This document shows positions 1-64,000 of a stretch of DNA of 64,000 nucleotides, piece after piece. The DNA comes from Rhizophagus irregularis (lineage: Eukaryota; Glomeromycota; Glomeromycetes; Glomerales; Glomeraceae), in the NCBI RefSeq assembly GCF_026210795.1, contig NC_089460.1:1550001-1614000 (forward strand). Reading direction: 5' to 3'. Numbering within the stretch: the stretch's first letter is position 1; the number at the start of each line of letters is the position of its first letter. The translations under genes and the position numbers were made by a program. The notes under the pieces were generated by a model. The model ran no database searches. It had not been told where the DNA came from and saw only the letters and a list, made by a program, of their open reading frames with translations.

Positions 1-1221
1 GCTGAAGCTGCTGCTATTTACGCTGTTTTAACTATCTCTCCTCGCGACTCTGAAGTCACTATTTATACTGACTCACAAACTGCCATTGATGGTCTTCGAA
101 GTTGTTTTTCCTCTATCTACTCAAATAGTCGTTTGTACTATAAAACTACAAATTTTGAACTTTGGGCTATTATCGAGCGAACCATCTTCTCTAAAAATTT
201 GACTGTTCTTCCCGTCAAAGTTAAAGCTCATTCTGGCAATTATTTAAACGATTTTGCTGATTCCTTGGCCAATACCGCCCATACCGCGTCATCCAGTATT
301 TTGATCTCTGGAATGGACTTGGCCTCTGCCCATGATTTTGTCTTAATTTATGACAATGATGTTGTCTGTGAATCTAATCCGCGACACCTTCTAAAACAAT
401 ACTATCAAACGCAGTTAATGCGCGATTTGTTAAACTTAACGCGTTTTCACTTTATTTCTTTATTATCAACTAATATAGATTATATTGTTGACTGGGAACT
501 TACTTGGTTCACTCTAAGTTTCAAGCCCTCCCATGACGCGTCCTTTACTCCTGAGCACGCTTCAAGACACCTAACCTTTAAATTCAAACTTTTCTTGGAT
601 GATTTGCCTACGTTGGAAAAGCTTAAACGGACCCGACCAGACTTATACATGGACGAATTAACTTGCCGTTCTTGTATCGACCGCATGGAAGACCTGATGC
701 ACCTTTTTATGTGCAAAAAGCGACGTCTGCCTATGCAACAAATTCTCCAATCTTATCAAAATCATTTGATTTCCAAACTTCTGGAAGCGAGCAATTTGGC
801 TGATATTGATCCTTCTCCATTCATAGCTAAACTTACTTCTCTTTCATGCTGGTCCTTTTCATCTACAAATTGGTCTACCTTTGCCCTTATCCGTGGTTGC
901 TTACCCAAACTCTTCATCGACTTATTTGTTGATCTATCCATTCCAAGAACTTCTGCGATTAAAGTTATCGCTGCTATTCATAACAATTTTGTCCAGAAAT
1001 TCAGAAGACGAATCTGGAATCCGCGTTCTTATGAAAAAAGTAGATGGGAAAACGCGATGAACATTACCTATAAGTTGAAAACTACTCCGAAGCCATCTAA
1101 TCTGCCATTGTCGACGTACATACCTTACTCATCTTTACCACCTCCGACCCTACACGTTTCACGTGACTCCGGAACCGATTGGTTGAAGAAGCTCGATGAA
1201 ATATGGTTTGCCATAGTTTAA
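1..1221 (+). mobile_element. 3' end of a non-LTR (LINE-type) retrotransposon ORF2: RNase H and zinc-binding tail
   Basis: The window opens inside an open frame running from base 1 to the stop at 1219-1221. The first ~95 residues are the C-terminal part of an RNase H domain: AEAAAIYAVL carries the catalytic Glu, TIYTDSQTAIDGL a catalytic Asp, and VKAHSGNYLNDFADSLAN the His/Asp end. Further on, CRSCIDRMEDLMHLFMC has the CxxC...HxxxC pattern of the zinc-binding segment found after reverse transcriptase in many LINEs. The reverse transcriptase and the first RNase H Asp must lie upstream of the window. The reading frame is intact here. No poly(A) end or target duplication could be fixed, so the element may be a recent but incomplete view of a full copy. 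Confidence 0.85.
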
Positions 1222-1440
1222 TCACTTTTCGGGTTTTATGGGTCGTCTAACGGTGCTACTTAATAACAGCTTTTGCAGGATGGAGTGTCGATTTTTATAG
1301 TGGGCGCGCTATTTGTTATTTTGTTAGCATAGTTGCTTCTACTTTGGTTGGAATATATTAAGGGGGAAGATCTGGGGAAATTTAGTGTAATGCGATTTTT
1401 CTTTTTTAGATTAATTTTTTACTTTATTTTTTCTTAGGAG
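1222..1440 (+). other. Probable 3' untranslated tail of the LINE-type element
   Basis: This stretch follows the ORF2 stop. It is less AT-rich than the desert beyond it (for example the 1300-1320 'gtgggcgcgc' segment) and then fades into T-rich DNA after about 1390. I infer it is the element's 3' UTR. No clear terminal A tract or simple repeat marks the end. Confidence 0.4.
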
Positions 1441-1554
1441 ACTATATAGCTTTGTTTTTAGTTAGTTTTATTTTTATATCTTTCTTTTTATTTTTGTAAA
1501 TTGTATAAGTTCGAATAATTTTAATAAAGATAAAGGCTACTATGCCACGTTTGC

Positions 1555-2146
1555 CTAGTTTTTGACCAGTGTAAACACATTTTGTGGTGGAGATGTAGGA
1601 GTTACTATCACCTTCGAATGACAATTTTGACAAACTTTTCTATTTCTTGACATCACATAAGCACAGACGTTACTACAGAACGAGCATGGGATATAGAACC
1701 CCAAATACCATGTTCGTCTGCCATGACTAAATTTAATATAAGTTGTAGTTTGTCTGTTCTTTTCTTGTTTCTTCAATCTATTTTCAATAATTACAAGTTT
1801 ATCCAATAATAATTGGCGTATTCTTAAAAAATACTTGTTTTTAGTTTTTATGTCAATAGGTAACCCACAAAATACACTTGTCAAGTATTTTGAAATCCTA
1901 TATTTAGTATTCATCATAGGCCGATCTGAATTTATCAAAAAAGGCCTTTCATATTTCTTTATTATATGTCGATCTATTATTGGTGACAATCGTCAACATA
2001 TCTTTTTCTTTCTGTAATAAATTCACATGCAAAAGGATATAGAACTTTCCTTTTCTGGTGAAATATATCATATCAGCCCCTGTGTACCATTTCACTTTTT
2101 CTGGACAGAAAAAAGTATAGCTGATAAAAATTTCTTTATTCGACAT
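1555..2146 (-). pseudogene. Small zinc-ribbon-like ORF, apparently frameshifted
   Basis: Two overlapping minus-strand frames look like one interrupted coding unit. The upstream piece (2146 down to ~1985) starts MSNKEIFISYTFF and carries KVKWYTGADMIYFTRKGK. The downstream piece (to the stop at 1555) contains a motif with CSFCSNVC followed by CQNCH, which could bind zinc. Joining them needs a +1 shift near 1985-1990; no good short intron is visible there. I do not recognise the family. It may be a decayed gene or part of an old repeat. The opposite-strand frames over the same interval are shadows. Confidence 0.35.
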
Positions 2147-2568
2147 CCTTTATCTGATTGGTGCACCGTATTTACGCCTTCTTTTGAAAAATTTCGCAAG
2201 AAAACAAAACTTTTATATCTTTAAAGAACTATTAAGCCCTTGTGAACTTGTTTGAACTGAAAAGAGTGATAATAAAAAGTGTGTTGTTTAAACCAAAGAA
2301 CACTTTTGTTTTAATACTGAAGTGCTATTTTTCTAGTAATTTAACGAAAAAAAAGTGTAATATTTCTTGTATGAAAAATGGACGTGAACGGTACAGGAAA
2401 GAGTTTTAAAAACCTTAATTTAATTAGTATATTTAAATTACTGATTTTTAAATAGCTAAAACTTAGTTAAAATTTAATTTAGAAAAAAATTACCAATAAT
2501 TTTTAAAGCTAATAAATAATGATCATATTTTTTATTAAAACCTAATAATTTAATATTGCTAGGTTATA

Positions 2569-3094
2569 TACATCAGGAAATTTGTTTAGGCGTAATTTAG
2601 TGTAATATTTCGAAGGTGGTGTAAAATTTCGAAATATTACACTAAAAACGTAATATTACAAAAGTTTACGCTCTTAAATTTGAATAATTATAGTAATTTA
2701 AGAATATCTCGCTATTCACTGATCCAATCAAGACGATCTATAGCTCATTGGAATCAGCTCATCAAGACGGATCGAATGGTAGTAAAATCGCATTTCTACA
2801 GTTGATAGAACGCTCTATAGTATGCAGTAAAGTTTTAAATTAATAGAAAATCATCTATCGAACATAAAGATACGATTTTACTACCATTCGATTCGTCTTG
2901 ATGAGCTGATTCCAATGAGCTATAGATCGTCTTGATTGGATCAGTAGATAGCGAGATATTCTTAAATTACTATAATTATTCAAATTTAAGAGCGTAAACT
3001 TTTGTAATATTACGTTTTTAGTGTAATATTTCGAAATTTTACACCACCTTCGAAATATTACACTAAATTACGCCTAAACAAATTTCCTGATGTA
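2569..3094. repeat. Long-armed foldback element (MITE-like), ~220-bp arms, TA at each end
   Basis: The left arm (2571-2790) and right arm (2873-3092) are near-perfect reverse complements, separated by an ~82-bp loop. The ends read TACATCAGGAAATTTG and its complement CAAATTTCCTGATGTA. The flanking TA on each side fits a TA target duplication as made by Tc1/mariner-type transposases. No coding capacity is seen. The arms are far longer than those of a typical short MITE, so a transcript across it would form a ~220-bp double-stranded hairpin. Confidence 0.85.
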
Positions 3095-5137
3095 CTAATT
3101 ACCTAAATGCTAACTACTAGTAGATATAAATTTGAATCTAAATAATACAATTAGATTACTTTTGAAGGTAACTTAATTTTTTTTAGTAAGCAGCTTTTAA
3201 GTGAAAATTTGTAAAAATTATAGGTAGTTTAATGAATTATTATAAATAAATAACCTATAAATTTTCTATAAATAGTCCAATAATTTAATAATTAGCAGCT
3301 TTTACAATACTTATAGATAACTAAATATTTATATAATTAGGCTGTTATTAAGCAATTTATAGGTAGCTTTTTATTTAATATTTAGGTAGTCCAAATATTA
3401 TTACTCGTTAGATAATAGCATAATTTTATTACATTAATAAATTTATAATTATTGAAATCAATTTATACTAAAACTATACAAAATCTATATATTAATGATC
3501 TAATTCCAAAAATACATTAAATTTTGCAAGGAAACTTTTTATCCTTTAAAATTTAAAAGAAAAACAAAAATATATTAATTAATGTTTCTATTAAAAAAGA
3601 AGATAAATGGTTTAATTTTGCAAAAAAACTTATCATTTTCAAATTTTAATACTTCTAATCAGTATCCAAAATAAATATATACCTTAAAATTTGAAAAACT
3701 GGTCATTTAAAAAAAAGTAAAGTAATGAAATGTTAATGATCATTTTGTTAAAGAAAAGATTTTTTTAAAAAATAAATCTGATATCCACCTTAAAATATTT
3801 AAAAAAAGGAAAATAATAAAATATTAATAATGTTTTACTAAAAAATATTTTTTTTTAAAATCAAATCTGATATCTATTTTGAGACCTGAAAAATTGATTA
3901 CCTAAAAAAAGAATTGTTTTTTAAAAAAAAAACTAACTTGATATTCACCAGATCTAAAAAACTGGTTATCTAAAAAGAAAAATAATGAAAAATTAATAAT
4001 TATTTTATTAAAAAAGATTTTTTTTAAAAAAATTCAATATTCATCTCTTAAAATTTAAAGAATTGACTGTCTATAAAATAAAAAAACAAACTATTAGTAA
4101 AATTTATTAAAATAATAAAAAAATAAAAAAATTTCCATAATATTATATTACTTATATCATGTGATTAGCCATCAAAATTTCATGTACCTAAAGTGAACTG
4201 AAAGATTTCAAAAAAAAAGAAAGGTTGCATTGTACAACTATTTGTTATTCTTTTTCTCTAGGAATAAGCTTTTATTGATAACAAAATAAATAATCTTATT
4301 CTGGCAAATGTTAAAGGGCTTTAAAAACAGTATTATCATTTTGGTTGTTTTGCATTCTTATAAATAAACAGTCAAAAATATATGATTTCATTAATCTGCC
4401 ATATAGTTGCATTATTAAAATACTAGTAGTTAGTCAATTTTATTATTCTTTTTATTGAGGCAAGTGAACAATGTCATTTAAGTTGAAAGGGATATGTCAA
4501 ACCAAGAGATGAAAGAAGTGGATGAGAATAAGCTGAAATTCTTAAAGCTTTAATGGTATCATATTCTAGGATTGCATTTTTAAAAGTGATAAAAGTCTAG
4601 TTCTGAAAAATTCTAACTTATTATAAGTTATAAAAGGATCTGGAAGAAATACTGTCAAAGGCGGCCAAAAAAGGAAATGGCACAAAATGAACTTAGACAA
4701 TTAATAATATAAGAGACAAGTGCTATTTAAGTTATAAGAAAGAAATCTTTTGTTCAGTAGATTCAGATAAACTTTAAGGTTCCATTTTTAGTAACTATTT
4801 ATGAGTGTACACAAACTAATAAAACTAGATTTCTTAAGTACACATAAATTTAATTGTAAAAATCATATTGTAATATTTTACAGTAATATACACTTTATTT
4901 TTTTTTATTTTATTGTTCAAAAATTGGCTCTATATATTTCATTAAAACATAACATTTAAAAATTCCAAAAAAGTTGTTTTTGAAGGCTAACCTTAACTTT
5001 TTAAAGAATGCACATAATGCAGAATGAACTTTTAGCTGAAACTTCCTCAAAGATAATCAAAATATAAAATGTTGTAAATCATTTAAAATAATTCAATTTA
5101 GGCCGATATTGCACACCCAATAGGATATGTAACAGGA
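3095..5137. other. AT-rich intergenic desert, no gene seen
   Basis: Extremely AT-rich with long A and T runs. Around 3480-4080 several similar units of the form 'aaaactggttatctaaaaa...atgaaa..ttaataat' recur in degenerate form, suggesting an old tandem array. No open frame with coding character and no RNA gene was recognised. Confidence 0.5.
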
Positions 5138-5146
5138 TGTTACATA

Positions 5147-5368
5147 GGACCCGCCTACTACTAAGATATGTTACTGGTAGAAATTTCACTTTCATATGAA
5201 ACCTTACCTTAGATTTGCTTAAATTCTATTGGTTAATTAACTAAAAAGAAAAAAAATCATAACAATGTAACATAAAATTTTCTTTTATAGTAGGATCTTT
5301 AAAGAGTTTTATATGTAAACCTTACCTTAAGCCACAGGGTGAATTATCTTAATAGTAGGCAGGATTCT
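5147..5368 (+). repeat. Short inverted-repeat element, copy A (MULE-type MITE, 9-bp target repeat)
   Basis: The left end GGACCCGCCTACTACTAAGAT and the reverse complement of the right end, AGAATCCTGCCTACTATTAAGAT, match apart from a 2-nt gap and a few changes. The element is flanked by the 9-bp direct repeat TGTTACATA at 5138-5146 and 5369-5377, the duplication length expected of Mutator-like transposition. The same sequence recurs at 6333-6740 (interrupted) and, more diverged and inverted, near 61768-61988. It is non-coding. Confidence 0.7.
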
Positions 5369-5377
5369 TGTTACATA

Positions 5378-5516
5378 TACAGTTAAACTTCTATATACTG
5401 ATATTGCTGTTTTGGGAAAAAGCATTGGTATATCAAATTATCGGTTTATAAAAAAATTTTATATGTCGATATTATTATAAATAACATAATTATTATCGGT
5501 ATAAAATATTTTAATA
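5378..5516 (+). repeat. Possible truncated inverted-repeat element (CAGTTAAACTTCTATATA end)
   Basis: The sequence begins TACAGTTAAACTTCTATATAC, resembling the left end of the short element at 59641-59834, but no matching right end is found before the next element starts at 5517. It could be a remnant cut off by later insertions. Support is end similarity only. Confidence 0.35.
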
Positions 5517-6030
5517 TACAGTCAGACCTCTATATAATCACACTCCATATAGTCACATTATATAAAATTCTTCTATATAATCACACCTTTGGGAAATACC
5601 AATATATATAATTATGGATTTTATTTTTTATCGCACTTGCGTTATGTCGCACCCCTATAATATGTTACATATAAAAGTCAAAAATGACATTCTAAATCCT
5701 TTTTGATATATTAAGAAAATTTGTAGAGCGGTCAAAAATACGTATAGTATAAGGTTTTTTATAGTACATAGTAAGTGCATAAGGTCTTACGCACGGATTC
5801 TTTAAAAAATGAGAAATCTTAACAAAGTCATGTGATCAAAATGATCGACATAATTAATATATAAAAATTACCAAAAAAGGGAGATGTGACATATCGCAGG
5901 TGCGAAAAAAACATATTCCTATAATTATTATATAAAAAAACCTTTGTATAATCACATTATAGTAAAAGCCTCTATATAGTTACCGATTTTTGCGAAACTA
6001 ATTAGGTGACTATACAGAGGTTTGACTGTA
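5517..6030. repeat. Tc1/mariner-type MITE, ~514 bp, TA flanks
   Basis: The left end TACAGTCAGACCTCTATATA is matched by the reverse complement of the right end, TACAGTCAAACCTCTGTATA. Both continue with 'gTCAC' motifs (5552, 5947-6010). The CAGTCAAACCTCTATATAG-type terminus and TA target site are typical of pogo/Tc1-mariner relatives. The interior is AT-rich and lacks a transposase, so it is non-autonomous. Confidence 0.75.
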
Positions 6031-6332
6031 TATAAAAATGCAATTTTATTCGATTCTACATTTATAAAATTCAAAGAATTTATTAACAAAATTATATCAA
6101 TTATATCAATTATGTATTACATTAAGGATAAGTAAAATTGTATCAATTATATTATGTAGTAAATTTTGCCGATCAGTCATGTAAATTATCACATTTTTGA
6201 TTAATGGTAAAATTCAATTAGGATGTACCTCAAGTAAAGGATCAGAAAAGATTCGATTAAAATCAAAACTATTAAAAATTGATAAGAATTGATTTTAAAT
6301 CGAATATTGAATAAAAATCGAATTTTGCAGTA

Positions 6333-6740
6333 AGACCCGCTTACTTATAATAAAGGTCACTGTAGAAAATTAGCTCTTTACTAATAGTTCTTACCTTACT
6401 TTTTCTTAAATTCTATTGGTTAATTAGCTAAAAAGGAAAAAAATCATAACAATGTAACATATACATGCTGCCCAAATTATTTTGGGATGCCATAATAATA
6501 ATTTGGGATGCCATAATTCATTCGGTTTATATATAATTTACTATGTAAAGTGCCAAAATAATTTGGGATGCCATAATTGAATTTGGGATTTTACTTATAA
6601 TTACGGCAGTCCAAAATAATTTGGGTGGCATGTATAATGTAACATAAAATTTCCTTTTATAGTAAGATATGCAAAGAATTTTATATATGATTTTTACCTT
6701 AAGCCTGGAAGTGATCTATCTTATAAGTAAGCAGGATTCT
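6333..6740 (+). repeat. Short inverted-repeat element, copy B, split by a nested insertion
   Basis: Same family as 5147-5368: starts AGACCCGCTTACTTATAA and ends GTAAGCAGGATTCT. A shared core (ATTCTATTGGTTAATTA) and 'aatcataacaatgtaacat' are present in both. It is interrupted at 6462-6636 by an unrelated 175-bp element. Removing the insert and one target repeat leaves ~222 bp, the same length as copy A. The flanking direct repeat has decayed to GCAGTA (6327-6332 and 6744-6749). The short frame at 6669-6896 lies across this repeat and is not a gene. Confidence 0.7.
6462..6636. repeat. Nested 175-bp MITE with an 11-bp target duplication
   Basis: Ends read TACATGCTGCCCAAATTATT and, on the other side, AATAATTTGGGTGGCATGTA, which are near reverse complements. 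'AATTTGGGATGCCATAAT' recurs internally three times. The 11-bp sequence AATGTAACATA occurs at 6451-6461 and again at 6637-6647 but only once at the equivalent site of copy A (5264-5274), which acts as a pre-insertion allele. A 9-11 bp duplication suggests a Mutator-like transposase moved it. Confidence 0.75.
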
Positions 6741-6875
6741 GGCGCAGTATCGTTAATTAATATAAGGGCAGATCCTTTAATTTTAGTCAAATTCATAATT
6801 TCGGCTGTGAATCACGTGACAGAATACAAACTTCCTAAAAAGGAAATTTTACCTTTGAATAGAATTTCAAATTGC

Positions 6876-7309
6876 TATGGTGGCTGTCACCTATAAACCA
6901 CACTAATATTAAGTGACTTCAAATTTTTATAAATTGTAAATTGAATAGTAAAAAGAAAAAACTAAACCGATAAAATGATATAGAAACATGTACTGAACAT
7001 TTCTATCGGATTATTTTATAGAATTTAATAAGAATTTTAATTAATATTATGGGTTAAAGTTGGATAATTTTAATAAGTAGCAATAATAAAAATATAAAAT
7101 TTTGGACTAGTTTTCATGTAATTTTTATGGATTTTACAAAAATTCCATGGAAATCCACAAGAATTCCATGTAATATGGCAAAAAAAAATTTTGCCGCTCA
7201 CGCGGCAATTAATATTTTGACAAAGTACTTTAAAACATAAGTTACACAATATAAATAAATAAATTTCAAAATTTTGGACTATTGTTATTTATAGGCGACA
7301 GCCACCATA
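6876..7309. repeat. MITE with GGTGGCTGTC termini, ~434 bp
   Basis: The left end TATGGTGGCTGTCACCTATAA (from 6876) is matched inverted at the right end by TTATAGGCGACAGCCACCATA (to 7309). TA flanks both sides, compatible with a TA target duplication. The interior is AT-rich with no open frame. Confidence 0.65.
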
Positions 7310-9602
7310 TCACACAAGGTTGTATAAGTTTTCAAAAAAGGAAATTTATTCATTGATTACAGTTATTTTTAATTACGTGATATGTGTTTAATTTCCCTAT
7401 TATTATAAATAATCTTTCAAGTATAAAAAAAATCAGTATTTGCAAAATGATTAATCATGATTAATCGATTTTAAAATCGATTCTAATAATGGAAATTGAT
7501 TCCAATCTCTACTTCAAGTATACAATATTATCCTGTTTCCCCATTTTCTTAAATATGATTGGCTCAAAATTGAGCCACAAATTTGTGTAACTTTATCTTA
7601 GAAAATAATTTTTCATTTCGTGAAAAAATAGGAATGAAAGAAAGCAAGAAGCCAAGAACACATAAAGTCAAAAAGAAAAAACTTTCAAATATTTTTAACA
7701 TATGATATCTATATTTCAGTTTATAATAATTTTATTTGTACTTTATTAATTTTAATAAATAAACATAAGACTCATATACACATGGTGATTAATTTTATTT
7801 TTAAATTACGTGACAAAATATCTGCATGAAATATAACAAAAATTAAGAATAACTTTTTCATGAATATTCAAAATAACTTGATGAAAATTAATATTTAAAT
7901 AGTTTCTCATACCTGTAAAATAGCCTTTGAAAACGCGTTTGCTTTGGTTAAGTTGTTGTAACTATATAATAAAGTTAATAAAGTTAAAAAACAGGCGTAC
8001 TACAGTTTTTTAAGTTAACTATCAAGTATATATTTAAATAGTTTAATAAAAATTAATAAAAATTACGGAAGAAAGGAGAAAGTGAGAGAAAATGTATATT
8101 ATCGTTATGATAAATAAATAAATTGCACCCCAGTTTTGTGGCGTAGTTTCTTTTGATCGGTAAGTTCCAAAACATGTTTCGTTTTCAATACTTCTAAATT
8201 TTAATTATTTTTGTTAATTATTTTTTTTTTTGTAGGTATAACTTCTCAAATTATAATCAGTAAATTTCAAAATAGGTTGAAACTTTTTTTTTAACTTTGA
8301 AAAACTAACCATTTCTTCTTTTGCTATTTTGTAGGCCTCATCTTCAATGTTAAGTTTGCTCTTTAGATAAATTTTAAGTTGAAAATTATAGATGTATTGA
8401 TGGTAATTTATGATTTCATCTTCATCCGTTAATAATTATTGGCAACCTAAAGTACATTTCATTACAGAAGAAGGATTACATAATAAAAATAATATGGAAT
8501 ACAATTTTATGTAATTATTATGACAGGTTTATTTTATTAATATAACAGATAATATCTATTATAATACTAATAATAATATATATGTTATAAATATAAAACA
8601 TTGATGTTGTAATTATGTATAAACTATGTCATAATCATATAAAATATATTGTAAAATTCATGTTATAATACATATACAGTATGATATAATGAAATGATGT
8701 TTTAATATAATAGCAGGATGTTAACGCTATCACGTGTAAGTGCATAACTCCCAATCTTGGGCCAGTTCGTACGTTAATATCGTACAACGTTAAGGACGTA
8801 TATCCGTTTTGGCTGGAATTATGATTTTTTGCCGGAATTACAAATTCGTGAAATCATGAATTAATTTAGGGCAGAATTATGAATTCGGCTGAAATCATGA
8901 ATTGATTTCGGCAGAATTTTGGATTTCGGTTTTGAAATTTCGGATTTTTGCCAATCAATTTCGGGGTCTTCTTATTTTATTTAATTAAATAAAAGTCCGG
9001 TGTTTTTTAATAAATTAAAAGTCCGGTGTTTTTTAATAAATTAAAAAAAAAATCTGTTTCTTTTTAATTAATAAAAAAAATGAATTTAATATTCAGAGTT
9101 TTCTTAGGGAATTGCTAAACGTCGCCATTTAGAATTTTATTATATTTAAAAATTTCTGATAATTATTTTATTTATTATAATTTTATTTGGAAATCTACAG
9201 TTAAAGGTAATTATTTATTTACAAAAGCTAAAATACTATTTCCGATTGGTACAATTTTTTTTCAATTGCTGTGCCCAAATACATTTCAATTGTATATGAC
9301 GTAAATAGAAGATTACTACGGATATTTCAAATTTTCAAAGATGAATTATCTGTTATGCACATTATAATTTTATTGCTTTTTAATCTCAATCATATCAATT
9401 ATGCTCGATTTTTACATAAGCCACAGATTTCACTCAAATTTTGTAAAATTGATAATAAAAGAACTAATCGTATATATTATAATTTGTATGTTCTAAATAC
9501 ATTAAAATATTTTTTTCGATGGATATGAATTATAATACAAACGAGTTTATCATGTTTTATTATATTAAAGAATTATTGGTAAAATTAGGTTGAACTAATT
9601 AA
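7310..9602. other. AT-rich intergenic region with repeat fragments
   Basis: No convincing gene. Two things stand out. First, 8815-8965 is rich in repeated 'GAATTATGAATTCGGC / GAAATCATGAATTgATTTCGG' phrases, a degenerate repeat. Second, 8985-9036 holds two copies of a ~26-bp unit, AAAAGTCCGGTGTTTTTTAA plus a linker. A short open frame at 9271-9528 (+) has no recognisable motif and was not called. The 3' flank of MRE11 begins at its right edge. Confidence 0.45.
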
Positions 9603-12212
9603 TTAGTCAAAAAGATCATCATCATCCAATTCATGAAAAGTTTGTGTACGTTGACTTTGTTGCGAAGTCACTGAAGGTGAGCTTCGTTGTTCCAATATCG
9701 ATAATTTCGTGGTATCAGTCATTATTCTTTTTGATGGTGAATCAAATATACTATTAATTCTTCTTTTTACTCCTGCAGACGCTTTTGAAACTGATTTAAT
9801 TTGATTGTATGTTTCGGGTGTAACAGCTCTAGGATTATCTCCAGTGAATTCATTGTCAATTTCCATTTGTTCTTCACGATCTTGAGTTTGACTTCCACGG
9901 CCGCGACCTCGGCCTCTGCCACGGCCACGACCACGACCACGTGTAGTTTTACTAGTTGGTACATAATCTTCGTCTTCAAAATCTTTTTCTTCATCGCACG
10001 CACGTCCTTGATCGCGTGTTGAACTTTTGGCTGATATTCTTGTAGTCGATCCGTTATTATCTTCAGATTCATGGTCTCCATCATTAACTGCAGCTACTTG
10101 ACCACGTCTACGACCTGGACCACTACTTTTGACTGATGAAGTTCTTGCAGGTAATTCATTATCATCTTGTTCCAAGTCGATGATTGCAGCTACTCGTCCA
10201 CGCCCACGCCCCTGATCGCGCGTTCGAGTAGTGCGGTTTTTAGTTGATGGTGCAGGGGCTTCCAATTCATTATCAAATTCATCATTAAATTCTTGTTCCT
10301 CATCGATAACTATCATGCGATCACGCGCTCGAGAATTCCTACTTCTTGTTGTAACACTACTTTTCGGCAGATCAAAATGAACGTCCTCAACGTATTCATC
10401 TTGTTCATCAATAGTTACCTGCTGACTTCCTCTAGAAGTACTAAATTTGTTTTGCGAGTTAACTCTTGTTCCACTATCTAAATCCATATCTTCATCCTCA
10501 TCCAATTCTTCAACTGCAGTGGATCTAGAACCACGACCTCTGCCTCTGCCGCGCCCACGACCGCGCCCACGACCACGACCACGACCGTGACTTGTAGTTG
10601 ATACAGCCGCCACTGATGTAATGCTTTGCTCTGTTCTCGACTTTTCTAAATAATGTTCAGGATCAAATTGTGTAGACCATTCTTGGTTAAGCCTATCTTT
10701 TTCCAATGTTATCACATTCTTGATTTCTGATTCTCCAGGTAACGAATGTTCTGGTATTCCATGATTTATTAAATGATTTTTCATATGTTCTCTAGTCGAT
10801 TCAAAAAAATCTCTAACGGCATTTTCATCATTCTTATTGACATAGAGATCGATAGAGTTTAAAATTCCATTTTCTGGAAAAAAATGAGATGGCTTCTCTT
10901 TTAACGTTTTTGCAAGTTGTCCAATGACAAAATATGTAGCGTTTTTCTGTGATATCTCTTCATCCCCAAAGTCTAACGGGGCGACAAATCGTTGATTTTG
11001 AGATCTTTCAGCTTCTTTATAATGGTAAGTCACGATTTTTTGACCATTGCTATCACTATTTGCAATACGGTTTTTAAATTCTTGTTCAAATAAACTAGTT
11101 CGTATACGGTTATATTCTCTACTCATTTCTACATTTAATCTGATTAAAGGCAGTGGAGGATTTTCGCCATCTGGGTTATTTTCATTCCATAGTTCTTGTG
11201 CACGCACAATCATTTCGTTAACCTTTGATCTCAAATATGTCTCCAACGCTTTATCGTCACCCGGAGAAATATCAGTTTCTCTTTTTATATCAATTGAATC
11301 AATTACCATTGGCCTAACTGTACTTAAAAGGATCGGTTTTATTTCATATTTTTTCCCTTTGCGTGGTTTATCATATATTTCCAAAATGCCCACATATTTT
11401 GTGATAGCTTCTCCGTCACATAAACTTGTAGCCACTGGAGAACCTGGCTGAATAACATCAAAATTTCTTTGTGAATTGGTTTCAGGAAGTATTCTGCAAT
11501 CATGTTCGTGTCCCCAGAAAACAATATCCAGAAATTCTGGAAGCATATTTTCTGGTATATAATTTTTAGGACTATGAGGTACTCGATTTTGATGAATTAC
11601 CATTAAATTGACATAATCGTCGATGTTATCAGGTTTACACCATGTTACCTGATTATTATTAAAGGCTCGATGTAACCTTTCATCTCTTACATTACCAATT
11701 CCGAATATATTTAGTTTCGTTGATCCCTTTTCAATAGTTATTGGGTAAACCTCAATGTCATCCACCTTATTGATTTTGCCAAAATAATTAATCAAGTCTG
11801 ATGATGAGAGTATATCTAATGGACCAACACGTTTAGCTCCAGTTGGATCATCGTGATTACCATGTATAGAAAACACGGGTAAAGCGGTATTGCTATTAGG
11901 ATTAGAATAATTAACCCGTCTTCCAAAATTTTTATATTGATCACTGGAGATTTTGAAATTAATTTTTTTGTCACCAACCGTAAACTCGTGAAGCAATTTA
12001 ATTGCTTCATTTAAAGTATAAAGTGACGGTTTATTTTCATGAAATAGATCACCACCTAATAATACCATATCCACTTTATGGTTCTTTGCATGTCGCAGTA
12101 TTTCTCTGAAAGTGTTGAAGCTATCGGTTCCGCGTGTTGGATCTTGCTCCTGATACCCCAGGTGTATATCAGTCGCGATCATTATTGATAGTGAATCTTT
12201 TGAAGGATCCAT
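9603..12212 (-). CDS. MRE11: MRE11 double-strand-break repair nuclease
   Basis: A single intronless frame of 869 residues. Mre11 is the Mn-dependent 3'-5' exonuclease/endonuclease of the Mre11-Rad50-Nbs1 complex, acting in the nucleus at DNA breaks, telomeres and meiotic recombination. The phosphoesterase motifs are all visible: ATDIHLGY near residue 14, GGDLFHENKPS near 54, SIHGNHDDPTG near 118, a catalytic-type His in MVIHQNR, and FWGHEHDCRI. The Mre11 DNA-binding domain follows (VRPMVIDSIDI onward). The C-terminal third is disordered, acidic and rich in Arg-Gly repeats: one long RG run near residues 537-561, another near 754-772, and shorter ones between. RG/GAR tracts in Mre11 are methylated and bind DNA in animals. 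The start MDPSKDSLSIMIATD is well placed before the first motif. The RG-coding DNA is low complexity and could vary in length. Confidence 0.97.
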   Translation of the reverse strand: MDPSKDSLSIMIATDIHLGYQEQDPTRGTDSFNTFREILRHAKNHKVDMVLLGGDLFHENKPSLYTLNEAIKLLHEFTVGDKKINFKISSDQYKNFGRRVNYSNPNSNTALPVFSIHGNHDDPTGAKRVGPLDILSSSDLINYFGKINKVDDIEVYPITIEKGSTKLNIFGIGNVRDERLHRAFNNNQVTWCKPDNIDDYVNLMVIHQNRVPHSPKNYIPENMLPEFLDIVFWGHEHDCRILPETNSQRNFDVIQPGSPVATSLCDGEAITKYVGILEIYDKPRKGKKYEIKPILLSTVRPMVIDSIDIKRETDISPGDDKALETYLRSKVNEMIVRAQELWNENNPDGENPPLPLIRLNVEMSREYNRIRTSLFEQEFKNRIANSDSNGQKIVTYHYKEAERSQNQRFVAPLDFGDEEISQKNATYFVIGQLAKTLKEKPSHFFPENGILNSIDLYVNKNDENAVRDFFESTREHMKNHLINHGIPEHSLPGESEIKNVITLEKDRLNQEWSTQFDPEHYLEKSRTEQSITSVAAVSTTSHGRGRGRGRGRGRGRGRGRGSRSTAVEELDEDEDMDLDSGTRVNSQNKFSTSRGSQQVTIDEQDEYVEDVHFDLPKSSVTTRSRNSRARDRMIVIDEEQEFNDEFDNELEAPAPSTKNRTTRTRDQGRGRGRVAAIIDLEQDDNELPARTSSVKSSGPGRRRGQVAAVNDGDHESEDNNGSTTRISAKSSTRDQGRACDEEKDFEDEDYVPTSKTTRGRGRGRGRGRGRGRGSQTQDREEQMEIDNEFTGDNPRAVTPETYNQIKSVSKASAGVKRRINSIFDSPSKRIMTDTTKLSILEQRSSPSVTSQQSQRTQTFHELDDDDLFD

Positions 12213-12729
12213 TTCATAAAGTATAATTATAATTATAAAATAGATAAAAACGAAAAGCTATCTCGTAAATATTTTTCATGAAGAAAAATTATTATATGTG
12301 AGTCAGAGCGCAGCCAGAACTATCTAAAATCAGGTGACGCTGCTACACATTTTTATAAAGATAAATGATTGGTTGCACGTGATCAAATTTCTTTACCAGA
12401 CGCAATAATAAAAGAATATGTCACAGAGTTTATATTTAAAGGATGATTTATTATCAAAATTCTTTATTTATGGTAGTAATGGTTTGAAATTCGCTCCTCC
12501 TTAAGCTCTTTTACTTCAAAACTTATGTTTATATTTATTTGATTCATTATAGTAAATTTGATACAGTTGCAAAAAATATGGACATAGTGACAAGCTCAAT
12601 TTCTAATCTTATAATCTATACTGAATCATGAAAAGCTAATATATTAAATTAGCTTTGGATGGTATAGTGTTAAAAACTTGTTCGCCCTTTTATTATTTGT
12701 TGACCCTAAAAAGTTTAATTAATTAGAAA
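12213..12729. other. Intergenic: MRE11 promoter side and 3' flank of the REEP gene
   Basis: About 500 bp between two minus-strand genes. It should contain the MRE11 promoter (right of 12212). I saw no TATA box that stands out from the AT-rich background and no RNA gene. Confidence 0.4.
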
Positions 12730-13308
12730 TCAATTAAATTCTCGAAACGTTTGTATATATACTTTAGTTAGACCATTACTTACTAATTCTTGTAACGTAG
12801 CAAGTCCGTGTCTTCCCCATTCAACGCCTGTACTTGTTGCTTTTTCTTGTGCCATTCCCAAGGTCGAATCAATTTCTTTTTGATGAAATGTAAGTGTTGG
12901 ATCGATGTAATTATCGTATAAATAAGCTGCACCCCGTGTTTGTGGGAGAATTAACCACAATATAAAAAGAATTTTCATCTCATAATAAAATGGGAACCTA
13001 AGTTTAAAAATCATTAATAAATAAAGTTCAAAATGCGAGCAAAAAAATCTTTCAATCTTACCAGAATATTAAACTATCCGCAATTCCTTCGCCAAGAGTG
13101 AAAAAAGCCATTACAATCCAATATATTAGCCATGGTAAAATAATTTTTGTGTCATTAGCTTTAATAGCCTTAAAGGAGGCGTAAGCTGGATATAAAAAAC
13201 CGGCTAAATTACTAAAAGATAAAGTTAATGATTAAGCAATAAAAATAAAAATAAAGACAAGACGGGTCTCAATTACCAGACTATTTTATATAGCAAATAT
13301 CCAAACAT
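12730..13308 (-). CDS. REEP/TB2-DP1/HVA22 family ER-shaping membrane protein
   Basis: Three exons on the minus strand: 13308-13277, 13211-13062 and 12997-12730, giving 149 residues. The start MFGYLLYKIVCNLAGFLYPAY, the middle (IYWIVMAFFTLGEGIADS) and WFPFYYEMKILFILWLILPQ follow the TB2/DP1/HVA22 hairpin domain in order. After that come YLYDNYIDPTLTFHQKEID and a short amphipathic tail. The short N-terminus immediately preceding the first hairpin is like animal REEP1-4 rather than yeast Yop1, which has a longer N-terminal region. Family members insert into the ER membrane as hairpins and generate curvature or link ER to microtubules. Splice phases close exactly. The first exon is only 32 nt, so the start is the least certain part. 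Confidence 0.88.
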
Positions 13309-13838
13309 CCGGAAAAATAAGCAGAAAGGCAAGATAAAAATTCAATGCAACGTAACGATAAACGAAATAAAAAAATTATAAAGTGATGCTGCTGGATATT
13401 ATTTAAAAAAAAAGTTAACAAAGAGAGAGTTTAAAAAAGTTAAAGTTAAAAAATAGATGCAGTATTTGTAATTACGCGTTGTATAGAGACATATAGGGAT
13501 TAGGGACAATATAACCTTTTTAGATAGTGCCGCCCGGGGCTTTATTATCATAGTTTTAGACGCTGGCTGACATTATCGTAGTTTCGACAAAAGTCGCCGA
13601 TCATCCATTTTTCGGGATCTGGTCATCTGGGTCAAGGGTCATCATTCATTCTGATCATATGATAAACATTGCCTTTACGGTGTAACAAACAAGAAAGTCA
13701 TTAAAAGAGATCTCCGGACTCCGATATTTACAATGCCAACAACATGTATTAGGATTATCATTCGTGTCAATTTCTGATTTACTTCTCTAGAACAAAAACA
13801 CCGTAAAAATTTACCTTAATTATAATTTATAGCCGAGA
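13309..13838. promoter_or_regulatory. Divergent intergenic region, REEP (-) / RAD60-like (+)
   Basis: The 530 bp between two divergent start codons should hold both promoters. The segment 13535-13640 is noticeably more GC-rich (CCGCCCGGGGC at 13531) than the surroundings. No specific factor site can be named with confidence. Confidence 0.4.
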
Positions 13839-15650
13839 ATGTCTTCAGACGAAGAAGTTGTCACTAGGCGACAGGTCGCAAAAATCAAGCCGCAGTCGTT
13901 TTTACCAAAACCTCGACGCGTAGTAACAAATGATTCACCCTTGACTAGTACATCCACATCCGTAACACAAAGTCCGAGTGGAGCCGTCAACCTACCGAAA
14001 CTTCGTCCAAAGGTTTATTATGATGACGAAGACGATACATTTTTTACGCGAAAGACTACTTTTTCACGAAAAATGAACGCTAAAAAATCACGTATATATT
14101 GACAAATTGATAAATCATTGAATTTCGCCGATAAATCAATTAACTTAATTTATTGCGAATAGGAAAGTCGGAAATTTTAAGGACACTTGAAGATAACCCT
14201 AAACTTCCTACAAATAGTATTGAGGAAGAGAGACCTAAACAAAAGGCAAAATCAAAGGTTAAAGGAAAGGGGAAGTCATCATTATTAGATTGGACAACTT
14301 CAGATGAACCGATTACGTTGGTCGATGAAGAAGACGATCATATTCATTTTTCGTAAGTTCCTTAATTCATTATAAATCAAATAGCAAATTTCACTTGTTA
14401 AAATTATATGCTTCAGAGACCTATCAGATGATTTGGAAGATCGAAAGAAACCCATTAAAAATCCAGACAAGAATAGAAGAATTGACGATAAGGAAGATTC
14501 TTTAACTCCACCACCAGAGATAAACAGTTATTTACTCCAATCAACGCTTGCTCCATTACAGTAAGAAAATATTCTTTATGATTAATTGATTCTTTTCAAA
14601 TCTAATGCAAACAACTTTTACAGTGCAACACTCGCACAGTATTCAGGATCATTGCGTTCTGATGGTAATGGATTGGGCTCACCAATTGTATCTTCCGCCT
14701 TACAGGATGATATAGAGTTGGAACCTGAACTTTTAGCTATTCAACAATCAGTCAGACAGGAAAAGAATTCGAATCAATCCATAAACACTAAAGTTGAAAT
14801 CTTGGTGAGTCCTAAACGTCATCCAGGCGTGTTAATAACTGACGAAAATGCTAATTATGACGCTCCTATAAAGTTCATTATAATGGCGGTAAGTACAGTG
14901 ATGCAACTTGAGTCTTTTGTTTTTTCATTCGTAAATACTGTAACATTTATATTTATATTGCTGTATTTATAGGAAGATACTTTTGAGTCATTAATCACGA
15001 GTCTATGTTCCAAAAAAGGAATTAATAAGCAAGATTTAGTACTGACATACAAGAATGTTAGGGTTTTTCCTCGTGGAACACCATCAAGTTTAGGCATGTC
15101 CGGACTTGTTCATATGGGTAAATGTTTATGGTACATCTATTTTAGTTATAATTTTGCTTTGATTAAATATTTTCGCTTTTTTTTAGAATCCTATACGAAA
15201 GAAACGTATTTGTATTTTAAAGAACAACAGGAACTAGAGAGGAAACGATTGTTCGAGCAATTGGAAGAAGATTCTAGTTCTGGTCAAGGAATTGATATTG
15301 AAACAAATGAAACAAATGAAACAAATGATAATGAAATAGAAATGAACGAAGATAAATATCTTTGTCTTAAGTTTCAATGCCAAGACGAAACTATTGAAAA
15401 GCTTAAAATCAAAAAAGTAAGTCTTGTCTTAAACCCGTTACAGTACAGTTACTTCAATTAAGTTAAACACTTTCCTTTTTTATAGTCACTTACAATTCAA
15501 GAGGTAATTGACCGCTATCGAATAATAAAAGGGGTATCAAAAAGTAGAGAGATTAATTTAATATTTGAAGATGAGCGTTTGTCACCTCATGAAAAATTAA
15601 TAAATACAGATTTGGAGGACGGTGACATACTGTCTGTCAAAATAATTTAA
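13839..15650 (+). CDS. RAD60/NIP45/Esc2-like protein with SUMO-like domains
   Basis: Seven exons: 13839-14091, 14163-14352, 14417-14560, 14624-14888, 14973-15117, 15187-15416 and 15486-15650, giving 463 residues. The N-terminal half is charged and disordered. The C-terminal half holds two ubiquitin-fold segments. The first runs from IKFIIMAEDTFESLITSLCSK through LVLTYKNVRVFPRGTPSSL. The second runs from LKFQCQDETIEKLKIKKSL to LINTDLEDGDILSVKII at the very end. This tandem SUMO-like architecture after a disordered N-terminus is that of S. pombe Rad60, yeast Esc2 and animal NFATC2IP, which work with Smc5/6 and the SUMO pathway in recombination repair. Family assignment rests on domain order and motifs. 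Convergent with TIM10, stop codons 98 bp apart. Confidence 0.8.
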
Positions 15651-15747
15651 GATTTTTACAGCGAATTATGTAGTTGTTTGAATTTTACATCTTAATAAAT
15701 TTTATTAGTAAAAAATTGGTTTAAACGAATCAGCTTGAAAATTAACT

Positions 15748-16113
15748 TTATACACTGAAACCACCAGTCCTCGCACCCGCTTCCTGTCCTTTTTTAGTTA
15801 AGGCTTCACCAATTTTTGTTGTAACATCAATATATTTAGAAAAGCATCTATCAATACAGACAGATTCGCCTTTATTTAATTCACCTTCAATATATTTTGG
15901 AGGAATACATTTTTTAAAACAAGAATCCACAATTCTAAACGATAATTAAAAAAAAAATCATTAAAGTAATAAATTTATTTTTTTTTATATTTTATAAAAA
16001 TACCTATTAAATGTTTCAGTTACAGCTTCATATTCTTGTTCTAGTATAGCAACATTTTGCTGATTTATTGTCTGTTGTGAAGAACCACCGCCTCCAAATG
16101 GAAGAAAAGACAT
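15748..16113 (-). CDS. TIM10: Mitochondrial intermembrane-space chaperone Tim10
   Basis: Two exons, 16113-16004 and 15934-15748, encode 98 residues. The N-terminus MSFLPFGGGGSSQQ matches Tim10 proteins. The twin CxxxC motif is clear: CFKKC and, after the inserted IPPKYIEGELNKGESV stretch, CIDRC. Tim10 pairs with Tim9 to escort hydrophobic inner-membrane precursors across the intermembrane space; its disulfides are made by Mia40/Erv1. The ELNKGES segment separates Tim10 from Tim8, Tim9 and Tim13. The intron splits codon 37, just before IVDSC. Its start codon is 173 bp from that of the divergent CH-domain gene. Confidence 0.95.
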
Positions 16114-16286
16114 CTTTAATTATATATTTGTTTCGTTATCAACAAACTAAATACAAATTTTTTGAGGTGACATTTGATTGGGAGATGATAATTTGGATAA
16201 ATTTTGCTTAACTATATTAAGGTTTATAAAACAGGATAGTGATTTTTAGTCTTGACGCTCTTTGTATAACTCCCTTTTTTTACTTT
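16114..16286. promoter_or_regulatory. Compact bidirectional promoter, TIM10 / CH-domain protein
   Basis: Only 173 bp separate the two divergent start codons, so both promoters must overlap here. No individual element can be identified by eye. Confidence 0.45.
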
Positions 16287-18311
16287 ATGAGTATTATGAA
16301 TAAACCACTGAAACCGTCAATACCTAAACGTAAAAATTCATTAAAAAAACAATGGGATAAAACTACCAAAGTAGTTAATGTAAAACAAAAAATTCACTCC
16401 AATGTATCAGATAAATATACCGAATTACAAATAGCTACATTTACAAAATGGGTTAATATACAATTACGTACCATAGAAGAAGTGATAGATGAATCTGCGT
16501 ACTTTTCTCCCACAACAACTACTTTTCCTTTTAATAAGGCGAAAAAAAAGATCCCAGAAATTAATGCAATAGATAAAGATTTTCAAGATGGTAAAAAATT
16601 AATAGAATTGCTCGAATTATTCTATGAAAATGATACTGAAGAATTACCAAAACCAGAACGTGGTAATAGTCGAGTTCATTATATACAAAATGTTAATAAG
16701 GTTTTAGAGTTTTTACAAAAAAAATTAGATGATAATGGGTTGACCGCATTAAAAGCTATTGGGCCCGTTGATATTGTTGATGGTAATGTTAAATTAACTT
16801 TAGGATTAATTTGGTTAATGATATCAAAATTTCATCAAATGATAAGTAACGTTTTTGAAGTAACTGAAGAAGAATTAAATCAAGTTGAAGAAAGATTTAA
16901 AAGAAGTGAAATAGTTACACATATTGAAGATAAAAATGGTAATAAAATCGAAATTTCTCCTAAAAGTTTTATAAATACTACTTTTGAAGAGTTTCAATCT
17001 AAATTTAGAAGTCATTTTATTGAAAGTTCGAGTAGTGATAATAACAGTATACTTAATTCTCCTACTATACTTGAGGAAGAACCTGAAGAATTAATCTACG
17101 AAGATAAATCAATTGAAAATCAATCAACTGAGAATGAATCAACCGAGTGTAAATTAACTAAGGAACAGTCAAGTGATAATCAGTTAACTAAGAATAAATC
17201 AACTGAGAATAATACTATTAAACCGACTCTCCGAAATAATAGTGTACGTAATCGTATTTTATCAAATAGTAGTAATAGATTATCATTACCTCCAAATTAT
17301 AATGATAGTAATGGTGAAGGAAAGAGGAATTTTAATCCTAATTCACCCGCTAGATTTAGAACATTACGTTTAAAGTCATCATCATCATCACCAGCAAATT
17401 CATCATCTGGATTATTATTTTGGATCAACATGCAATTAATTGATTATGCCTCAATATTACCTATAACTTGTTATCCTATTGAAGATTTTATTGGAATGAA
17501 TGATGGAATTATATTAGCAGCTTTAATTCATCATTTAAATATGGAATGGATTGATGATTTTGATTTATTAATTAATGATAAAGAAGGAGAAAGTGAAAAT
17601 GATAAAGAGATTAGAATAAAAGAAAGATTAACAATGTGTTTTAATATAATAAATGATAGATTAAATATTACACAATCAAAAGCATTAACTTCAATGTTAA
17701 TTGAAAAAGATTATAGTGATAAAGAAAGATTAAAAAGAACCGGATTGGCTTGGAGTGTTTATATAAGTGAAATATTTTTATCTATAACTAATGTAATGAA
17801 TAAGAGAAAAGAAATAAGACGACAAAGCAAATTAATTTTACTTAATGAAAATGAGGAAACTACTGAATTTAAAGAAACAGAAGAAACTTCATCTAGTAAG
17901 ATTGAAGATAGTACAAAATTAAGAGGATGTCTTTCTTCTTTTAAGAATAGTAATAGCACACCCCCATCAAAGAGAAATTCAATGGCTACATCAAATTTAC
18001 CTCCCTTACCTCCTTGGACTCCTAAAGTATCATTGATTTCAGCTGTGTGGGATTGGACACTAAGTTGGATGACTAATGATAATGATAGTGATAATTATGA
18101 TAGTGATGATTATGACAAAAATGGTAAATTAAAAGAAAAGGAAATGAGGACAATCAGTAAGGGAAGTTTAGCAAGTAAATCTAGACAAAATAATTGGGAT
18201 ATCACAAACATCAATGAATGGAAAAATAATGAAAATAAACCCGATGATGATGGTCCTCTTCAATTACTAGCAAACACTCATCAACCTGCTCTGTATATGT
18301 ATTGGAATTAA
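16287..18311 (+). CDS. Tandem calponin-homology (CH) domain actin-binding protein
   Basis: A single-exon gene. The open frame reaches back to 16239, but ATG 16287 (MSIMNKPLKPS) is a better start because the upstream codons are hydrophobic and unlike the family; this gives 674 residues. CH1 starts at FTKWVNIQLR and includes DFQDGKKLIELLELF, an Asn-Val-Asn-Lys helix (IQNVNKVLEFL) and the GLIWLMISKF helix near residue 190. A linker of Ser/Thr/Glu repeats (TENESTECKLTK) follows. CH2-like sequence starts at LLFWINMQL and includes GMNDGIILAALIHHL. Tandem CH domains bind F-actin (alpha-actinin, fimbrin and filamin families). No spectrin or EF-hand repeats follow; the tail is low complexity, so it is not a standard alpha-actinin. 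The long insert between CH1 core helices and the wide CH1-CH2 spacing are unusual. Confidence 0.8.
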   Translation: MSIMNKPLKPSIPKRKNSLKKQWDKTTKVVNVKQKIHSNVSDKYTELQIATFTKWVNIQLRTIEEVIDESAYFSPTTTTFPFNKAKKKIPEINAIDKDFQDGKKLIELLELFYENDTEELPKPERGNSRVHYIQNVNKVLEFLQKKLDDNGLTALKAIGPVDIVDGNVKLTLGLIWLMISKFHQMISNVFEVTEEELNQVEERFKRSEIVTHIEDKNGNKIEISPKSFINTTFEEFQSKFRSHFIESSSSDNNSILNSPTILEEEPEELIYEDKSIENQSTENESTECKLTKEQSSDNQLTKNKSTENNTIKPTLRNNSVRNRILSNSSNRLSLPPNYNDSNGEGKRNFNPNSPARFRTLRLKSSSSSPANSSSGLLFWINMQLIDYASILPITCYPIEDFIGMNDGIILAALIHHLNMEWIDDFDLLINDKEGESENDKEIRIKERLTMCFNIINDRLNITQSKALTSMLIEKDYSDKERLKRTGLAWSVYISEIFLSITNVMNKRKEIRRQSKLILLNENEETTEFKETEETSSSKIEDSTKLRGCLSSFKNSNSTPPSKRNSMATSNLPPLPPWTPKVSLISAVWDWTLSWMTNDNDSDNYDSDDYDKNGKLKEKEMRTISKGSLASKSRQNNWDITNINEWKNNENKPDDDGPLQLLANTHQPALYMYWN

Positions 18312-18730
18312 AATATTTTGTTTAACTAATTGTATGTTTATATTATATATTTCTTTTTATTTATTTAATTATATTAATCCCTTATGTATGACATGTGACT
18401 TGTATTACAAAATTATTATAATTCGATTAATATATTATGATTAAATCTAAAATTTCAAATTGCGAGAGAAAAATGTTCTTAGCATCAACCCATTAAGATC
18501 ATAAAAAAAAAGCAATCCTTTATTTACAATCCGACTTCATTTATAATTATAATTATCATATATTATATTGCAATTCGTTCTTTTTTTTTTTTTGAAAGTC
18601 ACCACACGAAACGCGAAATACGTTTACAGATGTTACACGATCAGTAATCGCGAAAAATCGACAATTTTGGTCACGTGGGGGTGAACTTTGATGCTCCTAA
18701 TCTCTCAAATGCATATCTGACTTGTAAGCA
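18312..18730. promoter_or_regulatory. Intergenic and HIS2 promoter; E-box CACGTG at 18672-18677
   Basis: This 419-bp gap holds the 3' flank of the CH gene and the promoter of the histidinol phosphatase gene. A perfect CACGTG palindrome sits 53 bp before the ATG in a short GC-richer stretch (18600-18680). bHLH factors of the Cbf1/Pho4 type bind that core. No Gcn4-type TGACTC was found, so amino-acid control is not supported by sequence. Confidence 0.4.
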
Positions 18731-19811
18731 ATGCCTTTCTCTCATCATAGTCATTCAGGTCAATTTTGCCAACATGCGACAGGAATGCTGGAGGAAATTA
18801 TTCAGGAAGCTATTAAAAAGAAATTTATAGTATATGGGCTATCCGAACATTGTCCGAGATATAGGATAGAAGATTTGTATCCCGAAGAGGTAAAACATAA
18901 ATACAAATGAATTATAAAAGCATTTATGAACTTTTCTCTCTATTTTAGTCTCACCTCCAACCATTGGATTTATCCAAAACATTTGAAGAATTTGTAAAGG
19001 AGGCACGTAGATTACAAGAAAAATACAAGTCTCAAATCACTCTTTTAGTTGGATTAGAATCCGAAACAATCACCAGTTCTTCAACTTCTGAAGCTCTTGA
19101 CTTGATAGAGAAATATTCTCTTGATTATGTTGTTGGATCCGTTCATCATGTACACGAGACTCCGATTGATTTTGACTTAGAAATGTTTGAAATTGCACTT
19201 TCAAAGTCATCATCAAATAAACAACGCATTGAAAATAATCCAGAAGAAAATTTATTCGCAGAGTATTTTGATTCTCAATATCAAATGTTGCAAAATATCA
19301 AACCAATTATTGTTGGACATTTTGATGTTATAAGGATTTATAGGCCTAATTTTATTTTTAGTGATTTAATTTGGAAAAAGGTTGAGAGAAACATAGATTA
19401 TGTTGTTAATTATGGTGGTTTATTTGAAATTAATTCTGCCGGATTTAAAGTTGGTTTACCTGATGCTTATCCACAAAGAGATATTTTACAAGTAAGTTAA
19501 TTTGATATTATTTACTTATAAATTATTTTATCAAACATATGAAATTTTTTAAACTGGCTTTTTCTTTTCTTTTATCAAAGTTGATTTTAAAAAAAGGAGG
19601 TAAATGTACAATTTCAGATGATAGCCATGGTGTATTAAGAGTTGCAATGCATTATGATAGGCTGTACAATTATCTTAAAGAAATGAATATAAATGTATTG
19701 TACTATTTAGATTATAATATAGAAGATAATATCGAACATAAAAAGGTTATTGTAAAAGAAATGAAAAATGTATTAGACCATCCTTTTTGGGACCAATTTA
19801 ATTCTTCATAA
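18731..19811 (+). CDS. HIS2: Histidinol-phosphatase (PHP family)
   Basis: Three exons, 18731-18889, 18949-19491 and 19581-19811, encode 310 residues. It hydrolyses L-histidinol phosphate to histidinol, the penultimate stage of histidine synthesis. The start MPFSHHSHSGQFC carries the first PHP metal-binding HxHS motif. YGLSEHCPR gives another metal ligand. VGLESETI, YVVGSVHHVHETPIDFD, IVGHFDVIRIYRP and the final ISDDSHG give the remaining His/Asp ligands. These match yeast His2 and bacterial HisJ-type enzymes rather than the HAD-type HisB phosphatase. Length is normal for the family (about 310-335). The first exon begins right at the HxH motif, so no targeting peptide is present. Confidence 0.93.
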
Positions 19812-20018
19812 TATTTGACGCGTAAATTGTATAAAATTAATTTCAACCAAAACATATGTATAATCTGTATATCAATATATAATTTAGCCAGATTTTAATT
19901 TATAATAATAAACGCGTATCATCTAGATCTAGAATTTAGATGAAATTTCTCACACTTTACAACTTTCTTCTTATTAAGATAACGATCCATTTAAAATTTT
20001 TAAAAATTATAAGAAAAG

Positions 20019-21336
20019 ATGACTCCAATTATTGAAGAAACCAAGAAACCTCAAAGTATGCCAACTGGTCCTCGAAATGTATTACGTTCCAATGACTCGG
20101 CAAGCCTTTGGAATTGTACACTTTCTCCAGGTAAACTTGAAAAATTTCATAAACTATATTACATACATACATACATAAACTTAGTAATATTTATTACTTA
20201 ATAGGTTGGTCCCGAGAGGAATGCGACATCTTACGGAAAGCTCTTATGAAATATGGAATTGGAAATTGGGCACAAATTATTGCGTCGAATTGTCTACCCG
20301 GGAAAACCAATGCCCAAATGAATCTGCAGTTACAAAGAATGTTGGGGCAGCAAAGTACTGCAGGTAAAAATAATATTTATTTTCGTTGACTGAATTTTCT
20401 TTCATTGTAATGCATTTTAAGAATTCTATATAATCCAAGAATTTGCCGGTTTGCATGTCGACCCATTGGTTATTGGAGAAAAGAACTCGAAAATCCAAGG
20501 ACCAAATATAAAACGCAAAAACAATTGCATTGTTAATACTGGAAGTAAGTTCCGTGAAATTTAGGAATTTTTAAATTTTTAAATGTTATAAATGGGTTCA
20601 ATATATATATATATTTATTTATAGGTAGACCGTCACGCGAAGAAATCAAGCGCAGAATTCAGAAAAATAAGGAATTGTAAGTAAATCATACTTTTTTTGA
20701 AGTTATTAGTTATATTTCTAATCTGTCAATTATTGCCTCCCAGATACGAGATCCCGGAAGAGGAATGGAGCAATATAGTTTTGCCAAAACCGGAAGATGT
20801 AGGTATTACCAGTAATTTTTATAGGCATTTAAATTTTCAAATGTAATAATTCATCGACTTCTTAACCAACAATTATGAATATAGCCACAGACAGGTAAGA
20901 ATATTTAGTGAATTAATAAAAGAAACTAACGAATACTGAATAACGTATTTTCTACAGCTTTAAATGCGAAATACGAAGAACTACGTCGTTTGCAAGACGA
21001 ACTTGCAAATGTACAAGCACAAATAACTGAAATACGGAATAAAAAACGCGAAAAGGTTTTTGTTTTAAAAATATATATATATATATATGTATATAATTTT
21101 TGAGTTTAATTAATGTATGTATATATTAAAGCTTTTCTTATTGATAGGATCAAGAAATAACAAACGAGTCAAATGAGTCAAATGGGTCAAACGAGCCAAA
21201 TAAGTCAAATGGGTCAAACGAACCAAATGGGTCAAATGAGTCAAATGAGCCATCAATTGCAAAAGAAGAGATCAACTCTGACAATACAAAGCAAAGGAGG
21301 TCGACACGTAAGATTAAAAAGACAAGGAGTTCGTAG
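20019..21336 (+). CDS. Myb/SANT-domain protein with coiled coil, spliced through a 10-nt microexon
   Basis: Eight exons: 20019-20130, 20205-20363, 20422-20544, 20625-20676, 20744-20798, 20885-20894, 20958-21055 and 21148-21336, giving 265 residues. A single Myb/SANT repeat reads GWSREECDILRKALMKYG then IGNWAQIIASNCLPGK, with the spaced Trp residues of the fold. A conserved-looking block follows (EFAGLHVDPLVIGEKNSK). Near the C-terminus, LRRLQDELANVQAQITEIRN predicts a short coiled coil. After that come a degenerate Asn-Gly-Ser-Asn-Glu tandem tract (21160-21250) and a basic tail (KIKKTRSS). This suggests a nuclear chromatin or transcription protein, but I cannot name the orthologue. The microexon (CCACAGACAG) keeps the frame between GT-AG introns. 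The donor after exon 7 (GTTTTT) is weak. Confidence 0.75.
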
Positions 21337-21411
21337 ACAGTCGAGAGATGATCTTGATTTTTCCACGCACTATAGATTTTATATTCTTAGAACAAAAGTG
21401 TATTATAATTT

Positions 21412-22363
21412 TCATTTTTTTTCTTTTTGTATGTACTTTTTCTTTTCTTGGTCAGAAAATTTCTCTAAACTATATCTTAACATCACCCTCGGCATTTTAG
21501 TTGCATGCATGTCCAGAAAATTAACAAGAGTTTTCTTAGATTTCTATAGAAAAGAATTATTTCTAAATATTATAGAAAAAAAGATTCAAAATTATTTCAT
21601 TTAGACTTACCTTGCCCATTTCCCTTAACATCCACCCAGTAGCCTTGTGAATTAGATCTTCCTTGTCATCTAACAAAATTTCGGACAGTTTTACTGTATC
21701 TTCATATTCACCCCGGTTAATAAAGAGCTGGGTCGATACGATAGCGATCCTCCTATCCCAAAGACGCTCCGAGGTTATCAATTTTTCGTAAAGCCACGTT
21801 TTTTTAAGTTCAGGCTTATTTATAAGATAAGAACCAACTACATGAGCTGCTGACATATCAACCAAATCCCAGTTATCAATTCCCTCTTTCATCTCAGTAG
21901 TATAAAATTCGAATAACTCTTTTTGCTCATTTAAATCTTGAGATATTTTAAATTTGTCAACTATATTAATGACCGATAATAACCTTTCCTCGTGATACTT
22001 CGATTCTATAAGACTTTTCAGTATCGTAAAGGGCAAAAAACCAAGACTTTTCGAAATTGATCTAACATAAGGAACTTTAAGTCCTAAAAAAATGTCTCCA
22101 CGACCATACTCATCAGTTCGAAAGTATTTTACAAGCGTTGCAGCTCTTTTTTTTGATGCCTGAGCAGCGAGTTGTTCATGAATGCTGGAGAGTGTTGGAT
22201 TAATTTTTATTACAGTTGATTCGGACTTTAGGGTTACTTTATTATCAATAATAGTTTTTGTTTTACGACGTTTTGTAGGTTGCGTTGATGTTTCAGTTGA
22301 AATACGTTTTGATCCTACTTTTTCTACGTTTCTTGCTTTTTGTTTACTACGCGTTTCCACCAT
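21412..22363 (-). CDS. DNA alkylation repair protein, AlkD/HEAT-like glycosylase family
   Basis: Two exons, 22363-21611 and 21543-21412, encode 294 residues. The frame runs open past the exon 1 donor, but the phase-0 splice restores the family ending: GWMLREMGK joined to KSKKTLVNFLDMHATKMPRV and MLRYSLEKF. Helical-repeat motifs of PF08713 are clear: YFRTDEYGRGDIFLGLKVP, YHEERLLSV, NWDLVDMSAAHVVG, LWDRRIAIVST and HKATGWMLREMGK. AlkD removes bulky or cationic alkylated bases without base flipping; its functional Trp and Asp lie in segments like NWDLVD and GWMLRE. The first ~60 residues are an added basic region (TKRRKTK) that could be a nuclear signal. The family is mostly bacterial, with scattered eukaryotic members. 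Convergent with the Myb gene. Confidence 0.88.
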
Positions 22364-22533
22364 ATTGTATCTTTTTTGTTAATATATGAATTTTTTTTAG
22401 TCAGAACATGTTTTTTTGTACATTCATTTTATTTATTTTCATAATCCCAATTTAGAAAGATGATTAGTGCGAGATAATCTAGTCCGCAGTAAGCATTTAC
22501 TCTCTTTTTTTAAAAATTTTTAACCATAGAAGA
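22364..22533. promoter_or_regulatory. Bidirectional promoter, AlkD-like / WDR92-like
   Basis: 170 bp lie between divergent start codons. T-rich tracts lie next to both ATGs; no specific site was identified. Confidence 0.4.
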
Positions 22534-24098
22534 ATGACATTACAAGAAAAACCGGAAATATTTACTCACATAAAAAAAAAATTATCATTCGGGTAAATTG
22601 TATATTATTATCTGTAATTATTAAAATTTTTTGCTAAAATACTTTCCAATTTGTATAGTACGTATGCCGTTAAGTGGATACCTTTTTCAGCAAAGTTCGT
22701 AGTTTTAGGGCAACACCCTAGAGGGACCGGTTTGTTTCAAGTTTATGAACTTAATGAGCAAGAATTAATGTTGATTAAAGAGGTAATAACGAGATCTTGA
22801 TTTTTCTAATGTTTTCTAACAAGCTAGAACCTGTCCGCGTTTATAATATTATAATCATTTTTAAATTGATATATATATTTTTTTTATGTAATAGCGTGAA
22901 ACTGGGGGCGCGTTAAAGTGTGGAACATTTGGTGCATCGAGTCTTAATGCTCGTCATTTAGCAACTGGGGATTTTGATGGACGTCTCGCTCTTTGGTAAA
23001 AAAATATTATCATTTTTATTTGAATTCTATACTTTAATGAAATTATAATTTAAATCAAAAAATTTTTATTATCTAGGGATCTTGAATATACTGAAGCACC
23101 GGTGTTTTCCATCAAAGCTCATTCAAGTATCATTAACGATATTGACGGATGTGGTGGATCCATCACATCTTCGCACGGACCACCAGAATTAGCAACTGCA
23201 AGTAGAGACGGTAAGTTATTATTTTATAGTGTATCTTTTTGAAATTCTTAAATGCAATTGACGCGTTTTGCTAAATTTGAATTCAGTTTAGGAACCGTTA
23301 AAATATGGGATATCAGGCAGAAAAATCAACCTGTTATTAAAATTGATTCAATGGAAGAAGCCAAGGGATCCAGGGATACTTGGTGCGTTGCATTCGGTAT
23401 GTTTTTTTTACATTTTTTTTATTATTATTACTTATTTTTATATAATTGATATAAATAAACAATTTGACGTGATATTATAGGAAACGCGTGGAATAACAAA
23501 GAGCGAGTATTAGCAGCTGGTTATGATAGTGGTGAAATAAAATTATTTGATTTAAAAGCAATGTCAACTTTATCAGAATTGACAATCTCTTCTGGGGTAC
23601 GATTCTCAAATTAATTGAACTTTTTTTTTATCAATCATTAACAAGATATTTGATTTAGGTTGTTTCTCTAGAATTTGATCGTCAATATACAAAACTCAAC
23701 AGATTAACTGTAGGTTCCCTTAAAACTTTAGAAGTATTTGAAATCAATGAAGAGGACAAATTAAAATCATTAGCCACGGGAAAACATGTAAGTAAAGAAT
23801 CATTTTTTTTTTAAAGAAAATATTACAAAATTAATTTAGGTTAATAATATAGGAAGATGACACAACAAATTGGTGTGTACGTCATGTTCCCCAATCTCCA
23901 AATTTGTTCATGGCATCAACTAGTTCTGGGGCCGTTAACTTATATCAAATTAAAAATAAGTCATTAAAATTGATGACTAGTGCCACTGTAACCGAACAAC
24001 CTGTGGCTTCTGTTGACTGGCATATAAATAAATCCGGTTTAACTGTTTTTACATCATTTGATGGGACAATCGGTGTGAATATTGTTACTAATATTTGA
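22534..24098 (+). CDS. WDR92: WDR92/DNAAF10 (Monad)-like WD40 protein
   Basis: Eight exons: 22534-22592, 22659-22782, 22895-22995, 23077-23210, 23292-23396, 23481-23596, 23659-23787 and 23853-24098, giving 337 residues. The whole length follows WDR92: [60 protein letters not shown] with [73 protein letters not shown] and a final [14 protein letters not shown]. Animal and algal WDR92 binds the R2TP/prefoldin-like co-chaperone and is needed to preassemble axonemal dynein arms. Retention in a fungus with no known flagellum is notable. The exon 5 acceptor was chosen as TTTAG before GAACCG to restore DGTVKIWD. Confidence 0.9.
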
Positions 24099-25897
24099 GT
24101 AAGGGATACATTTATATTTTTGGAATTTGAATATCTAATTTTAATTCTTTTCTATAAAAGAAAAATAATATAGTTATACTTTTTTTATCTCAATCAAACT
24201 TTTTTTTTTTTTTTAATAATTTTATTTTTATTTTAATATTATTTTTATAACTATCGTTAATAATATTTGAAACACTTTTTTACTAATAATGTTCTAAATT
24301 TGAAACATGATTATCGAAAGATTACATATGATTTTTTTATAAAATAAGTTATGTCATAGTTGATGGTTACGTAACACAAAAATGAGCGGATATTGTTTTA
24401 TGGCTTGGACTTATAGGAAAATCGGGACAAGTTTTTTAGGGTTTAACCCTTTTTACTATTTAGATGTCATTAAAAATTTAACGAAAAAAAAAAAGAAAAA
24501 AAAATCAAACATCAAACAAGTATGATACAAAGGGGAAAATTTAATAACCAATTTATTTGTACAGAATTTAAGAATTAATTAAAATACTTAAAAATATCTT
24601 CGCGATTTCAAAAAGAAGATAAAGAAAACGGCAAAGATCCAGTTGAAAATAGTTTATTTATAATATTGTAATTTTGATTATGTGGGATAAAACTGGAAAT
24701 TAATAGTATCAGATCATGCCGAGACTTTTGTGGCGCATTTGAAAATCAATACTTTTTTTTGAACAGAATGTTTATTTTAAATAGGTGAGGATCAAATAAA
24801 GATCCATAAATAAAGTAAACAGGTTTTTTTCTATTTATATAAGGTTCATGCCGAGTGGATAGATCGCAATCGCAATGACCGCTTCAAAAAAAAATTTCCA
24901 TACATGGATAGTTTACTTCGCCTTAACAAGCTTTTAATAAATCAAGTTTCTAATTTATTTTTACTGCTAAACTAAAAATGGGGGCTGATCGGTTTGATCA
25001 TATTTCCAAATTGTGCACTTTAATTTTTTTTTAGGATATTAATTAATTCAAAATTCCATGGTTAATATTTATTTGCATGATCAAATTTCACATAGAATAA
25101 AAGATTAACCGCCTTGAAATTAATGTTAAATGTTAAATTCAAGTTATTGTTCGAGAAATTTTTCGTATCACACATTCTACTTTTATATTCGTGGCCTTTT
25201 TCTTCTCTTTTTACTCCCCAATATTTTTAATTAATCTTTTAATTAATCTTGTGAAATTTAGTTTCATAAAGACTGTGCTGTAACTTTCGCTTTTATTAAT
25301 AGAAAAAAAAAAATTTTTTTTTTCTATTTTTTTCTATATTTAAGGGAAAAAAAAATAAATTAATCCGTGCATAATATTAATAAGATAAATTTCGGCCTTT
25401 TACTCGTTACTTTATATGTACGATTAATAGGTTGTGTAATATAATCAAGTAATCATATAATATATTCGTGTACACAAGGAAATTAATTTCGAACCCACTT
25501 AAAGAAAAAATTCAGCCGCAAGATATAGCTAAAAATAACTATAATATTTGTTTTATGCGCATATAACTGTTTGTTGAACCTTACCCTTAATAAGTATTTC
25601 TGCTTGATATACATTGCCATAATACACAAATTTCGAAGTAATATTTTAATTGCATATTTTAGATACTAATAATAATCCTTCTACAAACCATTCCCCCCCT
25701 TTACCCCTTCTTTTCCTCTTCCCTTCTTTTTTTTACAAAAGTTGACGCTTTTATTTTGTTCAGAGGAAGGAAAAAAAGGATTTTATTTCATTATATTTTA
25801 TATTTAAAATTTAAAAAAAATTAATTAATTAATTATAAAAATAATAATAATAATAAAAAAAAAAATATTTATTTGAACACTTTAAAACCCAATCATA
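24099..25897. promoter_or_regulatory. Long chitin synthase upstream region with a pyrimidine tract
   Basis: 1.8 kb without a gene. 25690-25735 is a C/T-rich run (CCCCCCCTTTACCCC and CTTTTCCTCTTCCC), the sort of pyrimidine tract seen before strong fungal transcription starts. It lies 165-210 bp before the chitin synthase ATG, so it is a plausible core promoter or leader feature. The rest is AT-rich and shows no RNA gene. Confidence 0.4.
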
Positions 25898-28800
25898 ATG
25901 GGTAAAAAAAAGAATACCTCTTCTTCGGTAGAGGAAAAAACAGACCTTTCAGCAATACAAAATATATCTCAAGATACAATATCTTCAACGCTTCGCGAAC
26001 GTTTTCAAAGAGACAACATTTATACTCGCATAAACCATTCCGCACTCATAGCAATAAATCCATACAAAACCCTTCACATCTTCAGTGATTCAACTGTTCA
26101 AGAATATGTTGCAGACTACAAAGACACTTCAGGTCAAAGAGCTACTTTACCTCCTCATTCCTTTCAACTTGCTTCACAGGCTTATTTACATATGAGACGT
26201 ACTGGACAAGATCAGTCCATCATCTTAAGGTAAGTTTATTCTCTCAAAAAAAAAGTGCCCCAAATTTTTTTTCTTAAAAAAAAAGTTACTTATTTTAATT
26301 TTATTTATTAAATTTTTAAATAATAATAGTGGAGAATCAGGTAGTGGAAAATCAGAAACTCGAAAACTTTTGGTTAAACAATTAATTGCTTTAAGTTCAC
26401 ATAACAAGAGCAACAAAAAAGAATCTAGAGTTCAAACTCAAATCCCATTTTCAGAAATTATTTTAGAATCTTTTGGTAATGCAAAAACAATATCTAATAA
26501 TAATGCTTCCCGCTTCGGTAAATATACCGAACTTCAATTTAATGAACGTGGTAGATTAATTGGAGCTAAGACGCTTGATTATCTTTTGGAAAAAAGTCGT
26601 CTTGTTAAAGTTCCCCCAAATGAACGAAATTTTCATATATTTTATTATTTGATCGCTGGAACTTCACAAGAAGAGAGAACGCATCTTCATCTTACTGACG
26701 CTACACAATATCGTTATCTTAATATTCCTAAAGGAACTAGAGCCAATTTAGATGATACAAACAATTTTAATGAATTGAAACAAGCTTTAAAGTCTTTAGG
26801 ATTTCATAAGAAACATGTTGCACAAATGTTTCAACTTTTAGCTGCCATTTTACATTTGGGTAATATACAGTTCACTCAAGATCCTAATAATAATAAACAA
26901 AGGGAAGCAGCTTTAATAAAAAATCAAGAAGTTTTAGATTTAGTTGCGGACTTTTTAGGAGTGGATCCTAAAGCTCTTGAGAATGTACTTACATATAAAA
27001 CCAAATTAATTAAAAAAGAAATGTGTACAATATTCTTGGACGCGGATTCTGCTTCGGTTCAACGTGATGATTTGGCAAAAGCACTCTATTCTTTATTATT
27101 TAGTTGGATTGTAGAATATATTAACACAAAACTTTGTAACGAGGATTTTGCCAGTTTCGTTGGTCTTCTTGATCTTACTGGATTTCAAAATTTAACATCA
27201 AATTCACTTGATCAATTTTGTGTAAATTTTGCAAATGAAAAGATTCACAATTTTATTTTAAAACATATTTTCGATTCACGTCAAGAAGAGTATACAAGTG
27301 AAGGAATTAACGTTCCTGATATAGCTTATTTTGATAATTCAGCATGTCTTCAAATGATTTCTCATCCATCATCAGGATTAATCGCAATTATGAATGATCA
27401 AGCCAACAAATCTTCTCGTAAAACTGATCATACCATGTTAGATGCTTTCAATAAGAAATATTCAGAACATAGTTCTTTTACACCTACTGGTAAAAGTTTG
27501 AATGCTCTTCCTACTTTTGGTATTCAACATTACGCTGGACAAGTTACTTACGACGTCACAGGATTTCTTGAGAAGAATACTGATACTCTTAGTGCTGATT
27601 TTGTTTCTCTATTCCGTGGTGCTGAAGAATCATATAATAGTTTTATTGTTGGTTTGTTCACTGATAAGGCTGTTGCTACAGAATCTCATCCTCGAAATGA
27701 TAATACTATTGTTGCAGCTCAACAATCTGTCAAACCTATGCGTGCTCCATCAATGCGCCGTAAAAAGGGTCAAGAAACTAAGGGACAAGAAACTCCTGAA
27801 ATCTCTTCAAAACCTAAAGTTTCTTGTGTTGCAACTCAAATTTCATCAGCTTTAGATGAACTTTGTGATACACTTGAAGAGACTACTCCTTGGTATGTTT
27901 TTTGTATACGTCCAAATGACACACAGCTCCCTAACCAATTTGATCCAAAAGTTGTACAATCTCAAGTAAAATCATTTGGATTAACGGAAATTGCAAAGAA
28001 ATTACAGTTTGATTATACTATCTCTTTTACACATGAAGAATTTTTAGAGAGATATGAACCTATTTTGGATTCAATGGGACTTGATCAATCAAGGGATCCT
28101 AAAGCTAAATGTGAAGCTTCTTGTACTATTTTTGGTTGGTCAATTTCTGATATGGCTGTTGGTCAAAATAAGGTTAGTTGATTTAGAAAAAGTTATTTTT
28201 ATATTTTATCTATACCATAAACGTATTATCTAATTTAACCAAATTTTAACAGACATATTTAAGTGAAACTGCATGGCGAAACTTGGAAGATAATCTTCGT
28301 AATATAGATAATGAAGAAAAACGTAAAAAGAAAGATAAAAAAGCAGTTACAAGTACAGCAGATGTATCATCTCAACAGTCTTACCCTTCAAATAAAGAAT
28401 TAGATGTTCCTCGCCCTCTTTATTCAAGAGGATTTGATCAAAGATCTTTTGTTTCTGGTGATGATAATCGCTCAAACTTTTCTGATGATGAATACTATCA
28501 AGATGAAGCACTTAGTCAATACGATGATAATGTATCTTCCTATGGTTCAGATGTATACGCGCCTTCACATAATATGTTCAAAGAAATGGAAGCAAAGAAA
28601 ATGTTAAATGAAGAAGACAACGCATTGGAAGAAGCTGAAGAACCTCGCAAAACTACAGCTGCTCGTAAGAAGTGGGTATTTCTTACTTGGTTCCTTACGT
28701 GGTGGGTTCCCCCTTGCTTCTTACGTTGGTGTGGTGGTATGAAAAGAAAAGACATTCAAATGGCATGGCGTGAAAAAGTTGCACTTTGCATAGTTATTTC

Positions 28801-31660
28801 TCTTATTTCTGCTTTTGTCATATTTATTCTCGCTGGATTGGGTAGAATTATTTGTCCAAAAGTTTTTATTTTCACGGCAGAAGAATTATCAACACATAAT
28901 GTTAAAGACAATCCTGATAGTACTTATGTAGCAATTCGTGGAGAAGTTTTTATTTTGAGTACATTTGCCCCTCGTCATTACCCACCTAATTTAGTATCTA
29001 CAGATTCAATTTTGTCATATGGCGGTTCTGATGCATCTAGTTTGTTTCCGGTTCAAGTTAGTGCTCTTTGCAACGGAATTGATGGAAATGTAGATCCTTC
29101 TGTAACATTCGATTTCACTGGCAATGCTACTCAGGATGAAAATGCTAAATATCACGATTTCCGTTATTCTACCAATGATTATCGTCCAGACTGGTATTTT
29201 ACAGAAATTTTAAAGAAAATGAGATCAATTTATCTTGTAGGTCAAATGGCAATACCACCACATATAGTCAAAGAAATGGCAATTAGAGATCAAGACAAAA
29301 GGCAAATTGCTATCATCAATGATAATATTTATGATATAACACCTTATGTAACTGGTGGTCGTCGAGCTATAGATCAAAATGGTCAAAATGTGCCAGGTGT
29401 TAATGTAGATTTTTTGCTTCCTGATATTGTTGGCCTTTTCACAAATTTTAATGGACTTGATATATCAAAAAGCTTTAATAGTTTAAAAATTGATCCTGAT
29501 ACTAGAAAACGTCAAGAAGTTTGCTTGAAAAACTTATTTTATGTTGGGAAAGTAGATCATCGTAACTCACCACAATGCTTATTTGCAAATTATATTTTAC
29601 TCGTATTTTCAGGTATATTGGTTGCTGTTATTGCCTTCAAATTTTTGGCAGCTCTCCAATTAGGCGCAAAACGAGAACCGGAAGAACATGATAAATTTGT
29701 TATATGTCAAGTTCCCTGTTATACTGAAGGTGATGAATCTATGCGTAAAACTTTAGATTCTTTGGCCATATTAAGATATGACGATAAACGCAAACTTTTA
29801 TTTATTGTTTGTGATGGTATGATTGTCGGTAGCGGTAATGATAGACCAACACCTCGTATTGTATTAGATATTTTGGGAGTTGATCCAAATTTAGATCCTG
29901 AACCTCTTAGTTTTCTATCTCTTGGTGAAGGTTTAAAACAACATAATATGGGCAAAGTATATTCTGGATTATATGAATGTAATGGACATGTTGTTCCCTA
30001 TTTAGTAGTAGTCAAAGTTGGTAAACCAAGCGAAAGATCTCGACCTGGTAATCGTGGTAAACGTGATTCTCAGATGGTTCTGATGAGATTTTTAAACAAG
30101 GTCCACTTCAATTGTGAAATGACTCCATTAGAATTAGAAATGTATCATCAAATCAAGAATGTTATCGGGGTTAATCCAAGTTTTTACGAATATATTCTTA
30201 TGGTTGACGCTGACACAGAAGTAATGCCAGACTCATTGAATCGCCTCGTTTCCGCTTTTATGCATGATACTAAAGTAATGGGTCTTTGTGGTGAAACAAC
30301 TCTCGCTAATGAAAAAGATTCTTGGGTTACTATGATTCAAGTATATGAATATTACATATCTCATCATCTTGCAAAAGCTTTTGAATCACTCTTCGGAAGT
30401 GTTACTTGTTTGCCTGGTTGTTTCTGTATGTATAGAGTCCGTACACCCGATTCTCATAAGCCTTTATTGATTGCCAACCAAGTTATTGAAGATTACTCCG
30501 AAAATATTGTTGACACTCTTCATAAAAAGAATTTACTCCATCTTGGTGAAGATCGTTATTTAACAACTCTTATGATGAAACACTTTCCAAATTATAAAAT
30601 GTCATTTGTTCCCGACGCGCAATGTAAAACTTATGCTCCTGACCAATGGGCTGTACTTCTCTCACAACGTCGTCGATGGATTAACTCTACCGTGCACAAT
30701 CTTATGGAATTGGTCTTTTTGCCTCAACTTTGTGGTTTCTGTTGTTTCTCTATGCGTTTTGTGGTCATGATTGATTTGTTTGCCACTCTTATTATGCCTG
30801 CGACTGTTGCATATCTTGGATTTTTAATATACACAATTGTTAAAGATCCAACGACAATTCCAATTACATCTCTAATGTTGTTAGCTGCCGTATATGGTCT
30901 TCAAGCTATTATATTTATTCTCCGCCGGAAGTGGGAACATGTTGGTTGGATGATTGTTTATATACTTGCCATGCCTGTTTTCTCGTTCTACTTACCTCTT
31001 TATGCATTTTGGCATTTTGATGACTTTTCATGGGGTAATACACGCTTGGTTGTAGGTGAGAAGGGCAAAAAATTTGTAGTGGCGGATGAAGGAAAATTTG
31101 ATCCAAAAAGCATACCTAAAAAGAAATGGTCAGATTATGAACAAGAACTTTGGGAAGTCGGTACACAAGGATCACAAGAATCGGCCCATTCAAGAGCTTC
31201 AGATCGTTCATACCGAAGTGGTCGATCCGCTAAAAAAGCTGGTTCTGCCGCTGGATCTGTTGCTGGCGATTATTATGAAGAGCGTAGTAAGAGAAGTCGT
31301 TCTCGGTCACCCGCACCTCCATATGATGATCCAAACAGACCTTATGCTCGCTCTAACTTTGGTGGTGCTGAGATGAGCCAAAGAGGATCAGTGTATGGTA
31401 TTGGACGTGGCGAATATGATGTTTATGGTGCTGGATCAAGACCCGTTAGTTTAATAGAAGGTGGACATGCAGACAGTGACTTCCCCTCAGATGAAGAGAT
31501 TCTTCAAGGAATTCGAAATATATTATCAACAGCTAATTTAATGTCAATTACAAAGAAGCAAGTTCGCGATGATTTATCTCAATCCTTTGGCATGGACATG
31601 AGTGCAAAGAAAGAATATATTAACAATTGTATAGAATTGATCCTCCAAGGAAAACTTTAA
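25898..31660 (+). CDS. Chitin synthase with N-terminal myosin motor-like domain (class V/VII division)
   Basis: Three exons, 25898-26229, 26330-28172 and 28253-31660, encode 1860 residues. The order is a myosin motor-like domain (~1-760), acidic linker, membrane segments, a cytochrome-b5-like part, the GT2 chitin synthase core, a membrane cluster and a DEK C-terminal domain. The motor has P-loop GESGSGKSETRK, switch I NNASRFGKY and a switch-II-like DLTGFQN. The catalytic core has VDADTEV, CFCMYR, LGEDRYLTT and the product-binding QRRRWINS. The last ~55 residues (SDEEILQGIRNILS to the end) are DEK_C. It makes chitin from UDP-GlcNAc at growing tips, delivered along actin and microtubules. Switch II is degenerate relative to true myosins (DIxGFE), as is usual in this class, so strong ATPase activity is doubtful. 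Coding DNA is richer in GC than its flanks. Confidence 0.97.
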
Positions 31661-32275
31661 AATCATTTAATATTACTTTTTTAATTTTACTTAATAACAT
31701 TTAGAAATATACATATATTCAAAATACAGTAATCATTTACTATCTATTTACGATAAATTTTACCCTAAAAAAAAACTCTTAAAATAATTATTTTAGTATA
31801 TTTCCTACTGGTCAATTTAATGAAAGATGTATTTTTTTATTATGTAGTCTAATTTGTAGAAAAATTAGTTTGAAATGATTCAATTACGAATATTTAATTG
31901 GGAAATCTTGTATTTTACTTTAAAAAGTTTTTTTTTTATCTTTATTTTTGATTAGGACTTTGGATTTTAATTTTTGAGGAAATTTTCTTTTATTAAAAAA
32001 TTTAGGTTGTGAAATAATATAATTGAGGGCGTTTATTAGAATTTTTTTGTATCTTTTTTTTTATTAATTATAAAAAATCTATTATTATGATTATATTGAT
32101 CATATTAATTAACTTATTTAAAAATAATGCTTTTTACATTTATTATTATAATTTGAATTGATTTGTTTATTACATATCAAATGGTTAAACATTTATTATG
32201 TTGTTCAAATAAAATCTAATAAACTAATCAAAGGTTAGAAACACATGTTAAGCAAACTCTAATTTATTTATATAC
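31661..32275. other. Intergenic, chitin synthase 3' flank
   Basis: AT-rich sequence up to the left target duplication of the MULE. Nothing recognised. Confidence 0.4.
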
Positions 32276-32284
32276 GGTAACGAC

Positions 32285-32547
32285 GCAAAAATATGAATCT
32301 TGACCCGTCACATGGATTAATCTTGACCCACTGCATGCACATTGTCGATCACATATATTTTACAATACACCATGAATAGGATCGACAACGTGCATGCAGG
32401 TGGGTCAAGTTTCACGTACGTGACGCAAAAGTATCGGACTTGACCCTCCTCGTGGTGCTAAGTTGACCCGGTCAATTATGCATGTTTATGCATAACAAAA
32501 AATTGTATTTCTTGACCCGAAATGTGATAATCGATAATGTGATAAAT
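32285..32547 (+). repeat. Left terminal inverted repeat of the MULE
   Basis: It is the reverse complement of 36552-36705 except for a few substitutions and an inserted block (~32312-32415). That block is itself an inverted repeat: CTTGACCCACTGCATGCAC on one side and GTGCATGCAGGTGGGTCAAG on the other. TTGACCC occurs at least six times in either orientation in this arm. Confidence 0.88.
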
Positions 32548-32826
32548 TTAAAATGCTCAATTTCTTTTTTTTTTGTAACACAAGATTTTTTAATCTTTTT
32601 TATTACAGTAACGCGAAACTTTCTTTTTTTTCTTTATTACGCGAAACTTCCTTTTTATTTTTTGTTACATGAAACTTTATTTCTTATCTCGTTTATGACT
32701 CAAAACTTTATTTTTTTTTTATCTTTTTGTGACGCAAAACTTTATCTTTTATTAAAACTTTATTTTTATCATTTTTGTAACGCGAAACTCTATTTTTTTC
32801 TCTTTTTTCCTAGAAATTATCTAAAT
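32548..32826 (+). repeat. Degenerate tandem repeats between left TIR and transposase start
   Basis: About six loose copies of a 25-35 bp unit built around GTAACGCGAAACTTTATTT followed by a T run lie here (for example near 32610, 32640, 32660, 32695, 32730 and 32778). They occupy the transposase leader, so they could be promoter or transposase-binding elements. A frame stays open across them, but the encoded Phe/Leu repeats look non-coding. Confidence 0.6.
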
Positions 32827-35800
32827 ATGAATGATGATTTAATAAAATATAATGATGATGAAACTGTTAATGTACCCTTTGGGCGTGTCGCTGAATGGTA
32901 CATTTCCAAACATCCTTTACTAAAAAATATCAAATTAAAATGCCAAAGTAGAAAAAAAACTCCAGAACTTGTTAAAGAAAATATTATAACTGTTGATCGT
33001 GTTGAGGGAGCTGTAGATTATATTGAATGGAGAACCAATAAAGGAGAAACTAAATCTACTAATAGAATAGATGACATTGTACATCTAACACCTATGGGAG
33101 AAGAGTATGTTAAAGAGATTGAAGCTGGTAAAAGAAAGGACAGGTTATGTTGGTCCTGGACTATGTATTGTGCTGGGGGGAATAGCTGTCAGAGGGAATG
33201 CGGAAATATTGGTAGTTGTAAAGAGAATTGTGCAAATCGTAATTTTCCAAATAATATTAAAAACAGTCATGATATGCATCTTTGCAAAGTGCGTGTTATA
33301 TCAGAATCTAAATTATCATGGTTAAAAACAAGCAAACCACTACGTATTAAAATAATTGGATCTCATTTACCAGCAAATGCATTAAATACTCATATTCCTA
33401 ATAGTTCCAAACTGAACCTTACAAGAGAAATACGGGATAAAATTATTTTAAATAGAAGATCCGATTATAAAACAGTAAAAGAAATTAAAATGACATTACT
33501 TGCACCTTATAATGGTGCAAATGAAGAAACATTACGAAATGTGTTAAATGAACAACGTGAAATTTGTAATGATACTAAATTACGGGGTTTTATTAAAAGA
33601 GATGATAGACGACTAAAAGAAAATTCCGGAAGCTGGACAATTTTACACTATTTAGTTACGGAAATTCTTAAATTAAAGGGTTATGTACTTTATTACCAGC
33701 AGCCGGATCCATTAGCACCGGAAGATCATCCAGATCACTATTATCAATTGACTTTATCAAATGATTTATGGTTAAAAAATGGTCAAAAATTTGGAAATTT
33801 TTGCATAGGATTGGATGGTAAATATGATCTAAATAATGATCATGCTCCAATCTTAACAATGATAGTTGAAAATAATACAGGGTGTGCTACACCATTGGCT
33901 TTTGGTTAGTATATCTGTATATCATTATTTTTTTTATATCAACAAAAAAAAGTATTAAAATTTATTATAGGTTTAAGCAACAAAGAAAATAATTGGACTA
34001 TTCGATTAGCTATTCAAGCAATCAAGCAAAATATTCCCTGTAGTCGTAGTGAATGTAACCATGAATGGTATTACCAAGATTTACCATCCGGAAAGGGGTT
34101 TGAAAGGATTAGTAATTGTGCAAATATACAATTATGGAATCCACTAGCCATGATTGACAAACATCGTCCATCGAGAATTGCTATACAAAGTTTATTACGT
34201 GGATCGATACTTTGTTGGTTCCACATAATGAAAACAATTGGAGAAAATTTTTCGCAATGGAATATTCCTTGGTCAATTCGGTAATTTTAATTTTGTTGTA
34301 AATTTTTTTTTTTAATAATAAAATTATATAATTTTTATTTAAAATAATTTAGTTATCCATTAGCAATAGCGTTCAAGATTGTAGGAAGAAGTAGAAGTGT
34401 CAAACAATGTGAAGAATTAGCTATTGAATACAAGAAATTCATAAATTCTTTGGATTTGGCTAATAATGTAAAACAAAAAATTATAAATGATATTTATAAT
34501 AATTGGATTAGTGATGAGTGGATACTTGGTTTTATCGATGCTGGAAGACTTCCTCAAACTTTACAGGATAATCCAATGACAACTAATAACTTCACAGAGA
34601 GGATGAATCGATCAATTGAGACAAATCATAGCGGAATTAAAACTGTTGTAAATTTTGTTGAAAGATTATATGGACTAAAATTAAATAGAGAAAATATTAC
34701 TGAAAGGTCTGGAGAAACAAGTTTTGAAGCTGGTTTAAGTACTTTATTTGATGCTCAATCTATCGAGCAAGTAAGTAAATTATAATTAATTTTAAATTTA
34801 TTAATTAGCATTTATTTAATTTGACACTATCAATACTATCATACAAGGAAAACCAATCAAAACATATTTCTTCAGACAAGTTAAGACGACTTAATTTGGG
34901 TAGACTCTATTTCTTGATGGGATACGTAAAATCATCAAATAACAACAATTATTTTTATGTAAAAAAACATAATCAATTAAATGTATTAGAATCATCATAC
35001 GATGGAAGTTTTGTGAAAATGGATGATAATATTATTGAAAAGTTGTATCCACTTTATCAAAAATTTGCAAAGAATCATTATAGTGTAGTTCCTGAACTAG
35101 AAGGATATTATTTAACAAATATTTTTAGCGGAGAATGTTTAATATGCCTAGATTATATTTGGAATGGGTCTTTTCGGGATGTGTGTAAGCACTGTCATGC
35201 AGCAAGAATATATAAAGAATCATTAAATGCAGAGAATCTTTTTGATTATTCGCAAGAAGTTAAAAATCAATTGGTGACATATTTTAAGAATAAGGAACGC
35301 GTTATTTCTGCAGAAAATAAAAACAAGTTAATTTATGAAGGAGATACTCATGTGGCTTATAATGAAATTTTAAGATTATTTGAACTTCAAGGTATATTTA
35401 TTCATTTCTTTTCATGATATTTTATTTATATTTAAATATAAATTAATTATTATAAAAAATTTATAGGCACCAAGATCTTTTGGCCAGATAATAAACCATT
35501 GAAATTAAATAGAGATCCTTTTCGTCCAGAATTAAACAATAAGCGTGATTTTAATGCTATTGGAGCTCCGCCGAAACCTTCTGCTAAACCGCGCAAACCA
35601 TCACGAATTTTATGTAATTCTATTTTAGAAGAAGATAAGGAAAATAAGGAAACCTTTTCAACTCAGCAAAGAAAAACAAAACGAACTAGAAGACAAATTC
35701 GTACATATAAGGTAATCATTATTTTTTAAATTATAAAAACCAATCTACTGTTTCACTAATATCTTAATTGCAGGAAAATACTAAGGATAACGGAAATAAC

Positions 35801-36202
35801 AAGAATAATGAAAATAATTTGGGACCATCCGTACCTGATGTTAATTTACCTGCTTCGTATAACATCAAATTTGATTTGAATCCATCTTTTAATTCACAAC
35901 CAACTCTTCAACCTACTCTTTATAATATTCCTTATTATACAAACACCAATACTTCGCTCCCTACTTCAATTTATTCACAATCTACATTCTCTTCAACTAA
36001 TGCGATTCCTAATAGTAATTATACCTCTTTCAATATTCCTCAAGATCAATTGGCCTATAGTTATCCTTCGATTCCAAATGATCTTGGTCAATTTTCCTAC
36101 AATAATCAAATTGAGTTATCCAATTCTTATTCTTATTCATTTAATCAAGCTCCTGATAACAACTTTTCTGATAACAACACGTTTTCTCAAAAGCACTTTT
36201 AG
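32827..36202 (+). CDS. MULE-type DDE transposase
   Basis: Six exons: 32827-33904, 33971-34280, 34353-34770, 34848-35391, 35467-35711 and 35774-36202, giving 1007 residues. An open frame extends up to 32482, inside the terminal repeat; ATG 32827 (MNDDLIKYNDDETV) is preferred because upstream codons are T-run translation. The first part has a Cys-rich cluster (CAGGNSCQREC then CKENC). The catalytic triad reads FCIGLDGKYDL (D330), AMIDKHRPSR (D422) and NNFTERMNRSIE (E545). LCWFHIMK (C441, H444) is the C/DxxH motif characteristic of MULE transposases. A SWIM-like zinc motif follows (CLIC...CKHCHAARIY). The C-terminal ~250 residues are Asn/Ser/Pro-rich and disordered. It should cut and paste the surrounding element. 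All catalytic residues are present and no frame is broken. Confidence 0.9.
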
Positions 36203-36551
36203 TAATCTTGTAACTTACTTTTACTCATCATTTAATGAAATAAATCTATTTCTTATTTTTCGAAGCCTTTAATTTTATATTTTGCGTTCCTAACATAGTG
36301 GAATTTACAAAAACGTTGCATTCTTGCCCAAAAGAATATAAAGTTTTCGTTATAAATGTAAAAAAAAAGTATATAATTATACGTTTCGTTGTAAATGTTG
36401 TATTCTGTACTTAAAAAATTGTATATATAGCCTTTCATTATAAAAAGCCTAAGCATAATTTTAAATACTTTCATGCCAAAAATGTCAAAATTGTGAAATT
36501 AAAATTTGTTAAAAGTTTGTTCAAGTAAACGTTTAATTAATTTATTTTTTG

Positions 36552-36705
36552 ATTTATCACATTATCGATTATCACATTTCGGGTCAAGAAATACAATTTT
36601 TTGTTATGCATAAACATGCATAATTGACCGGGTCAACTTAGCACCACGAGGAGGGTCAAGTCCGATACTTTTGCGTACGTGACGGGTCAAGATTCATATA
36701 TTTGC
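36552..36705 (-). repeat. Right terminal inverted repeat of the MULE
   Basis: 154 bp, matching the left arm from its terminal GCAAA to GTGATAAAT with very few differences. It lacks the 104-bp palindromic block of the left arm and carries four GGGTCAA (TTGACCC) motifs. It is followed directly by the GGTAACGAC target copy. Confidence 0.9.
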
Positions 36706-36714
36706 GGTAACGAC

Positions 36715-38029
36715 AAAATAAAATTGCTGTGCAAATTGTATATCTGTCAATATCGTATCGGGTTTAATATGTGTAATTTACGCGCGATGTAAGTGCGTGT
36801 AACCGTGATTACAAGACCCTTATAAAAAACGCATTCACTGAATTTACACATTTTTATTTTTTTTCTATTATATTTATTTTTATTTCTAATGCAGTGATAC
36901 ATTTGAGCAAGATTAAAACAATATAAGTATTTAGGTGTCTCTTATTAATTGCGTGTATAAAATTTCTTTAAAAGATTTACATCATCATTTCCAACAGACA
37001 TCTGCTTGATTGCGATACTCTTTTTGTGGTAGCTGTGATTGGTTATCATAAATTTCATAACAAACTCAAGAAGCGTCTTATTTGCTAAAATTAATTAATC
37101 ATTCTATTACAAAACACTGCCACATGATGTCTTTAAAGGTATTTGAATTGTCACAATAAAAGTAAATAATAACTAATATTATCATGTATCAAGAAATTTC
37201 GAAGGTACTTTTATTATTTTGTGAATTCTATCTTTTTTCAAAAGTAATTATAACAATCCCGAAACATCATCAGCAGGATAAGTAACAGATTTTTGTAATT
37301 ATTCAGGTAATGCAGGATGATTATGTTGGATATTAGTTTGACAACTTATTTATTATATGAAAGACTTCCTCTATAAATACCTAAATGACATGCTAAGAAC
37401 TATTTTTGATGAATCATAATCTCACTTTATATAAAATCTCGGAGTATTGTTTGACTACAATTAGTTAAATAGTTATAAGAAACAATAAATGTGCAGAGAC
37501 TAGAGAGCGTATCAGCAATTAACACGTGATTATTTTAACCCCAAACACTTATTCTATAACAAATAACTAATAAGCAAAGTAGATACCATAATTAAATAGA
37601 ATGATTATTTTTTAATGCCTAATATGGTGAAATTTAAATGACCTTTTTTAGCAATTTCACATTAATAATTAGCATATCATTAAAACTAAAAGATTACCCA
37701 TCCTTGTTTTGTTATTATTCATAAACCAGAATGCTCAAATTACATATCATCTATATTCTTCGATATAGGTTTTTAAGTTATTAAAAGAAATCTTTAGATA
37801 AATGCAACCTATCTCATTTCCAGTTAGAATGGAATATATTTCTTTAACTTCTGTTTTATAAATTCAAGTTAAATAATTAAATATTATTATATAGTAAATG
37901 GAATTTGACTTTTTTATTTCAATCTGTAGAAAATAAAGTGGGATGGTTACCAGTGATTTGAAATGTAAATAAGTCTTTATTCTTAAGCATCTTGAACATT
38001 GCAATTGGGCTATTTTAAAATGTTTGGCA
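36715..38029. other. AT-rich intergenic sequence
   Basis: No gene recognised. Short minus-strand frames near 37864-38046 lack family motifs. Confidence 0.4.
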
Positions 38030-38700
38030 AACCTATACAACCCCAACTGTGCGTTTTAATGTGGCTTTAAAGGGAGATCCCAAAACTCCGGTGTTCATCA
38101 TCTCTATTCTGCGTAACAATAATTCTGTCATATTATCAAAATACAATTTATTTCTCTTATTGAAATGACATTTTAAATATCCAGAAATGCATTTCAAATG
38201 CTTAGAAGGTAGATCAACCAAGAAGTTGAACCTTAACTTCTCTGTCTAGTTATAATTGTCTTATTAAAGATTTTTCATTCGACTTTTGCGTATTCTGTTT
38301 CAAATACCGCTTCCAGCTTCTTAAAACAAAATCAACCAATTTTTCATTTAGCAATGACTTTTTTATTTCTCTAGAGGCTCTCTTTTCAATGGTTTCTTAA
38401 CATAATTTGTTGTTGCATCAAATGTGCAAATAAAGTATGTAGAATATTTATCATACATTAAGTCCAGAGGATATTACTCTGTACATCATTAGAAGATTTT
38501 GCTACTTCACGTGAAAATATTAATGTCTGATGAATTAACTTTCGGTATAATCCTCTTGCCCTAATCCCCCTTATACCTAATAATAATCTCCTTCCCTTAC
38601 TTTTTTTAACATTTCTGGATGAAGAAGATAATTTTCTCTCCTATCATAAATCAGCTTCACTATAATTACTAAATGTTCTTCTACGGTATCCTGTCTTACT
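38030..38700 (-). pseudogene. Possible decayed protein-coding remnant
   Basis: On the minus strand several frames read like protein but do not connect. One begins VRQDTVEEHLVIIVKLIYDR (from ~38700). Another contains ASREIKKSLLNEKLVDFVLR then SWKRYLKQN (~38390-38260). A third contains HLKCISGYLKCHFNKRNK then LRRIEMMNTG (38221-38033). Stops and shifts separate them and I could not find splice sites that join all three. I do not recognise the family. It may be a dying gene or an old repeat. Confidence 0.3.
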
Positions 38701-39253
38701 ATTTATATTAATATGGCACAAGAAAAGTATTTAATAAAAATTAAAGAGTTATTCGGCATAAATCTCGATAAATAAGCGAAAATATTGACTTTTGTTATGC
38801 AGTCAATATTCCTAACAAAAAGGGATAATGTAAAAAAATGAAAATATGTGTAATGCCTGAGTGCTGATGATAAAATATTTAGCTCAAACACATTTCACGT
38901 AGAATATTAGAGTAGAACACTCTCATAGTTTCGTGGTCGGGTAAACCTATAATTTCTTGCAACAAAGAGGAATAAACTCAAACCTTAAATGTTTTATACT
39001 TTTGATATCTCTTGGCGAATTTCAATGCTTTTCTTGAGTAAAAAAGATTTCTTTATAAAAGATTACGACGAAACTAAGATTTTTCTTCGGAAGGTGTACT
39101 AAAAAACAGATGTATTTATAACTCTTGATAGTCTTTGATAGACAACTGCCGATCATGACTTAAAATGTTTGGTCGGGTACTTTATTCGACATAATATTGT
39201 AATTCTTTGATTATCATCATTTTTGAAAAAAAAATTTATCTTTTGAAATTTCA
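38701..39253. promoter_or_regulatory. Upstream region of prohibitin 1
   Basis: About 550 bp before the prohibitin start. No distinct promoter motif was identified in the AT-rich background. Confidence 0.35.
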
Positions 39254-40395
39254 ATGGCTTTTCTTGAAAAGATTGCTAAACTTGCCATTCCAATTGGTGC
39301 AGCTGCTAGCTTGCTCCAATATAGTATATATGATGGTAAATATTTATTATTACTATTATTTATTTTGTATCAATTGAATAATATTATATGATATAAGTTC
39401 AGGGAGGATTTCGTGCTGTGATTTTTGACCGTATTCAAGGAGTTAAAGAAAGACCAATTGGTGAGGGTACACATTTTCTCTTTCCCTGGTTACAACGTGC
39501 TATTCTATATGATATTCGTACGAAACCTCGCAATATATCTACAACAACCGGATCAAAAGATATGCAGACGGTCAGCTTGACTTTACGTGTTTTACATAGA
39601 CCTGATGTTGACAAATTATCCGAAATTTACAAATCGTTGGGTATGGATTACGATGAAAGAGTATTGCCTTCTATTGGTAATGAAGTTTTGAAATCTGTTG
39701 TTGCTCAATTTGATGCTAGCGAATTGATCACACAGCGTGAAGTGGTAAATAAAATGAAAATAACTTTTTTGTATTATAATTTTATGCTTCTTTATTTACG
39801 CGATTTTATAGTTAAGTTTTATCAATTCCTTTTTTTTGAAATTTTTTTTTAGGTCTCCTCAAAAATACGCGAGGACCTTGTAAAACGATCCAAAGAATTC
39901 AATATTGAATTGGAAGATGTTTCTATTGTATTGTATCTTATTCTATAATATCAAGTATAACAACTTGTTGAATAAATTGTTGACCTATTTGGCTATTCCT
40001 TAATAGACACATATGACTTTTGGTAATGAATTCACAAATGCCGTTGAACAAAAGCAAATTGCTCAACAAGAAGCCGAAAGAGCCAAATTCGTTGTAGAAA
40101 AGGTATGATGTTATTTATTTATATAATATTTTGCAGTAGTCGATTAATTAATTGGGAATGGTTTACTTAGGCTGAACAAGAAAAACAAGCAGCAATTATT
40201 CGTGCAGAAGGTGAAGCTGAAGCTGCAGAAAGAATTTCCAAGGCTCTTGATAAAGCTGGTGAAGGTTTAGTTTTATTACGTCGTATTGAAGCTTCTAAAG
40301 AAATCGCTGCAACCTTGTCTGGTTCACGTGCCGTAACATATTTACCTGGCACTCATTCTGGAGGATCTAATTTACTGTTAAATTTAGGTGTATAA
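39254..40395 (+). CDS. PHB1: Prohibitin 1, mitochondrial inner-membrane scaffold subunit
   Basis: Five exons, 39254-39335, 39398-39744, 39853-39927, 40007-40102 and 40171-40395, encode 274 residues. Prohibitin 1 and 2 form ring complexes in the inner membrane that stabilise new proteins and regulate the m-AAA protease. The N-terminus [20 protein letters not shown] provides the hydrophobic anchor. The SPFH/band-7 domain has [58 protein letters not shown] and [14 protein letters not shown]. The coiled coil is [20 protein letters not shown] onward. Length and order match the family exactly. The exon 2 acceptor (ATATAAG before TTCAGG) was chosen to give DVQGGFRA. Confidence 0.97.
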
Positions 40396-41852
40396 ATAAT
40401 AATAATATTGAGAAAAAAAAATGATAGGAAGAGAAAAAAACAAAAATAATTTTTTTTAAGAGTCGAATGAATATATGAGCAATTTTAATTATATTACATT
40501 TATTTTAGAAATAAAACATGAGACCTTATGATAATTGAATAAATTAATTACAAAAACTTTTTGTTTTCTGATTCTAGTTCCTAGAACTACGCCAACGTCC
40601 ATCAGTATTGCTTGTTGGAAATATAACACGACTAACACGTGATTTTATACATTATGGTGGGATATTGAACTTAAAAATTCATTCAATCTTTGGTATTATG
40701 CCTGAGAATTGTAAAATATCTCGCGTTTCAAATGTGTAACTAAGACAAAAAAAACATAGTTCTTTTATATATCGAGATTTAATTGTTTGATCGAGATAAA
40801 CTATTGTATATTTTGTTATTTTCTGTGGAACCTTAAATATTTTTCATATGTTATTTAAAATCTGTAGTAAACAAGATTATCATAATAATAATAACTAGGT
40901 AAAAATTTGTATAGTATTGTATTGCCGAATTGTGAATTAGATCTAGCCGCAGAAATTTATTTATATAAAAATGGTGATTCATTGTCGTCCCTTATTTTCT
41001 TATTTTATAACGTCATTATATCTCCTTTTTTTTTTGTTGGCTTATCTGCTGAATGACACACAGATTTTGATTGTGTTACTTGTACTATTCATTGGCTATA
41101 TTGTTATATTGTTATGTACAAAGAAATGAAAAAATTAATACGTTAATAAAATTCCAATAAAATTTTACTGTAAAACAAATATTTTACAAATAACTTGTTC
41201 AAAAAGAACGGATATCTAAAGAGAATCAGTGACTTAATTCTAATTTTGGAACAAATCCTAATGAATAATTTTGAAACTTCGATGCATATTAATTGTATAT
41301 AAGTATATAAGCTTACCCAATTAGGTAATATACCTATTTAAATTGTACTATATGTACCTATATGAATGCATTTGGATTACAAACACAATGACAAAATAAA
41401 TATAAAATATCAATAATAAATACACTATCATTTGTATATCTTTTTTAGTGTCCCAAGGTTTACGTTTTCTTTGGAGAAGATTTTCTTCTTAAATTCTTTT
41501 GGTTTTTTTTTTTTTTTTTTGAAATATACTGGTATATATTTCAACAACCAGCCCATTTCTTTCTTTAGTAATTTAACCTTTTAAATTAATTTCTATACAA
41601 TATCCTATTTTATAATTTATTGACTTTTTACTTTTATAAAAACTATAAAAACTATATATATCCCAAAATTTTATTTCGTAAAAAAAAAATTCTTGATATT
41701 TTTTTTTTCTTTTTCGATCGTTTGATATGATAAGAAAAAATTCTGTTTTTGTATTAATAGAAATTTGAATTCAAATAACCTATAACATATTTTTAAAAGT
41801 CTCTTCTAATTTTTAAGATAAATATTTATTAACAATTAAAATAAATAATACA
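40396..41852. other. AT-rich intergenic region
   Basis: 1.46 kb between two plus-strand genes. It contains a T run near 41503-41520 and many A/T tracts. No gene or RNA was recognised. Confidence 0.4.
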
Positions 41853-42294
41853 ATGAAAGGGAAACTTAACCTTCGGTTTGGTAAAAAGAAAAATAACGAT
41901 ACAAACAATAATGATACAAATAATGTTATATTCCCAACTGATACTAAACCTCCAAGAATATCTTTAATGTTAAATCCAAAAGATAATGTTCTATCGGATA
42001 TTCTACCTGTTGTATCTACTACTTCGCCGGTTGAAGTTAAGTCATCCATAACAAAAAATTCAGGTTTGCTTGATGAAATTTTAGGTGAATTGAATACTAC
42101 AAGTAAGTTTTTTTAAAAAATCAATTTTTTATTCGAATTACTAATTATTAATTAATCGATTTTATTTAATTTTAGCTGGAAAAACTAATTCAAATAACGA
42201 TTTTGACGATTTAGTGTTAAATGCAGAATTATCGAAATTGTTAGAAACTTCTTCAAGCACACAAATACAAACAACTTCCACTTCAACATTTTCA

Positions 42295-42333
<39 letters not shown>

Positions 42334-44778
42334 CAACCTTTAAAACGATTTAATTTGTCAAGATCTTTATCAAATAATTTAAATAAAAGTGTATCAAATA
42401 ACGAATCACTTAAACAAAATGGTAGTTTAGGAACTCATAAGCCATTAGATAGTGAGAGTGAAAGTGATAGTGAATCAAGTGATAGTAGTAGTGATAATAA
42501 GAAAAAATCGAAAAAGAACAAGAAAAATTCAAAAAATAAAAAAATTCAATCATCATCATCATCTAGTGAATCTGAAGATAGTTTTACAAAATTAAAAAAA
42601 GCTGTAATAACAAAAAATAATTCAAACGTTCTGAATGGAAAAAAAATTATGAATCCTGCTGTTCAACAACGAAAAGAAACTGTTCAAAAAATTAATAATA
42701 TTGAAAATTGGGTTCAAGAAGTTGATCCAAAAGAAGGTGAAAATAATATTTTAGATCGTATGAAAGATAGACATCGTGCGGAAGCTAGGGCACCACCGCC
42801 ACCCCCACCACCTCCACCTCCACCACAGGATGTTGATAGATATAATGATTATGATAGTCGTGATCGATATGATAGATATGAACGAAATGATAGATATGAT
42901 CCTTCATACCCACGAGACGCGAGGGATCGAGATGACTATTATGATCGTGATTATAGAGAACCATATTCCGAAGATTCACGTGATATAAGAGAAGATCGTA
43001 GGTATGATATAAGAGATCGGGATGATTATCGCCGAGAACCTCGTCCAAGAAATAAGCATGAAGACGATGTTAGACCTATTTATGATGATCGTTATGATCG
43101 TTCGGGAAATAAAAAATATCCACGTGAAAGAAATCGTGATTATGAAAGAGGCGTTTCTTCAAATAGTGACCATTCTGGGGATCGTCATAATAATGGAACT
43201 AGAATAGTTCAACCACCTTCACATAGAAGATATTCATCAGCCTCATCTATTTCTACTTCGTCAACTACAAGTGATTCACAAATAGGTCAAAGATATCGGA
43301 ATAGCTCTCAAATTTCTCATAGCCGTCCTATAAATAATAAAAATAGATCAAATTTTACAAGAAAAATCAGAGAAGAACCTCTTGAAGAAGTAAGTTCTCT
43401 TTCTCGTCAATCATCAATGTCTTCAAGAAGTAATGATCATGATCATTTGGCTAGTAAAAGATCATATAAGAATTCAAAACAAATACATCGTTCTTCAGTT
43501 TCCTCAAAAGAAAGTTCAGATGAAGAGAATGAAGTGGATAGAGAAAAAGATCATATAAGGTCAATTCTCAGAACAAATTTAAGAGTACCAGCTGACCCAA
43601 CAGCTCGTGACTCTATTCTTTCAGTAGATAGTGATATTGTTCCATTAGGTAAAAAATACGGAATAAATACAAGTAATATACCTGATTCAATACATGAAGA
43701 CTTGTCACATGAATCACGTGAATCATCGGACGAAGATGATGACGATGCACCCCTAAAAATTCCCACTAGTACAGTAAAAAATAATCCTAGATCAAAATTA
43801 AGAGCTGCCTATCAACCATCATCATCATCATCTGATGATGATGATACAGATGAAAGATCAAACGATGATGAAACAAAACAACCACCAAGAGGTAAAACAC
43901 TGTCACCTCAACAATCACGCGCTGCTTTGCCACCACATATCCGGGATCGGAAACATGAACATTCACGTTCTAATAGTTATGATTCAAATGGATATCGGGA
44001 TCGTGACGAATGGCATCATCATCCCCCTCCACCACATGGAATACGCGAAAAACCTGTTAACAGATATCCTTTGCCACCACATCCACCTCATCAATATCGC
44101 GATGAACCCCCATACGACCTCCCACCTTCAAAACATGTTCCATATCCCTACCGTGAAGAAATCCCATATGATGGATCTCGTTCTAAATATGCAAATTATC
44201 CATTACCTCCAGAACCTCAACCACTTGAACTTACACTAGAAAACCATAAAAAAGTTCCGCTAATTGAGATGGCAGGATATCGCTATGACCAAAATAAGCG
44301 TAATCCAAAATTACAAAATCAGACAGTTCAGCCATACACTGCAAATTTGGAGCGTATGGGTCCTTCATCACCGCCAAACCGAAATTCAAATCGTGGTTAT
44401 AATTCCCGTGAACGAGAGCGATACCCACCTCAAGAACGAGGTGAGTACCCACCACCACGTCGAGGTAACAATGTTTATGATGATCGAAGTGATCGAAGTG
44501 ATTATGCACCTCCAAGAAGTAAGAATGGTTATGATGATCGAAGTGATTATGCACCTCCAAGAAGTAAGAATGGTTATGATGACCGAAGTGATTATCGTGA
44601 AAGAGAGCGTGATACGGATAGATATGATCGGTACAATGATCGATACAATGATAGGTACAATGATAGGTACAATGATAGGTACAATGATCGGTACAATGAT
44701 AGGTATAATGATAGATATAATGATAGGTATAATGATAGAGAAAGACACGATAGATATGGTGATAGATATTATGACTAG
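41853..44778 (+). CDS. Large low-complexity charged protein with tandem RYND repeats (function unknown)
   Basis: Two exons, 41853-42102 and 42176-44778, encode 950 residues. I do not recognise the family. It starts MKGKLNLRFGKKKNNDTNN, followed by an Asn run, Ser/Asp/Glu and Lys-rich acidic-basic blocks, a pure Pro run near residue 192, then Asp/Arg/Tyr-rich sequence. Near the end a 45-bp unit encoding SDYAPPRSKNGYDDR is duplicated (~44490-44590). About ten 12-bp units encoding Arg-Tyr-Asn-Asp follow (44617-44735). Composition is like RNA-associated or phase-separating disordered proteins, but that is inference. Only short segments, such as ENHKKVPLIEMAGYRYDQ near residue 780, look conserved and could be interaction motifs. 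Confidence 0.75.
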
Positions 44779-45227
44779 TATGGTATAGACACGAACGATA
44801 GAATAAATTATTTTCTTTTTGTATATATTTAATTTTATTAATTTTATTATTTTTATTATATTTTTAAAAGAAATCATTTTAGTTTTTTTTATTATAAATA
44901 TTTCATATTCATTAAATCAGTTAATTATTAATCCGTTCAATCTTTATATCATACTTTTGAACAATATCTAAAAGTAAATACGACCTTTCATATTATTATA
45001 GTAATTTTTAGTCATTTCATAATATACATCAAATATATTCGAATTAATTTCTATTATTTAAAACGAATATCAATTCATTAATTCATTTATTATTTACATA
45101 TATAATATCAACATTATTAAAAATATTAAGAAGATCAAAATTTACCTGATGAAAAACATAATTAAGTAAAAGTTTCTCCTTATACAAAGAACAGTACAAA
45201 GAACACAATATATCAATATATTCGAAG
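44779..45227. other. Convergent 3' flanks, AT-rich
   Basis: Lies between the 3' ends of the RYND-repeat gene (+) and LSM6 (-). No further feature seen. Confidence 0.4.
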
Positions 45228-45612
45228 TTATCTAGATTTATCAGCACTGATGTACAAAACTATATATATATATAAAAAAAAGTCATTAAATATATTTTCT
45301 TTCGCATAGAAAATAAGTTATAAATATTTATATTATACCATTATTTCCGCGTATGAATGCATCACCATACTTGTTTTTAAGTTGACCATTAACCCATTCC
45401 TCAGTTTGTTCAAGAGCAATATTCATATAACCATCCAAGCAAGATAGAATTCCTAATAAAAAATTTTTGATATCAATTAAAAAGATTTTTATGGAAATAT
45501 AATTTTAATATTTACCTCGATAGTCAACACCTGAATTCAACTTAACAAGTACAGGCCTACCAATGACATTATTTAAGAATTCTGTTGGTGTTTTTTCTTG
45601 TTGGTTCTGCAT
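45228..45612 (-). CDS. LSM6: U6 snRNA-associated Sm-like protein LSM6
   Basis: Three exons, 45612-45516, 45452-45339 and 45259-45228, encode 80 residues, the usual length. LSM6 is part of the Lsm1-7 ring (mRNA decapping, cytoplasm) and the Lsm2-8 ring (U6 snRNA, nucleus). Sm1 reads IGRPVLVKLNSGVDYRGILS with LDGYMNIALEQTEEW; Sm2 ends KNKYGDAFIRGNNVLYIS. The last exon is only 32 nt. Reading through the second intron instead gives an early stop after RGNNGII and loses the last Sm strand, so the spliced form is preferred. The gene is divergent from VPS20, with 155 bp between start codons. Confidence 0.95.
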
Positions 45613-45767
45613 TGAATAGTAACTTCGTGAATGTTTAAACGTACAAGAATTCAACGGACTATCAATAATAAATAATTATCCAATAGAGCTGCAGTGTGCA
45701 GATCAAATTTGATAAAGCTTTGCTTTGCTTTTCACTTTTTGATAATATATTTGACAAGTTTTTATCG

Positions 45768-46681
45768 ATGGGAAATAAAAATAGTAGAATAACCTCTCAG
45801 GATCGTGCCATACTTGATTTGAAAGTTCAACGTGATAAACTAAAGCAGTATCAAAAAAAGGTAAATAAACTTTAGTCGAATAATTTATCTTTTATACGTA
45901 CTAATTTGCAACCAAATTGGTTTAATAAAAGCTTCAATTAGTAGCAGATAGAGAAACTCAAATAGCAAAAGAAGCATTACTTAAAAATAATAAACGTGGT
46001 GCTCTTTTAGCTTTGAAGAAGAAGAAATATCAAGAACAATTACTTAGTAAATCCGATGCACAATTATTGAATCTTGAGCAATTGGTTTGTTTATTAAGCT
46101 TTTATATTTTAAAAATCAATCGAATTTTTCATTAATTTTTATTTTTAAACATAAGACTCAAACTATAGAGTTTACACTAGTAGAAAAGGATGTATTTGAG
46201 GGATTAAAACAAGGAAATTTAATTCTAAATGAAATTCATAAGGAAACGCCTATTGAAAAGGTTGAGAAATTGATGGAAGATACTGCAGATGCCATAGCTT
46301 ATCAAAATGTAAATTTTTCTGTTACTGATTTATTACATATATGTTGGTTTATGTAACAAAGAAAATTAGTAATATATTTTAATTAAATAGGAAATTTCAG
46401 AGGCATTAAGTGGAAAACTAACTAGTGAAGATGAAGAAGAGATATTGGCCGAATTAGATCAAATTGTGAATGAACAAGTAAATATTTGAAGTGCTTTAAT
46501 ATGATGTTATAATTGAAATTAATTTATTTTCATATTAATCTTCTAGCTTGTTGGTAAACTTGACAAACTTCCTCCTGTTCCTGATCAAATACCACAACAA
46601 CAAATACCGCAAAAGCAAAAAGTAGAAACAAAGCAACCACAGAAAGAAAAGAAATTAGAAGCTGCTCTTGAAGTTGCTTAG
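45768..46681 (+). CDS. VPS20: ESCRT-III subunit VPS20/CHMP6
   Basis: Five exons, 45768-45860, 45932-46084, 46156-46308, 46391-46477 and 46547-46681, encode 206 residues. VPS20 bridges ESCRT-II to ESCRT-III and nucleates Snf7 polymerisation on endosomes. MGNKNSRITSQDRAILDLKV carries the N-terminal Gly for myristoylation (MGN). DKLKQYQKKLQLVADRETQI and LLALKKKKYQEQLL form the basic helical hairpin. TQTIEFTLVEKDVFEGLKQG and EEEILAELDQIVNEQ match CHMP6. The tail is Gln/Pro/Lys-rich. The exon 2 acceptor is AAAAG before CTTCAATTAG; the nearer TTAG would bring a stop. IST1, an ESCRT-III partner, lies 0.8 kb downstream in convergent orientation. Confidence 0.94.
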
Positions 46682-47512
46682 TTTTAGGTAAAGTGGATGA
46701 AAATAGTATTTATGGTGTGAAGAAAAATTGGTGGTGATATCCTATAAATTATTATAATATATTATTAAATACATTTAATGTTTATTACTATTATAGTTTG
46801 ATAAAAATAATTTACATATTTTTTAACTTGCTTTGGCAGATTATTAAATATGTTAAAACTTACAGATTTTTACTTACCACTTGATACAATTGAGATCAAT
46901 GGTTATAAAAAATCGATGTAGTTATATTAAAAATGTTTGTTCTAAATCTAAATATTTATTAATCCGAACCCCATTTTTCTAATTTTTTTTTAAAAAATTT
47001 CTTTAATTTTTTTTTACATTAATCTATTGCATTGGACTTGAATATATTCATGAAAAAGAATTAATTTATCGAAATTTGCATATTAAATAAATATTTACTT
47101 TTATGTGAATTTGAACTTTAAATTCAATATTAATTATGTTTCTAAGATTATTGTAATAAAAGTTGCAATTAACTGACTTTTTTAACAAATATATTAAACA
47201 CAAAGGCAAATAACATATTTTGTTGTTGTTTTTATAAATACTTACATTTGTCTTTTACCAGTTTTATATTAAAAACATCATTTATTTTCTTAACGTACTG
47301 TATTTTGTAACCAGTATAGTAACTGCATTCTTAAAAAAAGATTTAATATATTAAAAATATTTTACATTATTATTTCTATCTCCGAATAAGAAATAAAACT
47401 AATATAAAGTAAAATAATTTATAAATAATATCTATAATTATGATAATTAATAGAAAGATTAACTTGTACAAGGCTAAAATCAAGTCAATAAACTAATTAT
47501 AAATAATTTTAA
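46682..47512. other. Convergent intergenic region, VPS20 / IST1
   Basis: 830 bp of AT-rich DNA shared by two 3' ends. No gene or RNA seen. Confidence 0.4.
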
Positions 47513-48909
47513 CTATCTCTTCTTTAAAGCTTCAAACCTTCTAATTAACTCATCATCTTCATCAGTTGTCATTTTAGAATTACCTGAACTTGGCTTTTCG
47601 TTATTGTTGTCCAATTTTGAATAAGGAGGTGGATTAACGATATCTTTATCTTCATCTGATTGATTTGCAGGAGGTAAAATGGGCGACGGAGGGGCACCAA
47701 GACTATTTTTTGAATGATTCTTAGGTGGACCGATTGGAACATCTGGAAGTATATTATCTGAATTGTCCAAAATTGATGCGGAATTTGGTGTTGATGTCTT
47801 TGAAAAATAGTAATTCAATATACTATTAGATCGAAAGAAGCTGGATGAAGGACGTCACATTCTTCATTCTCGTCCGCTTACCGACTGGTTGCTTTCACCT
47901 TTTGCATCATTATTTAACGACATCAATAAATCCATATCTGGTAATGCAGTATACGTAGGTTCTGAACTCGATTTATTATTCTTAACTTGTGAATTCGACG
48001 ACAAATCCGCCTTTCAAATAATGTATAATTAATAAAATTAATTGTTCCAAAGAATAAATTTAAAATTCTGAAATTTACCGAAATCAAATCTATATCGTCT
48101 GCTTTCCAATTTACATTATATGTTTTAGCAATTTCCTCAAGATATCGATTTACCAAAAATGGATCTGGTGTACTAAACATAAGTTTCTGTATAATCTACA
48201 AAATCAAAGCAAACCAAAAATCAATAAAAGAATTAAAATATTTTATAATTATATTACACATTAAGTATTTACCCTTTCATTAACACAATCATCTTTATTA
48301 TCAATCGCATTCAAAGCAAACTCTTTTCCATATTTACCAATCAATTGGTCGCGTACCTAAAGAATAATAATAATATTTTTTTTTAAAATAAAAAAATATA
48401 TATATATATATACAATTTAATTTTCCATTACCTGTCCTAATTCCTTTATCTCCGATCTAGGTGCGGCATAAATCAATGTATTTACAGCTTCACTTATTGT
48501 CGGATCACAATGTCTATAAAAGAAACATTAATTCACTGCTAGTCAAATAAACAATCAATGTTACTCTTATATCTTACTTTATTTGCTCAATAAGTCCAAA
48601 ACGAGCCATGAGGAGATCACAATAAAGTTCAAGAATTTCCAGTGCTTCGATAAAATAGTCTTCTCGAATGATTCCTTCAACCTGACGAATAATCAAAATT
48701 CAAAAAATGATTTATTGAAACAATTAATTTAAACGAAAATTTACCCGTATTTTAGCACTTTCCGTCTTTGAATTTTCTAATAAATTGGCAATTTCTTTAC
48801 GTTGCTGTTTATTGATTGAGTTTTTCTTCTGTTGCAAAAGTTTAAGTCGATTAATCGCCAATTTTAATTGAACTTTAAGTCGATTTGGATTGTAGGTGTT
48901 AAGCGGCAT
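47513..48909 (-). CDS. IST1: ESCRT-III-associated regulator IST1
   Basis: Seven exons: 48909-48745, 48681-48578, 48513-48432, 48356-48273, 48195-48079, 48010-47882 and 47797-47513, giving 321 residues. IST1 folds like ESCRT-III subunits and regulates the Vps4 ATPase in multivesicular-body sorting. The Ist1 domain runs from LKVQLKLAINRLKLLQQKK through VEGIIREDYFIEALEILELY, CDLLMARFGLIEQIK and VNTLIYAAPRSEIKELGQVR to YGKEFALNAI. A disordered Pro/Ser/Asn-rich tail ends in DDELIRRFEALKKR, a type 1 MIT-interacting motif (LxxRxxxLK type) that would dock on Vps4. Upstream start codons of IST1 and HCCS are only 146 bp apart. Confidence 0.95.
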
Positions 48910-49055
48910 TTTGGCAAATTTTTAAAAAGTAGTGAAGTATGTTTGCACGAATATGTAATTTGGGACTTTATATACCCTTTGCATTTTGTTACACTGCATA
49001 ATTATATAAGATCTAGATCTCGGGGAATGGTTCAACTTTACCATTTCCATCTTTA
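48910..49055. promoter_or_regulatory. Bidirectional promoter, IST1 / holocytochrome-c synthase
   Basis: 146 bp between divergent start codons. It contains AGATCTAGATCT (49010-49021) and 'tttgcattttg' tracts; no known factor site was assigned. Confidence 0.4.
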
Positions 49056-50041
49056 ATGCAAGATACGTCTTCAACGAATTCGACAGGAGCGTCTTCCTGT
49101 CCTGTAAACCATTCTGCATGGTCTTCATTTATTCCTCCTAACACTGAAAAAGGGCCAGCTTCACAGCACGTTACTAATTTGCAGCAATGTCCAGCATCTT
49201 CGACAAATATGCAGCCTCCAGACCAAAAAAACCTACAAGATACCACAAATAGTGAAAGAGAAGGGTGTGGTAGTGACTCATTGATAAATGAATCAAATAA
49301 TATGCCTTTACATCCAAATCAAAAACCAACAAAGGGACAACGTATTCCTCTTAGCACAACGCGCGAACTTTCAAACATTCCGCGTGTGCTTAAAAATAAA
49401 AATAATGCCGAGTCGGAGTCAGCTAACGATGGTAATGAAGAGAAAGTGTGGATATATCCGTCGGAACAAATGTTCTTTAATGCAATGAAACGTAAGAATT
49501 GGAATCCAAGGGAAGAAGATATGCGTGTTGTTATACCAATGCACAATGCAGTTAATGAAAAAGCATGGAAAGAAATCTTAGAATGGGAAAAATTACACGA
49601 GAAGTGAGTATTTATAAAACTTTATTATCGCGATTTTAAATAATCCATTTATTATATATGAAAATAGCAAATGTGGCGGACCAAAATTGGTAAAATTCCA
49701 AGGTAAAGTAAATAATATCACGCCGAAAGCCCGATTACTTAATTTGTTAGGGTAAGTTTTCTTTTTTAATATGTTAACTATTGAATTAAAGACATTTTTA
49801 TTAAATGATGCTTTTTTAATTATGAAGTTATAAGCTTCCTTTTGATAGACACGATTGGGTTGTTGATCGTTGCGGAAAACAAGTGACATATGTAATTGAT
49901 TTTTACTCCGGACAGCCTGATCCAAAATTTCCTCAAGCGGTCAGCTTTTATTTGGACGTTCGCCCAGCTTTGACTTTTGACGGAGCTTTACACAGATTAC
50001 GAAGATGGACAAATGATTTAAAAATGAATTGGATGAATTAA
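49056..50041 (+). CDS. HCCS: Holocytochrome-c synthase (cytochrome c heme lyase)
   Basis: Three exons, 49056-49603, 49668-49751 and 49828-50041, encode 281 residues. The enzyme attaches heme covalently to apocytochrome c (or c1) in the mitochondrial intermembrane space. Two Cys-Pro heme-regulatory motifs lie near the start (SSCPVNH and QQCPASS). The core has [50 protein letters not shown] with the His that ligates heme in HCCS, and [20 protein letters not shown]. The exon 3 acceptor at 49826-49827 was preferred over the nearer TAG at 49846-49848, because it restores the family block [11 protein letters not shown], which the later acceptor would delete. C-terminus: [19 protein letters not shown]. 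Confidence 0.95.
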
Positions 50042-50177
50042 TCTGCCAATATTATTGAGGTTTGATTAAAATTATTAATTACATACTTTTTTAGATGACA
50101 AAGAAATGCAAACTCTTTAAATTAATTTTTTTTAAGAATTGAATAAATAAAAATTGAAGTAATTTAATCTTTTCTAT

Positions 50178-51779
50178 TTAAGGTAAAACAATATATTTTT
50201 TCAAATGTTCTGGAATTGCGTGAAGTAGTTCTTTACTTTCTAACCATTTTCGACCTGAAATAAGAAGATATTATTTAACGTTGGTACAAATATATGAATT
50301 GGTGTAAACAATTGAGGTCAACCTACTGAATAACCGCGTTTGATATCTATATGCACCATCGCAAAGAATTGTGACAATCTTCTTTCCTAGTTATTTCGAA
50401 ATGAATAGATTACGTGTCAAAATACAAAATTTTTCTTCTGTAATATTAATAGGAGGATTGTATACCTGGTCCTAGTATTTTCGCCATCTCGACTGCAGCT
50501 ACAACATTTAGTGCTGTTGACGCGCCTACATAGAGACCTTCTTCATCTAACAGTCTGTACACCATTTCGATAGATTTTTCATCCGAAATATATAATGCAT
50601 CGTCTATTAAATCTACATCTGGCTGAAGATTGGTAGTTACACGCCCTTGTCCTATGCCTTCAGTTATCGAGCTTCCCGAGCGCTCGTTCAACACCTTTCC
50701 ACCACTTTTAAAGTAATTATATAAGACTGAACCTGGTGGATCAGCAATGAATGATTTAACCTTTGGGTTTTTTTCTTTTAAAAAACGAGTTACGCCTGCA
50801 AGGGTGCCACCAGTACCGGTAGAGCACGTGAAGCCATCAACAAGGCCATTAGTTTGTTCCCAAATTTCCGGGCCAGTAGTTTCCAGATGTGCGCGTCGAT
50901 TTGCAATGTTATCAAATTGGTTAGTCCAAACGGCATTTGGTAGTTTTTCTGCGTGTCTTCGAGCTTGGTGATTATAGTTTTCTGGATTTTCAAAAGCGAC
51001 TGCCGGAACTGGATAAACTTCCGCTCCTAAAAATGAAAATGAAATATAATAATTAAATGATAATTATGTTTCTAAAGAAAACTATTGTAATATAATTTTT
51101 TTTTATTACCTAGCATCCTAAGCAGGTCAATTTTCTCTTGACTTTGAGTGTTTGGCATATAAATTACGCATTTGTATCCTTTTGATCTACAAACATGAGC
51201 AAGCCCAATGCCTGTATTACCTAATAATTAAGTGAATAAATGATTTATCAATAATTAGCATTCACATGATAAAGTTTGTAAAGCTCTAGAAAAAAATATC
51301 CCTACCGGCAGTGCCTTCCACAACAGTACCACCCGCTTTAAGTTCACCTATATAAAAATGTAAATGACGATTTATAATCACTATTATCATATATTTAAAT
51401 ATATTATTATAAACCTTTTTCCTCTGAATCTTTGATGACGAATAGAGCAGCGCGGTCTTTTACTGAACCGCCGGGATTCATGAATTCGGCTTTTGCAAGA
51501 ATATCCGATCCCGTTTCTTCACTTAATCTTTTTAGTCGTATCTGGATTAATTTGCTTGTTTTTCAATAAGATAGATAGATTGGGAACCATAATATAAACA
51601 TAATGAGTTTACTTACCAGAGGGGTATTTCCTATCGCATCAATGAAGCTATTCGCTACCTAAAATCATAACAAAAATTTAAATCAATTATTATAATAATT
51701 TTTATAAATTAATTAATACCTTAAGGGACGAGGCAACACTATAAAGTCTTGTAAGTCTCGGTAGCCGGCATGTAAGCAT
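50178..51779 (-). CDS. Cysteine synthase / O-acetylserine sulfhydrylase-like PLP enzyme, probably mitochondrial
   Basis: Eight exons: 51779-51720, 51658-51617, 51541-51415, 51347-51306, 51220-51110, 51026-50466, 50386-50327 and 50254-50178, giving 359 residues. A basic N-terminus ([20 protein letters not shown]) resembles a mitochondrial targeting peptide. The fold-type II PLP core has the Lys motif [11 protein letters not shown], substrate loop [27 protein letters not shown], the PLP phosphate loop [16 protein letters not shown], and [20 protein letters not shown]. It would use O-acetylserine or O-succinyl/acetyl-type substrates with sulfide to make cysteine. It lacks CBS domains and a heme domain, so it is not cystathionine beta-synthase. 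Closest remembered type: the mitochondrial cysteine synthase of fungi (yeast YGR012W group). Confidence 0.92.
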
Positions 51780-51953
51780 ATTTTAATTTTATATTATTTT
51801 ATTTATTTCTTTATTTCGTAAGAAAAAAAATGTAAAAGCAACAATTTTTTTGTGAAACTGATTATCAAGAAAGTCACATGTAATTTGTACAAATAAATTC
51901 AGATCGTTAATTATTCACTATCTTAAAATCTAATAAAATTAATAAAATATAAA
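51780..51953. promoter_or_regulatory. Bidirectional promoter, cysteine synthase / ZCCHC9-like
   Basis: 174 bp of AT-rich DNA between divergent start codons. No specific motif assigned. Confidence 0.35.
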
Positions 51954-52981
51954 ATGACAAGATATACTAAATTGGAAAAGAAGAAATATGTAAAGGCTGC
52001 TGGTTTTGAAGGATATAATATTAAACCACTTCAATCAGATAAAGTAATTGAACAAGAAAATCCGGAAATAACTGAGGCTACAAATCAGAAAAATAAAAGA
52101 AAATTTCAGCTTGATCCTGAATTATTTGAATTAGGAAAGAAAAACAAAAATGAAAGAAAACCATATAATATCAAGAAATCCGGAAAGAAAAACAATACAG
52201 GTATTTAATATATTTTTTTCTTTTTAGTTTTTCTATTTTATATCGTGTAATCAAGTAATCAAATCAGATGTATGAAATTCCGGAAATTTCAGAAGCAAGA
52301 TCGAAATCAGAAAAACGTAGATTGAGACGGATAAAAGAACGTCAAAATAAAACTGTACGATAATAATATTGAATTACTTTTCTTCTATCATACATAATGT
52401 AACAAAACTAAGAAAACACGTTTTATCTATGCAGATATGTTTTGGATGCAGAAAAAATGGACATAGTGTTAAGGATTGTCCAAACGCAAAAGAGCAAGGT
52501 GTAGGCATGTGTTACAATTGTGGTTCAACTGAACATAATGCCAAAGATTGCAAAAAACCTATCAAAACAGGTAATGAATATGCCTATGCAAAATGTTTTG
52601 TTTGTAATGAGCAAGGGCATCTTTCAAGGCAATGCCCAAAAAACGAAAAAGGATTATATCCTAATGGTGGATCATGTAGATTCTGTAATCAAGTAACTCA
52701 TTTGGCTAAGGACTGCACATTAAAAAGTAAAGAAGGTAAAATTAACTAGAATTATTTCTTAATTATATTATTGTTTTATGATTTTCAACTTTTTCATTTT
52801 ATATATTATAGGTATTGGAATAAGTGTTGTAGGTAAATTGAATCTGCAACATGGTGCTGATGATGACGACTTTCACATTCAAATTAAAGATAAGTCTGAT
52901 GAAAAAGTTAACATTATGAACACTATGAAAACTATACAAACTGAAAAAATTAAGTCGAAAAAAAAAATTGTAAAATTTTAA
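51954..52981 (+). CDS. ZCCHC9: ZCCHC9-like protein with four CCHC zinc knuckles
   Basis: Four exons, 51954-52200, 52293-52354, 52435-52735 and 52812-52981, encode 259 residues. The N-terminus MTRYTKLEKKKY and the basic helix KSEKRRLRRIKERQNKT match animal ZCCHC9. The four knuckles are ICFGCRKNGHSVKDC, MCYNCGSTEHNAKDC, KCFVCNEQGHLSRQC and SCRFCNQVTHLAKDC. The linker sequence GLYPNGGSCRFC is family specific, and the end (KSKKKIVKF) resembles the conserved KVVNF tail. These proteins are nucleolar RNA-binding factors with suggested roles in ribosome biogenesis. The donor of exon 2 (GTACGA) and the choice of the late acceptor at 52291 are unusual, but they are the only combination that preserves this order. 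Confidence 0.88.
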
Positions 52982-53448
52982 TTATTTAATTAGATGATAT
53001 AAGTATATATCTCTGTATTTATACTTTGGAAATCCTTATTCCGCTTTTATCTATATACATCATAAGAATTTCCACCAAATTTATTATTACGTGGTTTGAG
53101 TACAATTAAAGTAGTAGAAAGATCTACTTTTTCAAGTTCACTTTAACTTGCACATTAATGTAAAAAAAAACAAATATTAACATTTTTGAAATAATTTTTG
53201 TTATAAATAAAAAAAATAAAAAACATTTTTTTAAAAAAATTAATAATTCTCCACACTTAAGTATTTTTTAACATATTGAGAATGGGTAAATTACTGGCAG
53301 AAAAATAATATTATTATTGACCAAACAAGAACAATAAATTAATTTATTCAATTTTGAAGAATTTGACTAATCTTATTATTTACATTACGATAAAGGAATT
53401 ACCATTTGAAACCCAAATTAATAAATTAGTTAATACATCTACAACTTT
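52982..53448. other. Convergent intergenic region
   Basis: Between the 3' ends of the ZCCHC9-like (+) and Atos-like (-) genes. AT-rich, nothing recognised. Confidence 0.4.
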
Positions 53449-54689
53449 CTATTCACCATCAATAATCATACTTGAAGATTTCTCGTCGTTGTCCTTAGAG
53501 ATTTGTCTGAATTTTTCAGATAAGGCAGAACCACCATTACTTCCAATAATTTTTCCAATATTAACACCGTCTTTTTTTATTGTTTTCTTTTTCTCCCTTC
53601 TCTGTCTCTCCTCATCTTGCCTACCATCATTATCAGAATCTTGTTGATTTTCTTCAACCAAACCTAAACCTAATAATCCTTTGAGATTCAAACTTCCCAT
53701 TGGAACATATTTAGGCTCACCAGGACCAATATTAACAACATTCAATTTTTCGCTTCCGTCAGGAACTCTATTTGCAAATACAACTCTAACATATTTGTAA
53801 AGATAAACTTTTTTCTTTGCCGGAGAACAAAACTGTAAATGAATAGCATATCTTAAAGTCGACTTTGTGAATGAATCATTATTATTGTTATTGGTTTTAT
53901 CCCCCACACCATAATATTGGATCATTGAATTATAAGATGAAGGAATTGTATAAGATTTTTGTCTGATAAAAGTTTTTGTGCCTGGCGGCATATCTGATAA
54001 ATCATAAGGAACTAAAAAAATTTTTACAGCAGTTTTATTTAAATTTTTTATAACTATTTGTAATTGTCCTTTCAATGGGATTCGATAACCACCAGAAAAT
54101 TTTTTAAATCTTTCACCAGTCAATCCATTTTCTAAATCAACGTTTCCAACATATGGTGTCACTGGATTATCAACATCTTGTAACTCATAAAAATGTGCAG
54201 GAAATGTAAGATTAATATGTGGAGGACATTTTAATGATTGTTTACACTTTCCTCTACCTAATACTCCTATTTGTGCAATAAAGGTAATTGGCTTTGATGG
54301 GAACGTGGACATACGACCATTTAGTATTGATTCCTGAAAAGTGAAGAAAAAAGTGGTTAATAATGAGCTGGACTGAGTACATCACAGAATTATATTTACG
54401 ATACCTCATAACTGCCTACTAAACTACCGATACTAAATTGACCATGTAACGAATTATGTCTCATCGACCTAAAACTATTAGGCGTAGACGATGAAGTCGT
54501 TAGGGATGGTGTATCAATAAACCCGGAACTACTGGAAGAAGAACGAGTGTGATTATTACGACTTGGGTAAAACACGCTCGCTTTTCTTTGGTTAGTAATT
54601 GGGATCGGTATAGATCCATGTGACGAAGTTGAATAAGCGAGTGGACTTGTGGGAGTTGTTGGGGAATACGAATAAATTTGTTGTGGCAT
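53449..54689 (-). CDS. Atos/FAM214-like protein (DUF4210 plus C-terminal Atos domain)
   Basis: Two exons, 54689-54405 and 54333-53449, encode 389 residues. The splice joins LVGSYE to ESILNGRMS, reconstructing the characteristic GSYEESILNGR motif of the family. Next come FIAQIGVLGRGKCKQSLKCP, LTFPAHFYELQ, YVGNVDLENG, SGGYRIPLKGQLQIVIKNLN with KTAVKIFLVPYDLSDMPPGT, TFIRQKSYTIP and LRYAIHLQFCSPAKKKVYLY. The N-terminal ~90 residues are Ser/Thr/Pro-rich. In Drosophila, Atos is a transcriptional regulator of mitochondrial metabolism in macrophages; fungal members, including one linked to meiotic chromosome segregation in S. pombe, are poorly known. An Asn run (residues ~245) and charged tail are additions. 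Confidence 0.85.
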
Positions 54690-55870
54690 ATGGCAGCCCT
54701 GTAGTATATAAACACTTGCAGACTATGGTAATAAAAAAATTTGTTTTCTTCACTGTTTCCCAACAAAGAGAGAGAACCCAGTAAGTAAAACTGTTTTATT
54801 TAGAAAATTAGAAGAAAGTTATAATATTTCAAATGAAACCCCCACATTGTTTTTTTACAAAAATATATTCAAAGTATATATAACTTGCGCGAAAAAATGC
54901 TTTGATTTAAATAGAAAGGCATTTTGCTTTACAGCCGACATTTTTATGGAGATTATAGATCTGCATTCTGCAACAAAAGCCTTTCGGTGTAATTTATTTA
55001 CGTCATCTACGAATGAAAATCACAATAAGAAAAGTTGGGGTATGGTATACAGTATATATCAGACCTCGTGTATCAAATCTAAATAGTCACCGGCAACATC
55101 CGTTGGCCGTTAGGCGCAATCCGTTTTATATGCGGCACATAAGATACAATAGCTTTATTGTTCCGATTAGCAGTCACCACATTTCTTCAATAGATTTCTG
55201 GCAATTTAAAAAATCACGTGTTTACGCCGATCACTCCTCGGGACAAAATGCTAAACATGTTCCGTAACATGAAGCAGTCATTTCTAAAGAACAAGAATCT
55301 TAATTACAGTACATTTTAGAAATAGAAGTAATTTTCTTCTTTGCAAATGAAAACGTTATTGCTTCTTTTATTAGGTAAAACATTATTCGTATATCATTAT
55401 AAAATCTAGATTTTTTTCCTTAGACTAAGCTGAATAATTTTAATGAATATAATTAAGTAATACTTTGATTCCATCATGTCATCAAAAGGATCTTGTTTTT
55501 GGCCACATTCATCTTCATCTTCATCCTTTCTAACCTAAAATAAGTAAACTTTTTAATATCAGTATGGCAACTAAAATCCTAAATATACAGTATACTTGTT
55601 CTATTTCAAGTTGATTTAAATTTGGATTTTGCTGTTTAGATTACATGCTTGATGCATATGCTGAGGAAAGCAAGAATATATTGCTAAACTTGTTGGACTG
55701 TTCTGATCTGTTTAGTACGTATCTCAAAAATCCGACAGAATAGAGAGAATAGATAAGTTAATAAGAATGTGATACAAGACGGTTTTCTATGCACAGAAAA
55801 TGATCGTGAGTAATCATTAAAAAACTTTAAATTCATTTTGTGTAACTGAATTTTATCATTCAATCAGAAT
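54690..55870. other. Intergenic region with a possible stray minus-strand exon
   Basis: About 1.2 kb with no firm gene. 54930-55270 is somewhat less AT-rich but shows no recognisable protein. At 55538-55430 (-) a segment preceded by a good acceptor reads VRKDEDEDECGQKQDPFDDM and runs to a stop. With a preceding piece QQNPNLNQLEIEQ (~55633-55595) and a GT donor it could be the 3' end of a small minus-strand gene, but no start or upstream exon is convincing. Confidence 0.3.
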
Positions 55871-57487
55871 GTGCATACTGTGCCAATCTTTTTACATTTT
55901 CAACTTCTTGATCTCTCTTCGATTATGTCATTTCCTCAACCCATGATTTATATATCTAAAATGAGTAACCTGTTATCTGATAATACATCTGTTAGGAAGT
56001 TGAGTAACCTTTTTTTTAAAAAAAATTCTTCAACGCTTCAGAAAAATTTCGAAATGGCTAGGTTACCAATTCTTACTATTATCGAATATCCAGTATATGA
56101 ACATAACTCAGGTTAAAACCGTAAAAATTTTACTTTCTTAGAATGGAAAAGGCTTTTATTTTATAAATAAATGTTTTAATTTATTAAAGACGCTGAAATT
56201 CTCGACTCGGACTCAGACTCTTACTCTGACGCCGAGTCGAAGCTTGAGAAGAATAAAACGTTAACCGACGAGGTTCCGTACTCAAACAGAGCTGGTGTAA
56301 CATTGTTCTCCGCTCAAGAAAGCGAAGACTTACTAACAAGTTATGCGTTAGAGACTGGGAGAACGTCAAATTCTTTGCAAAATGATGCGATATCACTAAA
56401 TAGTTCTATTTTTGGTTCTTCTATGAGTGAAGATAATTGGACTAATGAAGTAAGCATGAAAAAATATTTTGATTATCTTTTATAAATATGTCAAATAATC
56501 TTTCAATAGACTGATGAAGGGGAAAACGATATGGATGAAGACGTTGATGAATATCATAGTGCAGATTTTGACGACGATGATGAAGCCGTTATCGACGACG
56601 ATTCTAGCGGTGATTATGTATATTTAGATTACGCTAGTGAAGATGACGACTTAAGTATGGAATATGACCTCGAAGGTGAATAAGATGTTAATCTGTTACA
56701 TAGGAGATTATCATGAAAACTAATTTATTGATTATGTATTTAAGTTTTATCTAAGAAAGTAAAATCCTCATCTATAAAATCAGAAACTAAATCTCAAAAA
56801 TCACGAAAAAACTCATTTAAATGTAATGTAAAAGGTTGCGGAAGAGATTTTACCACATTAGTTGGTCTACACTTGCATCAAAGGATACATCCAGGCAAGC
56901 CATCTACTTGTAATAAGCCCGGATGCAATATGAAGTTCGCATGTCCTAATGACTTAACAAAACATAAAATGAAAAATCATCCCGAGGATAAACCACATAT
57001 TTGTAATATAAACGAATGTAGTAAAAGATTCGCTAGGTTTTCGGATCTAAGAAAGCACCAGAACATCCATACAAGAGAAAAATTAAAATGTACAAGTCGA
57101 GGATGTGATAAAGCTTTTTCGCGACCGGATAACCTTAAAAAACATCTGAAAGTGCATTCCAAATATAAGCGATTCAAGTGTCAATTCTCTAGATGCAATA
57201 AGGAGTTTGATTGCCGAAGTGATTTAGTAAGACATTCAAGATCTCATACTGGCATCAAGCCTTATTATTGTACATGGGAAAATTGTAAAGTCAAATTCAC
57301 TCGGGCCGAGCATTTACGAAGACATCAAAAAATACATACTGGCGAAGAGCAATTTAAATGTACAGAACCAGGATGCACCGCAAACTATAGGTACTTATAT
57401 CTTTTGAGAACTCATCGTGAAGAAACAGGCCACAGAGATTTCGTTATTTCACCCAAAATTATTGGTAAAAAATTATTAAACTGTTAG
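55871..57487 (+). CDS. C2H2 zinc-finger transcription factor, seven fingers, acidic N-terminus
   Basis: Four exons, 55871-56111, 56190-56449, 56510-56675 and 56745-57487, encode 469 residues (451 if ATG 55925, MSFPQPMIYISK, is the start, which is equally possible). Residues from ~80 to 225 are strongly acidic (EDVDEYHSADFDDDDEAV), like an activation domain. The fingers follow in tandem: CNVKGCGRDFTTLVGLHLH, CNKPGCNMKFACPNDL, CNINECSKRFARFSDL, CTSRGCDKAFSRPDNL, CQFSRCNKEFDCRSDL, CTWENCKVKFTRAEHL and CTEPGCTANYRYLYLL. Cx4C spacing throughout resembles TFIIIA and Gli/ZAP1-type fingers. Finger count and acidic N-terminus argue against TFIIIA (nine fingers). Targets cannot be inferred. Confidence 0.85.
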
Positions 57488-59640
57488 GATAGCTGTTGTC
57501 ACACGATGTCGATCATTCGAGCGAAGACAAATATGATTTAGGTAATCTTAAAGATAAGATATATAGTTCTTATTTCCTTTTGGAGGGCCTTCTTAGATAT
57601 TTTATGTATGAATTATTTAAATCTTATCGAATTGTTATAAATACTTTTTGCAATTATGAAACTTAGCATAATTTAGGATAAATCGGATAAATTGATTAAT
57701 AAATCGAAACGTGTATTAATCTTTTAGAAATATATATATGAAAGTAAATTATTTCATATACCTTGCTTACATGGAAAGATAGGAAAACTGTGGCCTTGTT
57801 TAGGTTCTACAGTAAAGTGTTTGTTATTATTATGCCGGTTTTCCGTTTTCCACATTCCCGCATTTGGGACTACCAAAAATCGCAAGTTACTAGGGTATTT
57901 TGAAAAGTAATTTTACTTAAGAAATGCTAATTGTATATTTTAGATTCACCCAAATTTAAATACTTTTTAAACCTTTAACGTTTATTTAAAGGGATCCCAA
58001 ATAATACTAAAAAAAAACTTAGATCTGATTTTATATAAATTTATAATAAATTCTTCAAATGTATAAAGTTATATTAATTTTTTGGCTTCAAATTTTGCTA
58101 TTTTGAAAATTAGTGATTAGATTTTAATGATTTTAGACTTGTTATCTATTTTATCTCTGTAGATAAAATATTTCATTTTAAAATTTTTATTACACAGGAT
58201 CTGAGTTATCTCAGAATTCTATCTCAAACATCATTTTGAAGATAATTAATAACTTTGAATTTAATTTTTATTTTTTTAATAAAACATTTGATATTTTTTA
58301 TTTTTAGATTTCTGGTATTTAGATTGAATTTTAAAGGTAATTTTTTCAAAATTTTTTTTTTTGCTTTTTTTTTGTAAATTTACAGATTTCTGGATTTTTG
58401 AATGCTTTTTAAATGAAATTTTGAAGGTAATTTTCAAATTCTTTTTAAAGAAATGATACTATTATTTCTTTCTTCTTTTTATAAGTTTCAAATTTTTCAG
58501 ATAATAAAAAATTAAAATAATAAATTTTACAACATGCATTTTATTTTAAAACTTTATTATTATTTTTTTATTAAAATATTATTATTAATATTTTATTTTT
58601 TTTTTCACAAGATTTTCACTTTAAATTTATTTTTAACTTCAATAACTTTAACTTTTAAAATTAGCTTAACTTTTTAATCTTTACTTATAAACTCAAAAAG
58701 TTTTCTCCTTTTTACTATTTAAATCATTATTTTATCATGCATTTTTCATTATAAAAAAAGGCTAAACAATCAAAAGTTTATATTTTAATAATTGTTAAAC
58801 ATATTTTTATTTATTTTATTTCTAAATTTTTCTAACTGAGTTATTTAAAACTATTTTATTTTAAAAAAAATTATTTTCTGAGTTTTTTATTAATTGTGAA
58901 ATTAATTATCAAATTCCACTTATATTTATACTTTTTAATGTTTTACCAAAAATTGTAAATCTAAATTAATCATCTAATAATCTTTCAAAAATAAACTTTG
59001 AAAAATAGTTTTTAAACCTTTGGTATAATGTTTATCCTATTACTTCTTACTATTATATCACTGACGTAATAAATTTTAATAATAAATTATTTTAAAAATA
59101 ATTATTGTTTTCATTTTCATTTGTATGATGTATCTTGAATTTACTTTTTCCAATAAAAAATCTAAATATACTGCAATATTAAAAAAAAAAAAAAATAATT
59201 AATTAAAATTACTAAATATTATAAATAACTAAACTATAAACAAATATTATTATAAATAACTGTATAATTATAACTTATTATATTTTTTAATTATTTCAGT
59301 TAAATATTCTTCCTTCAACTAAATATTTAATTTTATTTAGTATATTATAAATCCTTTGAGTAATTATTCTTTTGATTATATAATTATTCTAATATCTAAG
59401 GTTATAATATATAGAGTATTTAATTATATGATAAGCAATTTATAAATTAATAATATTAGATTAATTGTGTAATTCTTTATTTTATATATTTTATATTACT
59501 TTAATTACTTTAATAAATTTATAAATATGCTGTAATTAAAAAAAAAAGTAAAGCAAACTATAAATTATAATTTTAAAAGTTACATAAAACTTATATTAAG
59601 TTTTATTTTAAAAAAAAACTTTATCAAAAATTATTAGAAT
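57488..59640. other. AT-rich intergenic desert
   Basis: No gene. From about 57900 on the sequence is almost wholly A/T with poly-A and poly-T tracts. Degenerate 'AGATTTCTGGATTTTTGAAT' phrases repeat at 58305-58420. No RNA gene recognised. Confidence 0.45.
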
Positions 59641-59834
59641 TACAGTTTAACTTTAATATACCAATATTTGATATACTAATATACTATTAAAAACTTAATA
59701 TACTGAATACTGATAAAATTTTATTTTTTCACTATATATAAGGATATATAAATATTAGTATAACCTTGATATAATGATATTTTTTAAAAATTTCATATAT
59801 ATCCTGACATATTATTATATAGGTTTAATTGTAT
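59641..59834. repeat. Short TA-flanked inverted-repeat element (~194 bp)
   Basis: Left end TACAGTTTAACTTTAATATACC; right end TATATAGGTTTAATTGTA is its imperfect inverse. The end resembles the sequence starting at 5378. AT-rich, no coding capacity. Confidence 0.5.
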
Positions 59835-59924
59835 AGATTTATTTAAAATTACAAATTAATTTTAGTTAGAATTATAAATTTAATTAAAATTATGCTAAAT
59901 TAATTATAATAAATAGTATTATTA

Positions 59925-60120
59925 ATGGTTTAGTTCAGTTTGACTTAAAGCTAAAGTCAAATTAAACCAATTGACTTAGACATTCAAGTTAAATTAATGG
60001 GGTTATTAATATCAGTCTCATCAATTTTTTACCAGTTCCATCAACTTGTCTATCAATCCCATCAACCTTATCAATTTGATTTCATTAACTTAATAGTTAA
60101 GTTGAACTGAACCAAACCAT
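59925..60120. repeat. Short inverted-repeat element with GGTTYAGTTCA ends (~196 bp)
   Basis: ATGGTTTAGTTCAGTTTGAC at the left is matched inverted by TTGAACTGAACCAAACCAT at the right. Between them CCCATCAAC-type phrases repeat (60030-60065). The motif TTTAGTTCAGTTTGAC recurs just outside at 60169-60186. Confidence 0.55.
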
Positions 60121-60184
60121 GACTTAAAAATCTTTAAGTCAAACCAAGTTAACCCTATCAGTCCAATTTAGTTTAGTTCAGTTT

Positions 60185-60784
60185 GACAAGACCCGTTCAT
60201 ATTACCGACAATTATATTACTAACAATCATTTTACCGAAACTCACATTACCGATAATTATTTTACCGACACTCATATTACCAACAATCATTTTACCAACA
60301 GGTATATTTTACCGATACTCATTTTACTGATACTCATTTTACCATTAACACTTACAGTATTTATTACTATTTCACTACCCACTTCAGTTATGAAAATTAA
60401 AATATATATTTAATATAAAAGAATTTACCATAATATATAAAATAAAAAATTGATTAATATATAATAAAATGTAAAATACTATGATATTTATATATAATAA
60501 AATAACTTGAATTTAATATTTAATTTTATAAACTTTATTTTTTAAAAAATTTATTTCAGCTTCATAATATATTGCACTTAGAATTGTTCTTAATAATTTT
60601 CTTAATTTAGTTTATATAATTTGCTTTTTTTTGTAACTTAAAAATGTATTATTATTTTGTCAGTAAAATAATTGTCGGTAATATGATTGTCAGTAAAACG
60701 TACCTGTCGGTAAAGTGAGTATCAGTAAAATGATTGTCGGTAATATAATTGTTGGTAATGTGAACGCAGTCAGTTTGACTTGTC
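60185..60784. repeat. 600-bp foldback element whose arms are tandem TTACCGACAATCATT-like units
   Basis: The left arm (60185-60350) contains about ten ~15-bp units of the type ATTACCGACAATTATTTT or TTTACCGACACTCA. The right arm (60658-60784) carries their reverse complements (GTCGGTAATATGATTGTCAG). The outer ends are GACAAG and CTTGTC. The interior (60350-60650) is AT-rich. The plus-strand frame over the left arm is just translated repeat. Confidence 0.7.
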
Positions 60785-61767
60785 CTTGCATAATGATGGA
60801 ATTTCAGATTAAATTTTAGAAAAATTAATTTTGAAATTATAATATTAATTTTAATATGAAAAAATTTATTTTTTTCCTCCCTTAAATTTAATATATAAAA
60901 ATAACATTATACTAATTATTTGCTAATTATTTTTATAAAAAGAAACAACACTAAAAATTATAATTTCAGTTAATTCAGTTAAATTAAATAATATTTTACA
61001 AAAAATTAATTTTAGTAAAATGAATTTAGAATCCTATATAATATTAATTTTTTAAAAAAAATTGAATAATTTTTACTGAAATTAAATATATAATTCTGGT
61101 AAATTTACATTTAATTTTATTATTATAACTGAAATTTCAGATTTCATAAATTGTAATTTTAAAGTTTTAGTAATAAATTTAAAATAGATAATTTTTAATT
61201 TTTTATTTATATATAAAGTATTTAGATATAATTTATATAATTTTTAAAAAAGTAAATTTTTTTATGCTATTTATTTGATATTGAAAATTGAATAAATAAA
61301 TTTAATAAAAAAACAGGAAAAAAAATTTGTTAAATAAATTAAAATTGACTTTTAAAATTAACTTTAAGTAAATTTGTAAATTGTAATTTGTCTGAAGTAT
61401 AATAACAAGCATAACTAAAGATAACTTTAGTTAGACATATTATAATGCAAGGTATGTTTATCTGAACGTGTAATTAATCATTATTGATTATTATCATGTG
61501 ATCAGATTTTTGGTAATGCATCTGATATATAATTTTAAATGAATACTTTGAACATTACAACAGATCTCATTATCTAGTATAAATAAAAAAAAATATATAT
61601 ATATATATATTAAATTATATTTATTAAAATTTGTTTTTACATAACTTTTTAAAAAAATTATATAATATATATATAAATACCCAGTATAAATTAAGAATTT
61701 TTTTTTAAAATAAATTATTGAAATTAATTTTTTCAAAGTATAATATAGCAATTATATTAAAAATCAG
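60785..61767. other. AT-rich intergenic region
   Basis: No gene recognised; contains a (TA)n run at 61593-61610. The minus-strand frame at 61494-61751 is low-complexity Ile/Tyr/Lys sequence and not credible. Confidence 0.4.
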
Positions 61768-61988
61768 TAAATAAAATTACTAATTAAATTTCAATTACCT
61801 CTAAGTTTAAGATAAAGTTTATATATAAACTTTGTTAAAAATCTTACTATAAAAAGTTTTATATTATATTATTATAATTTTTTTTCTTTTTAGCTAATTA
61901 ACCAATAGATTTAAGCAAATCCTAAGGTAAGGTTTCATATAAAAGTTAAAATTTTCTACAGTAACATTTATTAGTAGTAGATGGATCT
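61768..61988 (-). repeat. Diverged third copy of the 222-bp element seen at 5147 and 6333
   Basis: Read on the minus strand from 61988: AGATCCATCTACTACTAA, then GAAACCTTACCTTAGGATTT, AAATCTATTGGTTAATTAGC and TTATAGTAAGATTTTTAACA. This is collinear with copy A. The right end is too degraded to place precisely and no target repeat is visible. Confidence 0.5.
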
Positions 61989-63296
61989 TAATACAAAATT
62001 AATGGTAAATTTTCCATATAATAAAATACATATAACATATATTCTTATAAAACTTATTATTATTAGTAAATTTTATTCATATATTATTACTATTTCTACA
62101 TAAATATTAGTTATAGATCAAACTGTTACCAATTTTTTTAAACTGAATGATAATCTGTTATTACAGATTGTAATGATAATAATAAATTTAATAGCATTCT
62201 TATTAATTTCTTTTTTAATTTTTACTTTTTCAAAATATTTTTCCTTATTCAAATAATTTGTTTTTTTTATTTAATTCTTCAAATTATTAAGTTAATTTTT
62301 AATTTTCTTATTTTTAAAAATAGGTTTAAAACTTTATCAAATTTTAAAAATCTATTTAAAACTCAATATTGCATTTTATTTTTGTATTTAAAAATAATTT
62401 TAAATAGTTAATAACTATTAGGCCATAATCCAAAATTTTAGTATTCTATTATATAATATTTTATAATGAAATATAATAATAAAATAATTTATTTACTTTA
62501 AAAAGCATCTTTAAAGTATTACTAATAGTTGTTTTTATTTAGCAATAATAATAACTAATAAGTTATATTTTATAAATCCTTCTATATTTTTACAATGTAA
62601 AAAAAATACATTTAAAATATAATTCTAATGATATTTTAAAATATATTTTTATATTACAGTTAAATAATAACAAATAATATGTAATAAGTTATACAGTATA
62701 AATCATATAATTAGTTGTTATTATTATAATTAGTATTTCAAATTTGGCTTGCATAAGACTAAAGATTTATATAAATCCATATAATATATATAATATAGTT
62801 TAAACAATTGATAGGATATACCCTACTGTATAAATAATACTTTAAAATTAACTCAAACTCAACTTAACTTATTAGAAATATTAATTATAGTAAACATCCA
62901 TCTTATTGGAAAATGAACTTATTATCCTTTGAAATCAAAAATGTAACAATCATTGAAATTAATTTAGTTGATTACTTTAGCACTTTTGGAAATATTTGTT
63001 TATTATTTTATCCAGTTAGTTTTTTTGTTAAGTAAATTCAGAAAACTGATAAAAAGAAATATGGCCAAAAGATTTTGGTAAGCAATTTGAAATAGTATTA
63101 TTTTTCTTTATATAATAGTAAATACATATGATGAATAGTTTCACCTATTTTTTGGCTATTTAACATTTTTTCTTTTTTTTATTAAAACCAAAATAAATGA
63201 AAATGAAAACCCTAACAGTTATTTGCCTTCTGCATCAAAATATAATACCAATATAAATTATAATAAACTTGTATGAAAGGCATATTACAAAAGGCA
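61989..63296. other. AT-rich intergenic region
   Basis: 1.3 kb of A/T-rich DNA without a recognisable gene or repeat boundary. Confidence 0.4.
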
Positions 63297-63591
63297 TACA
63301 GTCAACTCTCTATAAATGCACCCTCTATAAATGCACACCCTCTATAAATGCACCTTTTATCTAGTCCCAACTTGGGCCTTAATGCTAAATGCATGGTTTA
63401 TATATATATATATTCTGTAAATGCACCCTTTATAAAAAAATTTTATATAGTTTACTTATAAAAACTTTGTATTACCTTAATTTTAGATTAATATCATATA
63501 GATTTATATGTATTCTATAAATGCACACTCTCTTTAAATGCACTCTTATACCTGGTCCCAAGGGGGATGCATTTATAGAGAGTTGACTGTA
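63297..63591. repeat. Tc1/mariner-type MITE, 295 bp, with CTCTATAAATGCAC subrepeats
   Basis: Left end TACAGTCAACTCTCTATAAA; right end TTTATAGAGAGTTGACTGTA is a perfect inverse over 20 bp. TA flanks both sides. Near the left end CCCTCTATAAATGCA is repeated three times, and TCTATAAATGCAC recurs near 63516. CAGTCAACTCTCTATA is the same terminus style as the element at 5517. Perfect ends suggest a fairly young copy. Confidence 0.8.
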
Positions 63592-64000
63592 TTACAAATT
63601 GCATAAGAAAAAAGAATTTGCTGAAGAAGCAAACAAAATAATTGAGTCACTTAATTAGCTCAGTTTATAAATAAAACTTAATTTGTGAATTTTTTTGTAT
63701 GAGAATTAAATATATAAATAATAATAATTAAATCATATGAATTATAGCTCAGATTTGTTTTATTTAATTACAATTAAATTTGTTTTTTGAATTAGTTATA
63801 CAAATAATTAGCACATTCTCTAAGTGCTGGAATTAATAATTCCTTTTGTGCAATAGTAATATATGCATTGGTACTTAAGAGTGATTGGATTTCTTTTTTT
63901 TTTTGTGTGCATACCGTTCTGAATGTTCCTATAAACAACTATTTTACTTTATCAAAGGTAATATTGTGCTGTGATTTTTCATGTTATTATTACCCTTCTT
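63592..64000. other. Intergenic region to the window edge
   Basis: AT-rich; no gene recognised. Confidence 0.35.

Follow-up and report, generated by a model that had tools for sequence, protein, structure and literature searches.

The question raised by this locus is which terminal sequences belong to its transposase gene, and hence where the transposon begins and ends. The locus lies in a stretch of 64,000 nucleotides of the Rhizophagus irregularis genome (C32:1550001-1614000, hereafter the window), flanked upstream by open frames encoding myosin-head and chitin-synthase domains (26370-31660) and downstream by a Band 7 open frame (39418-39852). The genome searched comprised 146.7 Mb in 32 contigs. 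A first-pass annotation, made from the letters of the window, had described a single Mutator-like element (MULE) extending from 32276 to 36714, enclosed by a perfect 9-bp duplication, GGTAACGAC, and ending in nearly identical terminal repeats of about 150 bp. The window contains instead a transposase-bearing MULE inserted inside a 162-bp palindromic MITE, designated MITE-A. The boundaries first proposed are those of MITE-A, to which the duplication GGTAACGAC, although present as described, also belongs; the MULE is shorter and possesses a duplication of its own, GTACGTGAC, which had been missed. The terminal repeats exist as well, but they are two things: an outer ~27 bp belonging to MITE-A and an inner 123 bp belonging to the MULE. 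The coordinates of all features are collected in Table 1.

Table 1. Nested features of the locus (positions are those of the window)
Feature	Position	Strand	Remarks
Outer 9-bp target duplication GGTAACGAC, left copy	32276-32284		Belongs to MITE-A
MITE-A, left 140 bp, including the native GTACGTGAC	32285-32424	+	Uninterrupted copies L021 and L022 elsewhere
Inner 9-bp target duplication GTACGTGAC, left copy	32416-32424		Belongs to the MULE
MULE, 4,250 bp, transposase-bearing	32425-36674	+	Terminal inverted repeats (TIRs) and flanking 9-bp duplication; MITE unbroken there in L021 and L022
Left TIR, 123 bp	32425-32547	+	TTGACCC at 32440, 32463 and 32512
Transposase gene, six exons, 1007 aa	32827-36202	+	Spliced frame; breaks in the matches of paralogs fall close to the same residues
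Right TIR, 123 bp	36552-36674	-	Minus-strand TTGACCC at 36653-36659, 36630-36636 and 36581-36587
Inner 9-bp target duplication GTACGTGAC, right copy	36675-36683		Belongs to the MULE
MITE-A, right 22 bp, interrupted copy	36684-36705	+	Rejoins with the left 140 bp
Outer 9-bp target duplication GGTAACGAC, right copy	36706-36714		Belongs to MITE-A

The nested structure is apparent from two pairs of perfect 9-bp duplications, one inside the other, each located beside its own inverted ends. The inner pair, GTACGTGAC, is a direct repeat immediately adjoining on both sides the 123-bp TIRs, which match each other with 0 mismatches. At the local base composition, the probability that two specified positions match over 9 bp is about 1.8e-5, and two nested pairs match here. 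The outer ~27 bp of the two sides are alike and correspond to the ends of MITE-A; a further ~113 bp of MITE-A sequence separates them from the inner TIR on the left side only. When 32425-36683 is removed, the two remaining portions of MITE-A join into a 162-bp palindromic sequence identical to L021 and L022 at 161 of 162 bases. Both of these copies equal the consensus of the other MITE-A copies, carry 9-bp duplications of their own and show the same sequence across the insertion junction as the window copy. Since the rejoined halves reproduce a MITE found uninterrupted elsewhere, MITE-A was already present at the site and the MULE inserted into it. The uninterrupted MITE-A copies were used in place of a paralogous empty site, none of which was found in the same genome with 500-bp queries from either flank (simple repeats and very common words being skipped); besides the window itself, each query returned one short match (68 bp at 78% and 46 bp at 88%).

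MITEs are described in the report of the curated R. irregularis library as elements of 50 bp to 1 kb with inverted repeats and without transposase (PMC11075540). MITE-A is 162 bp long, palindromic and present in multiple copies with their own duplications, which are perfect and 9 bp long in the complete copies L021, L022, L024 and L027. In 9 of the 20 MITE loci fetched, a perfect 9-bp duplication was found at the projected ends, the others being shifted, diverged or truncated. Among 23 places with MITE-A ends (at most 3 mismatches; C17:371670 left out), no autonomous element carrying such ends was found near a transposase match, the exceptions to the absence of a nearby transposase being the window itself and C14:27272-27433, ~5 kb from a transposase match. 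The latter is L028, a complete MITE-A copy with its own duplication.

The six-exon, unbroken 1007-residue transposase frame reported by the first-pass annotation was borne out by splicing. Removal of five GT-AG introns joins the exons 32827-33904, 33971-34280, 34353-34770, 34848-35391, 35467-35711 and 35774-36202 into a frame ending at 36202, and the matches of several divergent paralogs break near residues ~360, 463, 602 and 785. All of the motifs previously listed are found where they had been placed, namely D330, D422, E545, CWFH from residue 441, CLIC from 699 and CKH from 715. Residue conservation was counted over 14 loci with matches, each position being scored among the loci covering it; L011/L012 and L072/L073 are near-duplicates and the counts are therefore not wholly independent. 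D330 is kept in 13/13 covering loci, D422 in 11/12 (N in L003), C441 in 11/12 (S in L010), H444 in 10/12 (Y in L009, F in L010) and E545 in 11/12 (a stop in L002). In the candidate zinc-finger region, C699 and C702 are kept in all 11 covering loci, C715 and H717 in 10 of 11. The dN/dS ratios of the window protein, computed with synonymous distances near saturation, are 0.15 against L005, 0.23 against L006, 0.16 against L007 and 0.15 against L020; those against L003 (0.20) and L011 (0.22) are likewise low, the synonymous distances behind the low values being mostly near saturation. The ratio against the closest copy described below (0.69) has no power, and that against the degenerate L002 (0.62) reflects decay. 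The low values indicate that the transposase gene has been under constraint for much of its history.

Profile searches gave weaker signals. The Pfam MULE domain PF10551 scored 19.7 bits in the window protein for a cut-off of 27.6, and 27.9 (just above the cut-off), 20.6, 17.1 and no match in the four paralogs scanned. Pfam did not call SWIM in the window protein; among the paralogs scanned it was seen in L005 only, at 12 bits, below the cut-off of 19.6, and the window protein returned only a weak RING match (12.8 bits). MULE transposases carry a C/DxxH motif between the second D and the E of the DDE triad, and the terminal inverted repeats of the superfamily are typically long. The TIRs of the present element span 123 bp without mismatch and, at the sequence level, candidate DDE and C/DxxH residues are present and kept in most covering loci. 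In a eukaryote-wide survey, the superfamily is further characterized by target duplications of 8-11 bp, DDE residues and, in many members but not all, a SWIM zinc finger (PMC6446971); the duplication GTACGTGAC is perfect and 9 bp long. The length of the duplication, the long TIRs, the conservation of the candidate residues and a weak match to the profile together place the 4,250-bp element, as judged from its sequence, in the MULE superfamily as a structurally intact member.

The first-pass annotation had suggested that the assembly be searched with the ends and the transposase. The terminal pattern GCAAAANTATNNNNCTTGACCC was found at 60 places in the genome (reversed control 0) and a paired-motif pattern at 72 (control 0). 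A single near-identical copy was found among the scored matches, and it is broken. This sister copy, at C7:22596-26691, differs from the window MULE by 12 substitutions over 4,084 aligned bases (~99%); it has lost the left 129 bp and is frameshifted by two 1-bp deletions in exon 2. Its right end coincides exactly with the inner MULE terminus, with no MITE beside it. Other relatives among the scored matches are at most 91% identical, over parts of their length. The full-length relatives L005 (3,894 bp) and L009 (3,831 bp) have perfect 9-bp duplications, and L003 (6,327 bp) one with a single mismatch. The best candidates were scored and all copy counts are lower bounds.

The ends of these elements share regularly spaced TTGACC(C) repeats, located at positions 16, 39 and 88 in the MULE ends, at 16, 39 and 89 at both ends of L005 and L009, at 16, 39 and 89 on the left and 16 and 89 on the right of L003, and at 16 and 39 in both arms of MITE-A. 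Among the 22 ends listed, the repeat is found at position 16 in 20, a count due in part to selection as the search patterns contain this repeat, and at 38 or 39 in 15; L002 and L004 lack the repeat at 39 and display one at 68 or 78 instead. Such repeats are candidate transposase-binding sites. A second family, MITE-B (L033, L034, L036 and L037; 161 bp), carries the first 22 bp of the MULE exactly on both ends, and the arms of L033 agree with the MULE end at 40/45 positions on one side and 31/45 on the other. For MITE-A, 29-30 of the first 45 positions are alike. MITE-B would therefore be the likeliest client of the window MULE and MITE-A a less certain one. The earlier proposal that this MULE may drive MITEs is consistent with the shared ends, its terminal sequence recurring on MITEs.

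The entire locus is very probably the product of two successive cut-and-paste insertions, which can be summarized as follows. The 162-bp MITE-A would have landed downstream of the chitin-synthase gene, duplicating GGTAACGAC, and the 4,250-bp autonomous-type MULE would later have entered it near its right end, duplicating GTACGTGAC. The encoded protein would be an RNase-H-fold DDE transposase acting through D330, D422 and E545, C441 and H444 lying between the last two of these. It would bind the TTGACC(C) repeats near each end, cut at the GCAAAA termini and stagger the target by 9 bp. Related MITEs with these ends may be mobilised in trans by the same transposase or by its relatives.

Other histories were weighed against these two insertions. 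A single MULE of ~4.4 kb that had GGTAACGAC at its two boundaries and whose left repeat was irregular would account for that perfect 9-bp duplication and for the agreement of the outermost ~27 bp; it is nevertheless most improbable, given that the outer ends and the adjoining 113 bp rejoin into a MITE found uninterrupted elsewhere, that the inner ends have their own duplication, and that the sister stops exactly at the inner right terminus with MITE-A absent beside it. Two successive family-type ends on each side also recall the plant tandem-TIR MULEs, in which a second terminal repeat would be gained by duplication or acquisition. In the plant elements, as described in the source consulted, no duplication accompanies the internal TIR (PMC3310237), whereas GTACGTGAC is perfect at this position, and the outer and inner ends come here from different families; an origin of this type is accordingly just as improbable. 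The route proposed for tandem-TIR MULEs nevertheless starts from a nested insertion, a structure which the present locus displays. More credit, though still little, can be given to a compound that moved as a unit, the MULE having entered MITE-A elsewhere before the 4.42-kb whole came here and created GGTAACGAC. The outer MITE ends and their duplication are intact, so that the compound could be mobile, and both histories predict the same two duplications. However, no other composite was found among the scored genome matches, the sister copy has no adjoining MITE and one extra event is needed.

Two successive insertions being the preferred history, the age and state of the MULE can be considered. 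The first-pass annotation had regarded it as recently mobile. Its arrival does appear recent relative to the MITE-A family, a view supported by the interrupted copy being 1/162 positions off the consensus; no second intact near-identical copy was found, however, among the scored genome matches, and the 99% sister is broken. As far as sequence can tell, intactness is established for the window copy, and not the multiplication of an intact form. The element may accordingly be intact in structure yet immobile, the last copy in good condition from a family that is silenced or dying out, a situation compatible with the nested anatomy. Both the lack of another intact near-identical copy among the scored matches and the truncated, frameshifted sister speak for this, and we regard it as quite possible, if somewhat short of probable. 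Against it stand the single base separating the interrupted MITE from its consensus, the perfection of both duplications and of the TIRs, and the preservation of all candidate residues. Of the 5 amino-acid differences between window and sister, outgroups side with the window at A430 (6/6), P790 (4/4) and S586 (3/4), but less so at V49 (2/5) and T868 (1/2). The window MULE may be active at present.

The sites chosen by the family were also compared. Among 118 family-type ends scanned, 9 rows showed another end at most 60 bp outside. Six of them represent the two sides of three junctions at which tandem members share one 9-bp duplication, one at L003 and two in the array C13:5067608-5068523, where a 557-bp element precedes two MITE-A copies, with CCCACAGCG between the members (8 bp in its last copy). 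Two more rows form one outward pair 30 bp apart (L059), and the ninth, L022, is a weak AT-rich match which we take as chance. The two tandem MITEs of the C13 array share a base absent from the other aligned MITE-A copies, and for this reason their junction may have arisen by duplication in place. When 24 duplications were listed by hand, a symmetric preference resembling NTCWNWGAN appeared; it is a rough one, 6 of the 24 having one mismatch and two being read from one end only.

Four insertions were found at AAGTCCCTCAGAT next to AAATATAAA, of which L021 and L024 are complete, whereas a single end was seen for L008 and L082. The extended AAGTCCCTCAGAT/AAATATAAA motif has 214 occurrences when up to 3 mismatches are allowed, 52 of them exact (control 0). 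Eighteen exact instances were fetched, and 11 of these align to one another over ~190-225 bp; L094, L096 and L103, as well as L097 and L109, constitute further groups of similar length, L106 shares ~120 bp, L099 aligns only up to ~77 bp, and inverted ends are present in L107. The idea that AAATATAAA is a targeted promoter motif was rejected, as its mutual alignments and inverted ends read as another MITE-like repeat. Repeated insertion at one site of such a repeat stands.

MULEs are already known in R. irregularis, where their recent expansion and expression have been reported (PMC8647823) and families are included in a library curated from nine strains (PMC11075540). The window MULE belongs to the same superfamily in the same species, and is a new member of it; the portions of these reports consulted describe no single element, boundary or nested state. 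More generally, no description of this MULE or of its nested state was found in the consulted passages of the literature searched. By description, MULE-Mucorales (clade 5 of the eukaryote-wide survey) resembles it in having one open reading frame, TIRs and hosts among the Mucoromycota, and its clade has a SWIM zinc finger; it differs by a 10-bp duplication and 40-bp TIRs, versus 9 bp and 123 bp here (PMC6446971). Muta1 of Aedes aegypti is likewise a MULE with 8-9 bp duplications in which the DDE residues matter, and is active in yeast, whereas the present element is known from sequence (PMC5225508). In maize and rice, nested insertions involving MULEs are common, but are described as other elements within MULEs (PMC3903597) rather than as a MULE within a MITE.

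In type, the window MULE is ordinary; it is well preserved, its boundary has been corrected, and the history of nesting behind it is instructive. It also illustrates that annotation can go astray when a perfect duplication happens to lie a plausible distance away. The element is now precisely delimited and apparently intact, and the order of events is known on the simplest reading (MITE first, MULE second). A further, rather unlikely interpretation is that the MITE was "re-armed" when an intact MULE from the same wider family became lodged in it, resulting in a 4.42-kb compound movable as a unit in principle. If true, this compound, in which MITE ends enclose MULE ends, would capture in nature the nested-insertion route put forward for tandem-TIR MULEs, at the stage preceding loss of the internal duplication. 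Such compounds may then stem from target choice and not from accident, because insertions of the family recur right next to its own termini and, in a different MITE-like repeat, at a single site. The locus is located between conserved genes and may exist in three strain states (empty, MITE only, and MITE with MULE), and the combination of shared ends with regularly spaced TTGACC repeats allows a link between a single transposase and several families of MITEs to be tested directly.

The loci that bear the terminal sequence pattern of the MULE are found near contig ends more often than expected. After removal of 13 loci embedded in a larger repeat, 11 of the 37 remaining in the whole genome are located no more than 200 kb from a contig end, against 3.2 expected (P ~2e-4); the distance thresholds were chosen post hoc, and telomere repeats are present in only 6 of the 12 contig ends inspected. 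Other distances gave 5 loci at 50 kb (P 0.001), 5 at 100 kb (P 0.02) and 11 at 300 kb (P 0.006), and the count becomes 14/50 when the embedded loci are retained.

A single site, CCCTCAGAT, was hit by four insertions (L008, L021, L024 and L082), two of them read from one end only. This site is placed inside another MITE-like repeat, whose 26-bp core was retrieved 214 times in a whole-genome motif search (control, 0; instances L094-L111). At each of L003 and L084/L025, family members adjoining in tandem were also observed to have one 9-bp duplication in common.

Coordinates of the frames, tandem insertions and transposase copies
Feature	Location	Description	Duplication
Myosin-head frame	window 26370-28178	domain match	
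Chitin-synthase, cytochrome-b5 and DEK_C frame	window 28283-31657	domain matches	
L003 tandem	G000:C23:14499-20958	6.3-kb MULE adjoining 124-bp MITE	9 bp, ATCTGTGAC
L084/L025 tandem	G000:C13:5067608-5068523	557-bp element, then two MITE-A copies	9 bp, CCCACAGCG; 8 bp in the final copy
L011	G000:C26:2204500-2209000	transposase copy	
L012	G000:C31:218000-222400	transposase copy	

Two copies of a related transposase family, L011 and L012, reside on different contigs, and their alignment of 4,283 bp contains 2 mismatches. Because the match runs to the edge of the compared piece, transposition and a larger duplication are both compatible with this pair.

In the window, the myosin-head and chitin-synthase frames end about 600 bp ahead of the MITE and probably constitute a single myosin-chitin synthase gene (26370-31660). 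The G+C content of 58001-64000 falls to 0.145-0.198, lower than in the remainder of the window.

Upon alignment, the interior is nearly identical in MITE-A (L021, L022 and the window copy) and in MITE-B (L033 and L034), and both ends are different. The pattern resembles an exchange of the terminal ~37 bp on both arms.
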